From contig CM049320.1 of NCBI GenBank assembly GCA_026874595.1, positions 9,179,464 to 9,243,463 on the forward strand: DNA of 64,000 bases, given 5' to 3'. Within the stretch, counting starts at the first letter, position 1. Each line of letters starts with the position of its first letter. Under the pieces are notes generated by a model. The model was not told the DNA's origin and did not search any database. It was given only the letters and a program-made list of their open reading frames with translations. Shown here piece after piece: positions 1 to 64,000 of this stretch. A program made the translations under genes and the position numbers. The DNA is from Sipunculus nudus (taxonomy: Eukaryota; Annelida; Sipuncula; Golfingiida; Sipunculidae).

Positions 1-1100
1 GTTATTGTATCTTTTGTATTAAAAATATTTCATTTGTTCAACTAAAAATGCAAAAATAGGACACTAATAAGAATGCTTTTGTCAGAATAAGGTGAGAAGT
101 ATTAGAAGCAATGGTCAAGGGAATCTTGTTCTTGAAATAACTGTGATTTTAGACACACTCATATATACATATATACAGTTGTGATCGAGCCCCAAAGGGT
201 TAACGTGTTTTTTTTTACATCCGGACGCAGAGATATACCCGTACTTTATGACATTGTCCTGTTGGTAATAATTAAAAAATGACGATGAACTCGACTGTTA
301 GTGTACAGTTAGTGCTCATTGTCACTTATTTTGGAAGATCAGCCCTGTGCCTTAGAAACATATACAGAATCCTGTAACTGTTTATAGTAACAAGCTTTGC
401 CAAAAACTATGAACCCTTTTCCGATTATATAACCCCATGATTTACAGGCAGATATAGGCTTAGGTTGAAAAAAAGGATACAAGTTTAAATCTAAATTATA
501 AGCTGAACCCCCAATGGTATTCCAACGAATATACGAGTGACTTTAAAGATGAGAAAAAAATAAATTGACTTTAGCTTGCGAATTAGTGCATCATTTTCTG
601 ACAGATATCCTCCTCCATAAAACATCACCTTTAGGGTCACTGTTCAATGTGTACCAACAAAAAAAATACATTTTTTTACAGTTGAAATTACAGCGCAAGT
701 CTGTCCACAATAGGATGTGCGTGTCTTCCCCAGAGATGCACATCAAACAGCTGGAGAACTTATTATTTGTGAATCAGGGTATGACAGCCCAATTGCGTCT
801 ATTGGTATGCTTTCCGGTAACACTGGTGTTTTTTGAGGGTATGTGTGTCCCTGGTCAGTTTGGAATTCGAAGACAACATCGGAACATAACGACCCATTAC
901 GTTAGGGCCAAGTGCCACGCCGGGTCACTAAACCTGACTCAAAACATACGGAGTTCATAACAAGTGCTGCGCACCATTTTGGACGCGCTCCGTCCAGTAG
1001 ATATATGAAGCCAGAGGTATGTGGTTCTGTATATAATAAGGAGCTAACAGACCCTGGTTATTAAGAAATTAAACAAACGCTGTAAAACACTATCCCATTT
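1..1100. other. No gene seen; AT-rich unique-looking DNA
   Basis: I see no supported gene here. The longest open frame (565-960, +) begins at TTG, not ATG, has no recognisable domain, and no splice signals frame it, so I do not call it. The left edge shows no clear repeat family. Confidence 0.5.
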
Positions 1101-1139
1101 GAAAAGAATGGGAACTATACATCAATTATCATTATATGG

Positions 1140-3045
1140 AATAAACTAGAGAATCACTTACTTTACTTAGAACCGTCCAGGCATGCACACGGGACCAATT
1201 GACTTTAGACAGGTTTTCCGTATTTGAAAATTGTTTTATTGGTCTTGACCGGTAAGCGCCGTGATTTCATTTACAGGATGGCATTAGAAGGAACGATGAA
1301 AATCCAAGAACAAAAACTACCGAAAAAATATCTCGATTCACATCATGTTGAAACGGGAAGGGTAATTATGATTTTTTAAAGGAATGAAGAAGGGGTTTAT
1401 CTTCAATCTCAAGGGGACAAGGACTCACTGCCGAGAGAACGAGAGTTCTTATCTCAGTCAAAGAGTAGCAAGAATGCCCACGGTTGGGCCCTTCCAAAGA
1501 TGAGTTCTAGGGATAACTAGAAAGCTCTTCCCCATTGCTACAATTTGTAGTTGAAAATTATTTGTGCCACCTGTTCAAGATGGATTATGTGGATGACATT
1601 TCCAATTTATGTGCCACTTTTAACTGTGAACACATAATACTAATTATGGATGGTAAAACTGATATAATGGGTCCCTTTCTGACATTTTCCTGCCCATTAA
1701 TCAAAGTTAAAAGGTATATTAAGCCCTTTTTGAAAAAAAAAATCTACCAGTTGTGAACGTTAGGCAAAAATATCATGGTATTCAGCTGAGTGTCATTACC
1801 TATTGCTCACATGTCTTTTACAGCGTAATTATCCCATCGACTACGCAGTTTTCACCCTTTTATTGACTTTTTTAACCTTTTTACTTGGATTGCATTAAAA
1901 GACCTTATATAATCGTACTAGCTCCAACTACCTGACAATGGTCTTTAACCAAAAACTGCATAGCCGGCTTTGCGGAACGTAGCAAATGATTCTAAATATA
2001 ATGATCTGGTGTTTTATAGTGCTATAGTCATCCGTCAGGTACGTATTTCGATATAGTTAATGCGATACCCGGTACCTATTAACCATACACTTTGTTTTAC
2101 TCTCTGTATCACGTCTGATTAAATGTTCTTTTAGTAAAATGTTTTAAAAACAAAATATGGTAGTTTAGGCTAGGGTTACATGACCTGTATCTACATTTGT
2201 CAGCATTTATCCTGTCTCATCGAAACGACAGCTTCGGTAATCGTATCGACGTGGCGTATCGATATATATCCTATTCGATACATCGGTATACTGATACATC
2301 CCTGCTATAGAGAGAAGCTACTTATTATACATAAAGTTTCAGTAAAGCCATGTCAGTGGGAAATAAAAATAGCAAGAAATTCCAATCAACGATAAAATTA
2401 TATCTAGACCCCCCTCTGGATCCGCTTCTGGGCAGTCGCTTAACTTAGATCATGCAAAATAAGACAGTATCGCTCACACACATAATTCTACTGAAAATTT
2501 CCTTTCCTAACCAACATCATTTCAACTGATATTTGTTTTTGGACCCTGAGAAAGGATGATTTATTTTACGTAGAACCGTCCCAACAAACAATTCACTTTT
2601 GACAGGTTTTTCTTTATTTGAATATTGATCTGTTGGTCTAGATCCATAAGGCGCTGGGGTTCCTATGAAAGCATTGTACCTGGCATTGGAAGAAACGATG
2701 AATAACAACACAATATGATAAACAACATTATGATTCAAATTAAGTGGAACGAAGGAAGGATAAGTATGATTTTTTTAAGGGACGAAGAAGGAGTTTTTCT
2801 TCAATCTCAATAATATATGTCTGTCCAATAAAATACCATTTTTGTAGACTTGTGGTGAGCACATGACTCATTGGTTACGATGGGTCCCTTCCACTCATGG
2901 TAAGAATAAGAGTTGACACTTTAAAGAAATTATAAAGGCGGTAATCTCAACCAAGAAATCCGAAAAAAAATAGGTAATGATTGCGGTACGAATTGTGTTA
3001 AGGTCATTGTACAAAAAATCAATCTTGATGCTTCCTTGCACATGG
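1140..3045 (+). repeat. Divergent partial copies of the 865-bp tandem unit
   Basis: Segments around 1140-1470 and 2510-2820 carry the same ordered motifs as the array to their right: a stretch ending in TTATTTTACG or similar, then GAACCGTCC, a GACAGGTTTT-type motif, GTATTTGAA or TTATTTGAA, GGTAAGCGCCG or similar, and a GGCATTGGAAG-type motif. They are clearly older and interrupted. Both also contain a GAAGAAGG...TTTTCTTCAATCTCAA stretch that the younger copies lack. The array therefore seems to have expanded from left-hand ancestors. No coding potential is evident. Confidence 0.6.
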
Positions 3046-5795
3046 GTCTGAGTCTGACCAAGAAGACCAATCTGTCTGAATGTTATGGTTCAAGTGGTCG
3101 TATAGGTAAAGTCGTCGTTCAGAGCAAAAAAAGAAGAAAGTATCCGACAAATCCATACACACATATTTTTTAAAGTAGACTTTCCATTTAAATCAACATA
3201 TATTCAACTGATATTTGTTTTCTGGAACCTAACAGGAAATGTGATGAGTGAAAAGCTCATTTATTTTACGTAAAACCCTCCAAACTAAAACAACAGAACT
3301 CATAGGCGGGGGAACATGACTTAAGGCCGCAGCCTAAGAGCTGTGCGATTGTTCATTGTTAATTGGAAGGTGCGTCCCTGTGTGTCTTGTTACTCCGTAT
3401 TTTTTACTTCGTCTTTGCATACACTCTTAAGAAGGTTTTGAGGTCGTACGGTTAACGGCAGCAGGATGGATCCAGCATTTAGGGAAAGGGATCCAACCCA
3501 GGAGGACCTATGCTTAAGCAAAAGAGGTTACCAGGTCCGAAAAAAGGGGATCCAATTTGTCTGATTTTCATGGTTCAAATGGTTGTATAGGTTAAGTCGT
3601 CGTTTAGAGCAAAAAAGGTAGAAAGTATCCCACACACCCATACACACATCATTTTTTCGTAGATTTTCCATTTTAAGTAACATATTATCAACTGATATGT
3701 GTTTTTTTTAATCTAACAGGAAATGTGATGAATTTAAACAAAAGAAAAATGAGGAAACAAGAGAAAGGCTCATTTATTTTACGTACAACCCTCCAAACTA
3801 ACACAATAGATGGCTTGACGTCACCATTTCAACCCAACTAACTTAGACAAATGTTTCGTATTTGAATAGATTTGGACAGTTGGTGTGGATCGGTAAGCGC
3901 TGTTATTCCTATTACGGACGGGGATTTACTGGCATTGTAAGAAATGTGAAAAATGGAAAAGTACATTTTGAAATCAACGTCAAGATTCACCGTTGAAAAA
4001 AGAAGGGCAAATGCCATATATTTTAATCTGTTCTACGCAAACGATGTGAATATGATTTTCAAGGAGACGAAATGAAGGTTATTCAAAATTCTGAAAATAT
4101 ATTCCTATCTATCAAAATACCGATCAAAGGCCAAATGTTGTAGTCTTTTGTACCCGCACAGAACTCATAGGCGGGGGAACATGACTTAAGGCCGCAGCCT
4201 AAGAGCTGTGCGATTGTTCATTGTTAATAGGAAGGTGCGTCCCTGTGTGTCTTGTTACTCCGTATTTTTTACTTCGTCTTTGCATACACTCTTAAGAAGG
4301 TTTTGAGGTCGTACAGTTAAGGGCAGCAGGATGGATCCAGCATTTAGGGAAAGGGATCCAACCCAGGAGGACCTATGCTTAAGCAAAAGAGGTTACCAGG
4401 TCCGAAAAAAGGGGATCCAATTTGTCTGATTTTCATGGTTCAAATGGTTGTATAGGTTAAGTCGTCGTTTAGAGCAAAAAAGGAAGAAAGTATCCCACAC
4501 ACCCATACACACATCATTTTTTCGTAGATTTTCCATTTTAAGTAACATATTATCAACTGATATGTGTTTTTTTTAATCTAACAGGAAATGTGATGAATTT
4601 AAACAAAAGAAAAATGAGGAAACAAGAGAAAGGCTCATTTATTTTACGTACAACCCTCCAAACTAACACAATAGATGGCTTGACGTCACCATTTCAACCC
4701 AACAAACTTAGACAAATGTTTCGTATTTGAATAGATTTGGACAGTTGGTGTGGATCGGTAAGCGCTGTTATTCCTATTACGGACGGGGATTTACTGGCAT
4801 TGTAAGAAATGTGAAAAGTACATTTTGAAATCAACGTCAAAATTCACCTGTTGAAAAAGGAAAGGCAAATACCATGTATTTTAATCTGTTCTACACAAAC
4901 GATTTGAATATGATTTTCAAGAAAGCAAAATTAAGGTAATTAAAATTCGTGGGAATATATTCCTGTCTATCAAAATACCGATCAAAGGCCGAACGCCGTA
5001 GTCTTTTGGTAAAGCACAGGACTATTAAGCGGGGGAACATGACTTAAGTTCGCAGCTTAAGAGCTGTGCGATTGTTTACGGTTAATTGGAAGGTGCGTCC
5101 CTGTGTGTCTTGTTACTCCGTATTTTTTACTTCGTCTTTGCATACACTCTTAAGGTTTTGAGGTCGTACGGGTTAGGGAAGCATAGATGGATCTATCATT
5201 TAGGGAAAAGGGGTCCAACCAAGAAGGACTATTGTAAAAGCAAAAGAGGTTACCGGGTCCGAAAAAGGGGATCCAATCTGTCTGAAATTTAAGGTTCAGG
5301 TGGTCGTATTGCTAAAGTCGTTGGTTAGAGGGGAAAAAAGAAGAAGATAGTATCGAAAACACCCATAAAAACGTCATTTTTCCTTAAACTTTCCTTTTCA
5401 ATCACCATATTATCAACTGATCTGTGTTTTCTTGAACCTTAAAGGAAATGTGATGAATTATTAAAAAAATGGAGGAAACAAGAGAAAGACTCTTTTTTTT
5501 ACGTAGAACCCTCGAAACTAACCCTAAGGATCGCTTGACGTCACCATTTCAACACAATTAACTTAAGCCAAGTTTTCCGTATTTGAATAGTTTTAGACAG
5601 TTGATGTGTGTCGTTAAGCGCTGTTAATCCTATTACGGAAAAGGATTTACTGGTATTGGAAGAAATGAGAAAAAAGGAAAAGTACATTTTGACATCAACG
5701 TCAAGATTCTCCTGTTGAAAAAGGAAAGGCAAATGCCATGTATTTTAGTCTGTCCTACACAAACGATTTGAATACGATTTTCAAGGAAACTTTTG
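3046..5795 (+). repeat. Tandem array, about 865-bp unit, near three full copies
   Basis: A unit starting at CAGAACTCATAGGCGGG recurs at 3294, 4159 and (diverged) 5017, giving periods of 865 and 858 bp. A truncated copy occupies 3046-3293. Copies one and two are almost identical by eye; the third has small indels and ends near 5795. Each copy contains a perfect TGACGTCA octamer (3816, 4681, 5536) and a TTATTTTACGTA-type stretch. A 68-residue frame at 5086-5292 exists only in copy three, so it is not a conserved gene. Recent unequal crossing-over explains the similarity. Function is unknown; satellite-like or part of a larger mobile element are both possible. Confidence 0.85.
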
Positions 5796-7780
5796 ATCGG
5801 CTTTTGATCGTCTTTTGACAAAGATATAAGACAATATCGATTGTGAGGTGTTTGATGTCCTTGATCATTGACCTATATTCACTGAATAAAAGCTGTGAAT
5901 ATGTGAATAATATTGACTGAATCTATGAATTTTAAAGAAATTGCTGCAAAATGTGTTGCCTTTAGTGTGTTTAATGCCAGTAAAACAACAACATAGAAGA
6001 TAAAATTGACAACAACAGATTAACAGACAGATATAATGACAAATAAATCCAATTAAATGCTACCAAACTTATCCTCTCTGGTCTTACAAATGACAATGTC
6101 ACAAAAATAAGTAAAGGTACTTTCAAATATCAAAAAAAGTTTAACCATGGTATCTACAGTATGAGAGAGTATGAGAGGAAAGGCAATGGCATGACAATTT
6201 ATCTACCGGTTATACAGACTGCTAACTTCAAGGAAATCAATAACGCAGTAAAAACAAAATTAACTGAACACAAGAAAACAGATCGACCTACTACGATATA
6301 TTGGTACAAGATCAACAAAACTTAATCATATTATAATATTAGCAACGTAAAGATAAATAAAAAAAAAAAGATTTGACACGTGTAGTTCCAGCGGTAAAAT
6401 GTATAAACTTGCCGAAGCTAGAAAGCTTCACAATAAATGTTCACTAAAGCGCCCGCTCTTTTATTATATTTTATGAGTTCCCGCGCCGATATAAACATAT
6501 GTTTGTGTAAATGGATAGATAACCTGAATGATCCATAGTATTCCCAGCAATCTTAAGAAGATCAAGTAGCTTTTTTGCTGACATCTTATTAAAGAACACA
6601 TGAGGAAAGGACATAAGCAAAGATGTAACCATATGAGATGTAAAGTATAGTATGCATTATGTTATAATTGTCTGCATATTTCAACCTTATTATTTTGGTT
6701 ACCCCTAACCAGTTTTTGAATTTAAATTTTATTATGTGATCAGTATTTTTCATTAATAGCCTAGAAAGAAGACACGGGCATAAAGTTAACGTAAAAGTAC
6801 CAATAATGAGATATGTGAAACAACAGACAATTCCATATCTATTCAGTCAATGTTTCATATATGCCGACTTTGAAGTCAATTTGTAAAATGCCTGAATAGT
6901 TCAGTCATTTTATAAGGTACCTAGGTTAATCAAGCATTTTGTTAATTGACTGAAAATTTAAGGCAATGTACAAAGTGACTGATTTTACACATTGATTGTA
7001 ACATTATATATATATATATATATATATAAAATTTATTAAATTGGCAAAATACAACTTTGACCTATGACACAAATTTTGTTGGATTCAGTCATTTTCTCTT
7101 TTTAGAGGAGGTTGCTACGGTAACCGTCTAGGTACTGTTTTGGAAATCCAAATTCCAGTTTTTTTTTGTGACGATGGCGCAAAACCTCTGCCCTAGAGGA
7201 AGAGGTTACCTGAACTTTTTATACAATTTGTCCGGCTCAACTTCTTACAGATATGTATCCTATTCTGTCTTAAAACTTCTTTCTTTTTAAGGTAAGGTAT
7301 GTTAAAATTAAATCAGAGACGACTAGCCAGTTGTCTGAGCTGCTTCTTTTGCTGCTTACATATACTGTTGTTTACTGCATGTTTTCTGCTTTTATTCTTT
7401 CAAACAAGGGACAGTAAACCTATTGACAGTCTTTTACTCTGTCAACTACAAATACATTTTGCTTGTTCGGATAATTTGTTCGCTCAACGACCTGGATCTT
7501 GATATGCTTTGATTAAATTTCCATACTGCTTAAAATCGATAAAATTAAATGCTCGTCCTTATTTAGGATGTTCGAATTTTTTCACCTCGAGCTTCAACTG
7601 GCTGCTGTTGTAAAATGACTACTATTGTGGGAAAAATAGTGGGAACGATTACCTTCTACCTCCACGCTGACAAACGTCCCCACTACGGCTCTTTTGAGAC
7701 AAGGAAAGACACATGTGTAATTCTGTAAGCAGAAGTGTAGGTGAACAATTATACTGTTTTTAGTGAGGAGCTGATAGAAC
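5796..7780. other. No gene; diverged dispersed repeat and (AT)n tract
   Basis: Around 5840-6130 the sequence matches 48560-48850 in several blocks (TTGATCATTGACCTAT; a GCTACCA...CCTCTCTGG block), so it is a diverged dispersed repeat. 6870-7010 matches 29100-29230 (TTTATAAGGT, AATTGACTGAAAA, TTGACTGATTT-like blocks). A (TA)n run lies at 7005-7028. An ATG-started 67-codon frame at 7299-7502 is Cys/Leu-rich but has no domain I can name and is not called. Confidence 0.5.
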
Positions 7781-7789
7781 GTACATACG

Positions 7790-9229
7790 ATAATGTCCGT
7801 ACATGTTATATATGGTAATGACTATAAACAAATATCCTTTTAACTTGTCTGTTGACTGTTTTAAGTGTTTTATTATTTTATTATTACGGCCATATTGGAA
7901 TGAAACGAGACGCGGAATTATTCCGGACTCTAATGGTTAAACTCGTTTACATTCAAATCTTTACCAGTTAGGGTTATGGGGATGGCTGGGATTACTTGGA
8001 ACAACCGGCTAACTTCAAAATCGAAATTCATGAAAACCGAAAAAAACTTCTTTTCTTGATTGAACCTACACATACTTACTAGATGTTATTTATTTCATGA
8101 TGTCCGTATCACAAAAGATACGTGCATATTATTTTCCTTGAAACAACTCTAATTTAACATGTTTCAACAGCCTGTAGCCGCTGTATTTATAGCTACACCA
8201 TCTGTGGATTTAGAAGCCTAAGCGCACTGTGGTGGAAAGAACATTTATGCACAGTTCTTAAACAGACTCGTACTCTTGTTGGTATGATCCTGCAAAGAGA
8301 GTTGCGAGGATCAGTTTTTTTTTCAAATGTACCTTTTTAAATACAATATATTCGCCTAAACCTTTTGTTTCAATGCGTCGGTTTAGGATTCTTTGAACGT
8401 TTCCCCAACTATCTATTACCTTGACCTCAAGAACATATATTTTTCAAGTACGAAGTGTATATTGCGGTATTATTAATTAAGGGTTCTTTTTGGTAAGATT
8501 GGTATAATTATACACATTGAAAGTGGTCTTTCCTGCATCTAGTTAGAGGCTGATATATAAAATCTAAGGCAATCATCAGCTGTTGACACGGTTTACCTCA
8601 GTTTCATGAGTTTCATCACGATTACTAAACAAATCTACAGAAATATATTATTTTTTTACATACACTGATGGAAAATGCGAATAATGCCTAAAATGAGCAC
8701 AAAATTGGTTTGAAAGAATATGATTAAATCGTGAAATAATATTTAATGTAGATCTTTTAGGTAAATTGGTGATATTTTAGTTGAAATCATAAACTTTGAA
8801 AAAATGAAGAACAATTGGCATTGAAACGTTTTAAACTATATATAGTGATCACCTGATTTCCTTGATGTAGTTCATATGTTGAAATGTGTCTCTTATTTCA
8901 AAGCTACTCTATTGACAATACTAACAAACAAAAATCTAACCACATAAAATATATCAGTTTCAAAACTATTTGTATAAAAATGTGACCTGTAAATTGTATA
9001 TCTGGAAAGATATCGTTTTACAAGAAATGAAGGGAGATTTACCGAAACATTCACTGGTGTCATCTATTATTATTAAAAAAGTACCTGATGCAAAAATCAA
9101 GATTTCTCTACATTTAAAATGGCAAAGTTAGAAAATAATTTAATTTTCCCAGAAATACGTAACCATGGTACAATCAAAATAGACCAATTTTGTAGTGAGG
9201 GAAATAGCCAAAGCGAACCAAATAAACTA
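7790..9229 (+). repeat. Dispersed repeat R1, copy A (left part)
   Basis: The order of blocks here matches 26970-27890 and 19895-20880: GCCATATTGGAA, an ACTCGTTT.CATTCAAA block, TTTGAACGTTTCC, CAATCATCAGCTGTTGA, then a CCATGGTA...TTTGTAGTGAG block. The repeat is broken at about 9229 (…AATAAACTA) by the LINE that follows, and its 3' end resumes at about 14466. No protein is recognised; family identity is unknown. Confidence 0.75.
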
Positions 9230-9580
9230 TAAGGTGTGAGGTCAGTGGACCCTACTGCACCAGGTCCCTCTAGAGCCAGGTCTATTGTCAATGTGTTTGA
9301 AGGAACCTTAATAATGTGTTTGTAATTTCAAACTCCACTGCCTGGCAGGTTAAAACATTGTGAACTATGATTTAATATTTAATGTTGAGATTTTGTTTGT
9401 TCTGAAGTGGTTTTGAATCTATGCCTTCCCAAGTCCTGATACAACATTCATTTATTTTGTATTTGTTATAAAAACAGTAACTCAGGCTAATGTATTTTCT
9501 CTTCTCCTTCGTCCCCTAGTACCCCACATAAATATCAGAGGTTTAATTTGTCAGATAAAAAGGGAAAATCAGTTGAAAAA

Positions 9581-10321
9581 ATGGCTCTTACTACAGACAC
9601 ATTAAGAAAAATGAGTTGGAGGAAAAAAATAGTAAGACAAATCACAGAAAGATTTGATTCAACAGTTCAGCTGTTAGAAAGTAAAGTCATGACACTGGAA
9701 AATGAAAATGAAGGCTTGAAAAGTGACATTAAAAGGTTATCAGATCAGGTTGCTCACTTAGAAGCGGTGACAAGCATGTCTTGTACAGAAGCTAGAGAGG
9801 CTCAGAGGAGGTCAGTTGAACTTGAACAGTACTGTAGAAAAGGAAATATTAGGATTTTTGGTATTGGAGAGAGGGATCTAGATGAAATAGGAGTAGAAAA
9901 TTGCAAAGAAATTGTGCAACAGTTTTGCAAAGAAAAGCTTAGGGTTGACATTGAAAGAAAAGATATTGATGCTGCCCATAGTGTTGGTAAATATACTGGA
10001 AATAATGCTGCTCCTGGAAGGGGGCCCAGGGCAATTATGGTTAAATTTCTGAGAAGAGAAGTCAAAGAAATAGTGATGAAGGAAAGGAGAAAATGCAAAG
10101 TATCAAGAGTAGAAATAGTGGATGATTTTTGTAAAGAACTTCATGAACTGTACAACAGAGTAAAAAATGACCAAAGAATAAAAGAGGCATGGATTTGGGA
10201 TGGGAAGGTTTTCATAAAGGATTTAAGAGGAGGGATTAAACAGATCAGACACGGACAATCATTGGAACAGCTAATTGCAATTGCTTCATATTGTAAATAT
10301 AATAATAAATATAATAATTAA
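9581..10321 (+). CDS. LINE ORF1p-like protein (L1 ORF1 / Transposase_22-like)
   Basis: ORF1 of the LINE: an RNA-binding chaperone-type protein expected to coat element RNA in cytoplasmic particles. The first ATG gives 246 residues; an in-frame TTG lies 11 codons upstream. Residues about 25-85 form a Leu/Glu/Lys-rich coiled coil. It is followed by the motif LEQYCRKGNIRIFGI, typical of the RRM-like domain of L1-type ORF1 proteins, then an IDAAHSVG block and a C-terminal part with EAWIWDGKVFIKD, matching the conserved end of these proteins. It is the only intact element frame in the window. It stands about 200 bp before ORF2. Invertebrate CR1-like ORF1 proteins share this layout, so the clade assignment rests more on ORF2. 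Confidence 0.85.
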   Translation: MALTTDTLRKMSWRKKIVRQITERFDSTVQLLESKVMTLENENEGLKSDIKRLSDQVAHLEAVTSMSCTEAREAQRRSVELEQYCRKGNIRIFGIGERDLDEIGVENCKEIVQQFCKEKLRVDIERKDIDAAHSVGKYTGNNAAPGRGPRAIMVKFLRREVKEIVMKERRKCKVSRVEIVDDFCKELHELYNRVKNDQRIKEAWIWDGKVFIKDLRGGIKQIRHGQSLEQLIAIASYCKYNNKYNN

Positions 10322-10518
10322 TATAAAGCCAGGCAAGGAAAATGACCATATGGTTTTATACTCATGTATATTGTATTTTGTATTTGTGATCATTGATATG
10401 AAGACCTGTAAGCTTAATGTAACACTGATGATTATGATGCATGATGATACAAATAAGAAATCTTCATATTTTAACTACCCTATAGATTCAAAACTAATTA
10501 TTTTTATGGCAGATAATA

Positions 10519-13500
10519 TTTAATTCCAAGTCCCCTCATTAAACATCAGGGGAATAAAAAAAAATATATGAAGAGAAGACAAATCTTAAATTGGTTAGTT
10601 AAACACAATCGTTATAATGGTGTAAGCTTTTTACAAGAATGCAACTGTACAAAACAGGACGAGAATACATGGTCTAATCAGTGGCGAGGAGTAACATATT
10701 TTTTTCACATGGAAATTCAAAGTCTTGTGGTGTATGAACATTAATTGGCAAGAATCTGGAATTCAGAGAAATTAATAAATCTATAGAACTTTCTGGGAGG
10801 GATATCTTTGTGGATTGTGAAATTAATGGTTTGCACTGTCTGCTTGACAAGCCCCAAACCATGAAACTCAGCAAGTCGAATTTTATGAAATGATCCTTAC
10901 TGAACTGTCAAAACTGACTATGGAAACAGATGTACAGATTATATGGGGTGGTGACTTTAATGTTCATCTTGCAGAACTTGACGCAGATGGAGGAAGGACC
11001 ACTGTTAAACATTATCCTGTCAATAAAATAACTTCCATCATGGAAGCTTTAAACCTGTGTGATATATGCGATTACTTGGCGATCAAATACTCCTTTAATT
11101 CAGAGACGTCTATATTATTTTTCAATAACAAACACTTTGCAGTGTTTTGTTACAAAATGTGATATAATTCCATCTGTTAGCACAGACCCTTCAGCAGTAT
11201 TAATATATGTAAACTTCAGCAAAGATTACAAAATGGGACCTTCTCACTGGTGTATGAACAATGGATTATTAAATGATACTGAATATTTGAAATTTGGTTA
11301 AGGAAAACATCAGTGAATGGAAACAGGAAATGAATACTGAAAAGGCAAAGACAAAATGGGAATATCTAAAATATAAAATTAGAGAGTTCACGATACAGTA
11401 TAGTAAATCAAAGGCTAAACGACTCAGAGAAAATAAAGTCTGGTTGAAAAAAAAGTGGCTAATCTTGAACAAGAATTAAGATGTTCTGATACACCTGAAA
11501 CGCAGGATTTATACCACACATCAAAGCAAACGTTACAGGAACATTATGACAACATCACACAAAGATTTATAATCAGGTCAAGGGCTCAGTGGCTGCAACA
11601 GGAAGAAAAGGGGTCTAGGTATTTTTTTTAACCTTGAGAAAAGAAAAAAAAAATAACTCTGTAAGAAGACAATTATATTTTAATGGTGAATATATTAAAG
11701 ATTCCAAAGATATTATGAGATTTATTAAAAACACATTTGAAGACAAATATAGGAAAAAAGTGTCATGTGATGGAACTGAGTTGCAAGATTTTTTTCGAAT
11801 ACTCCAAGCGCCAATGAAAACAATTTAATGAGATGGAAGCTGAGTCATGTGGGGCAAACATCACAAAAAGTGAGGTGTATACATGTTTAAAATCTATGAA
11901 AAATAACAAAACTCCAGGAAATGACGGTTTGACTAAAGAATTCTATATAGCATTATCTGATGATCTTGGACAGAGTTAAACTGAATGTGTAAATGAAAAC
12001 TATGATACTGGATAGGTGACATCAACACAAAAACCAGCTCTTGTAAAATTAATTCCCAGGCCAGGAAATAATTTAAACCATTTGAATGCCTAGGGACCGA
12101 TCAGCTTGTTAAATGTTGATGTAGAAATAATAAGCAAGGTTTTAGTAAAGCTCATTGAAAAATATCTGCAGAAAGTTATACAGCCTGATCAGTATGCATT
12201 TATAAAAGGTCGATATATCGCAGAACCTATAATATTGATTTGGGATATAATGTACTATACTGCTGAAGAGAAACTCCCAGGGATTATGTTTGCAACTGAT
12301 TTAGAATCTGCTTTTGACAGTGTAGATCATGATTTTATTTTGGCAGCTTTAAAATACTTTGGTTTCAGTCATTCATTTCTTAGATGGGTATAAAATATTA
12401 CATTAAGATATACAGAGTTCAGTTATGAATAACGGATTCACAACAGGTTATTTTCAGTTGGAAAGAGGAACTAGACAGGGTGACCCACTGGTAGCATAAT
12501 TATTTATAATTTTTATTGAAATATTGGCTATAATGATAAGACAAGATAAAGATATTCATGGAATACAGATTGGATATACCACTGTCAAAATGTTTGCAGA
12601 TGACACAACTGTTTTAGTCAAGGATGTTGATTCATTAAGCAAGGTTCTTGAAGTGCTGCAAATGTGTGAATATTATTCTTCACTTAAAATTAATCGTACA
12701 AAGTCAGAGGCAACTTGTATTGGGTCGATAAAAGATAAGGTATTGGAGAATTTTAATCTGAAATGGATCAACCTTACAGTGTCAACCATGAAAATACTTG
12801 GGATTTATTTTTCATACGATGATGATTTGGTGTACAAAAACAATTTCAAGAGGGTTGAACACAACGTAGCAACCACATTAAACATGTGGAAAGTAGAACA
12901 CTATCAATATATGGCACAGCAGAGATGGTCCGCTCATTGGCAATTACAAAACTTCTTTATGTAACTAATATGTTAGTATCACCAAATACTACAGTAAAGA
13001 ATTTAAAAAGACTACTCTGTGACTTTATTTGGAGGGCTAAGAGGCCTAAAGTAAAATATGCAACCATTATTGGACAGTATGAGAAAGGGGGGGGGGGGGG
13101 GAGGGGCCAATTTTCAAGACATTGAATGCAAAATAAAGACACAAAAAATAGTGTGGAGTGTGCATTTTGTGTTCAGAAGAATCTGCCAGTAGTAAAATTT
13201 TGAATTTCAGATTAAGGAAGATAGGCGGATTAAACTGTATAAGGGGAAACTTTGATATGAATGTGTTACCTAAAGGATTGCCAAGATTTTATTAGAAATG
13301 TTAAGAGGAATGGGCTTCATATGTATCAGTTTTGCCTGAATCGACAGAAGATGTCATATATCAAAGCTTGTGGAATAATAAATATATAAAGAATAATAAC
13401 ACACCTCTATACAACAAACATTATGTCAGAAGCAAATTATATTATATAAAAGACCTGGTAAATTATGATGGAAAGTGGAAGCCATGGGAAAAAATACGGG

Positions 13501-14274
13501 AGAAGAATATATGTATGAATCACATTGATTACATGTTTTGGATGGCATTAAAACGGGCTATTCCAAAAACTTGGAGAGACAGGTTTACAGGGTATGAAGA
13601 AGTACATGATGAAGGAAGTGAAGCTGACAGTGTTGTAACTGTGAATGGTTTAGAGAAATTGGATAAATTAAATGCTAGATATATTTAAGACTTTGGTGGA
13701 GAAAATATGGGAAACTCCTACAGCTCAGAAAGTATGGGATAACAAACACCAAGAAAATAGTATCGAGGTGAAATGGGAACATGTTTATAGTGGAATTTAT
13801 AAAAGTACCTTAGACACACATCTTAGAGAGTTTCAATATAAAATATTAAATAACTACAATCCTCCAAAGGATCTGTTGTATAAGTGGAATTTAAAGGAAA
13901 CCCCTCAATGGTCATTTTGTTTTGAGCAAAGAGAAAAGATATTACATACTTTTCTTGACTGTATGGTTGCTAAGAACTTTTACCTAAAAATAACATCCTG
14001 GTTACAGAAGTATAATGTGAATTTACCACCAATATCACCATCTTTAATCATATATGGCATGATACCAGTTGGTGAAGATAACATGTTAATTAACCAAATT
14101 TTGCTGCTGTACAAATGTCTTGTATAAAGAAGAGAGGGCTATCATTCTGCTTTGTTTGCTGTATTTAAAAGTAAATTAATGGATATTGAAAATGTTGAAA
14201 GATACATAAAAAAAAGGAATTCCAAATACGCATTACAAAAATGGGGTGAATTGAAAAATATGAGTAAAAACTGA
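10519..14274 (+). pseudogene. LINE ORF2: endonuclease-reverse transcriptase, broken
   Basis: This would nick target DNA and prime reverse transcription there. Starting near 10535 (SLNIRGI, then FLQEC) an APE-type endonuclease can be read, with its GGDFNVH motif at about 10947-10967. The RT follows: PGNDGL near 11915, a RPISLLNVD-like block near 12100, ATDLESAFDSVDHDFI near 12293-12340, RGTRQGDP near 12466-12489, and the catalytic FADD at 12593-12604. LGIYFSYDD near 12800 is typical of L1-like RTs. The C-terminal FQYKIL...W...CF...E..LHTFLDC block (about 13830-13970) resembles the zf-RVT domain. A final frame ends at TGA 14272-14274. At least ten stops or frameshifts (for example after the endonuclease, in the RT, and a 15-G run at 13087-13101) inactivate it. 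Confidence 0.85.
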
Positions 14275-14465
14275 AAATTGTATATGAGTATAGTCATACT
14301 ATGTATGGTCTGAGCATGAGAAACATAGCTTGTATCGTAATGTAGCTTGAACTATGTATAAGTATTTGTAATTGATTGTTTGTTTGACATTTAAAAAAAA
14401 TCGCCTATGATGAAATATCAAGTTAACTTTTAAGTGATGAAAAATATCTGAGGCGAAAAAAAAAG

Positions 14466-14530
14466 CTTACAGTTGAAGTAGCTACAATTATTTTAGCAAG
14501 ATATAAAGAAAGCAAACCGTAAACATGAAA
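14466..14530 (+). repeat. Dispersed repeat R1, copy A (right part)
   Basis: ACAGTTGAAGTAGCTACAAT followed by TTTAGCAAGATATAAAGAAA and CCGTA matches 20832-20890 (copy B) in order. It completes copy A and shows that the LINE at 9230-14465 is an insertion. Confidence 0.8.
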
Positions 14531-14589
14531 TACATGCAATCAAATAGTTATCAGCAACTCCTTGGTGTGAGTAAAAAACAGTTAATGAT

Positions 14590-15115
14590 GCTGCTAAATT
14601 AGAATATAGAAGATACCCCTACACGGAATATATATTTTCAAAGATGTAAAAACTTCAGATACCCGAGATATAACATCCTTAAACAATTAGATGTTATTGG
14701 AAGAAACACTTGGGCCACATATGTAAAACTACTTTTACATAGACATGGTATAGTTTTGAGTGGTTTGAACAAAATGTTGGTGATAGAAAAATGTATATGT
14801 TTGTACAGATGATCAATTACATTCACCGGCAAAAACTGTTCAGAAATCATAAGTAAATTTAAGTTCAGTATATATAGTGAAATAAATAAGCAATAGAAAC
14901 AGACAAATATTTACATGTACGATGCTATTTGTATGCAGACAAGCTTTATCAAAAAAAGATTAATTGACCATGTCATAAAATTGCTATTGGAAGGAGAAAT
15001 AATGTACCCAAAGAAATGAGGGTCTGTTAAATGTGTAATCAAGATGTAGATGAAGATGAAATCCATGGTTTATTTAACTGTCCTGGATATAGATGTTTAA
15101 AAAAATAAATATGGT
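14590..15115 (+). pseudogene. C-terminal remnant of a second LINE ORF2
   Basis: With frameshifts, the plus strand reads NTWATYVKLLLHRHG (about 14708-14752), then WFEQNVGDRKMYMF (about 14761-14800), then GRNNVPKE and a Cys-rich end with MCNQDVDEDEIHGLFNCPGY (about 14990-15092). This C..C...DEIH.LF.CP signature is the C-terminal domain of a LINE group common in invertebrates, distinct from the zf-RVT type of the neighbouring LINE. A stop replaces one expected residue before MCN. It is 5'-truncated, with no RT core, and abuts the right end of repeat R1. Confidence 0.65.
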
Positions 15116-15119
15116 CTAA

Positions 15120-15520
15120 TTAACCTATTAAAAATCCAGTCTTTAAATGCTCATTTGAATGTGGGGAAATATATATTTAAGTTAAACAAATAAATGAAAA
15201 CCTCGATGTGACAGAGAATTTTTTATAATAAAACAACACAACAGCAGGAAACACAACCATGTTTTTATGATGTATTATATGAATGCATGCAGGTGGTTAT
15301 ATATTTAATGTTCAATTGCATTTATTTACCATTGTACTTGACCACAAGATCCTTTTACTTCAATAATTGCCTTCTATTACAGGCTTAAAATTTCTTGTTT
15401 ATTACTATTTCCATCACCTTGACATCACACAGTTTTTAATGGCAGATTACCACAGAACTATGTATTCTGGTTTATACATGGTCCTAGTCTCATTTTGAAC
15501 TTTAGTGCGTCAGTTGGGAA
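15120..15520. other. No gene seen
   Basis: AT-rich sequence with no open frame of note and no repeat partner recognised in the window. Confidence 0.4.
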
Positions 15521-15529
15521 CAAGCTATG

Positions 15530-16425
15530 TGTTAAGCACGGTCGGTCTCTCCGGCATAGATACTGGGAACTGTCGGTTTTCGTGACAATGTTTTTTCATA
15601 GTTCTGCACAGCGCGCACTCTGCATAAACTGGTGCTGCTACCATCATTCGCAAAGCGGCTGATATGCCCAAAGTGCGCGGTAACATATTGGACCGGCGCG
15701 GTAGCCAGGGCCTGTCACCCTTTACCCATTGGGGCTATCAAATGCGCCATCGAACTAAAATGTCTTTGCAGCCGGAAGTCGGTTAGATAGTGAAGCTTTG
15801 AAAAATGTCCGGTAACAAATTACAGTTATAAAAAGAAACAGAACTGCCCGAAGTCAATAGCTATGGGTAGTATTTAGCTGCTATCACAATGCGTCATGTG
15901 CGCTGTAGCAAATCTGCCACAATTGCGCTCCTAGTTCATATTAAGAAGCGTCTGCTGGGAGAACCGTATTATAGTACAACCCAAGCACGAACGAACTTGT
16001 AAGTATTCATTGAACTTGCTGGAAAGCTGACTCCTGTAGAGCAGCCCAGATCCAGTCATTTTAGCGCTTAAGAGGTCTCTCATGGACTTTGTCACGGAGG
16101 CTAGTTCAGGTAGGGATTTGCTCATATAGTTGACCATCCCATGTAACTGTCTAAGTTCTGTCACATTTTGAGGTGTTTCCATGTCGGCAGTGGCCTTAGG
16201 CCTCCTGATGATCAGGGTTGAATGCATTCACTGTCGACCGTTTGCCATAGGAAGGGAATCCGATTCTGAATAACTGGTATTTCCGCAAATTGACAGTATC
16301 GTGATGCTCTTGGAGGCGTTGCAGCACTGCTTTGTCACGGCGATATTGCTCAGTTTGTGTGCACATGTCACTACTATGCCTTCGATAAGGCAACTACACC
16401 TTTATGTTTCTGGAGAATATACCTC
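15530..16425 (-). pseudogene. Ty3/Gypsy RT and integrase fragment, decayed
   Basis: On the minus strand, frames from about 16393 downward read the end of a Gypsy RT: VLQRLQEHHDTVNLRKYQ, then a frameshift, then ADMETPQNVTELRQLHGMVN and MSKSLPELASVTKSMRDLL, the region after the catalytic box. Further down (about 15690-15560) a third frame reads GISAALRMMVAAPVYAEC, which resembles the N-terminal zinc-binding part of Gypsy integrases with its Cys partly lost. The RNase H region between them is missing or scrambled. The RT part matches the same portion of the Gypsy at 36.3-38.5 kb, so the two probably belong to one family. It is non-functional. Confidence 0.7.
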
Positions 16426-16483
16426 ATTTGCCGGCATTCTCGGGTCCGAAGTGACAGTTTAACATCAGACGTCCCAGTTAGGC

Positions 16484-17460
16484 ATGCCTGAAAAGGTGAT
16501 GTCAGTGGCACAGCTTAGTGAGTACGTGATTTTACTAGACCTTTTATCCAAAGCAGAAAGTAGCCAGGAGCTAGAAGCCATCCTGGTAAATGGTCCGTTA
16601 GAAATGCATCCTAAGAAGTTTAAAAAGGCCATAGAAAATTTTAACTGTTGGTTATCGGCATGGACAAACGTTGAAAGGATCGTTTTATATAAATGCCCTC
16701 AGTTATATAAAAGCATGGTCGGGTACCGCTCCTTCGTGCAAAAATGTGACAAGAAGTTTATTTGGTCAGCGGATTACGCATATGAAGTAAGCATCGTAAA
16801 AAATTGTCAGGGGCTGTTCATCCATTATAGTTCCACATAGTAAATGCCGACTTATACGCCAGAATTTTGGACGCTAATGCCATAAAGAAAAAAGGTATTA
16901 GATGTTTTATGCCCGTGCTTATTCTCATCCCGTACGAGCATGCCCTTTTCGGGCGGAGCTCGCCCATAAGGAGGCGAGAGACATCTACCATCAGGACCAG
17001 AGCGCCCATCGTAATCCAAGTTCCGGACGTAAGACAAGTTTGGGACTATGGTTCCCCAACTGGACAGAAAGGTTCAACAACTACCAAACAGGCAGGTGCA
17101 GTTTCTCAGCTTGCGAGAGGGTCCATGTTTGCGGAAACTGTAAAGAACCTGACCCGTACAACCAATGTAAACCATTGAACCAAATCGCTTTGAAATCTAC
17201 CTTAATGGAAGAACGCCTCACGCTTACATCCGGACCAGAAATTCGCTGACAATTTTTCTTATGGTATAGAGCATGGTGTAAGAAGAGGGCACAATTGCCC
17301 TAAAAACAGGTATAAGAACCAACTGGATACAAAAACCAACGAGACCGTGGACAAAGAAGCAATTGCTAAAGACCTTAAACTCAGAAACAGGGTAAAGCCG
17401 ATTTCTACAATTTCACCATACGGACACTTTGTCGCGTCGACATTAGGAGGGTAACACAGG
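16484..17460 (+). pseudogene. DIRS-like element ORF1 (gag-like) and start of pol
   Basis: A 118-codon frame (16484-16840) continues after frameshifts into a second frame (16902-17249) with a Cys/His cluster at residues 66-89: GRCSFSAC, then HVCGNC, then C after eight residues. This FN..GRC...C...HVC..C motif is characteristic, as I recall, of the gag-like protein of DIRS-type tyrosine-recombinase retrotransposons; it binds element nucleic acid. Beyond it, AIAKDLKLRNRVKPI (about 17355-17403) and SPYGHF resemble the start of the DIRS pol frame. The expected downstream pol lies on the opposite strand (17580-18560). Two frameshifts at least. A Gypsy zinc-knuckle protein is the alternative, but the spacing argues against it. 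Confidence 0.6.
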
Positions 17461-17579
17461 AGACGCTCAGAAAAATACCTGATTTTTGGTCCCTGCAACA
17501 ATTTCAGCACAATTCATAAAATATGTTTGGACATATAAAGAACAGTGATCGAACCAATAACATAATCCTATCATTTTTT

Positions 17580-18560
17580 TGTATTGTTTTGCAAAATGTT
17601 CAAAAACTGTTTTTCTGCCGATAAAGACAAAACATACAATTCGCGGCAGACGCTGATTTCCTTTGCAAGAACCCCTCGTTCGTCGTTCAAGAAACCGCAG
17701 ATTCACTCGTTTCCGAGAACCGCACAGAAACTGGCGTCTGACACGTCACTCCAAAGGTAGATGTCTGCATTCACTGTCCAGTCGGAATCGTAGAACAGGC
17801 TTAAACTGTTCCATAATGGCAAATACTCTAACCACCAACCGATATCCGGTGATGCAGATGCCTGACTTTCTTTGCCAGGTCAATAAGGCGTCTGGTGAAT
17901 AATCTCCCCAGCCGAACTACCTTAGCGACAAAGGTTGATTTTCCTATCAGAGATAGAAGCTCGCGTTTTATCCTCCAAAGGGATTATTTGCTCATGACTT
18001 CGGACATTCTTTCCTCGAAAATCTGAAACGCCACAATTTCCGTTTCAATTATGATACCGAGGTATTCCAGACGTTTCGAAGGGCTAGTTACTTAAGAAGG
18101 CTGGACGGCAAAACCCAGAACCTCGAAATCCGGCAGATTGTCATTACACTAACTTAATGCTGTATTTCGTCTAGGTAATTTTCCGCGACTGCAGCGCCCC
18201 TGTCGCGCATTACGTACTGAAGTGCGTCTGCTCACTCCTTGAACAAGCGAGCCGAACTACGAAGCCCGAAAGAGAGCACAGGATGGACGAAGTACTCTAT
18301 GCGTTCTTTGGAGTCAGTCACTAGCCAGTAACTTCCTAAAAGCTCCCAGTCCTCTTGGGCGGCCACAATATGTCTGAAAGCGTCCGTAATGTCAAGCTTA
18401 GCGGGTAAGGCGTGTTTTTCCTAAGATTTCACGATTGCGACCATCTGATCCATGGAGATAAAAGGTACGGAGCATTCCTCATCGGGAATGTAAACGTTTA
18501 CAACTTGGCCCGGCGGCCAGGAGAGGTAATGTACGACACGATATTTGTTTTAGCGCTTCA
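17580..18560 (-). pseudogene. DIRS-like reverse transcriptase and RNase H, inverted
   Basis: Reading the minus strand from about 18560: VVHYLSWPPGQ, then PDEECSVPFISMDQMVAI, a stop, then KLDITDAFRHI and DWELLGSYWLV, FVHPVLSFGLRSSARLF, and YLDE at 18166-18177 where the catalytic box should be YLDD. Lower down, SDVSDASFCAVLGN (about 17735-17695) and a Glu-containing block resemble RNase H. The FGLRSS...YLD arrangement is that of DIRS-group RTs. Several stops and the Asp-to-Glu change make it dead. It points toward the gag-like ORF at 16484-17460 instead of following it. No tyrosine recombinase was found. Confidence 0.65.
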
Positions 18561-18839
18561 TGTGATACACTCCTAACGGCAAACGACGTAGTGTCGGAAT
18601 TGTGATTGAGAAAATGGCAAGTATGATGACCAAGTTGGAGAAACATATGCTCGCAATATGTAATATTTTTTCTACATTTTTTGTGTGCTGAAAATGTATT
18701 TTGGCTCAAATAGGATTTGCACTCTAAAATGTGTATGTTAAGCATAAATTAATGAGTAGGTTATCATAATTTTTCTCTTAGAGTATCTCGTCGGCCATTC
18801 CGCAGTTTCGGCCCAAGAACATTGAATGCCCGAATTTTT

Positions 18840-19207
18840 ATACATGACAATTAGGTAAAGTTTTTTTTTCTCATGACCGAAGGCTTCTTGCTGGAGTATA
18901 ACAGTGAATAAGCTCTTGCAGGTAAGGAGGAGCTACGTTATTTAATGTCTTATACACAAGCATTAACATTTGAATTTAAAAGGTTATCCAGTTAGATACA
19001 CAAAGCCTGACTTTCCTGAGAGTTTGAGGCTTATTAAAACAGATGATCAGGTAACTCACACAAAACCAGATGAGGATGCAAAATATTATTCAGGCACCTA
19101 TTCTTAATAATGATGAAGATTTCAGCTTAATAGATGCATTTAAAAAGAAAAGCGGAATATTTTCAAAATACTTACCAGTATATTCTATTTGACATGATAA
19201 GAATAAA
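18840..19207 (+). repeat. Dispersed repeat R1, copy B (5' segment)
   Basis: Matches 26610-26940: AAGCTCTTGCAGGTAA/AAGCTCTTGTAGGTAA, CAAAACCAGATGA.GATGCAA, TTGACATGATAAG. At 19208 the match stops and a different repeat (R3) begins, so copy B is interrupted or rearranged. Confidence 0.7.
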
Positions 19208-19894
19208 ACTCAATCCACAATATTCCGCAAAGCTCCTTGATTTGGCCATGTCAGAGCACTGTACCAAAGTCTTGCAAATAAATTAACCTGTAATTCTGGA
19301 TTATTTTTTTAATCGTTTTAAAGATTAGGAATAACCATGTCACTGGATTTAATTTGAAAAGTTAACTAGGTAACTTACCCATAGTATATTATAGTCACAA
19401 TAATTATTTGAAGTACACGTACTGTAAAACGGGCTAAACTCTTTACAGAGACTGACCGGATCTGAACAAAATTAAGCCAGCAAGGGTGACTATATGGTTA
19501 GATATGTCTGATAGGACATTTTAGTCAACGCCCCATTTTATGCACTTAGGAAGGATTATTTGCCCCACATGATATGTATATGTTAAAAATTTTAATAATC
19601 TGTAATATTTCACTTTAATTAGACCCAGTCATAATACGGGAAATGTTTATATTCTTTGTTAAAATAGATGCAATGCATTAACTATACAGAAAAAAGTATA
19701 CAAAATCATATCATATCAATAAAAACGTTCTCACTGCTGTGAGTAATATAGGCGGTGTTTTCTTGGACCCAAATACTTATAACCTGAGGTAAAAAGCACT
19801 ACCTGTAGCTATATGGAGTAGTTATTTCACCCTAACATGCTTATAAAATGCAGCAAAACTTTAAATGCTACTATTTCCACTGAACTGATAACAC
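19208..19894 (+). repeat. Repeat R3, copy 1 (about 690 bp)
   Basis: Nearly identical to 22870-23556: both run from TATTCCGCAAAGCTCCTTGA to ACTGAACTGATAACAC with few mismatches. It sits where copy C of R1 has unrelated sequence. No coding capacity, no clear terminal inverted repeats. A 63-codon frame starting at 19837 spans its right edge and is not a gene. Confidence 0.85.
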
Positions 19895-20950
19895 GTACTC
19901 TTGTGAGTGTGAGTGTGATCCCGCATAGTGAGTTGCAAGGATCACCCTTTAAAGACATTGTATCTGCCTCAACCGTTTGTTCCAATGCGTGGGTCAGGGA
20001 TTCTTTGAACGTTTCCCCAACTATCTAGTACCTCGATCTCAAGAACCTAGAATTTCCAAGTACAAAGTGTAGTTTGCTCTATTATAAAAAATGGCATTTT
20101 GGTAGGATTGGTATAATATACATATTGATAGTGTTTTCCTGCATCCCATTAGAGACTGATATGTAGAAACTAAGGCGATCTTCGGCTGTTGACACGGTTA
20201 ACGTGTTAAACGTAAACATTTTCTCAGTTTCATGAAGATCAGGATAACTAAAAAAATGTACTTAGAATATAGTTTGTGACTTCCCCCTACATGAAGCATT
20301 CATAGAAAGATTCCATTTTAACAAACATTGATGAAAAATGCGAAGAATGCATAAAAGCATGTAAAAAAAGAGCATAAAATTGGTTAAAAAAAACATGATT
20401 AAATGGTGAAATAATATTCAAGGTGGAGATTCTCCTACCTTTATTATATGTTTAAGTTGAAAACATCAATTTTGTTAGTAAATGAAGAAAAACAGGTGGT
20501 GAAACATCTTAAACTATACATAGTGATCAGCACTTTATATTCGAGGACTGTAACAATGCTGCTTTTCTTGATAAAGTGCATTTGTTGACATGTGTGTGTT
20601 ATCTTAAAACTACCTAGATGACAATGCTATAAAAAATCCAAATCACATAAAACATATCAGTTTCAAAACTATTAGTATATAACTTCTCTAAGACTTCTCT
20701 AGGTTTAAAAATGGCAAAATAAGTAAAAAAAATAAATTTAATGATTTTTCCCCGAAAATACGTTACCATGGTAGCAGCAGAAATAGCCAGGTTTGTAGTG
20801 AGAGGAACAGCCAAAGAGTAGGCAAACGAACTACAGTTGAAGTGGCTATGATTAATTTAGCAAGATATAAGGAAAACAACCCGTATACATGATTCTCCGT
20901 GACCTATACATTTTTCTTTGACCGATTGTGACCAAAACAATAGACTACGT
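19895..20950 (+). repeat. Dispersed repeat R1, copy B (3' segment)
   Basis: Shares with copy A (8260-9229 plus 14466-14530) the blocks TTCTTTGAACGTTTCCCCAA, CTATCTA, TTGACACGGTT, ACGTTACCATGGTA, TTTGTAGTGAG and the uninterrupted AACTACAGTTGAAG. This copy is the reference that reveals the LINE insertion in copy A. Ends with GTGACCAAAACAATAG-like sequence also found near 48070. Confidence 0.75.
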
Positions 20951-21959
20951 AGATTATGAAATATAAATTAACCCTATAGACTTCAAAGCGTTTGCTCCAA
21001 AGCTCCTGCCTGTAGAGTGAGTACAAACAAACATACGGAAATGACCAACATACTTGATTCCGGCATGCAAGAAACTGACAGTTACCATGATTAGCAATGC
21101 AACAGACTGATATAATCATAAAACTGAAAATATTATTTATTTTAAGTCTAAATAAAAATGAGTATCTGTAAAATAAGCAAGTAAGAAACCCAATGAACTC
21201 GATAAAGATAGGATCATCGTCAATAAAATATATAATCATCATATTTTTTTTTGGGGGGGGGGATAAATGTACTATTAGGTAATTTAAATTCAAATATACC
21301 CTTGTTATAATGAATGTTAAAAAAATAAATTAATTAATTGCCAGGCAGCACGCCCGAAGGGGTATTGTACTAACACTGGCAGTGTGTAGTTATAAGGGAG
21401 ACCCTCCAGTGACTGACAGATGTGTAGGCTACACAGTGTAGCAAATAAAGAGCTTACAGTCAAAGAAAGTGCTGACCGACTGACACAGGTTTATCTCTAT
21501 TAGTTGGTCTTGGCCTAAAGACACTAACTACTGAGTACACAAATACAATAATTATGCCAATTACCGATTCCAGTGTCCAGTTTCTATCGTGGCATGATGT
21601 GACTGCCTTTGCCCTGACGTAAATCTATAATTATAACTACCTGATATAGTCTGTTATTGTAACCATGTTACCAGTGCTTCTTTAGCTTTAATGCAACCAT
21701 TAAACAACTGTAGTTAACAAACAAGTTAACGTCACGTCATCATGGGCCAACAAAAAGACTAAACAATTAGAGCAATAATTCAAGACAAAACAGGACTTCA
21801 ACAGGATTCACGTGAGGTTCCTGTGGTGATATTTGAACTACTGGATGAAGAAGGTAACTATCCCGAATGCTCCAGCGACGCGCTCAGTTTGTCAATTCAT
21901 GTATGTTTTTTGTATCATGTATATTGCAAAACGAATGCAGTCGACGGCTTATCTCAAGA
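20951..21959. other. No gene called; short repeat and weak exon-like stretch
   Basis: 20995-21090 carries, on the minus strand, the CCGGAATCAAG...TGTTGGTCA block that is tandemly repeated at 42840-43020. At 21779-21853 a short open stretch ends in GAAGAAG followed by GTAACT, a good 5' splice site, but it is only about 29 codons with no recognised domain. I leave it uncalled. Confidence 0.35.
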
Positions 21960-22185
21960 GGATGTTGGCATACAGATTTTGCTAACCCTTCCACACAGCT
22001 TAGGAAATTCTGCTTTGGCGGCGTGTATTATATGGTCTTTCAGCTAATTAAAGGCCAAAAGTAGAAATTATATCGTTTAAATGCCCCTTACTATATTTGA
22101 AATTAACAAGTTTTTTTGACTGACCTGATCTTCTCGAAACGACACACTACGCTGTCAATGTGTTTGCCAAATCTGCGTAACAATA

Positions 22186-22222
<37 letters not shown>

Positions 22223-22750
22223 TTATATAGTATATAGATTCCTCCATATTTGTGTAACTATAAAGCTCTGGTGTCATATCATAGAGCACTCTAGTAGTAA
22301 TTTATTGCAGGAAACCAGCAGATTGATTTTTTTTTATATTTATAGATACATATAGTTAAAGTCCATTAAGAAATCTTATCAATAAATGAAGCTAGCTTCT
22401 GATAATATCCTAAACGATTGCCAACCATTTCGTCGAGCTGTGTCTTTATGGAATAGTCCCATTAAATACGATACGATCGGTTACTCTGTAGAGGGAAGCT
22501 TTGTTATCAATGTTTATGGGCATTGAGGTCTTTGGTCTTTTACATATTTGTATAAGAATATTGATAAGATCTTCGCTATGACATATATGTAAAATGGAGT
22601 GCCTGTTGCTCAGTGATATAGTATGGTTACACACACATAGAAACAGGAAAGTTACTTGAAAACAATTTGAATCAATAACATGCATATCATGCAAAAGAGT
22701 TATCAGATCATTCTTGTTTCAGTAATCATTTCTGGAAACAATTATATGAA
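21960..22750 (+). repeat. Duplicated segment R4, copy 1, with (AT)n core
   Basis: Pairs with 29340-30080: shared CGACACACTACGCTG.CAATG, an (AT)n run (22189-22219 here) just after CAATAAA, CCAACCATTTCGT, GTGCCTGTTGCTCAG.GATAT and GTATGGTTACACAC. The two copies are diverged throughout, so this is an old repeat family or segmental duplication with a microsatellite fixed at one position. Confidence 0.75.
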
Positions 22751-22823
22751 AACAAGCCAATTTATGACGAATAACTTGGAATATAAATAGATAAAATGAG
22801 ACATGTTCAGGTTAACAAGTGCC

Positions 22824-22843
22824 GGGGGGGGGGGGGGGGGGGG
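22824..22843 (+). repeat. Poly-G tract (20 bp)
   Basis: A run of G directly before repeat R3 copy 2. Similar runs occur at 13087-13101, 23717-23730 and 35675-35695. Confidence 0.9.
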
Positions 22844-22869
22844 CTAAGGGGGCGCCGTAGGTAGATAAA

Positions 22870-23556
22870 ACCCAATCCTCCATATTCCGCAAAGCTCCTT
22901 GATTTGGCCCTGTCAGGGCACTGTGCCAAAGTCTGGCAAATAAATTGACCTGTAATTCTGGATTATTTTTTTAATCGTTTTAAAGATTAGGAATAACCAT
23001 GTCACTGGATTCAATTTAAAAAGTTAACCAGGTAACTAACCCATAGTATCTTATAGTCACAATAATTATTTGAAGTACACGTACTGTGTAAAAGGGGCTA
23101 GACTCTTCACAGAGACTGACCGGATCTGAACAAAATTAAGCCAGCAAGGGTGACTATATGGTTAGATATATCTGATAGGACATTATAGTCAACGCCCCAT
23201 TTTATGCACTTAGGAAGGATTATTTGCCCCACTTGATATGTATATGTTAACAATTTTAATAATCTGTAATATTTCACTTTAATTAGACCCAGTCATAATG
23301 AGGGATATGTTTATATTCTTTGTTTAAATGGATGCAATGCATTAACTATACAGAAAAAAGTATACAAAATCTTATCATATTAATAAAACGTTATCACTGA
23401 TGTGAGCAATATAGGCGGTGTATTCTTGGACCCAAATACTTATAAACTGAGGTAAAAAGCACTACCTGTAGCTATATGGAGTAGTTATTTCCCCCCACAT
23501 GCTTATAAAATGCAGCAAAACTTTAAATGCTACTATTTCCACTGAACTGATAACAC
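22870..23556 (+). repeat. Repeat R3, copy 2 (about 690 bp)
   Basis: Near-identical partner of 19208-19894, offset by 3662 bp at the left end. The flanks differ completely, so this is a mobile or duplicated unit rather than part of a longer duplication. The family is not recognised. Confidence 0.85.
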
Positions 23557-23707
23557 AGCTTCTTTACCAGATTTGGCACAGTGCCATGACAGGACCGAAT
23601 CCAGGAGCTATCAAGAATCCAGGGGTGGGGTGGGGGGTTGGGGTTGTTGGGGGAAATGGGGCTAAGGCGCAGGCTCCTAGAGCAGGAGTTAGAGGGCTAC
23701 CTAGAAT

Positions 23708-24226
23708 GGCGGATCCGGGGGGGGGGGGGGCACCTGTGGCGCCACTCCCCACCCCTATCCCCATTCAGCTCTGACATATCTCATTTATCTATTTATTTTC
23801 CAAGTCATTCATGAAAATTTTCTATTTTTTTAGATGTTTTTCCCCCATCAAATTTAATTATTAGGTTATCCATTATTTATTACATTCTACTTCACAAGTT
23901 GAGGCAGCTCTGTGATTTGAATCATAACACCGAGCCCCTTCCACCACCCTCCCCTTCTAATTATTTTATATCTTTCATAGGCTGAAAATGCATTAAGAAA
24001 TAAAAATATTAACAATTAAAAAGCAATAATAATATTGTTAATATATATATATATATATATTTAATATAATATTGCATACTTGAGATATTATGTAGGGGCA
24101 TATAAATATATAAATTTAAACATATATGTATATAAATGCAGACAAAACAAAATATATGCACAATTTAAAAAAAAATTAAAATTTTTAAATTTTAACCCGC
24201 CACCCCTCCCCGTGCTGGAATCCGCC
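23708..24226. mobile_element. Possible MITE with GGCGGATCC-type inverted ends
   Basis: The left end reads GGCGGATCC followed by a G-run; the right end, read on the minus strand, begins GGCGGATTCC. Such ends recur in hAT-like non-autonomous transposons of invertebrates. AGAAT directly precedes the left end and is found one base beyond the right end, which hints at a target duplication but is shorter than the 8 bp expected. The interior is AT-rich with a (AT)n run at 24041-24060 and no frame. Confidence 0.35.
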
Positions 24227-24229
24227 CAG

Positions 24230-25074
24230 AATCTCTTGATTTTTAGAATTGTGTTCTAAATTCGCCTATAAATTTTGAGAAATATTTCACTCAACAGTCT
24301 TGCTGTACATGCTGATTGTTTCTCTGTAATCTTTGTGAGTTTTCTGGATTATATTGGATGTCAGGGACTGAGAACCATCCTTCTTGGATTTCATTGACTG
24401 CAATATCCTTGACTATTTTTGTAATATCCGCTGGTACGCTGATACATATCTGTATATATACTTAAGGGCAAGAGCTGTCAACCTTGTCTGACTCATAGTT
24501 GACTCGAGATAGGCTTTAAAAGTCTCCGTAAACTAATCCATCTATTGCAATCGCAACTGGTGACTGGGAGAGTTGCTGATATTTTCAACATTGTCTTGAC
24601 ATCATGATAGAATTTTCATCGCAAAATTTTTTTTCGGCTCCGCCACAGCCTAAGCTGAAGCTGTTTACATGCTTGGGTCAACGGTTAGAGGAGAATCTAA
24701 TTATACGTTTTTAATAGCCAATACATTGAAAGATTGTTTAACGTGCATATTACTATGTGAGCGATAATAGGCCCTCAATATCATATTTTCATGATCAGTA
24801 ACCATAAATAAAGGTTTTCTTCCGTTTTATACTTTCGTACATGTAGGGGCAACTGCTAACATCACGAGACGGAACCAGATAAAGATAATATTTTGGTACC
24901 CACGTTGTGGCGAAATTACTGTCAGCGAATTACAGCATGCGACTAAATCTTAATGTTGCACCCCGTAACTAGACGGCGTGGCTGTACAGCTTCACATATA
25001 TCCCCCAAATCCGAGTATATAGCTACAAAAACTAAAATTATATGGTTATCTTTAAATAACAATTTTATTATTAG
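24230..25074. other. No gene seen
   Basis: AT-rich, no open frame above background, no repeat partner noticed in the window. Confidence 0.4.
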
Positions 25075-25084
25075 TACTATCCTT

Positions 25085-25478
25085 TTTTATATATTTTTGT
25101 TGGAGGTCACCGCCTCCATTTTTTAATGCTAGCTTAACTTATTATATGTACATCTGCACATTTCCATTCTGGTTTCGGACTACGGGACAGGGCAGTATCA
25201 CACGCTTCCTCTCATTTGATAGCCTGGCGTTAACCAGGCCCGATGACTACTGCACCTGCGGGCCCTGGGTTGGTAATCATACCACCGAGGACCTCCGAAA
25301 GGCGCACTCGTTTGTGAGTGAAACACGGCCGTTGGACACGACTTTCTCATTAAGCCTGCAGAGCGCTCATCCTGGGTGGGGGCCGACCGTGAAAAACCTA
25401 ACCGCCTCAGCTGAGGTTCGAACTCACGATCTCCCGGCTTTGAGTCCTGCGCTCTACCCCTGAGCCACAGAAGCCGGT
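25085..25478 (-). mobile_element. tRNA-derived SINE, with target-site duplication
   Basis: On the minus strand the element starts at 25478 with a tRNA-like head: TGGCTCAGGGGTAGAGC (A box) and GAGTTCGAACCTC (B box), correctly spaced for RNA polymerase III. A 300-bp body follows and ends in an A-rich tail (complement of the TTTTTTATATATTTTTG at 25083-25099). It is flanked by TACTATCCTT (25075-25084) and TACTATTCTT (25479-25488), a 10-bp duplication with one mismatch. The 105-codon plus-strand frame 25146-25463 is a chance frame inside it. Without the body this could be mistaken for a tRNA gene. Confidence 0.88.
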
Positions 25479-25488
25479 TACTATTCTT

Positions 25489-26599
25489 AATAATATATAA
25501 TAACCTGGTATATACTTAACATAATATAATACATATCTCAATAATATTTGATACCAATTTAATACCTAATTCAGTAAGTTTAAATTTGTTTTCATTCATA
25601 CAATGTAGTTAAAACAGGTTCTTTTTTATTTGCTTTACTGTAAAGTAAAAGCTCTATGTTTTATATGTTTTAATGTATATAGTTATCTCAAGGGCTTCAA
25701 CAGAAACCTTATTATCATATATGTTATGCAGTTAAGAAAACAGCGGCTTGCTTTGCCTTTGCTCTACATGTAATATCAAATTATTTCCTTATTGCAACTT
25801 TATGATATGTTTTTAATGATACAGTATGACAAATTTGTGTGATATTTAATGCATTAATTGCTATAACTAGCCACAGTCAACCTTGTTTATTTTATATTCT
25901 AAACAGTTAACAGACATGTAAGTCGACTTGATAATGCATTAGGTGTTCAAATAATATGGTGATGGATAAGTTCTCCGATTCTTCCTTGATATATATTTTA
26001 CTTTATATGTAGTTTGTAGGCTTTTTAGAGGTAGTATTAAGGTATTTTTTTTATACACAGTGTACCTCTCTCTCTCTCTCTCTCTCTCTGTATGTGATTG
26101 ACATTTTGGAATAAATATCGTCACACCGTGATGTCTGCCTTTGTGTTACGTCTTTTTCCCCTACACCAACACATATATGGACTTTTTGGTCATTTGATCT
26201 TTTTTGTGTTAATTGCACGTGCTTTTTTACTACACTGGTGACATATAGAAGAAACCTTGCATCTCCACGGTACAACTCAGTATTACTTCATGCTCATAAT
26301 AGGGTTCTTAATGGTTTACAAATGATAATGGTTTATAGAAAACATCCCACTTTGCATTTACAAGTGCAGATAGTCACAAGCAATTCTTAAACCATCCCTA
26401 ATACCTAACATTAGTGAGAACTATATTCCCGATGGTTAAGTATTCCATTTCATGAATAGAGCAAGCAGAAAAAAAAGCAATAATGAAATGGGTAAATTTG
26501 CAGCCATTTTATGAAATGGACCATATCACACCTAGGGGCGTGACCTCGAGTCTTACCTTAATCTAAAGAAAATGTCTTTGAAAAATAGCTTTTTCTTGG
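25489..26599. other. No gene; (CT)n microsatellite
   Basis: AT-rich. A (CT)n run occupies 26066-26089. The minus-strand frames that cross it are low-complexity artefacts. Confidence 0.5.
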
Positions 26600-27890
26600 A
26601 TATGAAAATTTTAGCTGATGACCAGAAGCTTCTTGATGGAGCGTAACAGTGAAAAAGCTCTTGTAGGTAAAGAAGGAGCTAAATTATTTATTGCTTTTAT
26701 ACAATAATTACCATTTAATTTTGAAAAAAAACTAAACTTTCCCTTCCTGGAAGTCTGGGGCCTGTAACAAAATATAACAGGAACCTCATACAAAACCAGA
26801 TGATGATGCAAAAGATGATTCAGACACTATATTCTTAATAATTATAAAGGTTTAAACTTTAAGGATTCTTTTGACAAGAAAAGTGAAATATTCTCAAACT
26901 ACTCAGCAGAATCTTATAATTGACATGATAAGCATTTGACATGAACAAGTAAAATTGATTAATGGAACGTATATGCAATAATGCCTTTACATGTTATAGA
27001 TGGAAATGACTGTAAAAACCTATTCTCTAAGCTTGTCTATCTGCTTATATCTTTATCCATTACAGTTTAAAGTATTTTTATGGTTTCGTACCCACGACAA
27101 ATATATCAGCTCAATTGAACGTTGATTTTACAGCTTTATTAAATTTATATTTTAGCGGCCATATTGGAAATAGCCCCCAGGTTGAGTTGTTCCAGACCCT
27201 TATGCAATTACTCGTTTCTATTCAAACCTGTACTAGTTAGTGTTTCTGGCTTGGGTTAGTGTGTTGCGAGGAATACCTTTCCTCTAAGATACATTCTAAA
27301 GATGTTATATCCGCCTAAAACCTTAGTTCCAATGCATCGGTTAAGGATTATTTGAACGTTTCCTACTAAGGCAATCATCAGCTGTTGAACACGGTTACGT
27401 TGTTTCAATTAAAAGTTTTGAACTCTCAGTTTCATAAAGTATAGCCAAGTTAGATCAGACATACTGAAAAAATCTACAACCAATACGATCAGGGACTTCC
27501 CTTTTCATGAAACATTCACATAAAAATTCCATTTTATAACACTGATGAAAAGAAACGAAGAATGCCCGAAAGCATGGAAAAGAGCTCAAAATTGGTTTAA
27601 ATAAACATAATTTAATGGTGAGATAATATTTAAGGTAGAGGTTCTCCTAACGTTTTGATCTATTTCAGTTGAAAAAAAATCAACTTGATAAAAAATGAAC
27701 AACCATTGGTATTGTAATATTTTAAACTAAATATATATTGACTAGCACTTTATTTTGTAGGACTGTAAAAAAACTGCTTTTCTAGATTAAATACCTGTAT
27801 TGACATGTGTATGTTATTTCAAAGCTACTTATTTGACAATTCTATCATAAAAAAACAAATCACATAATTTAAGGCTGCTCATCTTAACAT
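26600..27890 (+). repeat. Dispersed repeat R1, copy C
   Basis: Contains, without the R3 insertion, both the 5' segment seen at 18840-19207 and the 3' segment seen at 7790-9229: AAAACCAGATGATGATGCAA, ACATGTTATAGATGG, GCCATATTGGAA, TTTGAACGTTTCCTA, CAATCATCAGCTGTTGA. It gives the best full-length outline of R1, at least 1.3 kb. No reading frame is shared between copies. Confidence 0.75.
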
Positions 27891-29099
27891 TTCAAATTTT
27901 CACACCAGGTGGTACCAGCGACTCCCTCTGGCCCGTGGACTATAATGTGTTCTATTTACTGTTGACTCGTCAGCTTCACAGACCACCGAACGCGCATTCC
28001 AAACTGCCAACTGTAATGCCCCTGCCGCCATTTACGGCAAGGATATGTATCTTCATCATTCGATGAATAAAGTTGGGAGATTTGACAAAAATTACAATAT
28101 AGTCACCGAATGTAACAAATGTTTAACAGATATTGTCATTTAGTATAACCAGCTACTTTTACAAAAACTTTGTGCCTGTTTTTTTTCTTTCTATGCTATT
28201 TACAAAGGATGCTGTTCACGTTATAAGACTTAAATATTTAGACTGGTGAGAGGTAGAACCAGATTCATAAAGTTGAAATATGTTGACTTATATAACATTA
28301 TGAAATTCGCATACTATATTTGGATACAACTCATTTAGCAATATGTCAATTGAGGACAAGGTTTAACTCAAACAGAAGCTTTTGGTCAAATAACACATTA
28401 AAAACATTATAATGTGCAATGTGAAATGAATGATGTAGATTGTAGAAGGATAACCAAAGTTACATGTTTAATAATATCAAATATATGATTAAGATATATA
28501 TTATGCTTAGGTGAGTTACAAAGGGTAGAATATAACCACAACTATTTCAACTTAATTTGCCATCCATATTCTTTAATTAGAGGCAAATTGTAATGGCTGG
28601 TAGTGTTGAGTAGTTAACTGTTAATAAGATAGTACAGAAGTGCAGTCTGGTGGGGAACCGAAAAAATGTGTTACAGTTTTCTAAAATATTTAAAGTGTGT
28701 AATCTTTTCAGAAATACCTATAATAACTAACTTAACACAATGACTGATTATATGGCAATATTAATTTTTTTTTCAGTTATAGTGTACATGGGACCCAGAA
28801 GGGAAGGGGGTGGGGGGGGGGGTGGGGGTGGGAGGCAGGGTCTCAGGGGATATTTGTGACCGGCTGTACCTTTTTAGGCCAAACAATTAAATATGTTTTA
28901 AGTTTCTGAGGCGAGAATTATCCCTAAAATAAAGCCAGATGGACGCTCATGAACAAATAAATGATAAAATTGTTCAATGGTATGATGTAAAAGTATTAAT
29001 TTTTTGTGTGAGTAAGGTATATGAAATAAATGAAATGTCATTTAAATCTTTGCAACCTTAAAACAATAATATTTCTGTTTATTTCAAATAAAAAGACTG
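27891..29099. other. No gene; G-rich tract
   Basis: 27985-28060 resembles 49440-49540 (TGCC.ACTGTAATGCCCCTG versus an ACTATAATGCCCCTG block). A G-rich, purine-biased run lies at 28803-28850. No supported frame. Confidence 0.4.
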
Positions 29100-29339
29100 A
29101 TTTTCCAGCCACTTTGTAATTTCAATCATTTTATAAGGTGCCTGAGTGAACCAGTCAATTATTAAATTGACTGAAAAGTTCAAGCAATTTACAAATTGAC
29201 TGATTTAACATAGTGACTGTTACATAAATACCTGGAAAAAGAACGATTTATTGGCCTTTTATTGAGACAAGAGTAAAAATGAATGCAGACGTGGGTGATA
29301 CCTTAAGGGGATGTTGGACATTGCGAATGTAATCATGAA

Positions 29340-29579
29340 CATTCTCAAAATTAAAGGCATACTGACTTTGCTAACCTTCCGCTCAGCCAAGGAAGTTCTG
29401 TTTTGGCTACGGGTCAGTTAAGGTTATTAAGCTGATTAAAGAATTAAATTTTAATTTGATATCGTTTCAATGCGCTAATTATATATGTAAAATTTACAAA
29501 TTCTTATCACTGACCTGATCTGCTACAAACGACACACTACGCTGCCAATGTGTTTCCGAATTCTGCGGAACAATAAATG

Positions 29580-29640
<61 letters not shown>

Positions 29641-29645
29641 CTACT

Positions 29646-29703
<58 letters not shown>

Positions 29704-30080
29704 CACATATAGATTGGCATTGCAATAAAAGATTTTATCACTAAATATACTTGCCTTCTAATATTATCTGATGCGATTGCCAACCATTTCGTAGCGTTGG
29801 GTCAGTATTGAGTATCATTATTAAACACGATACAATCGGTTTCTCTGTAAAGAAAGATATGTTATCAATGTTATGGGCCTTGAGATCTTTTGAGATTTTG
29901 ACTAGATCTTCTCTAGGACATAATATATAAAATGAGGTGCCTGTTGCTCAGGGATATTGTATGGTTACACACGTAATGAAAACAGGGTTAAATACTTTAA
30001 TACTGTAAAACCATTTGCATTTATAACATACATAAAATGCCAGAATTATTAGATCATTTGTGTTTCAGTTATCATTTTTG
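29340..30080 (+). repeat. Duplicated segment R4, copy 2, with long (AT)n
   Basis: Partner of 21960-22750. The microsatellite is expanded and split here (29583-29633 and 29648-29696). The blocks after it (CCAACCATTTCGTAG, CCTGTTGCTCAGGGATAT, ATGGTTACACAC) keep the same order as in copy 1. A short match upstream (29100-29230) pairs with 6870-7010. Confidence 0.75.
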
Positions 30081-31940
30081 CAGACAATAATAGTAACAAT
30101 AATGGGTGCAAAGATGTGACAGATTGCACTCTTTGGGGCATTAAATTAAATCATCTTCCGTTCAAGGTTATAACAAATAAATTTACTTTTATATGGAGAG
30201 GCATTCATAACTCATGGTACAAACAAATTCGTGATCATAAAAAAACGCAAAGGAGCAAAGTCACTTTCTTACGTTGCACATCCTTACCGCTCTTTGCCTA
30301 TCGCCTTACAATATTATGACACCTTTCGTTCAACCAAGAATGTTAAAATGGACAGGCGTTCAGAGCAAAAAGGATGGTAACATTTTGTTTACAGGTGCGT
30401 TGCAGTACATAATTTTATAAAAGAGAATCGTCTAGGTTAAAGCTGACGAATTTGAAGTGAAAGAGTTCTCAGAGATTTACAACTGAACTGTCCCCAACAT
30501 CAAATAAAACACCTGGTTTCCCTAAACCCACGTTCCCACGCTAACATCGATATATGATACTGTATATTACCTTCGCCTAAATTATCAATTTAATTATTTC
30601 TTAAGTTGTAAATTTCAGACTTTTTCCCTTAAAGGATAAAGTACATTTCTGGAAAAAATGTTGCTGCCCCCTCTGTGTGTCACCGCAATATGTTTATCGG
30701 TAAGTGAGTGGTCCACTAGAGAACCTTTAAATCAATTTTAGGCGATAAGGAACCTATATACTCTGTCAAATATGAGAGCTCACCGAGCTCATCAGGGTGG
30801 TATATGTAGAAACAATAATACTCGGAGTAGTTGATTAATTTACTAATCGATTTGTCAATGCATTGTTACACCCCTGAATATTAAATTTTACAACATGAAC
30901 AAATAGGAAAAGCCCACTGCTTGCTAAATGAGAAAGCTCAAATATACAGGGCATTAGAAAATGAACCATGTGATATAAATTTATTATTTAAGAAACAGAT
31001 TCTTCACATAGTGGTGATATATCCCATAGTGGTGATCTAATAGATTGTCATAGAATCTCACCCAAAGCTGGAACCAATATTTCTGAGATCCAGAACATTA
31101 CAATACTCTCAGACCAAGGATTGAGGGAGTAAAAGTCTATCCTTATATCAGAATATATGCTGCTGCAGCCCGACTAAACAGTTATTTATGTTTATACATA
31201 AGTAAATGGTGTGTGGCAATCTAAGCTGATCTTGGTACGTAACTAGCGTTTAAGTTATTCTATTTAATTCCGCCACATATGCACAGGTTAATCCTACATA
31301 TTAAGTCACGATTAATTCATGAGGTCCCCCGGACAAAGATGGATGCCATACAGTAAGGCAGTTCTTTTTACACATATGTGACCCTTTGATTAAATAATTA
31401 CATGCAGTCATACCAATTATGATGATTTATTATGATCTTTCGGCTTGGTGACATTTGGGCACATAACATTTACAAACATCACGCTCAGTCCTGGAATAGT
31501 TGTTTCGACAGGGAGTCTGTTATGATCAGGTATATAATTACTGACCAACAAACAAACAGACCACAAAGTGTGCTTGAACTGTTTTATATATAATATAATA
31601 TAATATAATATATATCTGTAATCCCCTGCATTTTAAACCTGAGATTTTCATTGGTAAAGATTCAATTAAAATCGCATCCATAGAACAATTATCCTTAAAC
31701 TCACATTTGCCCCCTCAGAAATTGTCTGTTCTTTCTTAATGAGTACCTTCAAATCTCTCATAACAAAAAAAAAATAAATAGAGAATCATCAGGTTAAAAT
31801 GAACTGTTTCAGTGCTACTGTATTTTATTTGTATAATGCGTTTTTATTTTGAAACATTTTGATTTTTGCAAGTGATATACGTAGTGTAGAAGGGCAGCGC
31901 TTTCTATAATTTATGAGACAATTGATAGATTTATATTATG
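30081..31940. other. No gene seen
   Basis: AT-rich. A 67-codon plus-strand frame at 30116-30319 and a short AATAT-type run near 31590-31615 are the only notable items; neither supports a gene. Confidence 0.4.
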
Positions 31941-31949
31941 TATAATTCA

Positions 31950-33365
31950 GTTCAGCTCCAACATTCGGTAACAGTTAGGTCTTTTCCAGTAGCGTAGAAA
32001 AGACCCTTCAACTGAAGAACTCTTCAAAATTTGTATTATTGGTCCAAATTGGACACCAATACACTCTTATAATTATTCAGTTGATACTGGGTCTTAAATG
32101 CATGATTTTGTTCCTGAATGAGTTGCCAATTGCATAATCTCTAAAGCTGGCTTAGGTTTTAAAGAGATAAAAATGTTCATCAGCTGTCCTGTAAAATTCC
32201 CTATAATTTATCATATTTTTGAAGTTCTCATTCTGAATGTTAATTTGCATGTGACTCATGATTTTGTCAATAATATCAATAGAAAATCACTGAATCTCTC
32301 ACATAATATATTGTCTTTTTCACATTTAGGATAAGGGGTTACAGATTCACCTTGTGTCAATTTTGCAATAACTTTGTAGACTATCTTTTAGATATCCCTG
32401 GCATTTGTGTACTTCAATTGATTAGAATATGTTTTTTGCGATGTCGTGATTTTTGAAGGTATTGTAATTTGTAATCGTACTTTATTGAAACTTTTGTGAT
32501 CATATTCCAATTCAGATTCTGGCCAATTATCCGCTGCTTTACGTTTCTATTTTTTAACCTCAAAGATCTTGATTGATCCGTTGTGATGCCTGTTTGTATT
32601 TTTAGTTTTCAGAACAACTGGAGTATGGCCATTTATAATTTCTTTTAGTACCCGAATATATATCATTGGCTTCTCATGAACCGATCTATTCTTCATATCC
32701 ATCAGATCTGTTGACATAATTTCATTCTTCAATTTTTGTACATCTATTTCTAGAATTTTCCTAAATGACATTTCGTTGGTTTCTGTCTCTCGTTTGGTTA
32801 GTTCTATGTGAGCCTTAATACATGTGTGATCATAAATAAAGTATCTTCCCTGTGGGGGTTGTAGCAATGCACCATCTCCTTCCTGGTAAACAGGAAGATG
32901 AAGTGCATGTCTGATTCATGGGTGGCTAAAGATACGTAATTGTTCAAATTCAATATCCACTAATGAATCAAGAAATTTTCCAGTATAAATGTTTACTTTG
33001 TCTTCGAAATAAAAATTGAAATCCTCTCTTATAATCATCATGTGTGGTGTTGTCACTATGTACGCACTGAATGCCTCAATAACATAATTCAGTCTAGCGG
33101 AATGCTTATCGGTGTAAGGTGGACTTTAAACAACTATAACATGAGGTGAGTCCGATTTACATCTCACAATCCACTCTTAAATCTCAAATGATTTCAATTG
33201 GCCCCCACCTGCTGGATCGGGTATTGTTCAAAGAGGTAACCGGTCAAAGAATTAACCGCTCGTTGTTGCCTCATCACTGATTGAATTGTTAAGTCTTCCA
33301 GCCATGTTTCAGAGACCAGGAACAAGTCTTAACCATCAGTGATGATGTTATCTAGAAAATCCTCT
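31950..33365 (-). pseudogene. LINE ORF2 5' part: endonuclease and linker, decayed
   Basis: Reading the minus strand from about 33365: FLVSETWLED (APE endonuclease start), EQYPIQQVGA, PPYTDKHSARLNYVIEAF, then REDFNFYFEDK where GDFNFHF is expected, GKFLDSLVDIEFEQL, and YDHTC where SDHT is usual. From 32867 to 32547 an open frame reads through ELTKRETETNEMSFRK. The linker before the RT follows: SVTPYPKCEKDNILCERFSD (about 32335) and TKSC..DPVST (about 32105-32085). The layout is that of Jockey/CR1/L2-type LINEs. The endonuclease Gly-Asp is lost and stops occur, so it is dead. The RT core is missing or unrecognisable below 31950. Confidence 0.75.
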
Positions 33366-33369
33366 CATA

Positions 33370-34238
33370 ATACAAAAATGCTATACCTCTGCTATAATAA
33401 AAAGAAAAAGAAATTTATTTTGTCGTCATTGTTAGGCCATGCTGGCACAGGCAAATGTCACTGGATTGAGACATGTAATAAACGTTTGTCCATTAATTAA
33501 CATTACATACTTATGGTGTTTATTTATGAAGATCTGATACATACATACAACTGTCTGAAAGCAGCGACCTGTAGAAGGAGTAATTAAACAAAAGAAAAAT
33601 CAAGGACGATATATTTTACATCAAAGCCAAACAAATTTTGATTAGAATCAAACTGCTATGCAATATGATACTTTAAATTTATATCGAGTCATTTTCATAA
33701 AGTGGGGGATGTCTGAGGTGCAAACCATTTTTTTTACATTTATCATGGATATATCATCATTAAATTTACATGTGGCATGTTAGAAAAAGGAAATTATTCC
33801 TGTCTCTTGAATTATTCGATGAATTTACATTCAATCCAGGTCAATTTTACTCAAAATTCTATCACACACGCAAATCTAGTCAAATTGACATGTAGGAATT
33901 ACTCAGGAAAAATAAGAAGAGTAAATATTTTACATTACCACTGTGTTTAACAACAAGCCCTCTGAGGCCCACTGTTTCAATGATAAGTGATTAAAAGCTA
34001 GTTTACAGGGCAGATGTTACTTTTATTCCAGATTGATATATGGGGTAACTCCATCCAAAATCTTCTGTAAGCAGGATTTATCCTTACAATGCATTGTTTG
34101 TTTTTACCTAAAAAATCTCATGTTTGTATTATTACTAATAGCTGTAGTAAAAATGTTATGATTGACACTCATGGATTATTAAATATTCTTATTAAAGCCT
34201 GATGCTTTATGAAAAAAAAACTTTGAAAGCCACGTATC

Positions 34239-34292
<54 letters not shown>

Positions 34293-34870
34293 AAGCAGTG
34301 CATTCAGGTGGGTTTGAAATAACTAGGTCTCTTTACCGTGAAGAACAAAATGATTCACTTTTCAAAAATAAAAAAAAATGTAAATTATCTCGAGATAAGT
34401 TGGAAAGAAAAATTGATTTTAAAATTTAAAAAGAATTGCTTTTTGAGAAAGGAAAGGCCACATCCCTTTTCAGGTGTCCGTTCGTTGATCCCTAAGGAAT
34501 GTTTACTAGCCTTAAGGTTTTTAACTTCACATTCATAGCAGCTTAAAGAAAGTAACATTTTCTTGATTCAGATTTAATAAATTTCGCAGACTTGTAAGTC
34601 TTCAGTGTTCATAAACCTTTTATTTTTTTTTATTTATTCATAAATGACTTGTTAACATTTCAATATTTAAATTAATCAATAAGTGTCTTATTTTTTATAA
34701 AGTTCATACTAGTTCCCTGCAGGAAATCAGAGTGAAATCACGTCAGAGGGATGGTCGAAGCATTTAAAGACAGTTTATACCAAAGTTTGTAATGCAGAAA
34801 TACATCTTGAAAGTTTTTAATGTTTGTTTTTATAGAAGTTATAATCACATTTACAATTTACAAAGTGTAT
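33370..34870. other. No gene; (GA)n microsatellite
   Basis: A (GA)n run spans 34244-34289. The ATG frame at 34338-34538 is Lys/Phe-rich and looks like AT-biased noise. Confidence 0.45.
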
Positions 34871-34874
34871 TTTA

Positions 34875-35404
34875 TTTATTTATTTTTATTTATTTTAGTA
34901 TATTAAAGTGCCAAACTCACTGTATTTAATACAATAGCTCTAAGGTACTGTACACAGTAAAATAAATTACGATGACTAAAAAAGAAAATGAGTGACAGAT
35001 AATACAATTAAAATGACTAGAAAAATAGATATGCGGAAAGCTAAATAATCGAGAATACAAACAAAGTGGGTGATAACGGCTAATAATATGCCAACTGGAA
35101 ACGGTGTGTTTTCAGTAGTCTTTTGAAACACAGAACACTTGAGGCATCCTTGATATGTTGAGGAAGATTATTCAAGAGGATAGCGGAGGAGTATCTAAAT
35201 GATCTCTTTCCGTACTGTGTCCGGGCCCTCGGCACCTCAAGGAGAGATTTAATGGCCGACCTGAGTGCACGCACCGGGCAATACTCCTTAATCATATCGA
35301 GGTATGAAGGTGCCAAGCCATGGAGGGCTTTGTAGGTAAGTAACAGTATTTTAAAACAAGGTCTTTACTCCACCGGCAGCCAATGTAGCTCCATAAGTAC
35401 CGGT
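34875..35404 (-). pseudogene. CR1/L2-type LINE 3' end (ORF2 C-terminus and tail)
   Basis: On the minus strand from 35404: LHWLPVE, then after a stop FKILLLTYKALHGLAPSYL, then an open stretch to 35080 with CPVRALRSA, RTQYGKRSFRYSSA, LNNLPQHIKDA and FKRLLKTHRF. This is the conserved end of CR1/L2/Jockey-type ORF2. Downstream the tail has CTGTGTACAGTACCTTAGAG and GTATTAAATACAGTG...GGCACTTTAATATA, resembling the 3' ends of such LINEs, and closes with AAAATAAATAAA-type repeats at about 34880. The element is strongly 5'-truncated. It is separate from the LINE fragment at 31950-33365, although on the same strand. Confidence 0.8.
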
Positions 35405-35409
35405 TTGAT

Positions 35410-36335
35410 GTGGGCTCGCTGCTTGGTGAGTGTGATCATGAGTTGCAGCGAATACAAATAGGGATGTGGTTATTGCTGGCACACCATACTTATGTATGTT
35501 CCCATCCGGGATTGAGCAAGGCTCAGATAGAATTAAACATTTTAAGCCCTTTTGATAAATGTTCTATAGACCTGGAATCGGGGCTCAATTATCATATTAT
35601 CCTTGTAAGTAAGGTGTTGGATTTTGAAGGAAATGTACTCTCCAAGAGTTAGTCTTGTCGTAGAATATGGTCCTGGGGGGGGGGGGGGGGGGGGGCGGGG
35701 CGTGTTATTTTATGGTGGGTGTTGTGATAAGAGGGATTCAAAATGACTCACTAAATCATTGCAAAATAAACTGAATATGTAATGTATTTATGGCTGCCAG
35801 GCACTATACATATTAGCTGTTATTATAATATTAGACATAGGCTTAAATTAAAACATGAATTTTAATAAATAAAAATGGACTGCTTCTTTTTAAGGCATAA
35901 CGGAGTTTTTTTAAAGAAACATGAACACACATGCCAAGATAATTAATGTTTATATACATGATAAATAAAAAGATATTAATAATATTGTTTTGTGTAACAT
36001 TTATATTTTAGAAATATACAACGCTGTTAAAGTTGAAAGAATAGGAGTTAATGGAGACAAACCACGTGACATAAGGTCCTGGTTGTGTTTGTATGCCACG
36101 CTCACTGATTTTCATCTTCAGTATCAATTTGACAGCTGTTTGAATAGAGAGGTAGAAAACGACTGGCGCTTAAATATGATCATCGGTGATTGTTCAACCT
36201 TTTTATGTATCCAGTCACAGCGGCAAGTTAAGGGGAAAATCCATTCAGCCCGGGATATCGTTAACTTCCGCAATTGGTATCATGTATTCATGATAAATGA
36301 TGACATGTATTCATGATAAATGATGGTTTCTAAGC
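35410..36335. other. Mostly no gene; one unexplained 108-codon frame
   Basis: A poly-G run fills 35675-35695. At 35990-36316 a plus-strand frame (first ATG at or near 35990, not verified base by base) has balanced composition with Trp and Cys. A polypyrimidine-AG (TTATATTTTAG, ending 36011) lies just inside it. I recognise no domain. Its end contains a 2x direct repeat (CATGTATTCATGATAAATGA, twice). Chance frame or an exon of an unknown gene are both possible. Confidence 0.3.
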
Positions 36336-36339
36336 CGGA

Positions 36340-36657
36340 ATAAAAGTGCTTGAACTCACGGTTACTGTCTAGAACTTTTATGTTTGGAAAATTAATATTG
36401 TAAATAAAGACGCTTTCAACAAACAGCGCGCAGTTGTGCAAGTGAAGTGGATAATTCTCGGCATTTGGACTTGTGAATTAAGTTGTCTTGCACCGCTAAG
36501 AGGTGGAGGTCATTACTGTGTTATTTATTACTGGTATATCGCCCATACTTAGTGTGTTGACAGTTTCTAAACCATTTTAGTACTGGAAACGAGTGCCTCT
36601 GTTGTTAGACTGTGTTTTAGTTGTTACTTGGCTCTACGTATGAATGCCTACACCACA
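36340..36657 (+). repeat. Probable 5' LTR of a Gypsy element
   Basis: The sequence ends in ...CTACACCACA and is followed at once by TGGTGTCAGAAGTAGTC, which resembles the primer-binding site of many Gypsy elements as I recall it. Gag-like coding starts shortly after. The left border of the LTR is not defined, and no second copy of this LTR was found in the window. Confidence 0.4.
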
Positions 36658-36699
36658 TGGTGTCAGAAGTAGTCAGGGTTATGATCCGGAACTGACAAT

Positions 36700-37360
36700 T
36701 GCGCAATAAAACGTTCCCCCGCGCCCCGCGGCATTCAATTTTACTTCGGACGACCGGCCAAGCTGCAGATTTTGTGAACCCAGCGGACTTGCAGAAAAGA
36801 CGGGCGAAGATCAGGTGAGTGAATTCATTTATTTTGTCGGTAATAATGCGGACGGTATTCTACATACCTTCACGTCGACTGCCGCACATAAGAAAATATA
36901 TAAGAATTATAATGATGAGTTCCAAACCTATTTCACTGGGAAATAAACCATATGTTTAAAAGCAGTAAATTCAGTGTTCGTGTGTAAAATGGAGGAGAAA
37001 CAGTCAGACGGGTCCAAAGCTGTGGCAATTGCAACTTGATTGTGGATAGGAATTGAATTTAAGCCACCGCACCAAAGGTTGCAGTTTAATTAACAGACAA
37101 ACACTGTGCCTCAAAAGTCTAGGCCATCACAGTCAGCAAGGCCATCTGTACAGTTCACAGGATGATACAGTCCCTGACAAGGAAAATCAAAGTGAGGTAA
37201 GTGCAGCAAGCTACCTTGGCACCCAAGTTCAGTGCCTTGCGAGGAATGCCGTGTGTCACAAATCTTCAAGAAGGGGACACTATTATCGTGCATGTAGAAC
37301 AGATACAACAGGCAAAAGTGTAGAGGAAATAGAAACGGCAGGATCCCTTTTTAGGTGAAG
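36700..37360 (+). pseudogene. Gypsy gag and zinc knuckle, decayed
   Basis: A frame from about 36736 reads NFTSDDRPS, ASGL-like PSGLAEKTGEDQVSEF, IYFVGNNADGIL and FQTYFTGK, in the order expected for a Gypsy capsid protein, then hits stops. The frame 37053-37358 contains CLARNAVCHKSSRRGHYYRA followed by CRT: a CCHC knuckle in which the second Cys is Ser. GKSVEEIETA after it resembles the start of the protease region. The knuckle would bind element RNA in the particle. Multiple stops make it dead. Confidence 0.65.
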
Positions 37361-37699
37361 TGCATACGAATGATCAGACTGCGTGTTGTGTTTAGGTTCA
37401 GCTTGGTGAATCCAGGAATATTTATAAATGGCGCAGACGTTTCGGTATTACCAGGGAAACCGCATGCAGGAAAGGTTCATTGAGCATTTCTTCATACTGA
37501 CAGAGTTTTATATCGACTAGATAAAATAAAGCTTAAAGGAGTTGGTAAAATGTATACCACACAAAAAAACTGACACTTAATTCTGAAGGGGCCAGGGAGC
37601 CACTTAGAGGTCGACTAGCTATTTGTGAGTTCAGTGTACTCAATATAGTTAGTAAAGGTGAAAGGTGGAATACTAGTCCATCAGATAATCTGAATGAAT

Positions 37700-38465
37700 A
37701 CAAAGTAACTTTCCCAAAACTAAATGATGGCGTAGGGGAAATATTATGTGAATATTCTATCAAACTACAGCTTGGGGTAAAGCTAGGTTCTCTGAACGTG
37801 CCTCCATGTTTTCCATTGTCGTTGGTGGATCGTTTGAAAGCCGAGCTGAACCGTATGCAGTCTTCTAATTTCTTCACAATAGTAACTAATGGTTCATTTG
37901 GTGCATGCCCATTTTGCTTGTACATAATGAGAGTGGTAGTTGCGTAGTTGTGCCGACTTAACAAAGCCAAACAACAGCGTTATATCAGCGATATATGACA
38001 CCTTCTGTCGGGCAAGTCCTGGGACAAATCCAAGAATCGAAATATTTAAAAATACCCGATGCCATTTGTGGTTTCTGGAAATTAGGACTAGATTACGAGT
38101 TATCCTTGATGACTTTGTCATAAGGTTTTCTTAAGTACATATATTTGCGTTTGTTGTATGGAATTTTGTCTGCCCCGGAAAATATACGGCCTCGAGTGAT
38201 GTCAATTCTTGAGGGCCATGAAGGTGTAATTTGTCTTATCGACGACATAGTAGTGACATGTGCTCAAAGACTGAGCATAGTCGCCGTCACGAAGAAGTGC
38301 TGCAACGCCTCAAAGAGCAACGCGGTACACTCTTTGCGGAAATACCAGTATTCAGAGAATCGGATTCGCATCTTACGTCAAATTGTCGACAGTGGAGGCA
38401 TTCATACAGATCCGCAGAAGGTCCAGGCCATTGTCGATATTGAAGCTCCTAAAAAATGTGCCAGA
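37700..38465 (+). pseudogene. Gypsy reverse transcriptase, decayed
   Basis: Across frameshifts the plus strand reads PLSLVDRLKAELNRMQS (about 37817-37865), VLGQIQESKYLKIPDA (about 38015-38065), then from 38145 YGILSAPENI, ILEGHEGV and LIDDIVV with the catalytic Asp pair at 38241-38246 intact, and ILRQIVDSGGIHTDPQKVQA. The palm order is that of Ty3/Gypsy RTs. Coding similarity ends at about 38455, so RNase H, integrase and 3' LTR are absent. The minus-strand 145-codon frame 37533-37970 is a shadow. The fragment at 15530-16425 (-) seems to be the same family. Confidence 0.75.
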
Positions 38466-38499
38466 ATTAAGAATAAAGATATTTTGTCAAGACAGATTT

Positions 38500-40035
38500 T
38501 GGATTAGATCTTATTTTGGGTAACCAAATGTACCTTGATTAAACAAAGTTATATACCTAACAGGAGTCTCTAGCTTAAAGAATTATCATGTTAGGAGAAT
38601 AAATTTATTTTCTGATATTTTACAATGAGCGCTATTTGTCTTAATTTATGGCATGTATATGGTAAATAGATAGGAAATAGTTCAGAATTGATATTAAGAA
38701 AAACGAATAAGTTGATATTAGGTAGTCCAGAAATGTGATAATAAGGTTTTATTGGAAGATTGATTTTTTCCCCTTTATTTCTCGAAGGAACGAAACCACA
38801 ATGAGCCAGTCTTCGGTTTGACAGGAAAATGTGGGGAAATCTAGCAGTATGCTGAATTTTGGACTGTAGCTCAGATGACTTCTATTGAGATGAGCTAAAT
38901 TCTGTGTTGGGGCGAACATTGGTCTGCAAAAAAGTCAACAAGCAGGAAAAAATATGTTAAAAGCAGGATCTGGAGTTTATTACACCGTTATTTATCATAT
39001 TTGAGGTTTATGTCATATTATATACTTGTAATCCATTCATTTCTCGCATCGCATACCATTGAAACATGCACAACAAGTACCTTTATATAGATTTTGAGTT
39101 TAATTACAAGGTTATCCTCTTGTACTCGGGTTCAAAATGTTTAAGTACTTGTTTTGCACAAGTACATCTATCACATGCATGTATTTGAACAGTAATCAAG
39201 TTATTTTTTTTCTAATAATGGTCAAGCATGTTAATATGTAAGCATTATGTCTGGTGAATATCCCAATGCACAGGCTAGCATTATGACTGTAGGCCTTTAT
39301 CTGGATCTCACACGTTTTTGTTGACGATTTTATTTGTTTGCCAGTGTATGCCAGTACATTGTATGTCAGTGTCAGAGTTGTATGAATGACTGATGTTTAA
39401 GATTTCCTTTGCAGGGAAAGATCAGAAACAAGAAGGATGGTATTTAACACATTCACTGCTAAGGCCATGTTCACCCCCAGTGCCAGGGCCATACACAGGG
39501 AACTCACATATAAGAAGGTGTGACTTCGGATAACACAGGGGCAATAAAACTCAGGGTAGGTGTGACGTTGCATAAAACTGCCACATTTGACACACCATCA
39601 AAAAGGCCTAGATAACAGCTATCTGTTGAGACCAAATTTGTAATGATATCTCTAATATTCATGAAAGTTATTAACTAAATAGTTGCGAAAAGTCGATGCA
39701 GCTTTAGGTTTAAATTTTCATAAAAGGACCCAATTATTTAGTAGAGAATAACTATGACTAACCTACCACTCTGGATCAGTTAATATACAAATATATCATC
39801 CATAGACACACACCTTTAAAAGAAACTAACTAAGTTTTGCCACCCTGGGTGGTACCAATATCCGCTCAGGCCCATGTACTAATAATAATTTCATACTGCC
39901 AGCAAAAAATGCGTCTAACGCCTTAGCTGATTCAATTACAATCTAATTTAGTTTTAAATCACTCGTTCTGTTATAAACTACAAAGGCCAGCCCACAAAAC
40001 TGCAGCCCTGTAAAAAATGAGTTTGCAAGCTTGTA
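38500..40035. other. No gene; short inverted-copy repeat
   Basis: 39510-39555 (AGGTGTGACTTCGGATAACA then CAGGGGCAATAAAACTC) is the reverse complement of 63952-64000 at the right edge of the window. 39841-39880 shares GGTGGTACCA with 27909. No supported frame. Confidence 0.45.
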
Positions 40036-40067
40036 GAATGAGCTTGCAAGTTTACAAGCCACAAATA

Positions 40068-40073
40068 TTTATT
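40068..40073 (-). promoter_or_regulatory. Possible poly(A) signal AATAAA
   Basis: Perfect AATAAA on the minus strand 56 nt downstream of the candidate stop codon at 40129. In AT-rich DNA such hexamers are common, so it counts only together with the exon. Confidence 0.3.
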
Positions 40074-40128
40074 TTAATTCAGAAGTCCCGGGAAACAACA
40101 CACAGAAAAAAATTCCGAGGCCAAACGC

Positions 40129-40281
40129 TCAGTCATCCCGGTTCTCTGAGTCCGAATCCAGGAAAACCCCTTTGAAATACAGAAGATTTCTCTTACAACA
40201 CAGGCGAAAGTAGTTCTTACGTGACAACGTGAGGATATCCACAGGGACACCCATCGTCTCTGGTGTACGCTTGTCGCACAC
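40129..40281 (-). CDS. Candidate terminal exon of an unidentified host gene
   Basis: On the minus strand a T-rich tract (TTTGTGTTTATTTTAGTAG) ends in AG at 40282, and the next base starts a 50-codon frame ending at TGA 40131-40129. It begins VCDKRTPETMGVPVDI and ends FLDSDSENRDD, an acidic C-terminus. Base composition is more balanced than the AT-rich surroundings. AATAAA follows at 40073-40068, 56 nt after the stop, as expected for a last exon. I do not recognise the protein. It could belong to the minus-strand gene at 58.6-60.2 kb or to another gene. The longer frame drawn through 40074-40358 is a different frame and less convincing. Confidence 0.35.
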   Translation of the reverse strand: MCDKRTPETMGVPVDILTLSRKNYFRLCCKRNLLYFKGVFLDSDSENRDD

Positions 40282-40289
40282 CTACTAAA

Positions 40290-41268
40290 ATAAACACAAA
40301 GATAAATATAAAAAAAAATTATCTTAAATTTAATAAAATTTTCTTGTCCTTTTTTCAACTACATTATCCTTTAAATTATCTTTTAAAAAATCTATAATAA
40401 AACGATTTTTTACCAAAGAATAACAACATTACAATTCTTATATAATTCTTGATACGTTGTCCGGCACTACATTTTTTTCCCTTTTATATGCTTTATCAAT
40501 TAGTATTACTCTTGATGTAGCCGACTCCAATAATCAGGACGCTGATCCTTGTTTTACATCCGTTGTATGAATGTAAAAATAAATCGAAATTAAAAGGCTG
40601 AATTTTATGTTAAGTGAGGGAGATTTCGAAAAAGGACGTCGCACATTTGCATTTTATTCTGTCAAAGGCTTACATTATTCCATATGAATGAGACTTTAAT
40701 GTTAACAGAATTGTTAGTGGAGTGATGATCTGTAAAAAGTTTCTACAAAACCTTTGATGGTATCCAGCCATTACTCGATATTGCTTTTATGCTCTTTTAT
40801 CTTTCGGAACTCGGTAGTTTATAATAGCTTGGAATTCAGCATTTTTTTAAATAAGTTTATTAACAAAAAAGAGTACATCAGGATACATACAAACGACACA
40901 AACATAGATGTACATCTACACAAATACATTATAAACATAACAATACACAAACTATACAGACTTTTCACGAGCTATAATTTGACCTTTTGAAGGATAGAGT
41001 CAGATAAAAAAGAAATACACTGAATAAAACTATTTATCACATAATAATAAGTCGAATTGCTGTTACTTAATTGGTTTAATTAATTATATATTTCATTCAG
41101 TTTAAGATGGTTTGCTTAAACTACTCTATGATGCTTAAAAGCTTATCCAATTAATGTGGTGTTTATTTATCTTACCTGTTTTAATTGCTATAGTTTGTTC
41201 CAATGTGTGTAAATCGTTCATGTACACACCAAAACCCTGAAACCTAGGTATTTTCTTGTAGCATTTAC

Positions 41269-41271
<3 letters not shown>
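40290..41271. other. No gene seen
   Basis: AT-rich, no supported frame. The 78-codon frame at 40754-40990 is Asn/Ile/His-rich and not convincing. Confidence 0.4.

Positions 41272-41307
<36 letters not shown>
41272..41307 (+). repeat. (TA)n microsatellite
   Basis: Uninterrupted TA dinucleotides just beyond the 3' side of the minus-strand LINE fragment. Confidence 0.95.
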
Positions 41308-41311
<4 letters not shown>

Positions 41312-41335
41312 TATTGGTTGCTAATGTGAGCATGT

Positions 41336-41865
41336 TTATCCAATCATGTTCATTATCATGAAAGAGAAATTCTTTACTGGATAAATTTGATAATATAACT
41401 CAAGACTCTTGTTCGCTTGGCATACTCTGAATATCTGACCACAGTGTAGCTGTAAAAGAACGTCCCCAGAATAAATGAACGAAAGCTTCCTTTTCCTCTT
41501 TACAAAAAGTGCATTTACCTGAATTGATAACATTGAACTTACAGAGGAAAGGATTCAAAGTCAGCCTACAATGAAGGATGCAATATTGGAAGGTAAGTAG
41601 CTTAGCATCTATTTTGGTCACATATATCTTGAAAATCCCCGGTGCACATCAATATCTGTAACTGGGATAAAATCATCTTTCCATTTTTTAATTGCATTTT
41701 CTGGAGGGACTATATGATGGTCCAACAGTTGGTCATATGTAAATTTTTCTCCGTTTTTATTAGTAAACACAGTATTAAGAAGTTCATCAATTATCAAATT
41801 TCCGAAATCCAGGTCCCCTAACATTGTGAGGTTTCTTTAAACCTAAAACAATACTTCTGTGTCCG
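41336..41865 (-). pseudogene. L1-like LINE ORF2 C-terminus (zf-RVT type), truncated
   Basis: Minus-strand frames overlap with one frameshift. 41824-41618 reads MLGDLDFGNLII, NTVFTNKNGEKFTYDQL; 41621-41400 reads KLLTFQYCILHCRLTLNPFL, then a C..C pair in KCTFCKEEKEAFVHLFWG. The FQYCILH...CTFC...E...HLFW pattern is the zinc-binding domain at the end of L1-type and plant-type LINE RTs (zf-RVT). It is the same domain type as in the LINE at 9.2-14.5 kb but a different lineage. No RT core remains. Confidence 0.75.
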
Positions 41866-41919
41866 AATTTTAACCTTTGACTATATCTACTACATGTATA
41901 AAATCAACAAGTTCTAATG

Positions 41920-42265
41920 ATATTAAAACATATATTTCTTGTGCAAAATACAAAATATAAACTGACCTAAGGATTAAAATCTGTCCAAAAGACCCATCGA
42001 TTGGGGTGATATAATGTCTTATTGGATAATATAATATAATGACTTCATGAACTCAAAGACTGTTAAAAATGTATTTTAGTGCGAATCCTGTTGCCACTCA
42101 TTTTTCTGTAATGAATGATATTATGCAACAAAAAATCATCATAGAAGTACATGTATATTTGTTAAGATACTTCTTGTACAGAAATACAAAATCTACCCTG
42201 ACCTAAGGATTAAAAAAGTCCCAAAGACACATTATATGAGGATGATTTGATGTCTAAATTGAGAA
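41920..42265 (+). repeat. Diverged tandem pair, about 220-bp spacing
   Basis: 41938-42030 and 42165-42262 share TTCTTGT.CA, AAATACAAAAT, CTGACCTAAGGATTAAAA, AAAAGACCCA/AAAGACACA and GATATAATGTCT/GATTTGATGTCT in order. No coding signal. Confidence 0.6.
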
Positions 42266-42839
42266 AGCTGAAATGTTAGGCAGTCATTTGTTATGTGCAT
42301 GATGCAATATGTAACATGCCTGTACGGTTATCAAGGTCTCCCACTGGGGTCCACTTAGACCCCAAGAGAATATTTTAAATACAGATCATATGGTTCAATG
42401 GAACCATACTATCTTTAATCGTAATAACGACATCACTATACCTGACAACTATCTGAAAAGAGTAAAGGCAGCAACTGATCAATAAAAAAATATCGCTAGG
42501 AATACCCCCCTGGGGTACTGATGAAGGTTAAAAAAACTCAGATAACTGTGTTCATCCTTTGCCGAAATATACAAATACTATAGTTATATAATGTAACTGT
42601 ATATACCTTCTTAATTCTGATTCTGAATTCTCTTTTCCTCGAAACTATTTACTTTTCGTTTATTTTAATCTTATTTCGAGCAAATCGACACTTATGTGTT
42701 GTTACAATTTACTTAGTTTCTCTGTCATTCTATCCAAGGCATCTATAATCCATGCAGTCAGTTGTTCTTAAATATCAACATTGAAAAATAGTATATAATC
42801 AGTTAAAATTCCCTTTTGTTACAATTACGAAGATATCGG

Positions 42840-43030
42840 CATGTACGATGGTCAGTTCCGTATGTTCTTTGCTTGCCGGAATCAAAGATTTTGGCAAGCA
42901 TGTTGGTCAATCTTGTTTATTTATTTATTGGTTGCCGGACTCAAAGATGTTAGTTCTGTATGTCTGTTTATTGTTTGCCGGAATCAAAGATTTCGCCACG
43001 CATGTTGGTCAGTCGAATACGTTTGTTTTT
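42840..43030 (+). repeat. Short tandem repeat, CCGGAATCAAAGAT unit
   Basis: GCTTGCCGGAATCAAAGATT, TTGCCGGACTCAAAGATG and TTGCCGGAATCAAAGATT recur about 70-60 bp apart, with TTCTGTATGT and GCATGTTGGTCA blocks between. A diverged single copy lies on the minus strand at 20995-21090. The overlapping 90-103-codon frames translate the repeat and are not genes. Confidence 0.65.
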
Positions 43031-43162
43031 TTGTTTGTCTGGATGTCATTTTTTTCATTTTGTGGCCTTTTATTCTGCTGCAATATTGCAGGGAGAAATA
43101 CGACCAACGTCTTCGCATAACTCGCACCATCCCCCGTCAAACAAGAACATAGGACCATTAAA

Positions 43163-43164
<2 letters not shown>

Positions 43165-43215
<51 letters not shown>
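43165..43215 (+). repeat. (AT)n microsatellite
   Basis: About 50 bp of uninterrupted AT, followed by a repeat shared with 47483. Confidence 0.95.
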
Positions 43216-43218
<3 letters not shown>

Positions 43219-43230
43219 GTATATATATAT

Positions 43231-43330
43231 AGTTAAAGGTCAAGGTCAAGCAGACCATAGATCACAGAAAAAGTTTTTTCTTTGTTCCCTTGTTAAAAAT
43301 AATCCACTTATACTGTCAATGATTTTATTG
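43231..43330 (+). repeat. Dispersed repeat shared with 47483-47580
   Basis: AGTTAAAGGTCAAGGTCAAG, GAGACCA/CAGACCA, AGATCA, TTGTTAAAA and AATAATCCACTTATACTGT... occur in both places in the same order. Also similar nearby: AAAGCTAGAGAGGTCTAGTT at 43457 and AAAGCTAGAGAAGTCTAGTT at 47605. Confidence 0.75.
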
Positions 43331-43597
43331 ATCATTCCGCGGCCTTTCTCATTGCTACACAATTGCCCCATTCTGCTGTTAATCTGCTAATGTATTATGG
43401 GGAACATTTGTGAAATTTGAAAATTTTCCCCTTATTTGTGTAACGTTTTCATTCTTAAAGCTAGAGAGGTCTAGTTATTGCATCATGTAGAGATGAACTA
43501 GTTAAACATGATTTCCTTTTCTTGTGAAAAGTCTTGCGAAATATCACACCATTTTTTGTTAAACAAGATATTTGAAACAAAATGCTCATGAGACATA

Positions 43598-43674
43598 CCA
43601 CCTGACGAAGAAGCCTGTGAACTTCGAAAGCTCGTGAGTTAATCAACCAGTTAGTCTGTCTAAAAGGCGTCACT
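43598..43674 (+). other. Hairpin motif resembling a widespread animal repeat end
   Basis: CACCTGACGAAGAAG, an 8-nt loop-forming stretch, then CTTCGAAAGCTCGTGAG; GAAG pairs with CTTC to form a small hairpin. It is followed after about 10 nt by AGTTAGTCTGTCTAAAAGGC and GTCAC. The same order (CTGACGAAG, hairpin, CGAAAGCT, TTAGTCT, AAGG.G.CAC) is a recurrent motif in vertebrate genomes as I recall it. The parent element is not identified. Confidence 0.45.
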
Positions 43675-43911
43675 CGTTATCGTTATCTTCGCTATATGAA
43701 ATTGATGATATCTCGAAACTTCATTCTCAGTTTGGAAAATAGCCACCAGAGGGAGCTTTTGCTTAGATAATGCAAAATATGATATTGTGCCATATCTCAA
43801 AATCTATAAACAGTGTCAGAACTTAGATTGCCGCATCTGACACTAGATTCAATCACTTTTCCCTATTGAGACTCGCATGATTCTGGCGTTATCACGGCGA
43901 CTCAATATAGG

Positions 43912-44500
43912 TTACATTTTTTGAAGTTCACCATATAAAGATTTTAATAAATTGTAGCTTTTTTTAATCGGCTTTACATTTAATATGACATGATTGAGTA
44001 TATGCCCCCAACTTCTTGTTTTAGGTCTGTCTGTCAGCTTGTCTGCGACTTTTAAAAATACATATGCTTTTTGAGTTTCAGTCCAGTGGAAGATGCCACA
44101 GTCACAACACGATGTTTGCTCCATAGGCAGACTGTCCTTGCACAAGTGCATGTCTAGCCACCTTATTTTATCTAATACTTACTAAAGGAATTCGTTTCAC
44201 AATTGTTCGCGATGTTCTCTAAAACCGCGTTGTGTACAAAACTGTGCCATACATCATTTTAAAGGTTTTTATCCCAGCAGTGACATAGGCGATATGAGAA
44301 TAAATAATTTATAATGTTTTTTTTGAGTGTTTTTCCGTTTGAAGTGACTTGCACGGAACTTAGACCGAGCACAGCCAAACTGCCTTCGGCAATAACCGGA
44401 ATGCGTGCATCTTGGTCACTCAAACTCAAACAGTAAGGACTATTGTTCATATGAATAACGCTTGCTTTCAGTGAGGGATTTAAGCATTTCTGGCCTTACA
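43912..44500 (-). other. Two coding-like stretches, unclassified
   Basis: Minus strand. 44500-44259 reads CLNPSLKASVIHMNNSPYCL, then ARIPVIAEGSLAVLGLSSVQ. 44175-43912 reads LDKIRWLDMHLCKDSLPMEQ, then SCCDCGIFHW and KVADKLTDRPKTRSWGH. Composition is protein-like, with mixed codons and Cys/Trp, unlike the AT-noise frames around. No catalytic motif or family is recognised. Remnants of a transposon protein are the likeliest explanation; a host exon is possible. Confidence 0.3.
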
Positions 44501-45528
44501 TTAGAACGAGGCTCTAACCCCGTACGTGGTCAGTAAAAGAGCAACAATGGAGAATTTATGAAATGGAGAATTCAACTCAGGAGGTTTAATCACAAAACCT
44601 AATTCAAGGTCCCAATTTCAGGATCAGGGGTGGGTTAGGATCGTGTGAAGTGGTGGCGGGGGTTTCAGGCCTAAAAATATGTCTGATACGATAGAAAAAG
44701 GTTGCGGTGGCTGAAAATAGGATACGGACCCTCTGCATGGAGTATCATTGGGTTCGTTTCTGCTACTTACGAGGTATGCATATTTCTGTTTCTTTCTTCA
44801 GGAACAGCTTCCTTGCAACGTACATTTAATAAATCTTTCATGTGTTCCTCACATCAGCCTTATCTTTATACATCCAACGATAGAATCCAGTCAAATATCA
44901 TCGAAAATCTGAATGCCCCCGCGTCTTATTGGTTTGCAATGTAAACAAATTACTGACCAGAGGTCTTCAAGGTAAACATACCGGCATAACTTTTAGAACA
45001 AAAAAAAATGAGCAATCATTCCACATTTCAGTTAATATATCTCCCAAAACCCCGGTAATAAGCCCGGTATACCGGGTTTATCAGCTAGTATGTTATAATG
45101 ACAGTTCTAGCAGTGCCTCTAACCATATACACCTGGAAAAATGAAACGTGAATACCACCTTCTATTCAAACATTAGACCAGTAATGGAGTAAGATTAAGA
45201 TGACACCCAGTGGCGCTTAAAATGGATATTTAACTGAAGGCACTCTTTCAGAATGTGCCGTATTTAGTGAATGTTAATTAATAAACTCTGATGCCGCAAC
45301 TACTGAACGTAACCGCTAGTGCCATCTTGTATCTCGCTCGCGTTGCTTTGAGAGAGAAAGAGAAGCATGCTGAATTTATTATAATGGTTCGTTAATTGTT
45401 CATACGAAACATCTGAAAAATTGTAATGTTTATATGGAGAGAGAGGGGGGGGGGGGGAGGGGGTTGGGGGAAGAGTGTAAAATCGTAATCATGCTTGTTT
45501 GGATGAGTTGATGAGCGGAAGGTATGAT
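44501..45528. other. No gene; G-rich tract
   Basis: A purine/G-rich run at 45435-45474 and an ATTGATTGATTGA-type short repeat at 45525-45555. No supported frame. Confidence 0.4.
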
Positions 45529-45529
45529 T

Positions 45530-46935
45530 GATTGATTTATTGATTGATTGACTGATTTCCTTAATTCCCTCGGTGTAACGAAGAGTACAATCAAAATGAA
45601 CATAAGCAATACAATAATACAATTTATGCAAATAATCACAAATACTAATATAAATTATATAGTTCACTTTTTTAAGTTCGATGTTAACTTCCAAAGTTAT
45701 ACCTGATATTCTGATTCTTTTAGATAATTTTAGCATATACTTCCGACGGCCATAGTGCATATATTGTGTTTTCACACATTTGAAGAAAAATTCTGAGCTG
45801 TACAAACAGACACTGGTGCTCCATAAAGAAAAGCTATGAACTGATCTTCTTGAAACATGTGCATACAAACACTGAATTCTACTGAAAATTTATCGTTAAT
45901 GGAATCCCAAAGTAGTTCTCGGTCTATTAAAGTCTTATCACCTGAAACTGTCACATGATGCATTGCTTAGTAAACTTTTTACCACACAAAAGGCACATAA
46001 ACTCCCTGTCAAGTGTTTCTTACACTCCATAATTTTGAAGTAATTGCACCGTATAAGATAATACCCCTAACGAGGTTGCTTGCAACTGTCCAAGGCATAC
46101 AAGAATTAATATATCTGCTGGAACCCTTCTTATCATTTTAAACACATTAAGATTAAAGGTTCTTCTTTGCTGGAGGACTTTTCATAATTAATTTAAAACG
46201 TTCGTGAATATTCTTTTCCACACACATACTGGTGTAACTTAGTTATGTAACTGAATCAGATGTTCTTGTGGCCCTAATTTACCAATGAGAGTCAATACAT
46301 CAGCTATGAATCCATACTAAATATTTCTGGTGAAGTTTTTTTACTCGCATGAGCATAATTCGTGGCGGTAAAGAGCACGGGGTGTTTTCACAAAGTTGAC
46401 CAAAAAACATAAGTATACGTTAATTGATAAATTATGCTATCGACGGCATTCCGATTAATACATGAACTATGTTTGATCTCTTTCGCATATGTAAATACTT
46501 GAGGGTTATTTAGCAAAATCTATGCATTCTCTCTAATATTTTGATCTTTGACAGTTAAGGTGCACCAAAACTTAAAACCATAAAAATCTCGGCCGTAGAC
46601 CTGCTCCAGCCCACAGCAGGGAACCTTTGTATTTCCTGTACACTTCTTCATTGTTTTTAATTGACCACAATGACGACTGCCACCAGATTCCAAGATGCTT
46701 ATGGTCACTTACTACAGGTACAGGTTTACCACCCAGTGTCTATTTTACTTCCCGTTTTCGAGATTTAATTTTTTTTCAGATTCACTTAGGACCATAACTG
46801 CTGAATTTTCGGGGTTAAACGTAAACCGCCATTCGCAAGAGTATTTATAGCATTTATTTATCATCTGTTGGTAAAACGGAGAGCAGGGTTATGTCATCTG
46901 CTTGTGTAGGCCTACCTACATATATGTCTTTAATT
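45530..46935 (-). pseudogene. LINE ORF2: RT core to C-terminus, decayed
   Basis: Minus strand from about 46935: QADDITLLSVLPTD, with the catalytic Asp pair preserved but the preceding residues disturbed, then YSCEWRFTFNPENSAVMV and, after frameshifts, HKHLGIWWQSS and KYKGSLLWAGAG, which is the order RT active site, post-active-site strand, thumb. After a poorly readable gap, 46045-45530 reads CLLCGKKFTKQC, HHVTVSGDKTLI, RELLWDSINDKFSVEF, MFQEDQFIAFLYGA and YGRRKYMLKLSKRIRISG: a Cys-containing C-terminus of a LINE. Many stops; dead. It is a different LINE type from the L1-like copies. Confidence 0.65.
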
Positions 46936-47480
46936 CTGGCTCCTATGTTATTTTAATAAAAGCTCATCTAAAAGAGCATTTAAATATAAAAAGTACAACC
47001 AGGAGGATAGTACTCTTTCCTGTCTTAATGACACCTGATATACAGCAACCTCGGTATGAGCCACTGGCCGTGCCTAAGGTCCGCCCAGACATGTGGGTAC
47101 ACGTGCAGCTCAACTGTCATATGTAAAATTGTCCATTGAAATAACTTTTCACTTGCAATTATAAAAACAAAATAAGTAAGACTTAAGCACATTCGGTTTA
47201 TCATACTTTATTTAATTATGACAACAGGTTGTCATTCACAACAAACCCCTGTTAAGGACCATATTCTATTGGAACATATGCATACGGTTTTTTTGTCGTA
47301 AATTTATCCGGGTTAATTATAAATTATATATCATATTTTAATTAAATATATATTTAAAATATTCCCTGTCTGTCTGCTTCTGTCTGTCTGTTTACTTGTC
47401 TTATTTCAACTTCCTGCAAATGTTCGACCTATGGTCGACTAGTTTGTTTGCCTGTCAGTGCTCTTATATCATTTGTGATT
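46936..47480. other. No gene seen
   Basis: AT-rich; the 74-codon frame 46902-47126 is not supported by any domain. Confidence 0.4.
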
Positions 47481-47482
47481 TC

Positions 47483-50400
47483 AGTTAAAGGTCAAGGTCA
47501 AGGAGACCAAAGATCATGGAAACAGATTTTTCTTTATATCCTTGTTAAAATAATCCACTTATACTGTAGCTGATATTATTTGTCTGACTTTAACTTTTTA
47601 AATTTGAAAGCTAGAGAAGTCTAGTTGTTTTGAAACATGTATAGCTGAATTAGTTCAACATAATTTTATTTCAAAGTACGCCCATAAAAGCGTGACAAGG
47701 GGCAACAATAAAACCAGAGGTGCTTTCACTTTTCAATGTCTCTTTTTTGTCTTCTAACCACTATTGGTCTGTTGGCTTCACGAGAAAGCGATGCGACATT
47801 TGACCTACCATATAATCACTTAATGTGACTGCGAATGTCAGACAATAGCATAAAAAGGACAGAATAAAAGGCATTTCTTTAAATGATCCCATAATCTCGT
47901 TTGACGGCAAAGGGTGCGAGATATGACGAATTTCACTGATGGCAAGTCAAATAGCCATACAGTGGCGATTAAATGAGCTACAGTTGCAGTGGCTATGATT
48001 ATATCTGATATAAGAAAAGAAGCCGATTTCAGCTTATTTGGCGGTCTTGACATTTAAGCGAAAGTGACCAAAACAAAAGGATCCGATGATTATCGAGGTC
48101 TACCTTTTATTTTTATGTTCGCGCGATCGACTGAAAAGCAAACTGACTAGACGCAATTGGAATAAGACCGACAGACAAACAGAAAGACTGAAAGACAGAG
48201 GAATATATGGAAACAATCATTAAACAAGCAATGTTCTGGGAGAGTAGAAATACATACAACTTTAATGTACTTAAGCGGATATTGGAAAGGAATATCCGCA
48301 CAGACAGACAGACAGACAAAGTCTCTGGTTTTCTTTAATCTGTATCCCTCTCAGATGCTTTGCTAGACAATGGGGGCATATGTCTGAACAAAGAACAAGC
48401 AAGTAGAAGTTGATAACAACAGACGAAGGGACAGACATACTGACAGACAGACAAACCCAGATGACAATAGACAACACCCCATATTTGGGAATGCATAAGC
48501 AATGGCAGCGAGCTATAGTTTGTGTTGAAAGGATAATATTTGAAGAAGTTATGATTATAATTATATTTTTTGGCATTTTGATGACTTTGATCATTGACCT
48601 ATCTCAATTGAAAACCAAAGACTTAAGGCAGGTTTGTTTAGTAATAGAATGTGTAATTTTCGAAGTAATTGCTCGAAAATAGTGGCCTGTAAAACTAAGA
48701 AAAGGGAATTCCTTTTAAAATATCATTTGGCGAGAAACGGTACAAGATTATGCAAGATATCGTATACCGTCGTATTAAACTTATTCGATGCTACCAGAAG
48801 CTAAAATTTGACCTCTCTGGCTTTGAAAGTGACAAGGTAAGAAAAATGAGAACCCATATTTTGGAATATCATGAATTCGTCCACCCCCCTAACACGCATA
48901 ACTAGGCTATCCATCAGAGAATACAGTTGATGGCAAATTAATTGAAGTAATGTTTACGTGACTTCGATAAACTTTAACGAAGATAAAAAAAAAACAATTT
49001 TCTGTTTTTTTGTTAACCTTGGCATTGACCGTTAAACTATTTACTAGAAAGAAAACAAACTTGTAGGACTTTACAGGTTCTATCAACAGTATTACATTCT
49101 GAGGTATTGCTTAACAATTCCTGCCTGTGTCATGCCTAATCCAGATGAAGAACAGGAAGGCGAATCTGACGTTGACATACAGACAGACATATTGACGCAA
49201 TGACATATATGAGAAGACGGTGGATATGATGCGTCGATTCGCCGCTAGTTTGGCAGTAATCCCTGTCAACACAATCAATGCATTCAATAACATTCGGAAA
49301 GCCTTTTCCATTGTTTGTTTTAAGGGATTACTCTGTCATTGAGCTCAAATGCAAAGAAACATCAAAGTACGTTCCTACAAAGCGTAAAAAGGGGCTGCAA
49401 TAAAAATCACAGGCGTGTTCCTTTCCCATTGTTTCGCTTATCACGGAGAACCGCACACGCCCCAACTGTTAACTATAATGCCCCTGTTGCCAGTTAATTT
49501 CACCTCCTGCAGACACTTACAGTCACGGGAAAGGGATGCATCTCCGTGATTTTATGACGAGACTTTCAATATAATCACTTAAATATGACGATGAATATCA
49601 GACGCCGTCAAATGCTGAAAATTGTATAAATATTTATTAGCATTTCTTTGAATGGTTCCATATTCTCGTTTGACGCAAAAGGTGCGAGATGGCGAGATAT
49701 GCAATTCTATCACTAGTCAAAAGGTTCTGGGACAATACAAGATTAGAAATCTCTACCATAATAATGACCCAGAATGTTCGAAATCTTGAATATTCTCGTT
49801 ACATGGGAAAATATGCGAGATTTAGCGAGGTGTTAGTTTTATTAGTTCAAGCTTTTAAAATGCTCCCAAAGGCCGAAAATTGACGATTCATGCAGTTAAG
49901 GTAATTTCAAATAATGTAATCCTATCGTGCGAAAAAAACTAGACCTTTTTAGCATAAATATTGACAGAGGCTGAGGCGTAAAGATCCGTATTTTCGCATT
50001 GTCAAGTATAACTCCAAAATAAGGGAACTAATGTAACGGTAGCAAAAGGCTTCACGTGCGTAGGAATAATCAAATGATTAAAGTTTTAGATACGACAATA
50101 ACAATTGTGACATAATTTAATATTTTTTTTTGTATAATATTGCCGATATTTCAGGAACATTATATGTTGCAGTGTTTCATTTACACAACGCTCCCTGGTA
50201 GCCATTTTGAGAAATGGAAAACAATTTTGAGATATTTATAAATGACACAAAATATATCACTCACAAAACCATTGCTAAAAAATTGCAACCTGTATGTCAT
50301 ACTTGATGAAATCTCGAAAAATCTCGTTTGAAGAGAAAAGGTGCAAGATATAGCGAGAGCTTCAATCATATCCCACAAAGCTGTTAAAATGGTAACTAAT

Positions 50401-51760
50401 GCACACACAAGACTCTCTAGCTTAAAAATGGTAAATTTTGTCAGAAAATATCGAATCGCATGATTTCTCCTTCCCCTTAAAAAGAATACGTTACCATAGA
50501 AACAAAATATTGAGGCAAATTTGTAACAACAGGAAAAGCCATGGAATGAGGATTAAGAGGACCTATAATTTTATGTGCTACGATTATTTTTGACGAGTTT
50601 ATGAAGGAAAACCGTTTTAAGCTTTTGGTGAACCTGACCTTGACCTTTGATAAATCATGACCAAAAAGAAAGGGCTTCCAGGATTTTTGGATATAGTCGT
50701 CTCTATTAGTTTCAGAGTTATTACTTCAAAATTGTGACCTATGGCGCTTGGAAAAACAAAAAGGCAGACAAACAAACAAACTAGACGACCAGAGGTCGGG
50801 TGATTGCCGGAAATTATGTTATCAGTGTCATCCGGAGAGCAAATAAATTATTTCACTCCCACGAACAGTGAACTTTTGAAAGCATTTGTATGAAAGTGGG
50901 GTCTTTATTTCGATGTGGAAATTTTAGGTGCAGCAGTAAACTGTTATATTGTCTGTTGTTTTGGAGTAATAGCACAATGATGAAATTTTTTAGTGTTTAA
51001 TTTGCGAAGCCCCTGGATAAAATATTCCACAAAAAGAAATTGGTTTCGAGATATTGTATAATATAAAATATACCAGTATCAAAACGATTGCTGCAATATC
51101 GATGCATATGGGTCCTTCGTAAGTGACATTTCGTAAAATCTCATTTCCGGAGAAAAGGCCATATCATGACCAATTATTCATCTACAGTTTATGTAGATAC
51201 TTCCTTTTTTAACCACATTATGAAGAAATTTTTTAAAATATTTATATGGCAACACTGACTTTGACCTTTGACGGATATTCATTCAAAAGCAATAGCCTCC
51301 AAGGAATAAGGTACCTGTACCAAGTGAATAAATCTTGAAGGGACTTTGGAGAAATTTTGCAGGGTAAAGAATACATGCTGCTAGCAATTCAACGACGCAG
51401 TAGAAGAAATTCACAGCAATAGCTCAACAGACAGACATACTGACATATTTGCAAAAGGCACAGAGAACTTGACCACACCATAATGAGGGCAAGGAAAAGG
51501 CGAATAAAACGAGGTTGTGGTGGCTGTGACCATTTAAAAATAAATAATGAGTAAATACCTATTCTGAGGTTTTCGATATCCTTTGCTTTTGAGCCATATT
51601 CACGAAAAATAATAAAATAAATTTGAACGCAATTGCCGAAATATTTTGGCCTCTTGTGTGATAAACGTGAGTCAAAACAACAACGCAACAACTTAAATGA
51701 AGTATTGTTTAGGTGGCTACGATAAACTTTGACGAAGAGATATAGGCGGGGAACTGTCGG
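47483..51760 (+). repeat. Mosaic of degenerate R1-related repeats
   Basis: Blocks of R1 recur in this stretch: GCTACAGTTGCAGTGGCTAT at 47979, ACGTTACCATAG.AACA at 50489, GTGCTACGATTATTTT at 50574, GTGGCTACGATAAACTTTGA at 51712. A second motif recurs at least five times: TCTCGTTTGACG...GGTGCGAGAT at 47896, TCTCGTTTGACGCAAAAGG at 49669, TCTCGTTACATGGGAAAATA at 49795, TCTCGTTTGAAGAGAAAAGG at 50321, TCTCATTTCCGGAGAAAAGG at 51138. GACAGACA runs occur near 48300 and 48440. Frames here (48410-48682, 51389-51691 and others) translate repeats and are not called. Confidence 0.65.
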
Positions 51761-51842
51761 TTTTCGGTAGCGGCCTGTAGTTAAGCTTATGGAACTTTTC
51801 GGATTTTCGCAGGCAGTTTCTCACTAGTGCCGCCGTTGGGAG

Positions 51843-52242
51843 TGGAAGTCTTAGCAGGCTGCAGAGGGGCCGCCATGAATCGCACGCGGAAGCAGCTATT
51901 TGCTTCCCCTAAAAATCGGGAGGGGGTAAAATTTTTGGTAGCATCGCATTGACTGTCGTCAGGAGGAGTGGACATGAGAGCGGACTGCCACAGAGGGGCC
52001 CCATGAATCTCACGCGGAAATAGCAGCTATTTGTTACCAAAAAAATCGGGAGGGGGTAAAATTTTTGGTAGCATCGCATTGACTGTCGTCAGGAGGAGTG
52101 GACATGAGAGCGGACTGCCACAGAAGGGCCCCATGAATCTCACGCGGAAATAGCAGCTATTTGTTACCAACAAAAAAAATCGGGAGGGGGTAAATTTTTT
52201 TGTAGCATCGCATTTAAGACTGTCGCCAGGGGGAGTGGACAT
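51843..52242 (+). repeat. Tandem repeat, 129/130-bp unit, three copies
   Basis: CAGAGGGGCC or CAGAAGGGCC starts at 51862, 51991 and 52121. Each unit contains CATGAATCTCACGCGGAAA, AGCAGCTATTTG, AAATCGGGAGGGGGTAAA and TAGCATCGCATT...GACTGTCG. Copies two and three are nearly identical; the first is more diverged. Because 130 is not a multiple of three, the minus-strand frames that cross it do not encode a regular peptide repeat. Confidence 0.9.
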
Positions 52243-52249
52243 GTGCCTC

Positions 52250-53425
52250 AAAATGATATCATTACGGAAAGTCAAAGTCATTCGAGATCTCCATGTTTAT
52301 TGGTACCAAAATCATATCAAGGTCTTAGATATTTCAGTGATTTTGGAAAGTAAATGCTGTAAACAAAACAGATACATATCCCATACCAGGAGTAGATGAC
52401 TGAATTGATAGAATTGGCAAATACAGTCAAGCCCGCTTATTGTCATGTCAGTGGTGCATGAATAAATTATGATAATAACCGGGATGTGACATTATGCGAG
52501 TTTCAACATTGAAGTCCTATTGAGTCACAGAAGAAACTATATGACGCAAATGATATTTAATAAATCGTCAAAAAAAAAGAAACAGAGATGTTTAGGAATA
52601 TTTTTATTGCACAACGGCATATTTAATTACGTTTGTTAGTTTTTTGCCGCATGCATCAATAACTGACAGAAATCCGAATTGCCAACAGAAAGAGACGTAG
52701 CGTCTGGGTCATGAGGTCAAATGTTTGTAAATATGCGGCACAGTAATGACGTTATGTGTAGGCAAACTATTTTACTGGATAATTCTTTCCCCCACTATTT
52801 CGCCTTATTTTCCGGATATCTTATTGATGATTCAGACTTCCATGATCGTCGTTATGTCAGGACTGTTCGGGGACCGGGTATCTCCTCCAGTTCTAAAAAA
52901 ACTCCAGCTTTTCGTGGAGCCTTACGGGGATTTCCAGTCGAAAGCAACGTTTACCACTTATGCCCCATATCATATCGGCGAAACGTCACCGAGGTGTAAA
53001 CCACGGCCTTACAGAGACCAGGAGTTCATTATGTATGACATGTGATCGCAAACATCGCCCTTTTTAACGTAAGAAGAAACGCAATTATCTGGATTACCTG
53101 GTATCGTTAGACGTTAATTAGCTAAGTGACGGAAAGTGACCCCCATGCATCACTACACTTGTCTGCCGCACACAGGTGGGAGATGTGGTCGTCTGATACG
53201 CCTGACCGATTATAGGCTCTTGGCCTCGTTGATCGCCGTGCTGGCGTTTGATTTGATATTAAATGCGAACTGGTATCACTTCCAAGGGTTCCAAGCATGA
53301 CAATAAACGGTATTATGACAATATTCTATGATATTAAACGGTCAGATTTACCATTGTATATAAAGGACATGGTATGGGTTTGCAGAATTATGTGACAATA
53401 AACGGGATTTTTTTAACCGATATGA
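52250..53425. other. No gene called; overlapping weak frames
   Basis: Two overlapping frames (52721-52999 and 52746-53045, +) contain ordinary-looking codons, but I recognise no domain. The stretch may hold the degraded upstream part of the Gypsy element that begins to be readable at 53430. Confidence 0.35.
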
Positions 53426-53429
53426 CAAA

Positions 53430-54123
53430 AAGTGGGCTGGACTGTATGTGACAAAATGTGACAAAGATTATTGGGGTGTTCCTCTAACAGAAACAGCGGA
53501 AAAAACTCAGCATTTTTATTTCCTGATGGGTTATTTGAATAAAATGTCATTCCATTCCGAATGAAATACGCAGGGGCAACATCCCAACGCCTCATGAATA
53601 TTTGTATAAACAATCTCGAAGGTGTTGAGGCATATATAAATGGACTTATTGTGTATAGTGATACTTGGGACGAACACTTTCAAAGATTAGAGAAATTCTT
53701 TCAAAGATTGGCGGAGGATAATCTAACAATTAACTTGGCAAAGAGAAATTTCGGGAAAGAAAAGGTCTTTTATTTAGGTCATGTCATAGGACAAGGTAAT
53801 GTAGAACCAGTCCATGCCAAATTCGATGCTATATTGAATTTTCAAAGGACCTCAAAAAAAGGGTTTACAAAGGTGTCTAGGCGTGACCGGGTACTATAGA
53901 AAGTTCTGTAAGAATTTCGCTGAGATAACTGCCCCACTTACAAATCTAATAAAGAAAAAAGAGGCATTTCTTTGGACAGATGAAAGCGAAGCAGCATTTG
54001 AAATATTGAAGTCAATGATTACCAATACTCCTGTACTGAAAGCACCTCACTTAGACAAAGATTTTAAATTATTTGTGATGCTAATGAGCAAGCTGCTTGT
54101 GCTATTTTGATACAATTTTACAT
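53430..54123 (+). pseudogene. Gypsy RT and start of RNase H, active site lost
   Basis: Reading from about 53450: KCDKDYWGVPLTETAEKT, a frameshift, then PFRMKYAGATSQRLMN where PFG is expected, and GVEAYINGLIVYSD at 53621-53662. The RT catalytic YIDD is YING (53633-53644), so both metal-binding Asp are gone. YLGHVIGQGNVEPV, then after another frameshift MTGYYRKFCKNFAEI, FLWTDESEAAFEILK and FKLFV, with RNase H starting in a shifted frame (DANEQAACAILIQ near 54080-54116). The order is classic Ty3/Gypsy. Coding is cut here by the TIR element and resumes at 57600. It is a different Gypsy lineage from the one at 36-38 kb. Confidence 0.85.
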
Positions 54124-54599
54124 CAGCCAGAGGGTTCATCGGTACCAAACAGGTGACAATTGCTATCAATTTTTTTTAAAGGTGTATGTGTGTAGATAAT
54201 AAAAATGTCTGATAGCAGTATGAAAGTGGTAGCTTTCTGTGAAATATCAGCCTGTTTTTAAATGTACTTGCACCGAAATTGCAATTTTGCGTTACATACT
54301 GTTATATATATATATTATTTAGTTATAACATTTTATATAATATAAAAGAACCTTCGGCTGAGAGAGGGCTATGTTGTCTGCTGAAATATTTCCATGCAAA
54401 TATTTCCTACAAAAACTTAACATATACAATCAAGGCAAGAGCAGTAAATGTACCTACAACATTTTGCTTAGGTTGCACCATAAGTAAATGATAGATATTG
54501 CAGTTTGCCTTTGTGTCAGAACTAACTGTGAATGTGAAGCAGAGCTGTAAGTTATTCAGTCTGAGTTGCCTCTGTTAATACTGTTAACATTTCCTACAG

Positions 54600-54804
54600 G
54601 AGAGAGATTCCTAAAAAAATACCACTTTCTGTAAGGGAAACTAGATGTTCATTTGAACCGTGGTTTAACCATGAATATATACCAGTTTGCTATATTGCCA
54701 GTAAGTGCAATGACTCATCCTGTTCCCGTTTTATGTTAATACAAAGTCCAGTAAATGCTAGTGATAAGCCCAAATTAATTAAATCAGTTGTTGAACAAAT
54801 CTAA
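54600..54804 (+). other. Coding-like stretch inside the TIR element
   Basis: A polypyrimidine tract ending CATTTCCTACAG (54589-54600) is followed by a 66-codon open stretch to TAA at about 54804, reading PKKIPLSVRETRCSFEPWFN, then YIPVCYIASKCNDSSCSRF and KPKLIKSVVEQI. Upstream, 54492-54549 reads a Cys-rich piece ending at AGCT followed by GTAAGT, a strong 5' splice site. Together they resemble two exons. No family recognised. Base use is less AT-biased than the flanks. Confidence 0.35.
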
Positions 54805-56186
54805 TTTAATTCTAACCATCTAAATCCGTCTCAAACAAAACCCTAGCAGTCCAGTGTCAACTAACTTTTCCCGATTGGAAGACATACATTGTTCGCCTTT
54901 GGTATGTACTTGCACCATAGAGTGCCATTAGATTCCTTTTGTTTTAATCTTTAAAATGCAGTTTTTTTACTAAACGGTCAGAGCAAAATGTGGCCCTGTC
55001 ATTTCCCAGGTTTAATGGAGATCATGATAATCACTGACCGTTGAACTGGCCTAACAATTATAATGTCAATGGGGTTTATGGTTTTGCCCTTAAAAGAATA
55101 TCATCTCCCGCTTACTGAATAAAATTGTAACTGTTGGATCACAAAATGTAGATACATATTCCAAATGTTTTGTTTTCATATTATTTTCTTTTATTTAAAC
55201 GGTTCACTAGAAACACACATGATAATAAATATGAAAATAAATGATTTCACATTCTTCTGGTAATTTCTATTTCAATTTCTTGCAAGTGCTTACTATCTTT
55301 TGACTTCATTTGGCAAGGTAGCCGGGTTGAAATAACTAAAATAATATTATAGACTTATAAAAGCCCCGGTGATAATCCAAAATGAAAAATGACGAAATGA
55401 TTTTCATATTCCACTCGATATTATCTTTCAAACCATTTAAAAAAATGAACTCACAGATCTGATGTTTGTCTGTCAGAAGGCGATTGCATATTTATGTGAT
55501 CATGATTTCATAAACTGATATTGCATATTTTCCCTTACAACCTAACATTGAATATTACTGAGATAGTTTAATTTTTTTTGGATTTGAAATTTCTAAATAC
55601 ACATGGACCTAATTGTGAAATAATCAATGTGACAAACAATTCTTTAAAGAGTCTTTATCACACAGCGAACATTCACCCTGAACAGTGAAACTTTACATAA
55701 GTAAACAAATTCTCTATGTTAAATACATTATAATCTGTTTCCTCTTCTGTTAATTTTAAATGTTCAACTTTACTAAGTGCCCCATTTGTCATAACGCTCA
55801 GCTGAATCTATACTGGTCAGTGATCTAATTATTATCTACTAAGGAGACTTTAAGGGAACCTGTATACACAATTTCTTACATCCCAGGTAAAGCGATTAAT
55901 AGTTGTGCCTTGGTATACACTGATAATTGCAGTCTCTCATTCAAAAAAGAAACTTAAAGGTCTTATCATTATCCTACTATTTGCATTGTTTATAATCGCG
56001 AATAATGATGGAACAATAGAGAGTGAAACTAAGAAATAACATTTCAGCTCTAGTCCATCATAATCGGTCAGCTACATAGGCCTATAGATTAAATTTTCTT
56101 ATCATTCATAAAAAAACACCTAAAAATGTACCGACTTTGCTCACAGAAGAAAGGTAAAATAAATGGTGCCATCTGTAGTTTATATA

Positions 56187-56432
56187 CAGGGGCGTAACCA
56201 GACCTGACCGTCCGGGGGGCAAGACTCAACAGGTTTCCCGATCCTGTACTTCTTTTTTCTTCTTCCTTCCCTTTCTGCTTTTTCTTTTTCTTTTCTTCCC
56301 CTTTTCTTCATCCTTCCCTTCCTCTCCTTCCCTCTTTCCCCTCTTTTCTTATTTTCCTTTCTTGTTTCCCTCCCAGATCTGTTTGTCCCCTTCCCATTTT
56401 TGCGGGTGGGGGGGCAGGGGGTTACGCCACTG
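56187..56432. mobile_element. hAT-type MITE, 246 bp, with 8-bp target duplication
   Basis: Ends CAGGGGCGTAACC (left) and CAGTGGCGTAACC (right, minus strand) are inverted repeats. TTTATATA directly flanks both sides (56179-56186 and 56433-56440), the 8-bp duplication typical of hAT transposons. The interior is a pyrimidine-rich tract (TTCTTTT..., about 56250-56400) without coding capacity, so it depended on a transposase supplied elsewhere. It is nested in the 3.5-kb TIR element. Confidence 0.88.
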
Positions 56433-56962
56433 TTTATATACCCGTAAAAGTCACATAATCAATGTTAGGTAAAGCACATTACAAATTGTTGGTAAAAACA
56501 AATATCAAATACAACAATAAGCGAATATAAGCGTAACTGAGCTAAGGTAACGCCATCCTTCACATAAAAGCTAATTTTTCTTTTATTTCCTGTTTTGAAT
56601 AGGAAAAACTGAAAAAAAGATCAGCATAAGTGGCGATACTTGCAACTAACGCTGAATTTCCAGTCATGGAATCAATAAGCTGGGTACTGGTCAAAATATT
56701 ATGAATACAAACACTTGTGATCAGCAAAGGTAAAATAAAGTAAAGACACCAGTTATACAAGAGTTATATTTTTTTCCTTTCACAAGTTAGGACAACCTAT
56801 AGCTTACAAACAAAATACCAGTCCAATAGAATAATCAATATTATCACAGAACTTGGAGTTGACAGTTGCGGCAGTTCCTGCTGTTTTTGCTGATCGACGA
56901 AACGTCATATCTGTTGATGTATTATATACATGGAGTATTTTACTCAAAGGGTAAGGCATAAG

Positions 56963-57139
56963 GGGGGGGGGGAGGGTCCAGGAGGTCCGAACCCCTCTTT
57001 TCCAGTTGCCATCAATTTGTATATGGTTTCAAATTAACTTTTGTGTCCTGGACCCCCCATCTTTCCGGACCTAGGGACCTTTTTCTAGGTTTTTGCCATT
57101 ATTCCTGGCGTGGACCCCTCCTGGATCTGCCCGTGTGTG
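56963..57139. mobile_element. Short hAT-like MITE, 177 bp
   Basis: Flanked by GGCATAAG on both sides (56955-56962, 57140-57147). The ends share TCCAGGAGG in inverted orientation (left GGGTCCAGGAGG; right end on the minus strand GGGCAGATCCAGGAGGGG). The left end has been altered by a poly-G run. Interior non-coding. Second insertion into the same TIR element. Confidence 0.65.
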
Positions 57140-57599
57140 GGCATAAGAAAGTATAACTGTAGGTGCATAAACCATTTGATCATAAATGATATATCATTGA
57201 AAAGATTACTTTGCTGGGTATAATTTTGGCGTATAAAGGTGTATGCAGTAAATTTATATAACCACTCCTTTGTCGTTTTTCGTAGGGGTGGGTGTAACTA
57301 TAAGAATGTATAGTATATACAAAGGGGTCATAAATGTCATGTCATACTGATTTAGGCTATCATTTGAGTTTTGCATTTTGAGTAGTATGGGCCTTATAAC
57401 CACTCTGAAGTCGATGTCATTGAAAGAAAAAAAAAAATTACGTCATCCGAAATAAAACATCCATCTTTTCACTGAAAGCTACCACTACCATACTGCTATC
57501 AGGCATTTTTATTACCTACACATGTATACCTATCAAGCACACATGGTGAAAATTTGTCACAAAAATGGTACCAATGATCCAAATTTTGGGGTCTGGCTG

Positions 57600-57935
57600 A
57601 AGTACTACAAGAAGATGAAAAAGGGATTGAACATCCAGTCTGTTATTTCTAGAGAAATTCAAAGACTATCAGAGGAACTATTCGACCATTGAAAAATAAA
57701 TATTGGTACTTATCTAAGCGTTACAATACTTTGAAGTTTAAGTAAGATCAGTTTCACATACGTTAAAGATTTATACCGATCACATTCCATTGGTGTTCTT
57801 GAACAAAACGATAAACAAGAACAGACGATTGTTCAATTTGAGTCTGCTCTTACAAGAGTATGATATCAATGTGAAACACATTGGAGGCAGGTATAGTGTC
57901 ATAGCTGATAAATTGTCCAGATGGTATTAATTGAT
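57600..57935 (+). pseudogene. Gypsy RNase H, continuation after the TIR element
   Basis: VLQEDEKGIEHPVCYFSREI (57606-57665) continues the RNase H broken at 54123. Then, after stops, KISFTYVKDLYRSHSIGVLE, NDKQEQTIVQFESAL, YQCETHW-type and VIADKLSRW-like blocks, the end of RNase H before integrase. Stops every 20-40 codons. Integrase is not found downstream. Confidence 0.75.
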
Positions 57936-58283
57936 ATGAATTTGTATCAATAAATGATGAATTTATTGTTTGAGATGGATATTGGAAGGTTATTGCATAT
58001 AGCTATAGTGCGGTGAATGCTATTGAAATGAACTTTGCAGAAATTGCAAGTAAAGTCAGTGTGCGTCAATCGCATTTTGCTCGATGGTTTTGTATGACGT
58101 GAATGTGTATAATCACAGTAATGTTTAGAGAGCTCGGAGCTCAGAGTGGTTATTTACGTTATTCGCGGGATTAAAGACATGATTGTAAGTAATGTCTATT
58201 GATAAAATGTATTGTCATCTAAAGGCTCACGTATCGAAAGGTTGCACAATTTACTCATATGGATGTCATAATTTTTAGGGAGG

Positions 58284-58590
58284 TGTTATGTGGTACCGTA
58301 GAAGACGGTGGGGGCCCTACAGGTTACCAGTCGTGAGGATATCAGAAGAACACAAGGGGACAATCGAACGGAGGACGGTGAAGCGTAACACCACAAAAGC
58401 CGCCTTATCACGGTTACACGTGTTGGAAGCGTACAAATAAGCACATGCTAAATATCTTGTTTTGACTCGGGTAGTCTCAGACACAAACATGTGAGCATGG
58501 TCAAATATTGTGACATAAAGAAAATTTACAATACATTCAAATTTTACGTCCGTTTTACTCTTTCCACTCAAAGCAACACGATATGTTACA
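58284..58590 (+). repeat. Possible 3' LTR start of the split Gypsy element
   Basis: A purine tract TTTTTAGGGAGG precedes TGTTATGTGG at 58284, like a polypurine tract followed by an LTR. No matching 5' LTR was found in the window, and the right end is undefined, so the call is tentative. The 96-codon minus-strand frame in this stretch is taken as chance. Confidence 0.3.
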
Positions 58591-58599
58591 TTTTCATAC

Positions 58600-58859
58600 G
58601 TTGTCATATATGTCTTTGATATTGTATAACAACATTTGCCCTGATTCTTTCTTATCCAGTTTCTTTACTCTTGCAGTGTGTATCGGGAGATAATTATACA
58701 TACCCTGATGAGTACTGGAAAACATTGACATTCCTGTTTTGCTCCAGATTATGCCGCAATTTGCCTTATTTACCCATCTCTTCATTTGTGACACATTTGA
58801 TATTCTGAATCTGATATACGCGTCAAACCACAGCACCCCGTCATGTTCCAGCAGGGTGT
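58600..58859 (-). CDS. Internal exon, DUF1647-like glycosyltransferase-like protein
   Basis: On the minus strand TTTACTTTCACAG (acceptor) precedes a 260-nt open exon that ends at AAC followed by GTATGA (donor at 58599-58598). It reads TLLEHDGVLWFDAYIRF near the start, then MSMFSSTHQGMYNYLPIHTA and LLYNIKDIYDN at the end. I recall VLW.DAS.RF ... TH..MY.YLP ... Y.T..VYEN as the pattern of an invertebrate family close to Pfam DUF1647, thought to be Golgi glycosyltransferase-like; the D in W.DA would be a candidate catalytic residue. It starts in phase 1, which fits the upstream exon's last base (T + AC makes Tyr). The next exon, expected to carry WW.LCAL-like sequence, was not found; transposons occupy the DNA downstream. 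Confidence 0.55.
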
Positions 58860-59923
58860 CTGTGAAAGTAAATATTTACATCAATCTCCCTTTGGGTTAT
58901 GAGCTCTTTTATCAAAACTGACATTCAGTTTTTTTTTATTTTTCCTCCTTTTCATTTCAGTACATTTTGGAAGAAAATATGTGCTGGTTTTATAACCTTG
59001 GAACACCGGCATTAGTTAGATAGAAAAGCAACAGAACATTATGCACCATAATCGAGTTCAGCAATATGATAAATGCAGGGCGTCTTTAGGATATATGTTT
59101 CGAATGACTGAAAGAAGTATGAATCAAATCGACTGTCATTTTTGTGGAATCCCTGACTTATTAAATGTCAATTCAAGTCACATTAAAAAGTAAAGTGCTA
59201 AGAATAATTTTATGTCTATGTATGCTTGTTTTAAATGCAAACATTGAAATTTAATTTCAAACCATGCTTCTCTCCAGCAGAAGCTTTTAGTGTTTGAAAC
59301 GAGAAATAGTTTTCATCAGTGCTGTATTATATCACCGGGTTCGAGGTGTGGGAGGCTGGCAGGGTTGGGACAACCCAATTGCGAAAGCGCTAATAAAAAG
59401 GCAACGCAATCTTTAGTGCGGATTTGACTACTGTAACGAGGTCAATGACATGTTGTGAGTGACGTCGATCTGATGTTGACGCCGGTAGCTACTATAAGAA
59501 TCATAAAACGTAAAGGCACATGAAGCAGCTAAAAACTGCAATCGAGTGTGTTTGTTCATGAAGAATGCGTAAATGAAAGTTAAAAATTAAATTTTATATT
59601 AATAGCGAAATTCATCAGCGACCGTAACTTCAGTTTTGGAATTTATTATTAAAATATGTGAAAAATATACATAATTAATATCCGCGAAATATAACAGATT
59701 TTACAATCAAAAAGGCGATTCAATTATATGGTGTGTTTTAAATTGTGTGACCGATGATTTTTTCATTGTTATGTGTTATTCAGATGATTTTTAGTCTGAA
59801 CATAAAATAAAGACAGCGACATCCAACAAAACGAGATCATCGGCAACTTTTTTTCACAATCACCTGGCCTGATTTTACAGAAAATAAATGATACTTATAT
59901 AATTCCAAGAAAATAGATTAAAC
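58860..59923 (-). other. Putative intron between the two host exons
   Basis: 1064 nt between donor GTTTAA (59923-59918, minus strand) and acceptor TTTCACAG (58867-58860). AT-rich, no supported frame. The donor matches GT only weakly to consensus. Confidence 0.45.
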
Positions 59924-60164
59924 ATTCCTGGATGCAAACTACCTTCCAGGCAGGAGCAGCAAGTTTATTCATGTGCGGAGAATAAAGATCGAATTGGAAC
60001 TGTTTGTACGTTACGAAACACAGCTTCACGATTTGTTCCACTTGATTTTTGAGGAGTCCGAGGTCTTTATAGATGATATTATATTTGCACCATGCCATTG
60101 CGTCCATGATTTGTTGGAAAAGGTTCGCGCTGTTCCCAGTGACAATTGTTAAGTTATCCACCAT
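59924..60164 (-). CDS. Exon of the DUF1647-like glycosyltransferase-like gene
   Basis: Minus-strand open stretch of 80 codons plus one base. It reads MVDNLTIVTGNSANLF, then IIYKDLGLLKNQVEQIVKLC and FDLYSPHMNKLAAPAWKVVC ending IQE. TIVT...N, Y.DLGL, Y.PH and AWK..IQE match the order I recall for DUF1647-like proteins just before the LW.DA motif of the next exon. Synonymous codon positions are GC-richer than the flanks, which supports real coding. An in-frame TGA lies eight codons upstream of the ATG, so either translation starts here or the exon starts at the acceptor GGCGACAG (60166). Known relatives have a longer N-terminus with a membrane anchor, favouring an internal exon. A tempting earlier donor (AAG then GTAGTT at 59942) would drop the conserved IQE and break phase. 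Confidence 0.55.
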
Positions 60165-60169
60165 CCTGT

Positions 60170-60645
60170 CGCCAAGGGGACGAATTCACGACGGGGAAGA
60201 CCCAGTCGTCGCTGTATAGTTTCGTTTACAATAAAAGGAATTCTTTTCAATGTTGCATTTTTATGTTTTTGTAATTCATATTGCTAGCTCTCATACAAAT
60301 GTAGTCATAAGATGCCTGCTTTATTTAAAGTACAGATTCTTGATGCGTTTATTGTTATTTACCGTTGTCTTATTTTTTTCACTTCTGGAATGGGATATTT
60401 CACGATAAAATATGTATAATCGGTTGAAAAGGAATGTTATTTCTATGCATTTAAACTACTAATGCTTAATTAACATATTTCAGAGGCTTAATTGGCTTCT
60501 TCTTATTTTTTAAAAGCAATTTAGAGTTTTGAGTTAAGCACTCATATTTGATTCTGGAACTTTCCAATATCAATTTTTTTGAATCGATGGCCCGATTTGT
60601 TAAAAGTGGCTGAAACCTGATTGGATATTCTGTTTTCTTATCAGT
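60170..60645. other. No gene seen
   Basis: AT-rich sequence upstream of the host exon on the minus strand. No promoter element stands out. Confidence 0.35.
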
Positions 60646-60648
60646 ATC

Positions 60649-61156
60649 CTATTGGCTTACTAGCTTTCATACAAACATAAGTTCTGATATTAACCTAACA
60701 TAATTTTCATTAAAATACAACAGAAATGTATTTATAACGTAGGAAGTTCAACACAATTATTTTCGTGAAATATATAAAATTAAAATTTACCCACCTGTTT
60801 TTTTTTTTGCCATCGGACATCAAATGGCTCACACTAAGTTACTTCTTACAGACATTGTTTCTTCACTGATTTTGGAATTTTGTCACACAATTAATAATAT
60901 ATCAACACACATTTGACCATAAACATTGGCTAACTTACTTTCATATAAACATAAGTTCTGATATTAACCTAACATAATTTTCATTAAAATACAACAGAAA
61001 TGTATTTATAACGTAGGAAGTTCAACACAATTATTTTCGTGAAATATATAAAATTAAAATTTACCTACCAGTTTTTTTTTGCCATCGGACATCAAGTGGC
61101 TCACACTAAGTTACTTCTTACAGACATTGTTTCTTCACCGATTTTGGAATTTTGTC
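60649..61156 (+). repeat. Near-identical direct repeat, 275-bp spacing
   Basis: 60663-60884 and 60938-61156 differ at only a few positions (mainly in a T-run and near the right end). Shared start CTTTCATA.AAACATAAG, shared end GATTTTGGAATTTTGTC. About 53 bp separate the copies. A recent local duplication with no coding content. Confidence 0.9.
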
Positions 61157-61159
61157 TGT

Positions 61160-62690
61160 ACAACATTCCTATTATTCTTGAGTAATGGATGATAAAAATA
61201 ACCCAAATATTGTGATTTCTCACCGAAAAACTGCAATAAGTATGGTTTAGGATGAATCCCTAGTAAACCACATATGAATGCATATTTTCCAAAGTTTTTA
61301 AGAAAAATATTCTGTTCCTGAGAATGGATCGTGCTGAATATGTGAACAGTATTTTAAATATTCCCAACTAAAAAGGGAAATAAATTCATAAGAATATATT
61401 ATTTTTGTAAATAAAATACTAAAACAAAATTTTTGAATATATTTTCTGGATGCAATATTTGTTCCAGTTAAATGTGTGAAATGTGAATAAAAGACAAAAA
61501 TCTTGATTTATGAAATAAAATTATAACATATGTGCTTGTGTTTTAAATGACTGAAACTAGAGAAATTGGGTTATGAATTGATAACAGGTGCGTGTGTATC
61601 TGACGTACTCTAATGTCATTGTGTCCAAGGAAAGCCTGTGTGTGTTTTCCCTCCCACATCTTGAAGACTGAGTTTACCATTCAGAGCCGAGGTGTATATT
61701 TTGCTGAGGTCTGTTCGGTGGAATTTTCTGCATGATACATTACCGCCGGGACCTCTCTGTGATTGACAGAAAAAGAGAGGGTGGTTTGAAGTGTAAATAT
61801 AAACCGCTGACAGGGCACATATAATTCAGATGATTACATGCATAAAATATTACATGGTCTGAAAAAAAAGAGTGGCTTCATTTTGAAATAAAAAGTTAAA
61901 AAGTATAATTTGCGGAAATTCCTGTTCCTTATCACAGACTGAACAAAGATGTGCCTTGAAGAGTACAAATATGTACATATATTATTCCCAGTCAGAAACA
62001 TGCATGGTGCACATCCTCCTGTGTCGAGATAAGGTAATTTTCCCAAGTTGTGACACATGCTGATTTATTTACATAAACAATTGCAAAGTGCTCCTTTCTT
62101 GTTCTAACATGACTTTTAAAGCAAGAGAGGATTAGTAAATACCTTTATAAATTCACTGAAACAAAGAGTAAAACAGAGGAATGCTGCTGAAAAAGAAGAC
62201 TGAAGAAATTATTGTCATTTTTAGAAAATCCTAAAAAAATTAATCTTTTAAAGTGTGATTTGGCAGGCCTGAAATCCAAGCAAAATTTATCATCAAATTT
62301 TCAAGCGCACCTTTAAGTTAATAATTTATTGGAACCTTCATATTTACTCCTCAAGAAGAATTTCATCTTTTTACAAACTTTAAATTCTTCGTCCTAACTT
62401 TTTCTAGATAGGACTTTTTCACAAGTTTCATCTTGTTAATAGCATCTGAATTATAAGTGCCATATTTTCAGTCTAAAATATGGTGATGTGTCTAATTAAA
62501 TGCCCCTGGTTGTCACGTTGTGTAAAAACTTTCCTACCCAAAACTCTATTTGCTATGTTCTAATACTATCAATTTTAATTAAAGGTCCTTCTACTTTCCG
62601 GAAATTACTTTTCAGTACCAACAAGACACACCGCAATATCTTCACAGAGCGTTTAGATCACTTTTTGGTAACTTAACTATGCTTTAACAT
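61160..62690. other. No gene seen
   Basis: AT-rich with short frames only (for example 61834-62058, minus). No domain recognised. Confidence 0.4.
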
Positions 62691-62770
62691 ATTCGCTGCC
62701 AATGACGTGTATACACGTCGTTAATTATGATTCCCCCAGTGCCAAGCACGTGTATACACGTCATATATTT
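62690..62770. repeat. Twin perfect palindromes ACGTGTATACACGT
   Basis: GACGTGTATACACGTC (62704-62719) and ACGTGTATACACGT (62748-62761) are perfect palindromes about 44 bp apart, each preceded by CTGCCAATG or GTGCCAAGC. TTCGCTGCCAATGACGT... resembles ends of some TTAA-specific (piggyBac-like) elements; TTAACATATTCGCTGCC starts with TTAA at 62686. Confidence 0.6.
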
Positions 62771-62779
62771 ATAATCCAT

Positions 62780-64000
62780 TTTCAGCAGGAATTCTCACAA
62801 ATTTTTCAATAAATTCTTTGCAGATGAGTAGTAGTACATTTATAAAATAGTCTCGCAGTATGAAAATGAATTATTTGTTATTCAACAGGTGTGTAGATGG
62901 TGACAAAAACCACGGATCCGGTCCATTTCCGTGAAATAACTTCACGACGCGCTTCAGTTTGAAGTCGATTCCTTGTATAAGAATACTACTTCGAATCAAA
63001 CGAAAAGGAGGATCGTAAAAATATGTAGCTAGTTTCATATTAGAACATGTTTTGGCCACTTATTTACGACAAACCCGGTTGGGAGGCCGAGGTGTAATAG
63101 ATCGCACCTTAGGTGTGAACTCAAGATAGCGAGGCGTGAGGTCGTTCAGGTTTATTGCCCCGCGAGGACAGGGTATTGCGCAATCAACAACAAAGGGCGC
63201 GTGCATGATTGACAGTGTAGTTCGGCAGTGTAATCAGAACGCGGCTGCAAATGGTGCTTTCGGCTTTTTTCTTGTTCCTTATTTACTTATATATAAATAA
63301 ATATATTTTAGTAACTTCACAAACAAGTGCTCGTAAATTGCGAAACTGAAATAATCTCCGTGTTTCGTGTGACTGTTACAATGACGAAGTCAACTGCGCG
63401 TCAGGCTCAAGCATGTCGATATATATAAACAGTCTATGACTATGTTTGAAAATTACATGTGTAAAGTAAAATTATATTTTTTTAATAATTATATTGATTG
63501 GTGCAATCGCTGTGTTCGTTATGAAAGCGTAAAAAATGTATGTTTGAGCACCAAAATTACATGTTTGTAAAAAAAAAAATCGCGCAGGATCTAACTCACG
63601 CTGTCAGCCGTGTCACACGTACGTACAATCTGTTCTAACCACTGCACCATTTTGGATCTTATGCAAAATTTTGTTTTTATAGTTATATTGCATAAATGTA
63701 AAAATCGCGCGTGCCCGAATATACAGTACCGGTATAATATTTATTTTGGTTAGACATAGGCCTATATTTGTCAGTGCCTCTTCCCAAATCAGCATTCGCG
63801 CCAAGATACACATTTTCATTTGGTTCATCATTTACAAATATAGATCTTTATTTGAATCAGTTGTTAGCTTTATGCTGGTGTCAGTGTAGACGCTATGAGA
63901 CCAGTCCACCGGAGACATGCCTTGACTACTATCGCGGTCATTTTGCTCAGTGCCCAACTTCACACCTCCCCCGAGTTTTATTGCCCCTGTGTTATCCGAT
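62780..64000. other. No gene; right edge carries part of a dispersed repeat
   Basis: 63100-63250 is locally GC-richer (GGAGGCCGAGGTG, CCCCGCGAGGAC), but no frame or motif is supported. 63952-64000 is the reverse complement of 39510-39555 and is cut by the window edge. Confidence 0.4.

Follow-up and report, generated by a model that had tools for sequence, protein, structure and literature searches.

The segment at 54116..57607 (+ strand, 3492 bp) is, with high confidence, a copy of a family of non-autonomous cut-and-paste DNA transposons with terminal inverted repeats (TIRs) and a unit length of ∼4.05 kb. Throughout, the window is the whole 64,000-nucleotide stretch of Sipunculus nudus DNA that was analysed (C15:9179464-9243463). 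As a genomic parasite the element is ordinary: a large non-coding family lodged in a dead retrotransposon. Its ends and its interior are common to copies elsewhere in the genome and it is flanked by a 3-bp duplication. Everything that places a family among the non-autonomous TIR DNA transposons (class II) was observed, namely inverted terminal repeats, a duplication of fixed length, dispersed copies and no transposase of its own. The family is now bounded by its ends, its duplication length, its target preference and its majority length, which is what the repeat library of the host needs. Past annotation the interest is modest; the site pattern and the duplication length are Harbinger-like, the termini are not.

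The element had been proposed in an earlier note from a broken domain in the raw sequence, with bounds at 54124..57599. The insertion is real and the reading came to within 8 bp of it: comparison with the genome copies puts the ends at 54116 and 57607, so that each end had been set 8 bp short. The target-site duplication CAA stands on the + strand at 54113..54115 on the left and at 57608..57610 on the right, as seen by comparison of the flanks. The left TIR occupies 54116..54266 (+ strand) and the right TIR, which ends in ...GTACTA, 57450..57607 (− strand). Both were delimited from inverted matches within the window and from an end-to-end alignment of the majority sequence, both are imperfect and their inner edges are approximate. 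When the two ends of the family are aligned the TIRs measure ∼150 bp overall and the outer 16 bases differ at one position. The inner arms (54175-54244 versus 57467-57536) form an inverted match of 70 nt with 86% identity. An inverted self-alignment, which had been suggested as a check, returned these arms as the top inverted match within the 3.7-kb stretch 54000-57700 (E 1e-16); short self-palindromes aside, the runner-up in that stretch had an E-value of 0.37. Across the whole window two inverted pairs that are not AT runs exceed the arms in length, with 98 nt at 84% and 82 nt at 72% (among the 25 of 37 pairs listed).

Several other repeats and open frames were seen elsewhere in the window. 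At 3067-5788 there are ∼3 head-to-tail copies of a unit of ∼860 bp, parts of which are 99-100% alike, and at 51862-52243 a minisatellite with 2.9 copies of 130 bp. The blocks at 8335-8934, 19203-20640, 22865-23495 and 27294-29852 are dispersed within the window and repeated at 71-95%, possibly as another repeat family. Forward ORFs of 276, 154 and 151 aa at 9491-14127 look by eye like a decayed LINE. A tRNA-like match on the minus strand at 25403-25474 scored 31.2 bits, above the gathering score of 29, and is possibly a tRNA-derived repeat.

We searched the host genome (1.43 Gb) with the left end of the element. This gave 781 first-look candidates, 40 of which were scored (the window and 39 others), and the copy number from this query is hence a lower bound. 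All 39 other places were fetched and all match past the terminal repeat, over at least the first 834 bp of the majority sequence (with gaps in the case of L023). The match extends to consensus position 3054 or further in 38 of them; the exception is L022, which ends at 834. Both ends were in hand for 29 of the 39, and for the other 10 (L011, L015, L016, L020, L022, L026, L027, L038, L041 and L043) our automatic rule gave no right end. The majority sequence, computed from 13 rows with L009 excluded from the column counts, has a length of 4051 bp and a G+C content of 35%. Identity to it was 92-95% in 13 of the 14 aligned rows and 87% in L021. Two of the copies showed additional features. L023 (minus strand, C6:12330757-12338757) is broken by an insertion that is LINE-like and has two ORFs; the first (387 aa) seems by eye to have a NADAR-like domain, and the second has 351 aa. 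Of the family, L022 retains just the leftmost 834 bp (at 493-1321); on the other strand, at 3610-4239, it has a 209-aa ORF that is cupin-like by eye.

The 16-bp terminus TAGTACWTCAGCCAGA has 272 exact matches in the genome (129 forward and 143 reverse), compared to a single match for the control, the TAGTACWTCAGCCAGA pattern read backwards. Among the 100 of these 272 termini that were listed, 44 formed 22 facing pairs less than 15 kb apart and the other 56 were unpaired. The span was 3.3-4.5 kb for 18 of the 22 pairs; the remaining four spanned 834 bp, 6.3 kb, 9.7 kb and 10.2 kb. The 834-bp copy (L050) is a short derivative that retains consensus 1-158 and 3376-4051. A or T was the next base for 7 of the 272 termini (control: 1), one of them in L021, one in L049 and two in L051 and L052. 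The last two start out as ends of the family: in L052 the match extends for 486 bp, and in L051 for 230 bp before an AT run sets in. The copies L014 and L019 are 97-98% alike and yet differ in their flanks, as are L025 and L028, which shows that the family still moved after its divergence had started.

Among the 29 copies for which the fetched stretch contained both ends, 26 had a matching 3-bp duplication, compared to 52 of 812 mismatched flank pairs that served as the control. None of the 29 two-ended copies had a duplication of 2, 4, 5 or 6 bp, and no matching duplication was seen in L017, L025 and L030. The flanks of L050 are AGT and TGT, one base different and hence no exact match. A previous count with hand-placed ends, which included L027 and the window, had given a duplication in 13 of 15 cases. 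The sites were analysed on a set of 25 independent ones that have a duplication; the three copies lacking it and L033, whose flank duplicates the flank of L019, were excluded, and the window was represented by L009. The central base of the duplication was A or T at all 25 sites (p 1e-5), C made up 28 of the 75 bases at positions −4 to −6 (p 1e-4) and G 32 of the 75 bases at +4 to +6 (p 7e-6). As this pattern was noticed on the same 25 sites on which it was then tested, the p-values do not come from independent data. TTA and TAA each occurred 3 times among the 25 duplications and the remaining ones were other NWN triplets. The A/T centre together with the enrichment of C before and of G after the duplication points to a palindromic target preference, which would be roughly CCC-NWN-GGG.

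The mechanism we propose is that a DDE-type transposase encoded elsewhere would bind the ends of the element, excise it and insert it at staggered 3-bp cuts, at sites with a C-rich side, an NWN centre and a G-rich side. The likeliest single supplier may be a PIF/Harbinger-like transposase, a guess to which we would give somewhat less than an even chance, and the next candidates would be Academ, Zator or another group with 3-bp duplications, which is likewise a guess. All 150 scored matches to the Harbinger domain DDE_Tnp_4 (of 701 candidates) pass the cut-off of that domain family and many lie in long open frames; therefore a Harbinger source exists in the genome. The 100 termini listed (of 272) cover a range in which 70 of the 150 scored matches lie, the nearest of them 12.7 kb from a terminus. 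No autonomous copy with the ends of the family was found in the part of the genome that was looked at. The two widest end pairs, with termini 9.7 and 10.2 kb apart (L048 and L049), were considered as autonomous candidates and rejected, as each is a copy of the family into which other repeats have gone. In L048, pieces of the family are accompanied by two stretches of other DNA, of about 3.7 and 3.1 kb, in which no ORF exceeds 114 aa. L049 is likewise a copy of the family, and its ORFs of 231 and 176 aa are LINE-like by eye. The 3.7-kb stretch of L048 (182-3866) is a repeat array of satellite-like appearance which also occurs in L013, L011, L027 and L014.

We would give roughly even odds to a supplier outside Harbinger, from among the other groups that make 3-bp duplications, for instance Academ, Zator or a relative of EnSpm/CACTA; the anatomy and the movement of the family would otherwise be the same. 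Two points speak against such a supplier: the C..NWN..G site resembles those of PIF, and the CAC..GTG termini of EnSpm are absent from the family. The TAGTAC termini and the NWN sites differ from canonical PIF/Harbinger and speak for it. Furthermore, Zator gives 3-bp duplications (PMC10045372), the duplications in the EnSpm-Mirage-Chapaev-Transib clade measure 2 to 5 bp (PMC12730594) and an amplification of Academ is reported in bivalves (PMC10294476). Much less probable, with a small chance only, is that the ends of the family (TAGTAC..GTACTA, long TIRs and NWN within a C..G palindrome) belong to an undescribed transposase lineage that moves a non-coding passenger in trans.

In the majority sequence no ORF is longer than 96 aa, compared to a median of 92 aa after shuffling (5-95%: 71-124; simple shuffles). 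No Pfam match at E 1 was obtained for seven ORFs of the majority sequence or for six read-through frames of L017, and a search of five loci against Rfam found nothing at the gathering score. Since there is no ORF beyond chance and no match in Pfam or Rfam, the family is taken as non-autonomous, with a transposase presumably supplied from elsewhere. This agrees with the earlier note in that no transposase of a known type is evident. Its wording, non-autonomous or unusual autonomous, holds for the first half; the autonomous half was rejected, as nothing recognisable is encoded. A variant of it is that the family was once autonomous and has decayed, so that its transposase gene, which introns may have split, is past recognition. 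In favour of this, the unit has a uniform length of 4.05 kb, more than a typical MITE. Against it, 13 of the 14 rows are as close to the majority sequence as 92-95% and yet no ORF beyond chance is recovered, and the six frames of one copy (L017) show no domain; we regard this variant as very improbable.

The host of the insertion is a Gypsy retrotransposon. To the left of the element, at 53543..54115 (+ strand), lie a decayed Gypsy reverse transcriptase and the first part of the RNase H. The reverse transcriptase (RVT_1, 53543-53899, E 6.6e-08) exceeds the Pfam cut-off, and the RNase H match (RT_RNaseH_2, 53838-54110, E 8.1e-06) is below it with 26.2 bits versus a curated cut-off of 29.8. The RNase H continues, frameshifted, at 57611..57930 (+ strand), as seen from the reading of the frame and from a match to RT_RNaseH (57742-57930, E 1.9e-04) that covers profile positions 71-105 of 105 and again stays below the curated cut-off (22 bits versus 24.8). 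With one CAA removed, the junction gives an open frame of 23 codons, EQAACAILIQ followed by EDEKGIEHPVCYF, and then a stop. The pieces are readable only in several frames and the Gypsy copy is therefore decayed. The claim that the insertion splits a Gypsy RNase H whose frame resumes on the other side was thus right as to the frame, which continues across the CAA, with the qualification that the Gypsy copy was already frameshifted and that its RNase H matches are below the cut-offs. The left flank of the Gypsy copy has 40 scored places in the genome (of 62 candidates), and the same junction between Gypsy and element is present in a duplicate ∼94 kb away. Because the frame continues across the 3-bp duplication and the duplicate has the same junction, we read both pieces as what would be a single Gypsy copy split by a single insertion. 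That two unrelated repeats flank the segment by chance, or that the Gypsy pieces are separate insertions, both of which the earlier note had raised against itself, is scarcely credible and we rejected both: no point in favour of either was found, the ends and the interior travel together in the genome copies, 38 of 39 of which continue from the left end into the interior as far as consensus 3054 or further, and the exact 3-bp duplication lies within a continuous frame.

A single insertion into Gypsy being our preferred reading, the later history of the window copy can be followed by comparison with the duplicate. In an alignment to the majority sequence the window copy lacks consensus ∼227-957 (about 730 bp), with the deletion junction at 54339..54341 (+ strand). 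A MITE of 246 bp is nested at 56187..56432, identified from an inverted match within the window and from the comparison of copies. Its TIRs are CAGGGGCGTAACC and CAGTGGCGTAACC, its ends read CAG(G/T)GGCGTAACC, its core is pyrimidine-rich and it is flanked by the 8-bp duplication TTTATATA at 56179..56186 on the left and 56433..56440 on the right; from these 8-bp duplications and the CAG termini we take it to be hAT-like. The MITE is also in L009 and was seen in none of the other copies that retain that stretch. L009 likewise has the deletion, and among the 39 other copies it is the only one with both. It lies on the contig of the window, ∼94 kb upstream (G000:C15:9139379-9147379), and its Gypsy flanks match those of the window too. 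The K2P distance between the window and L009 was 0.037 for the element, 0.015 for the left flank (487 sites) and 0.043 for the right flank (3938 sites). L009 is a segmental duplicate of Gypsy plus element. A third place with the left Gypsy flank, at C15:9370264, is 91% alike. As the deletion and the MITE are common to the window and L009 only and the Gypsy flanks match, the events followed the order Gypsy, element, deletion and MITE (either order), segmental duplication: the element landed in the now-decayed Gypsy, lost ∼730 bp, took up the hAT-like MITE and was carried along by the segmental duplication. The outermost TAG of the left end reads TTT in the window copy; since L009 and most copies have TAG, this change probably postdates the duplication.

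To place the family we compared it with the known groups of DNA transposons. Academ duplications are 3 or 4 bp long. The target sites of PIF are A/T-centred and palindromic, C..NWN..G-like, and the A/T-centred palindromic site of our family resembles them; a literature search for this PIF-type motif gave no paper reporting it. EnSpm/CACTA shares 3-bp duplications in some of its members and differs by its CAC..GTG termini, which are absent from the family (PMC12730594). IS3EU has TA..TA termini as a likeness, but its usual duplication is 6 bp (PMC10045372) and 6-bp matches were found in 0 of 29 copies. By its termini EnSpm, and by its duplication length IS3EU, does not fit what the sequences of the family suggest. 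Zator can be likened by its 3-bp duplications alone (same source), and Academ as a DNA transposon group amplified in bivalves (PMC10294476), where the family here is known without a transposase. PIF/Harbinger shares the duplication of 3 bp (PMC12730594 and PMC2213677). The differences from it are threefold: the duplications of the family are NWN and those of canonical Harbinger TTA/TAA; the family ends are TAGTACWTCAGCCAG (TAGTAC..GTACTA) as opposed to GG.. or G-rich termini in Medicago, from which animal families may differ; and the TIRs measure ∼150 bp compared to 14-25 bp in autonomous elements (both from PMC2213677). Since neither the TTA/TAA duplication nor the Medicago type of terminus is found, we did not file the family under Harbinger.
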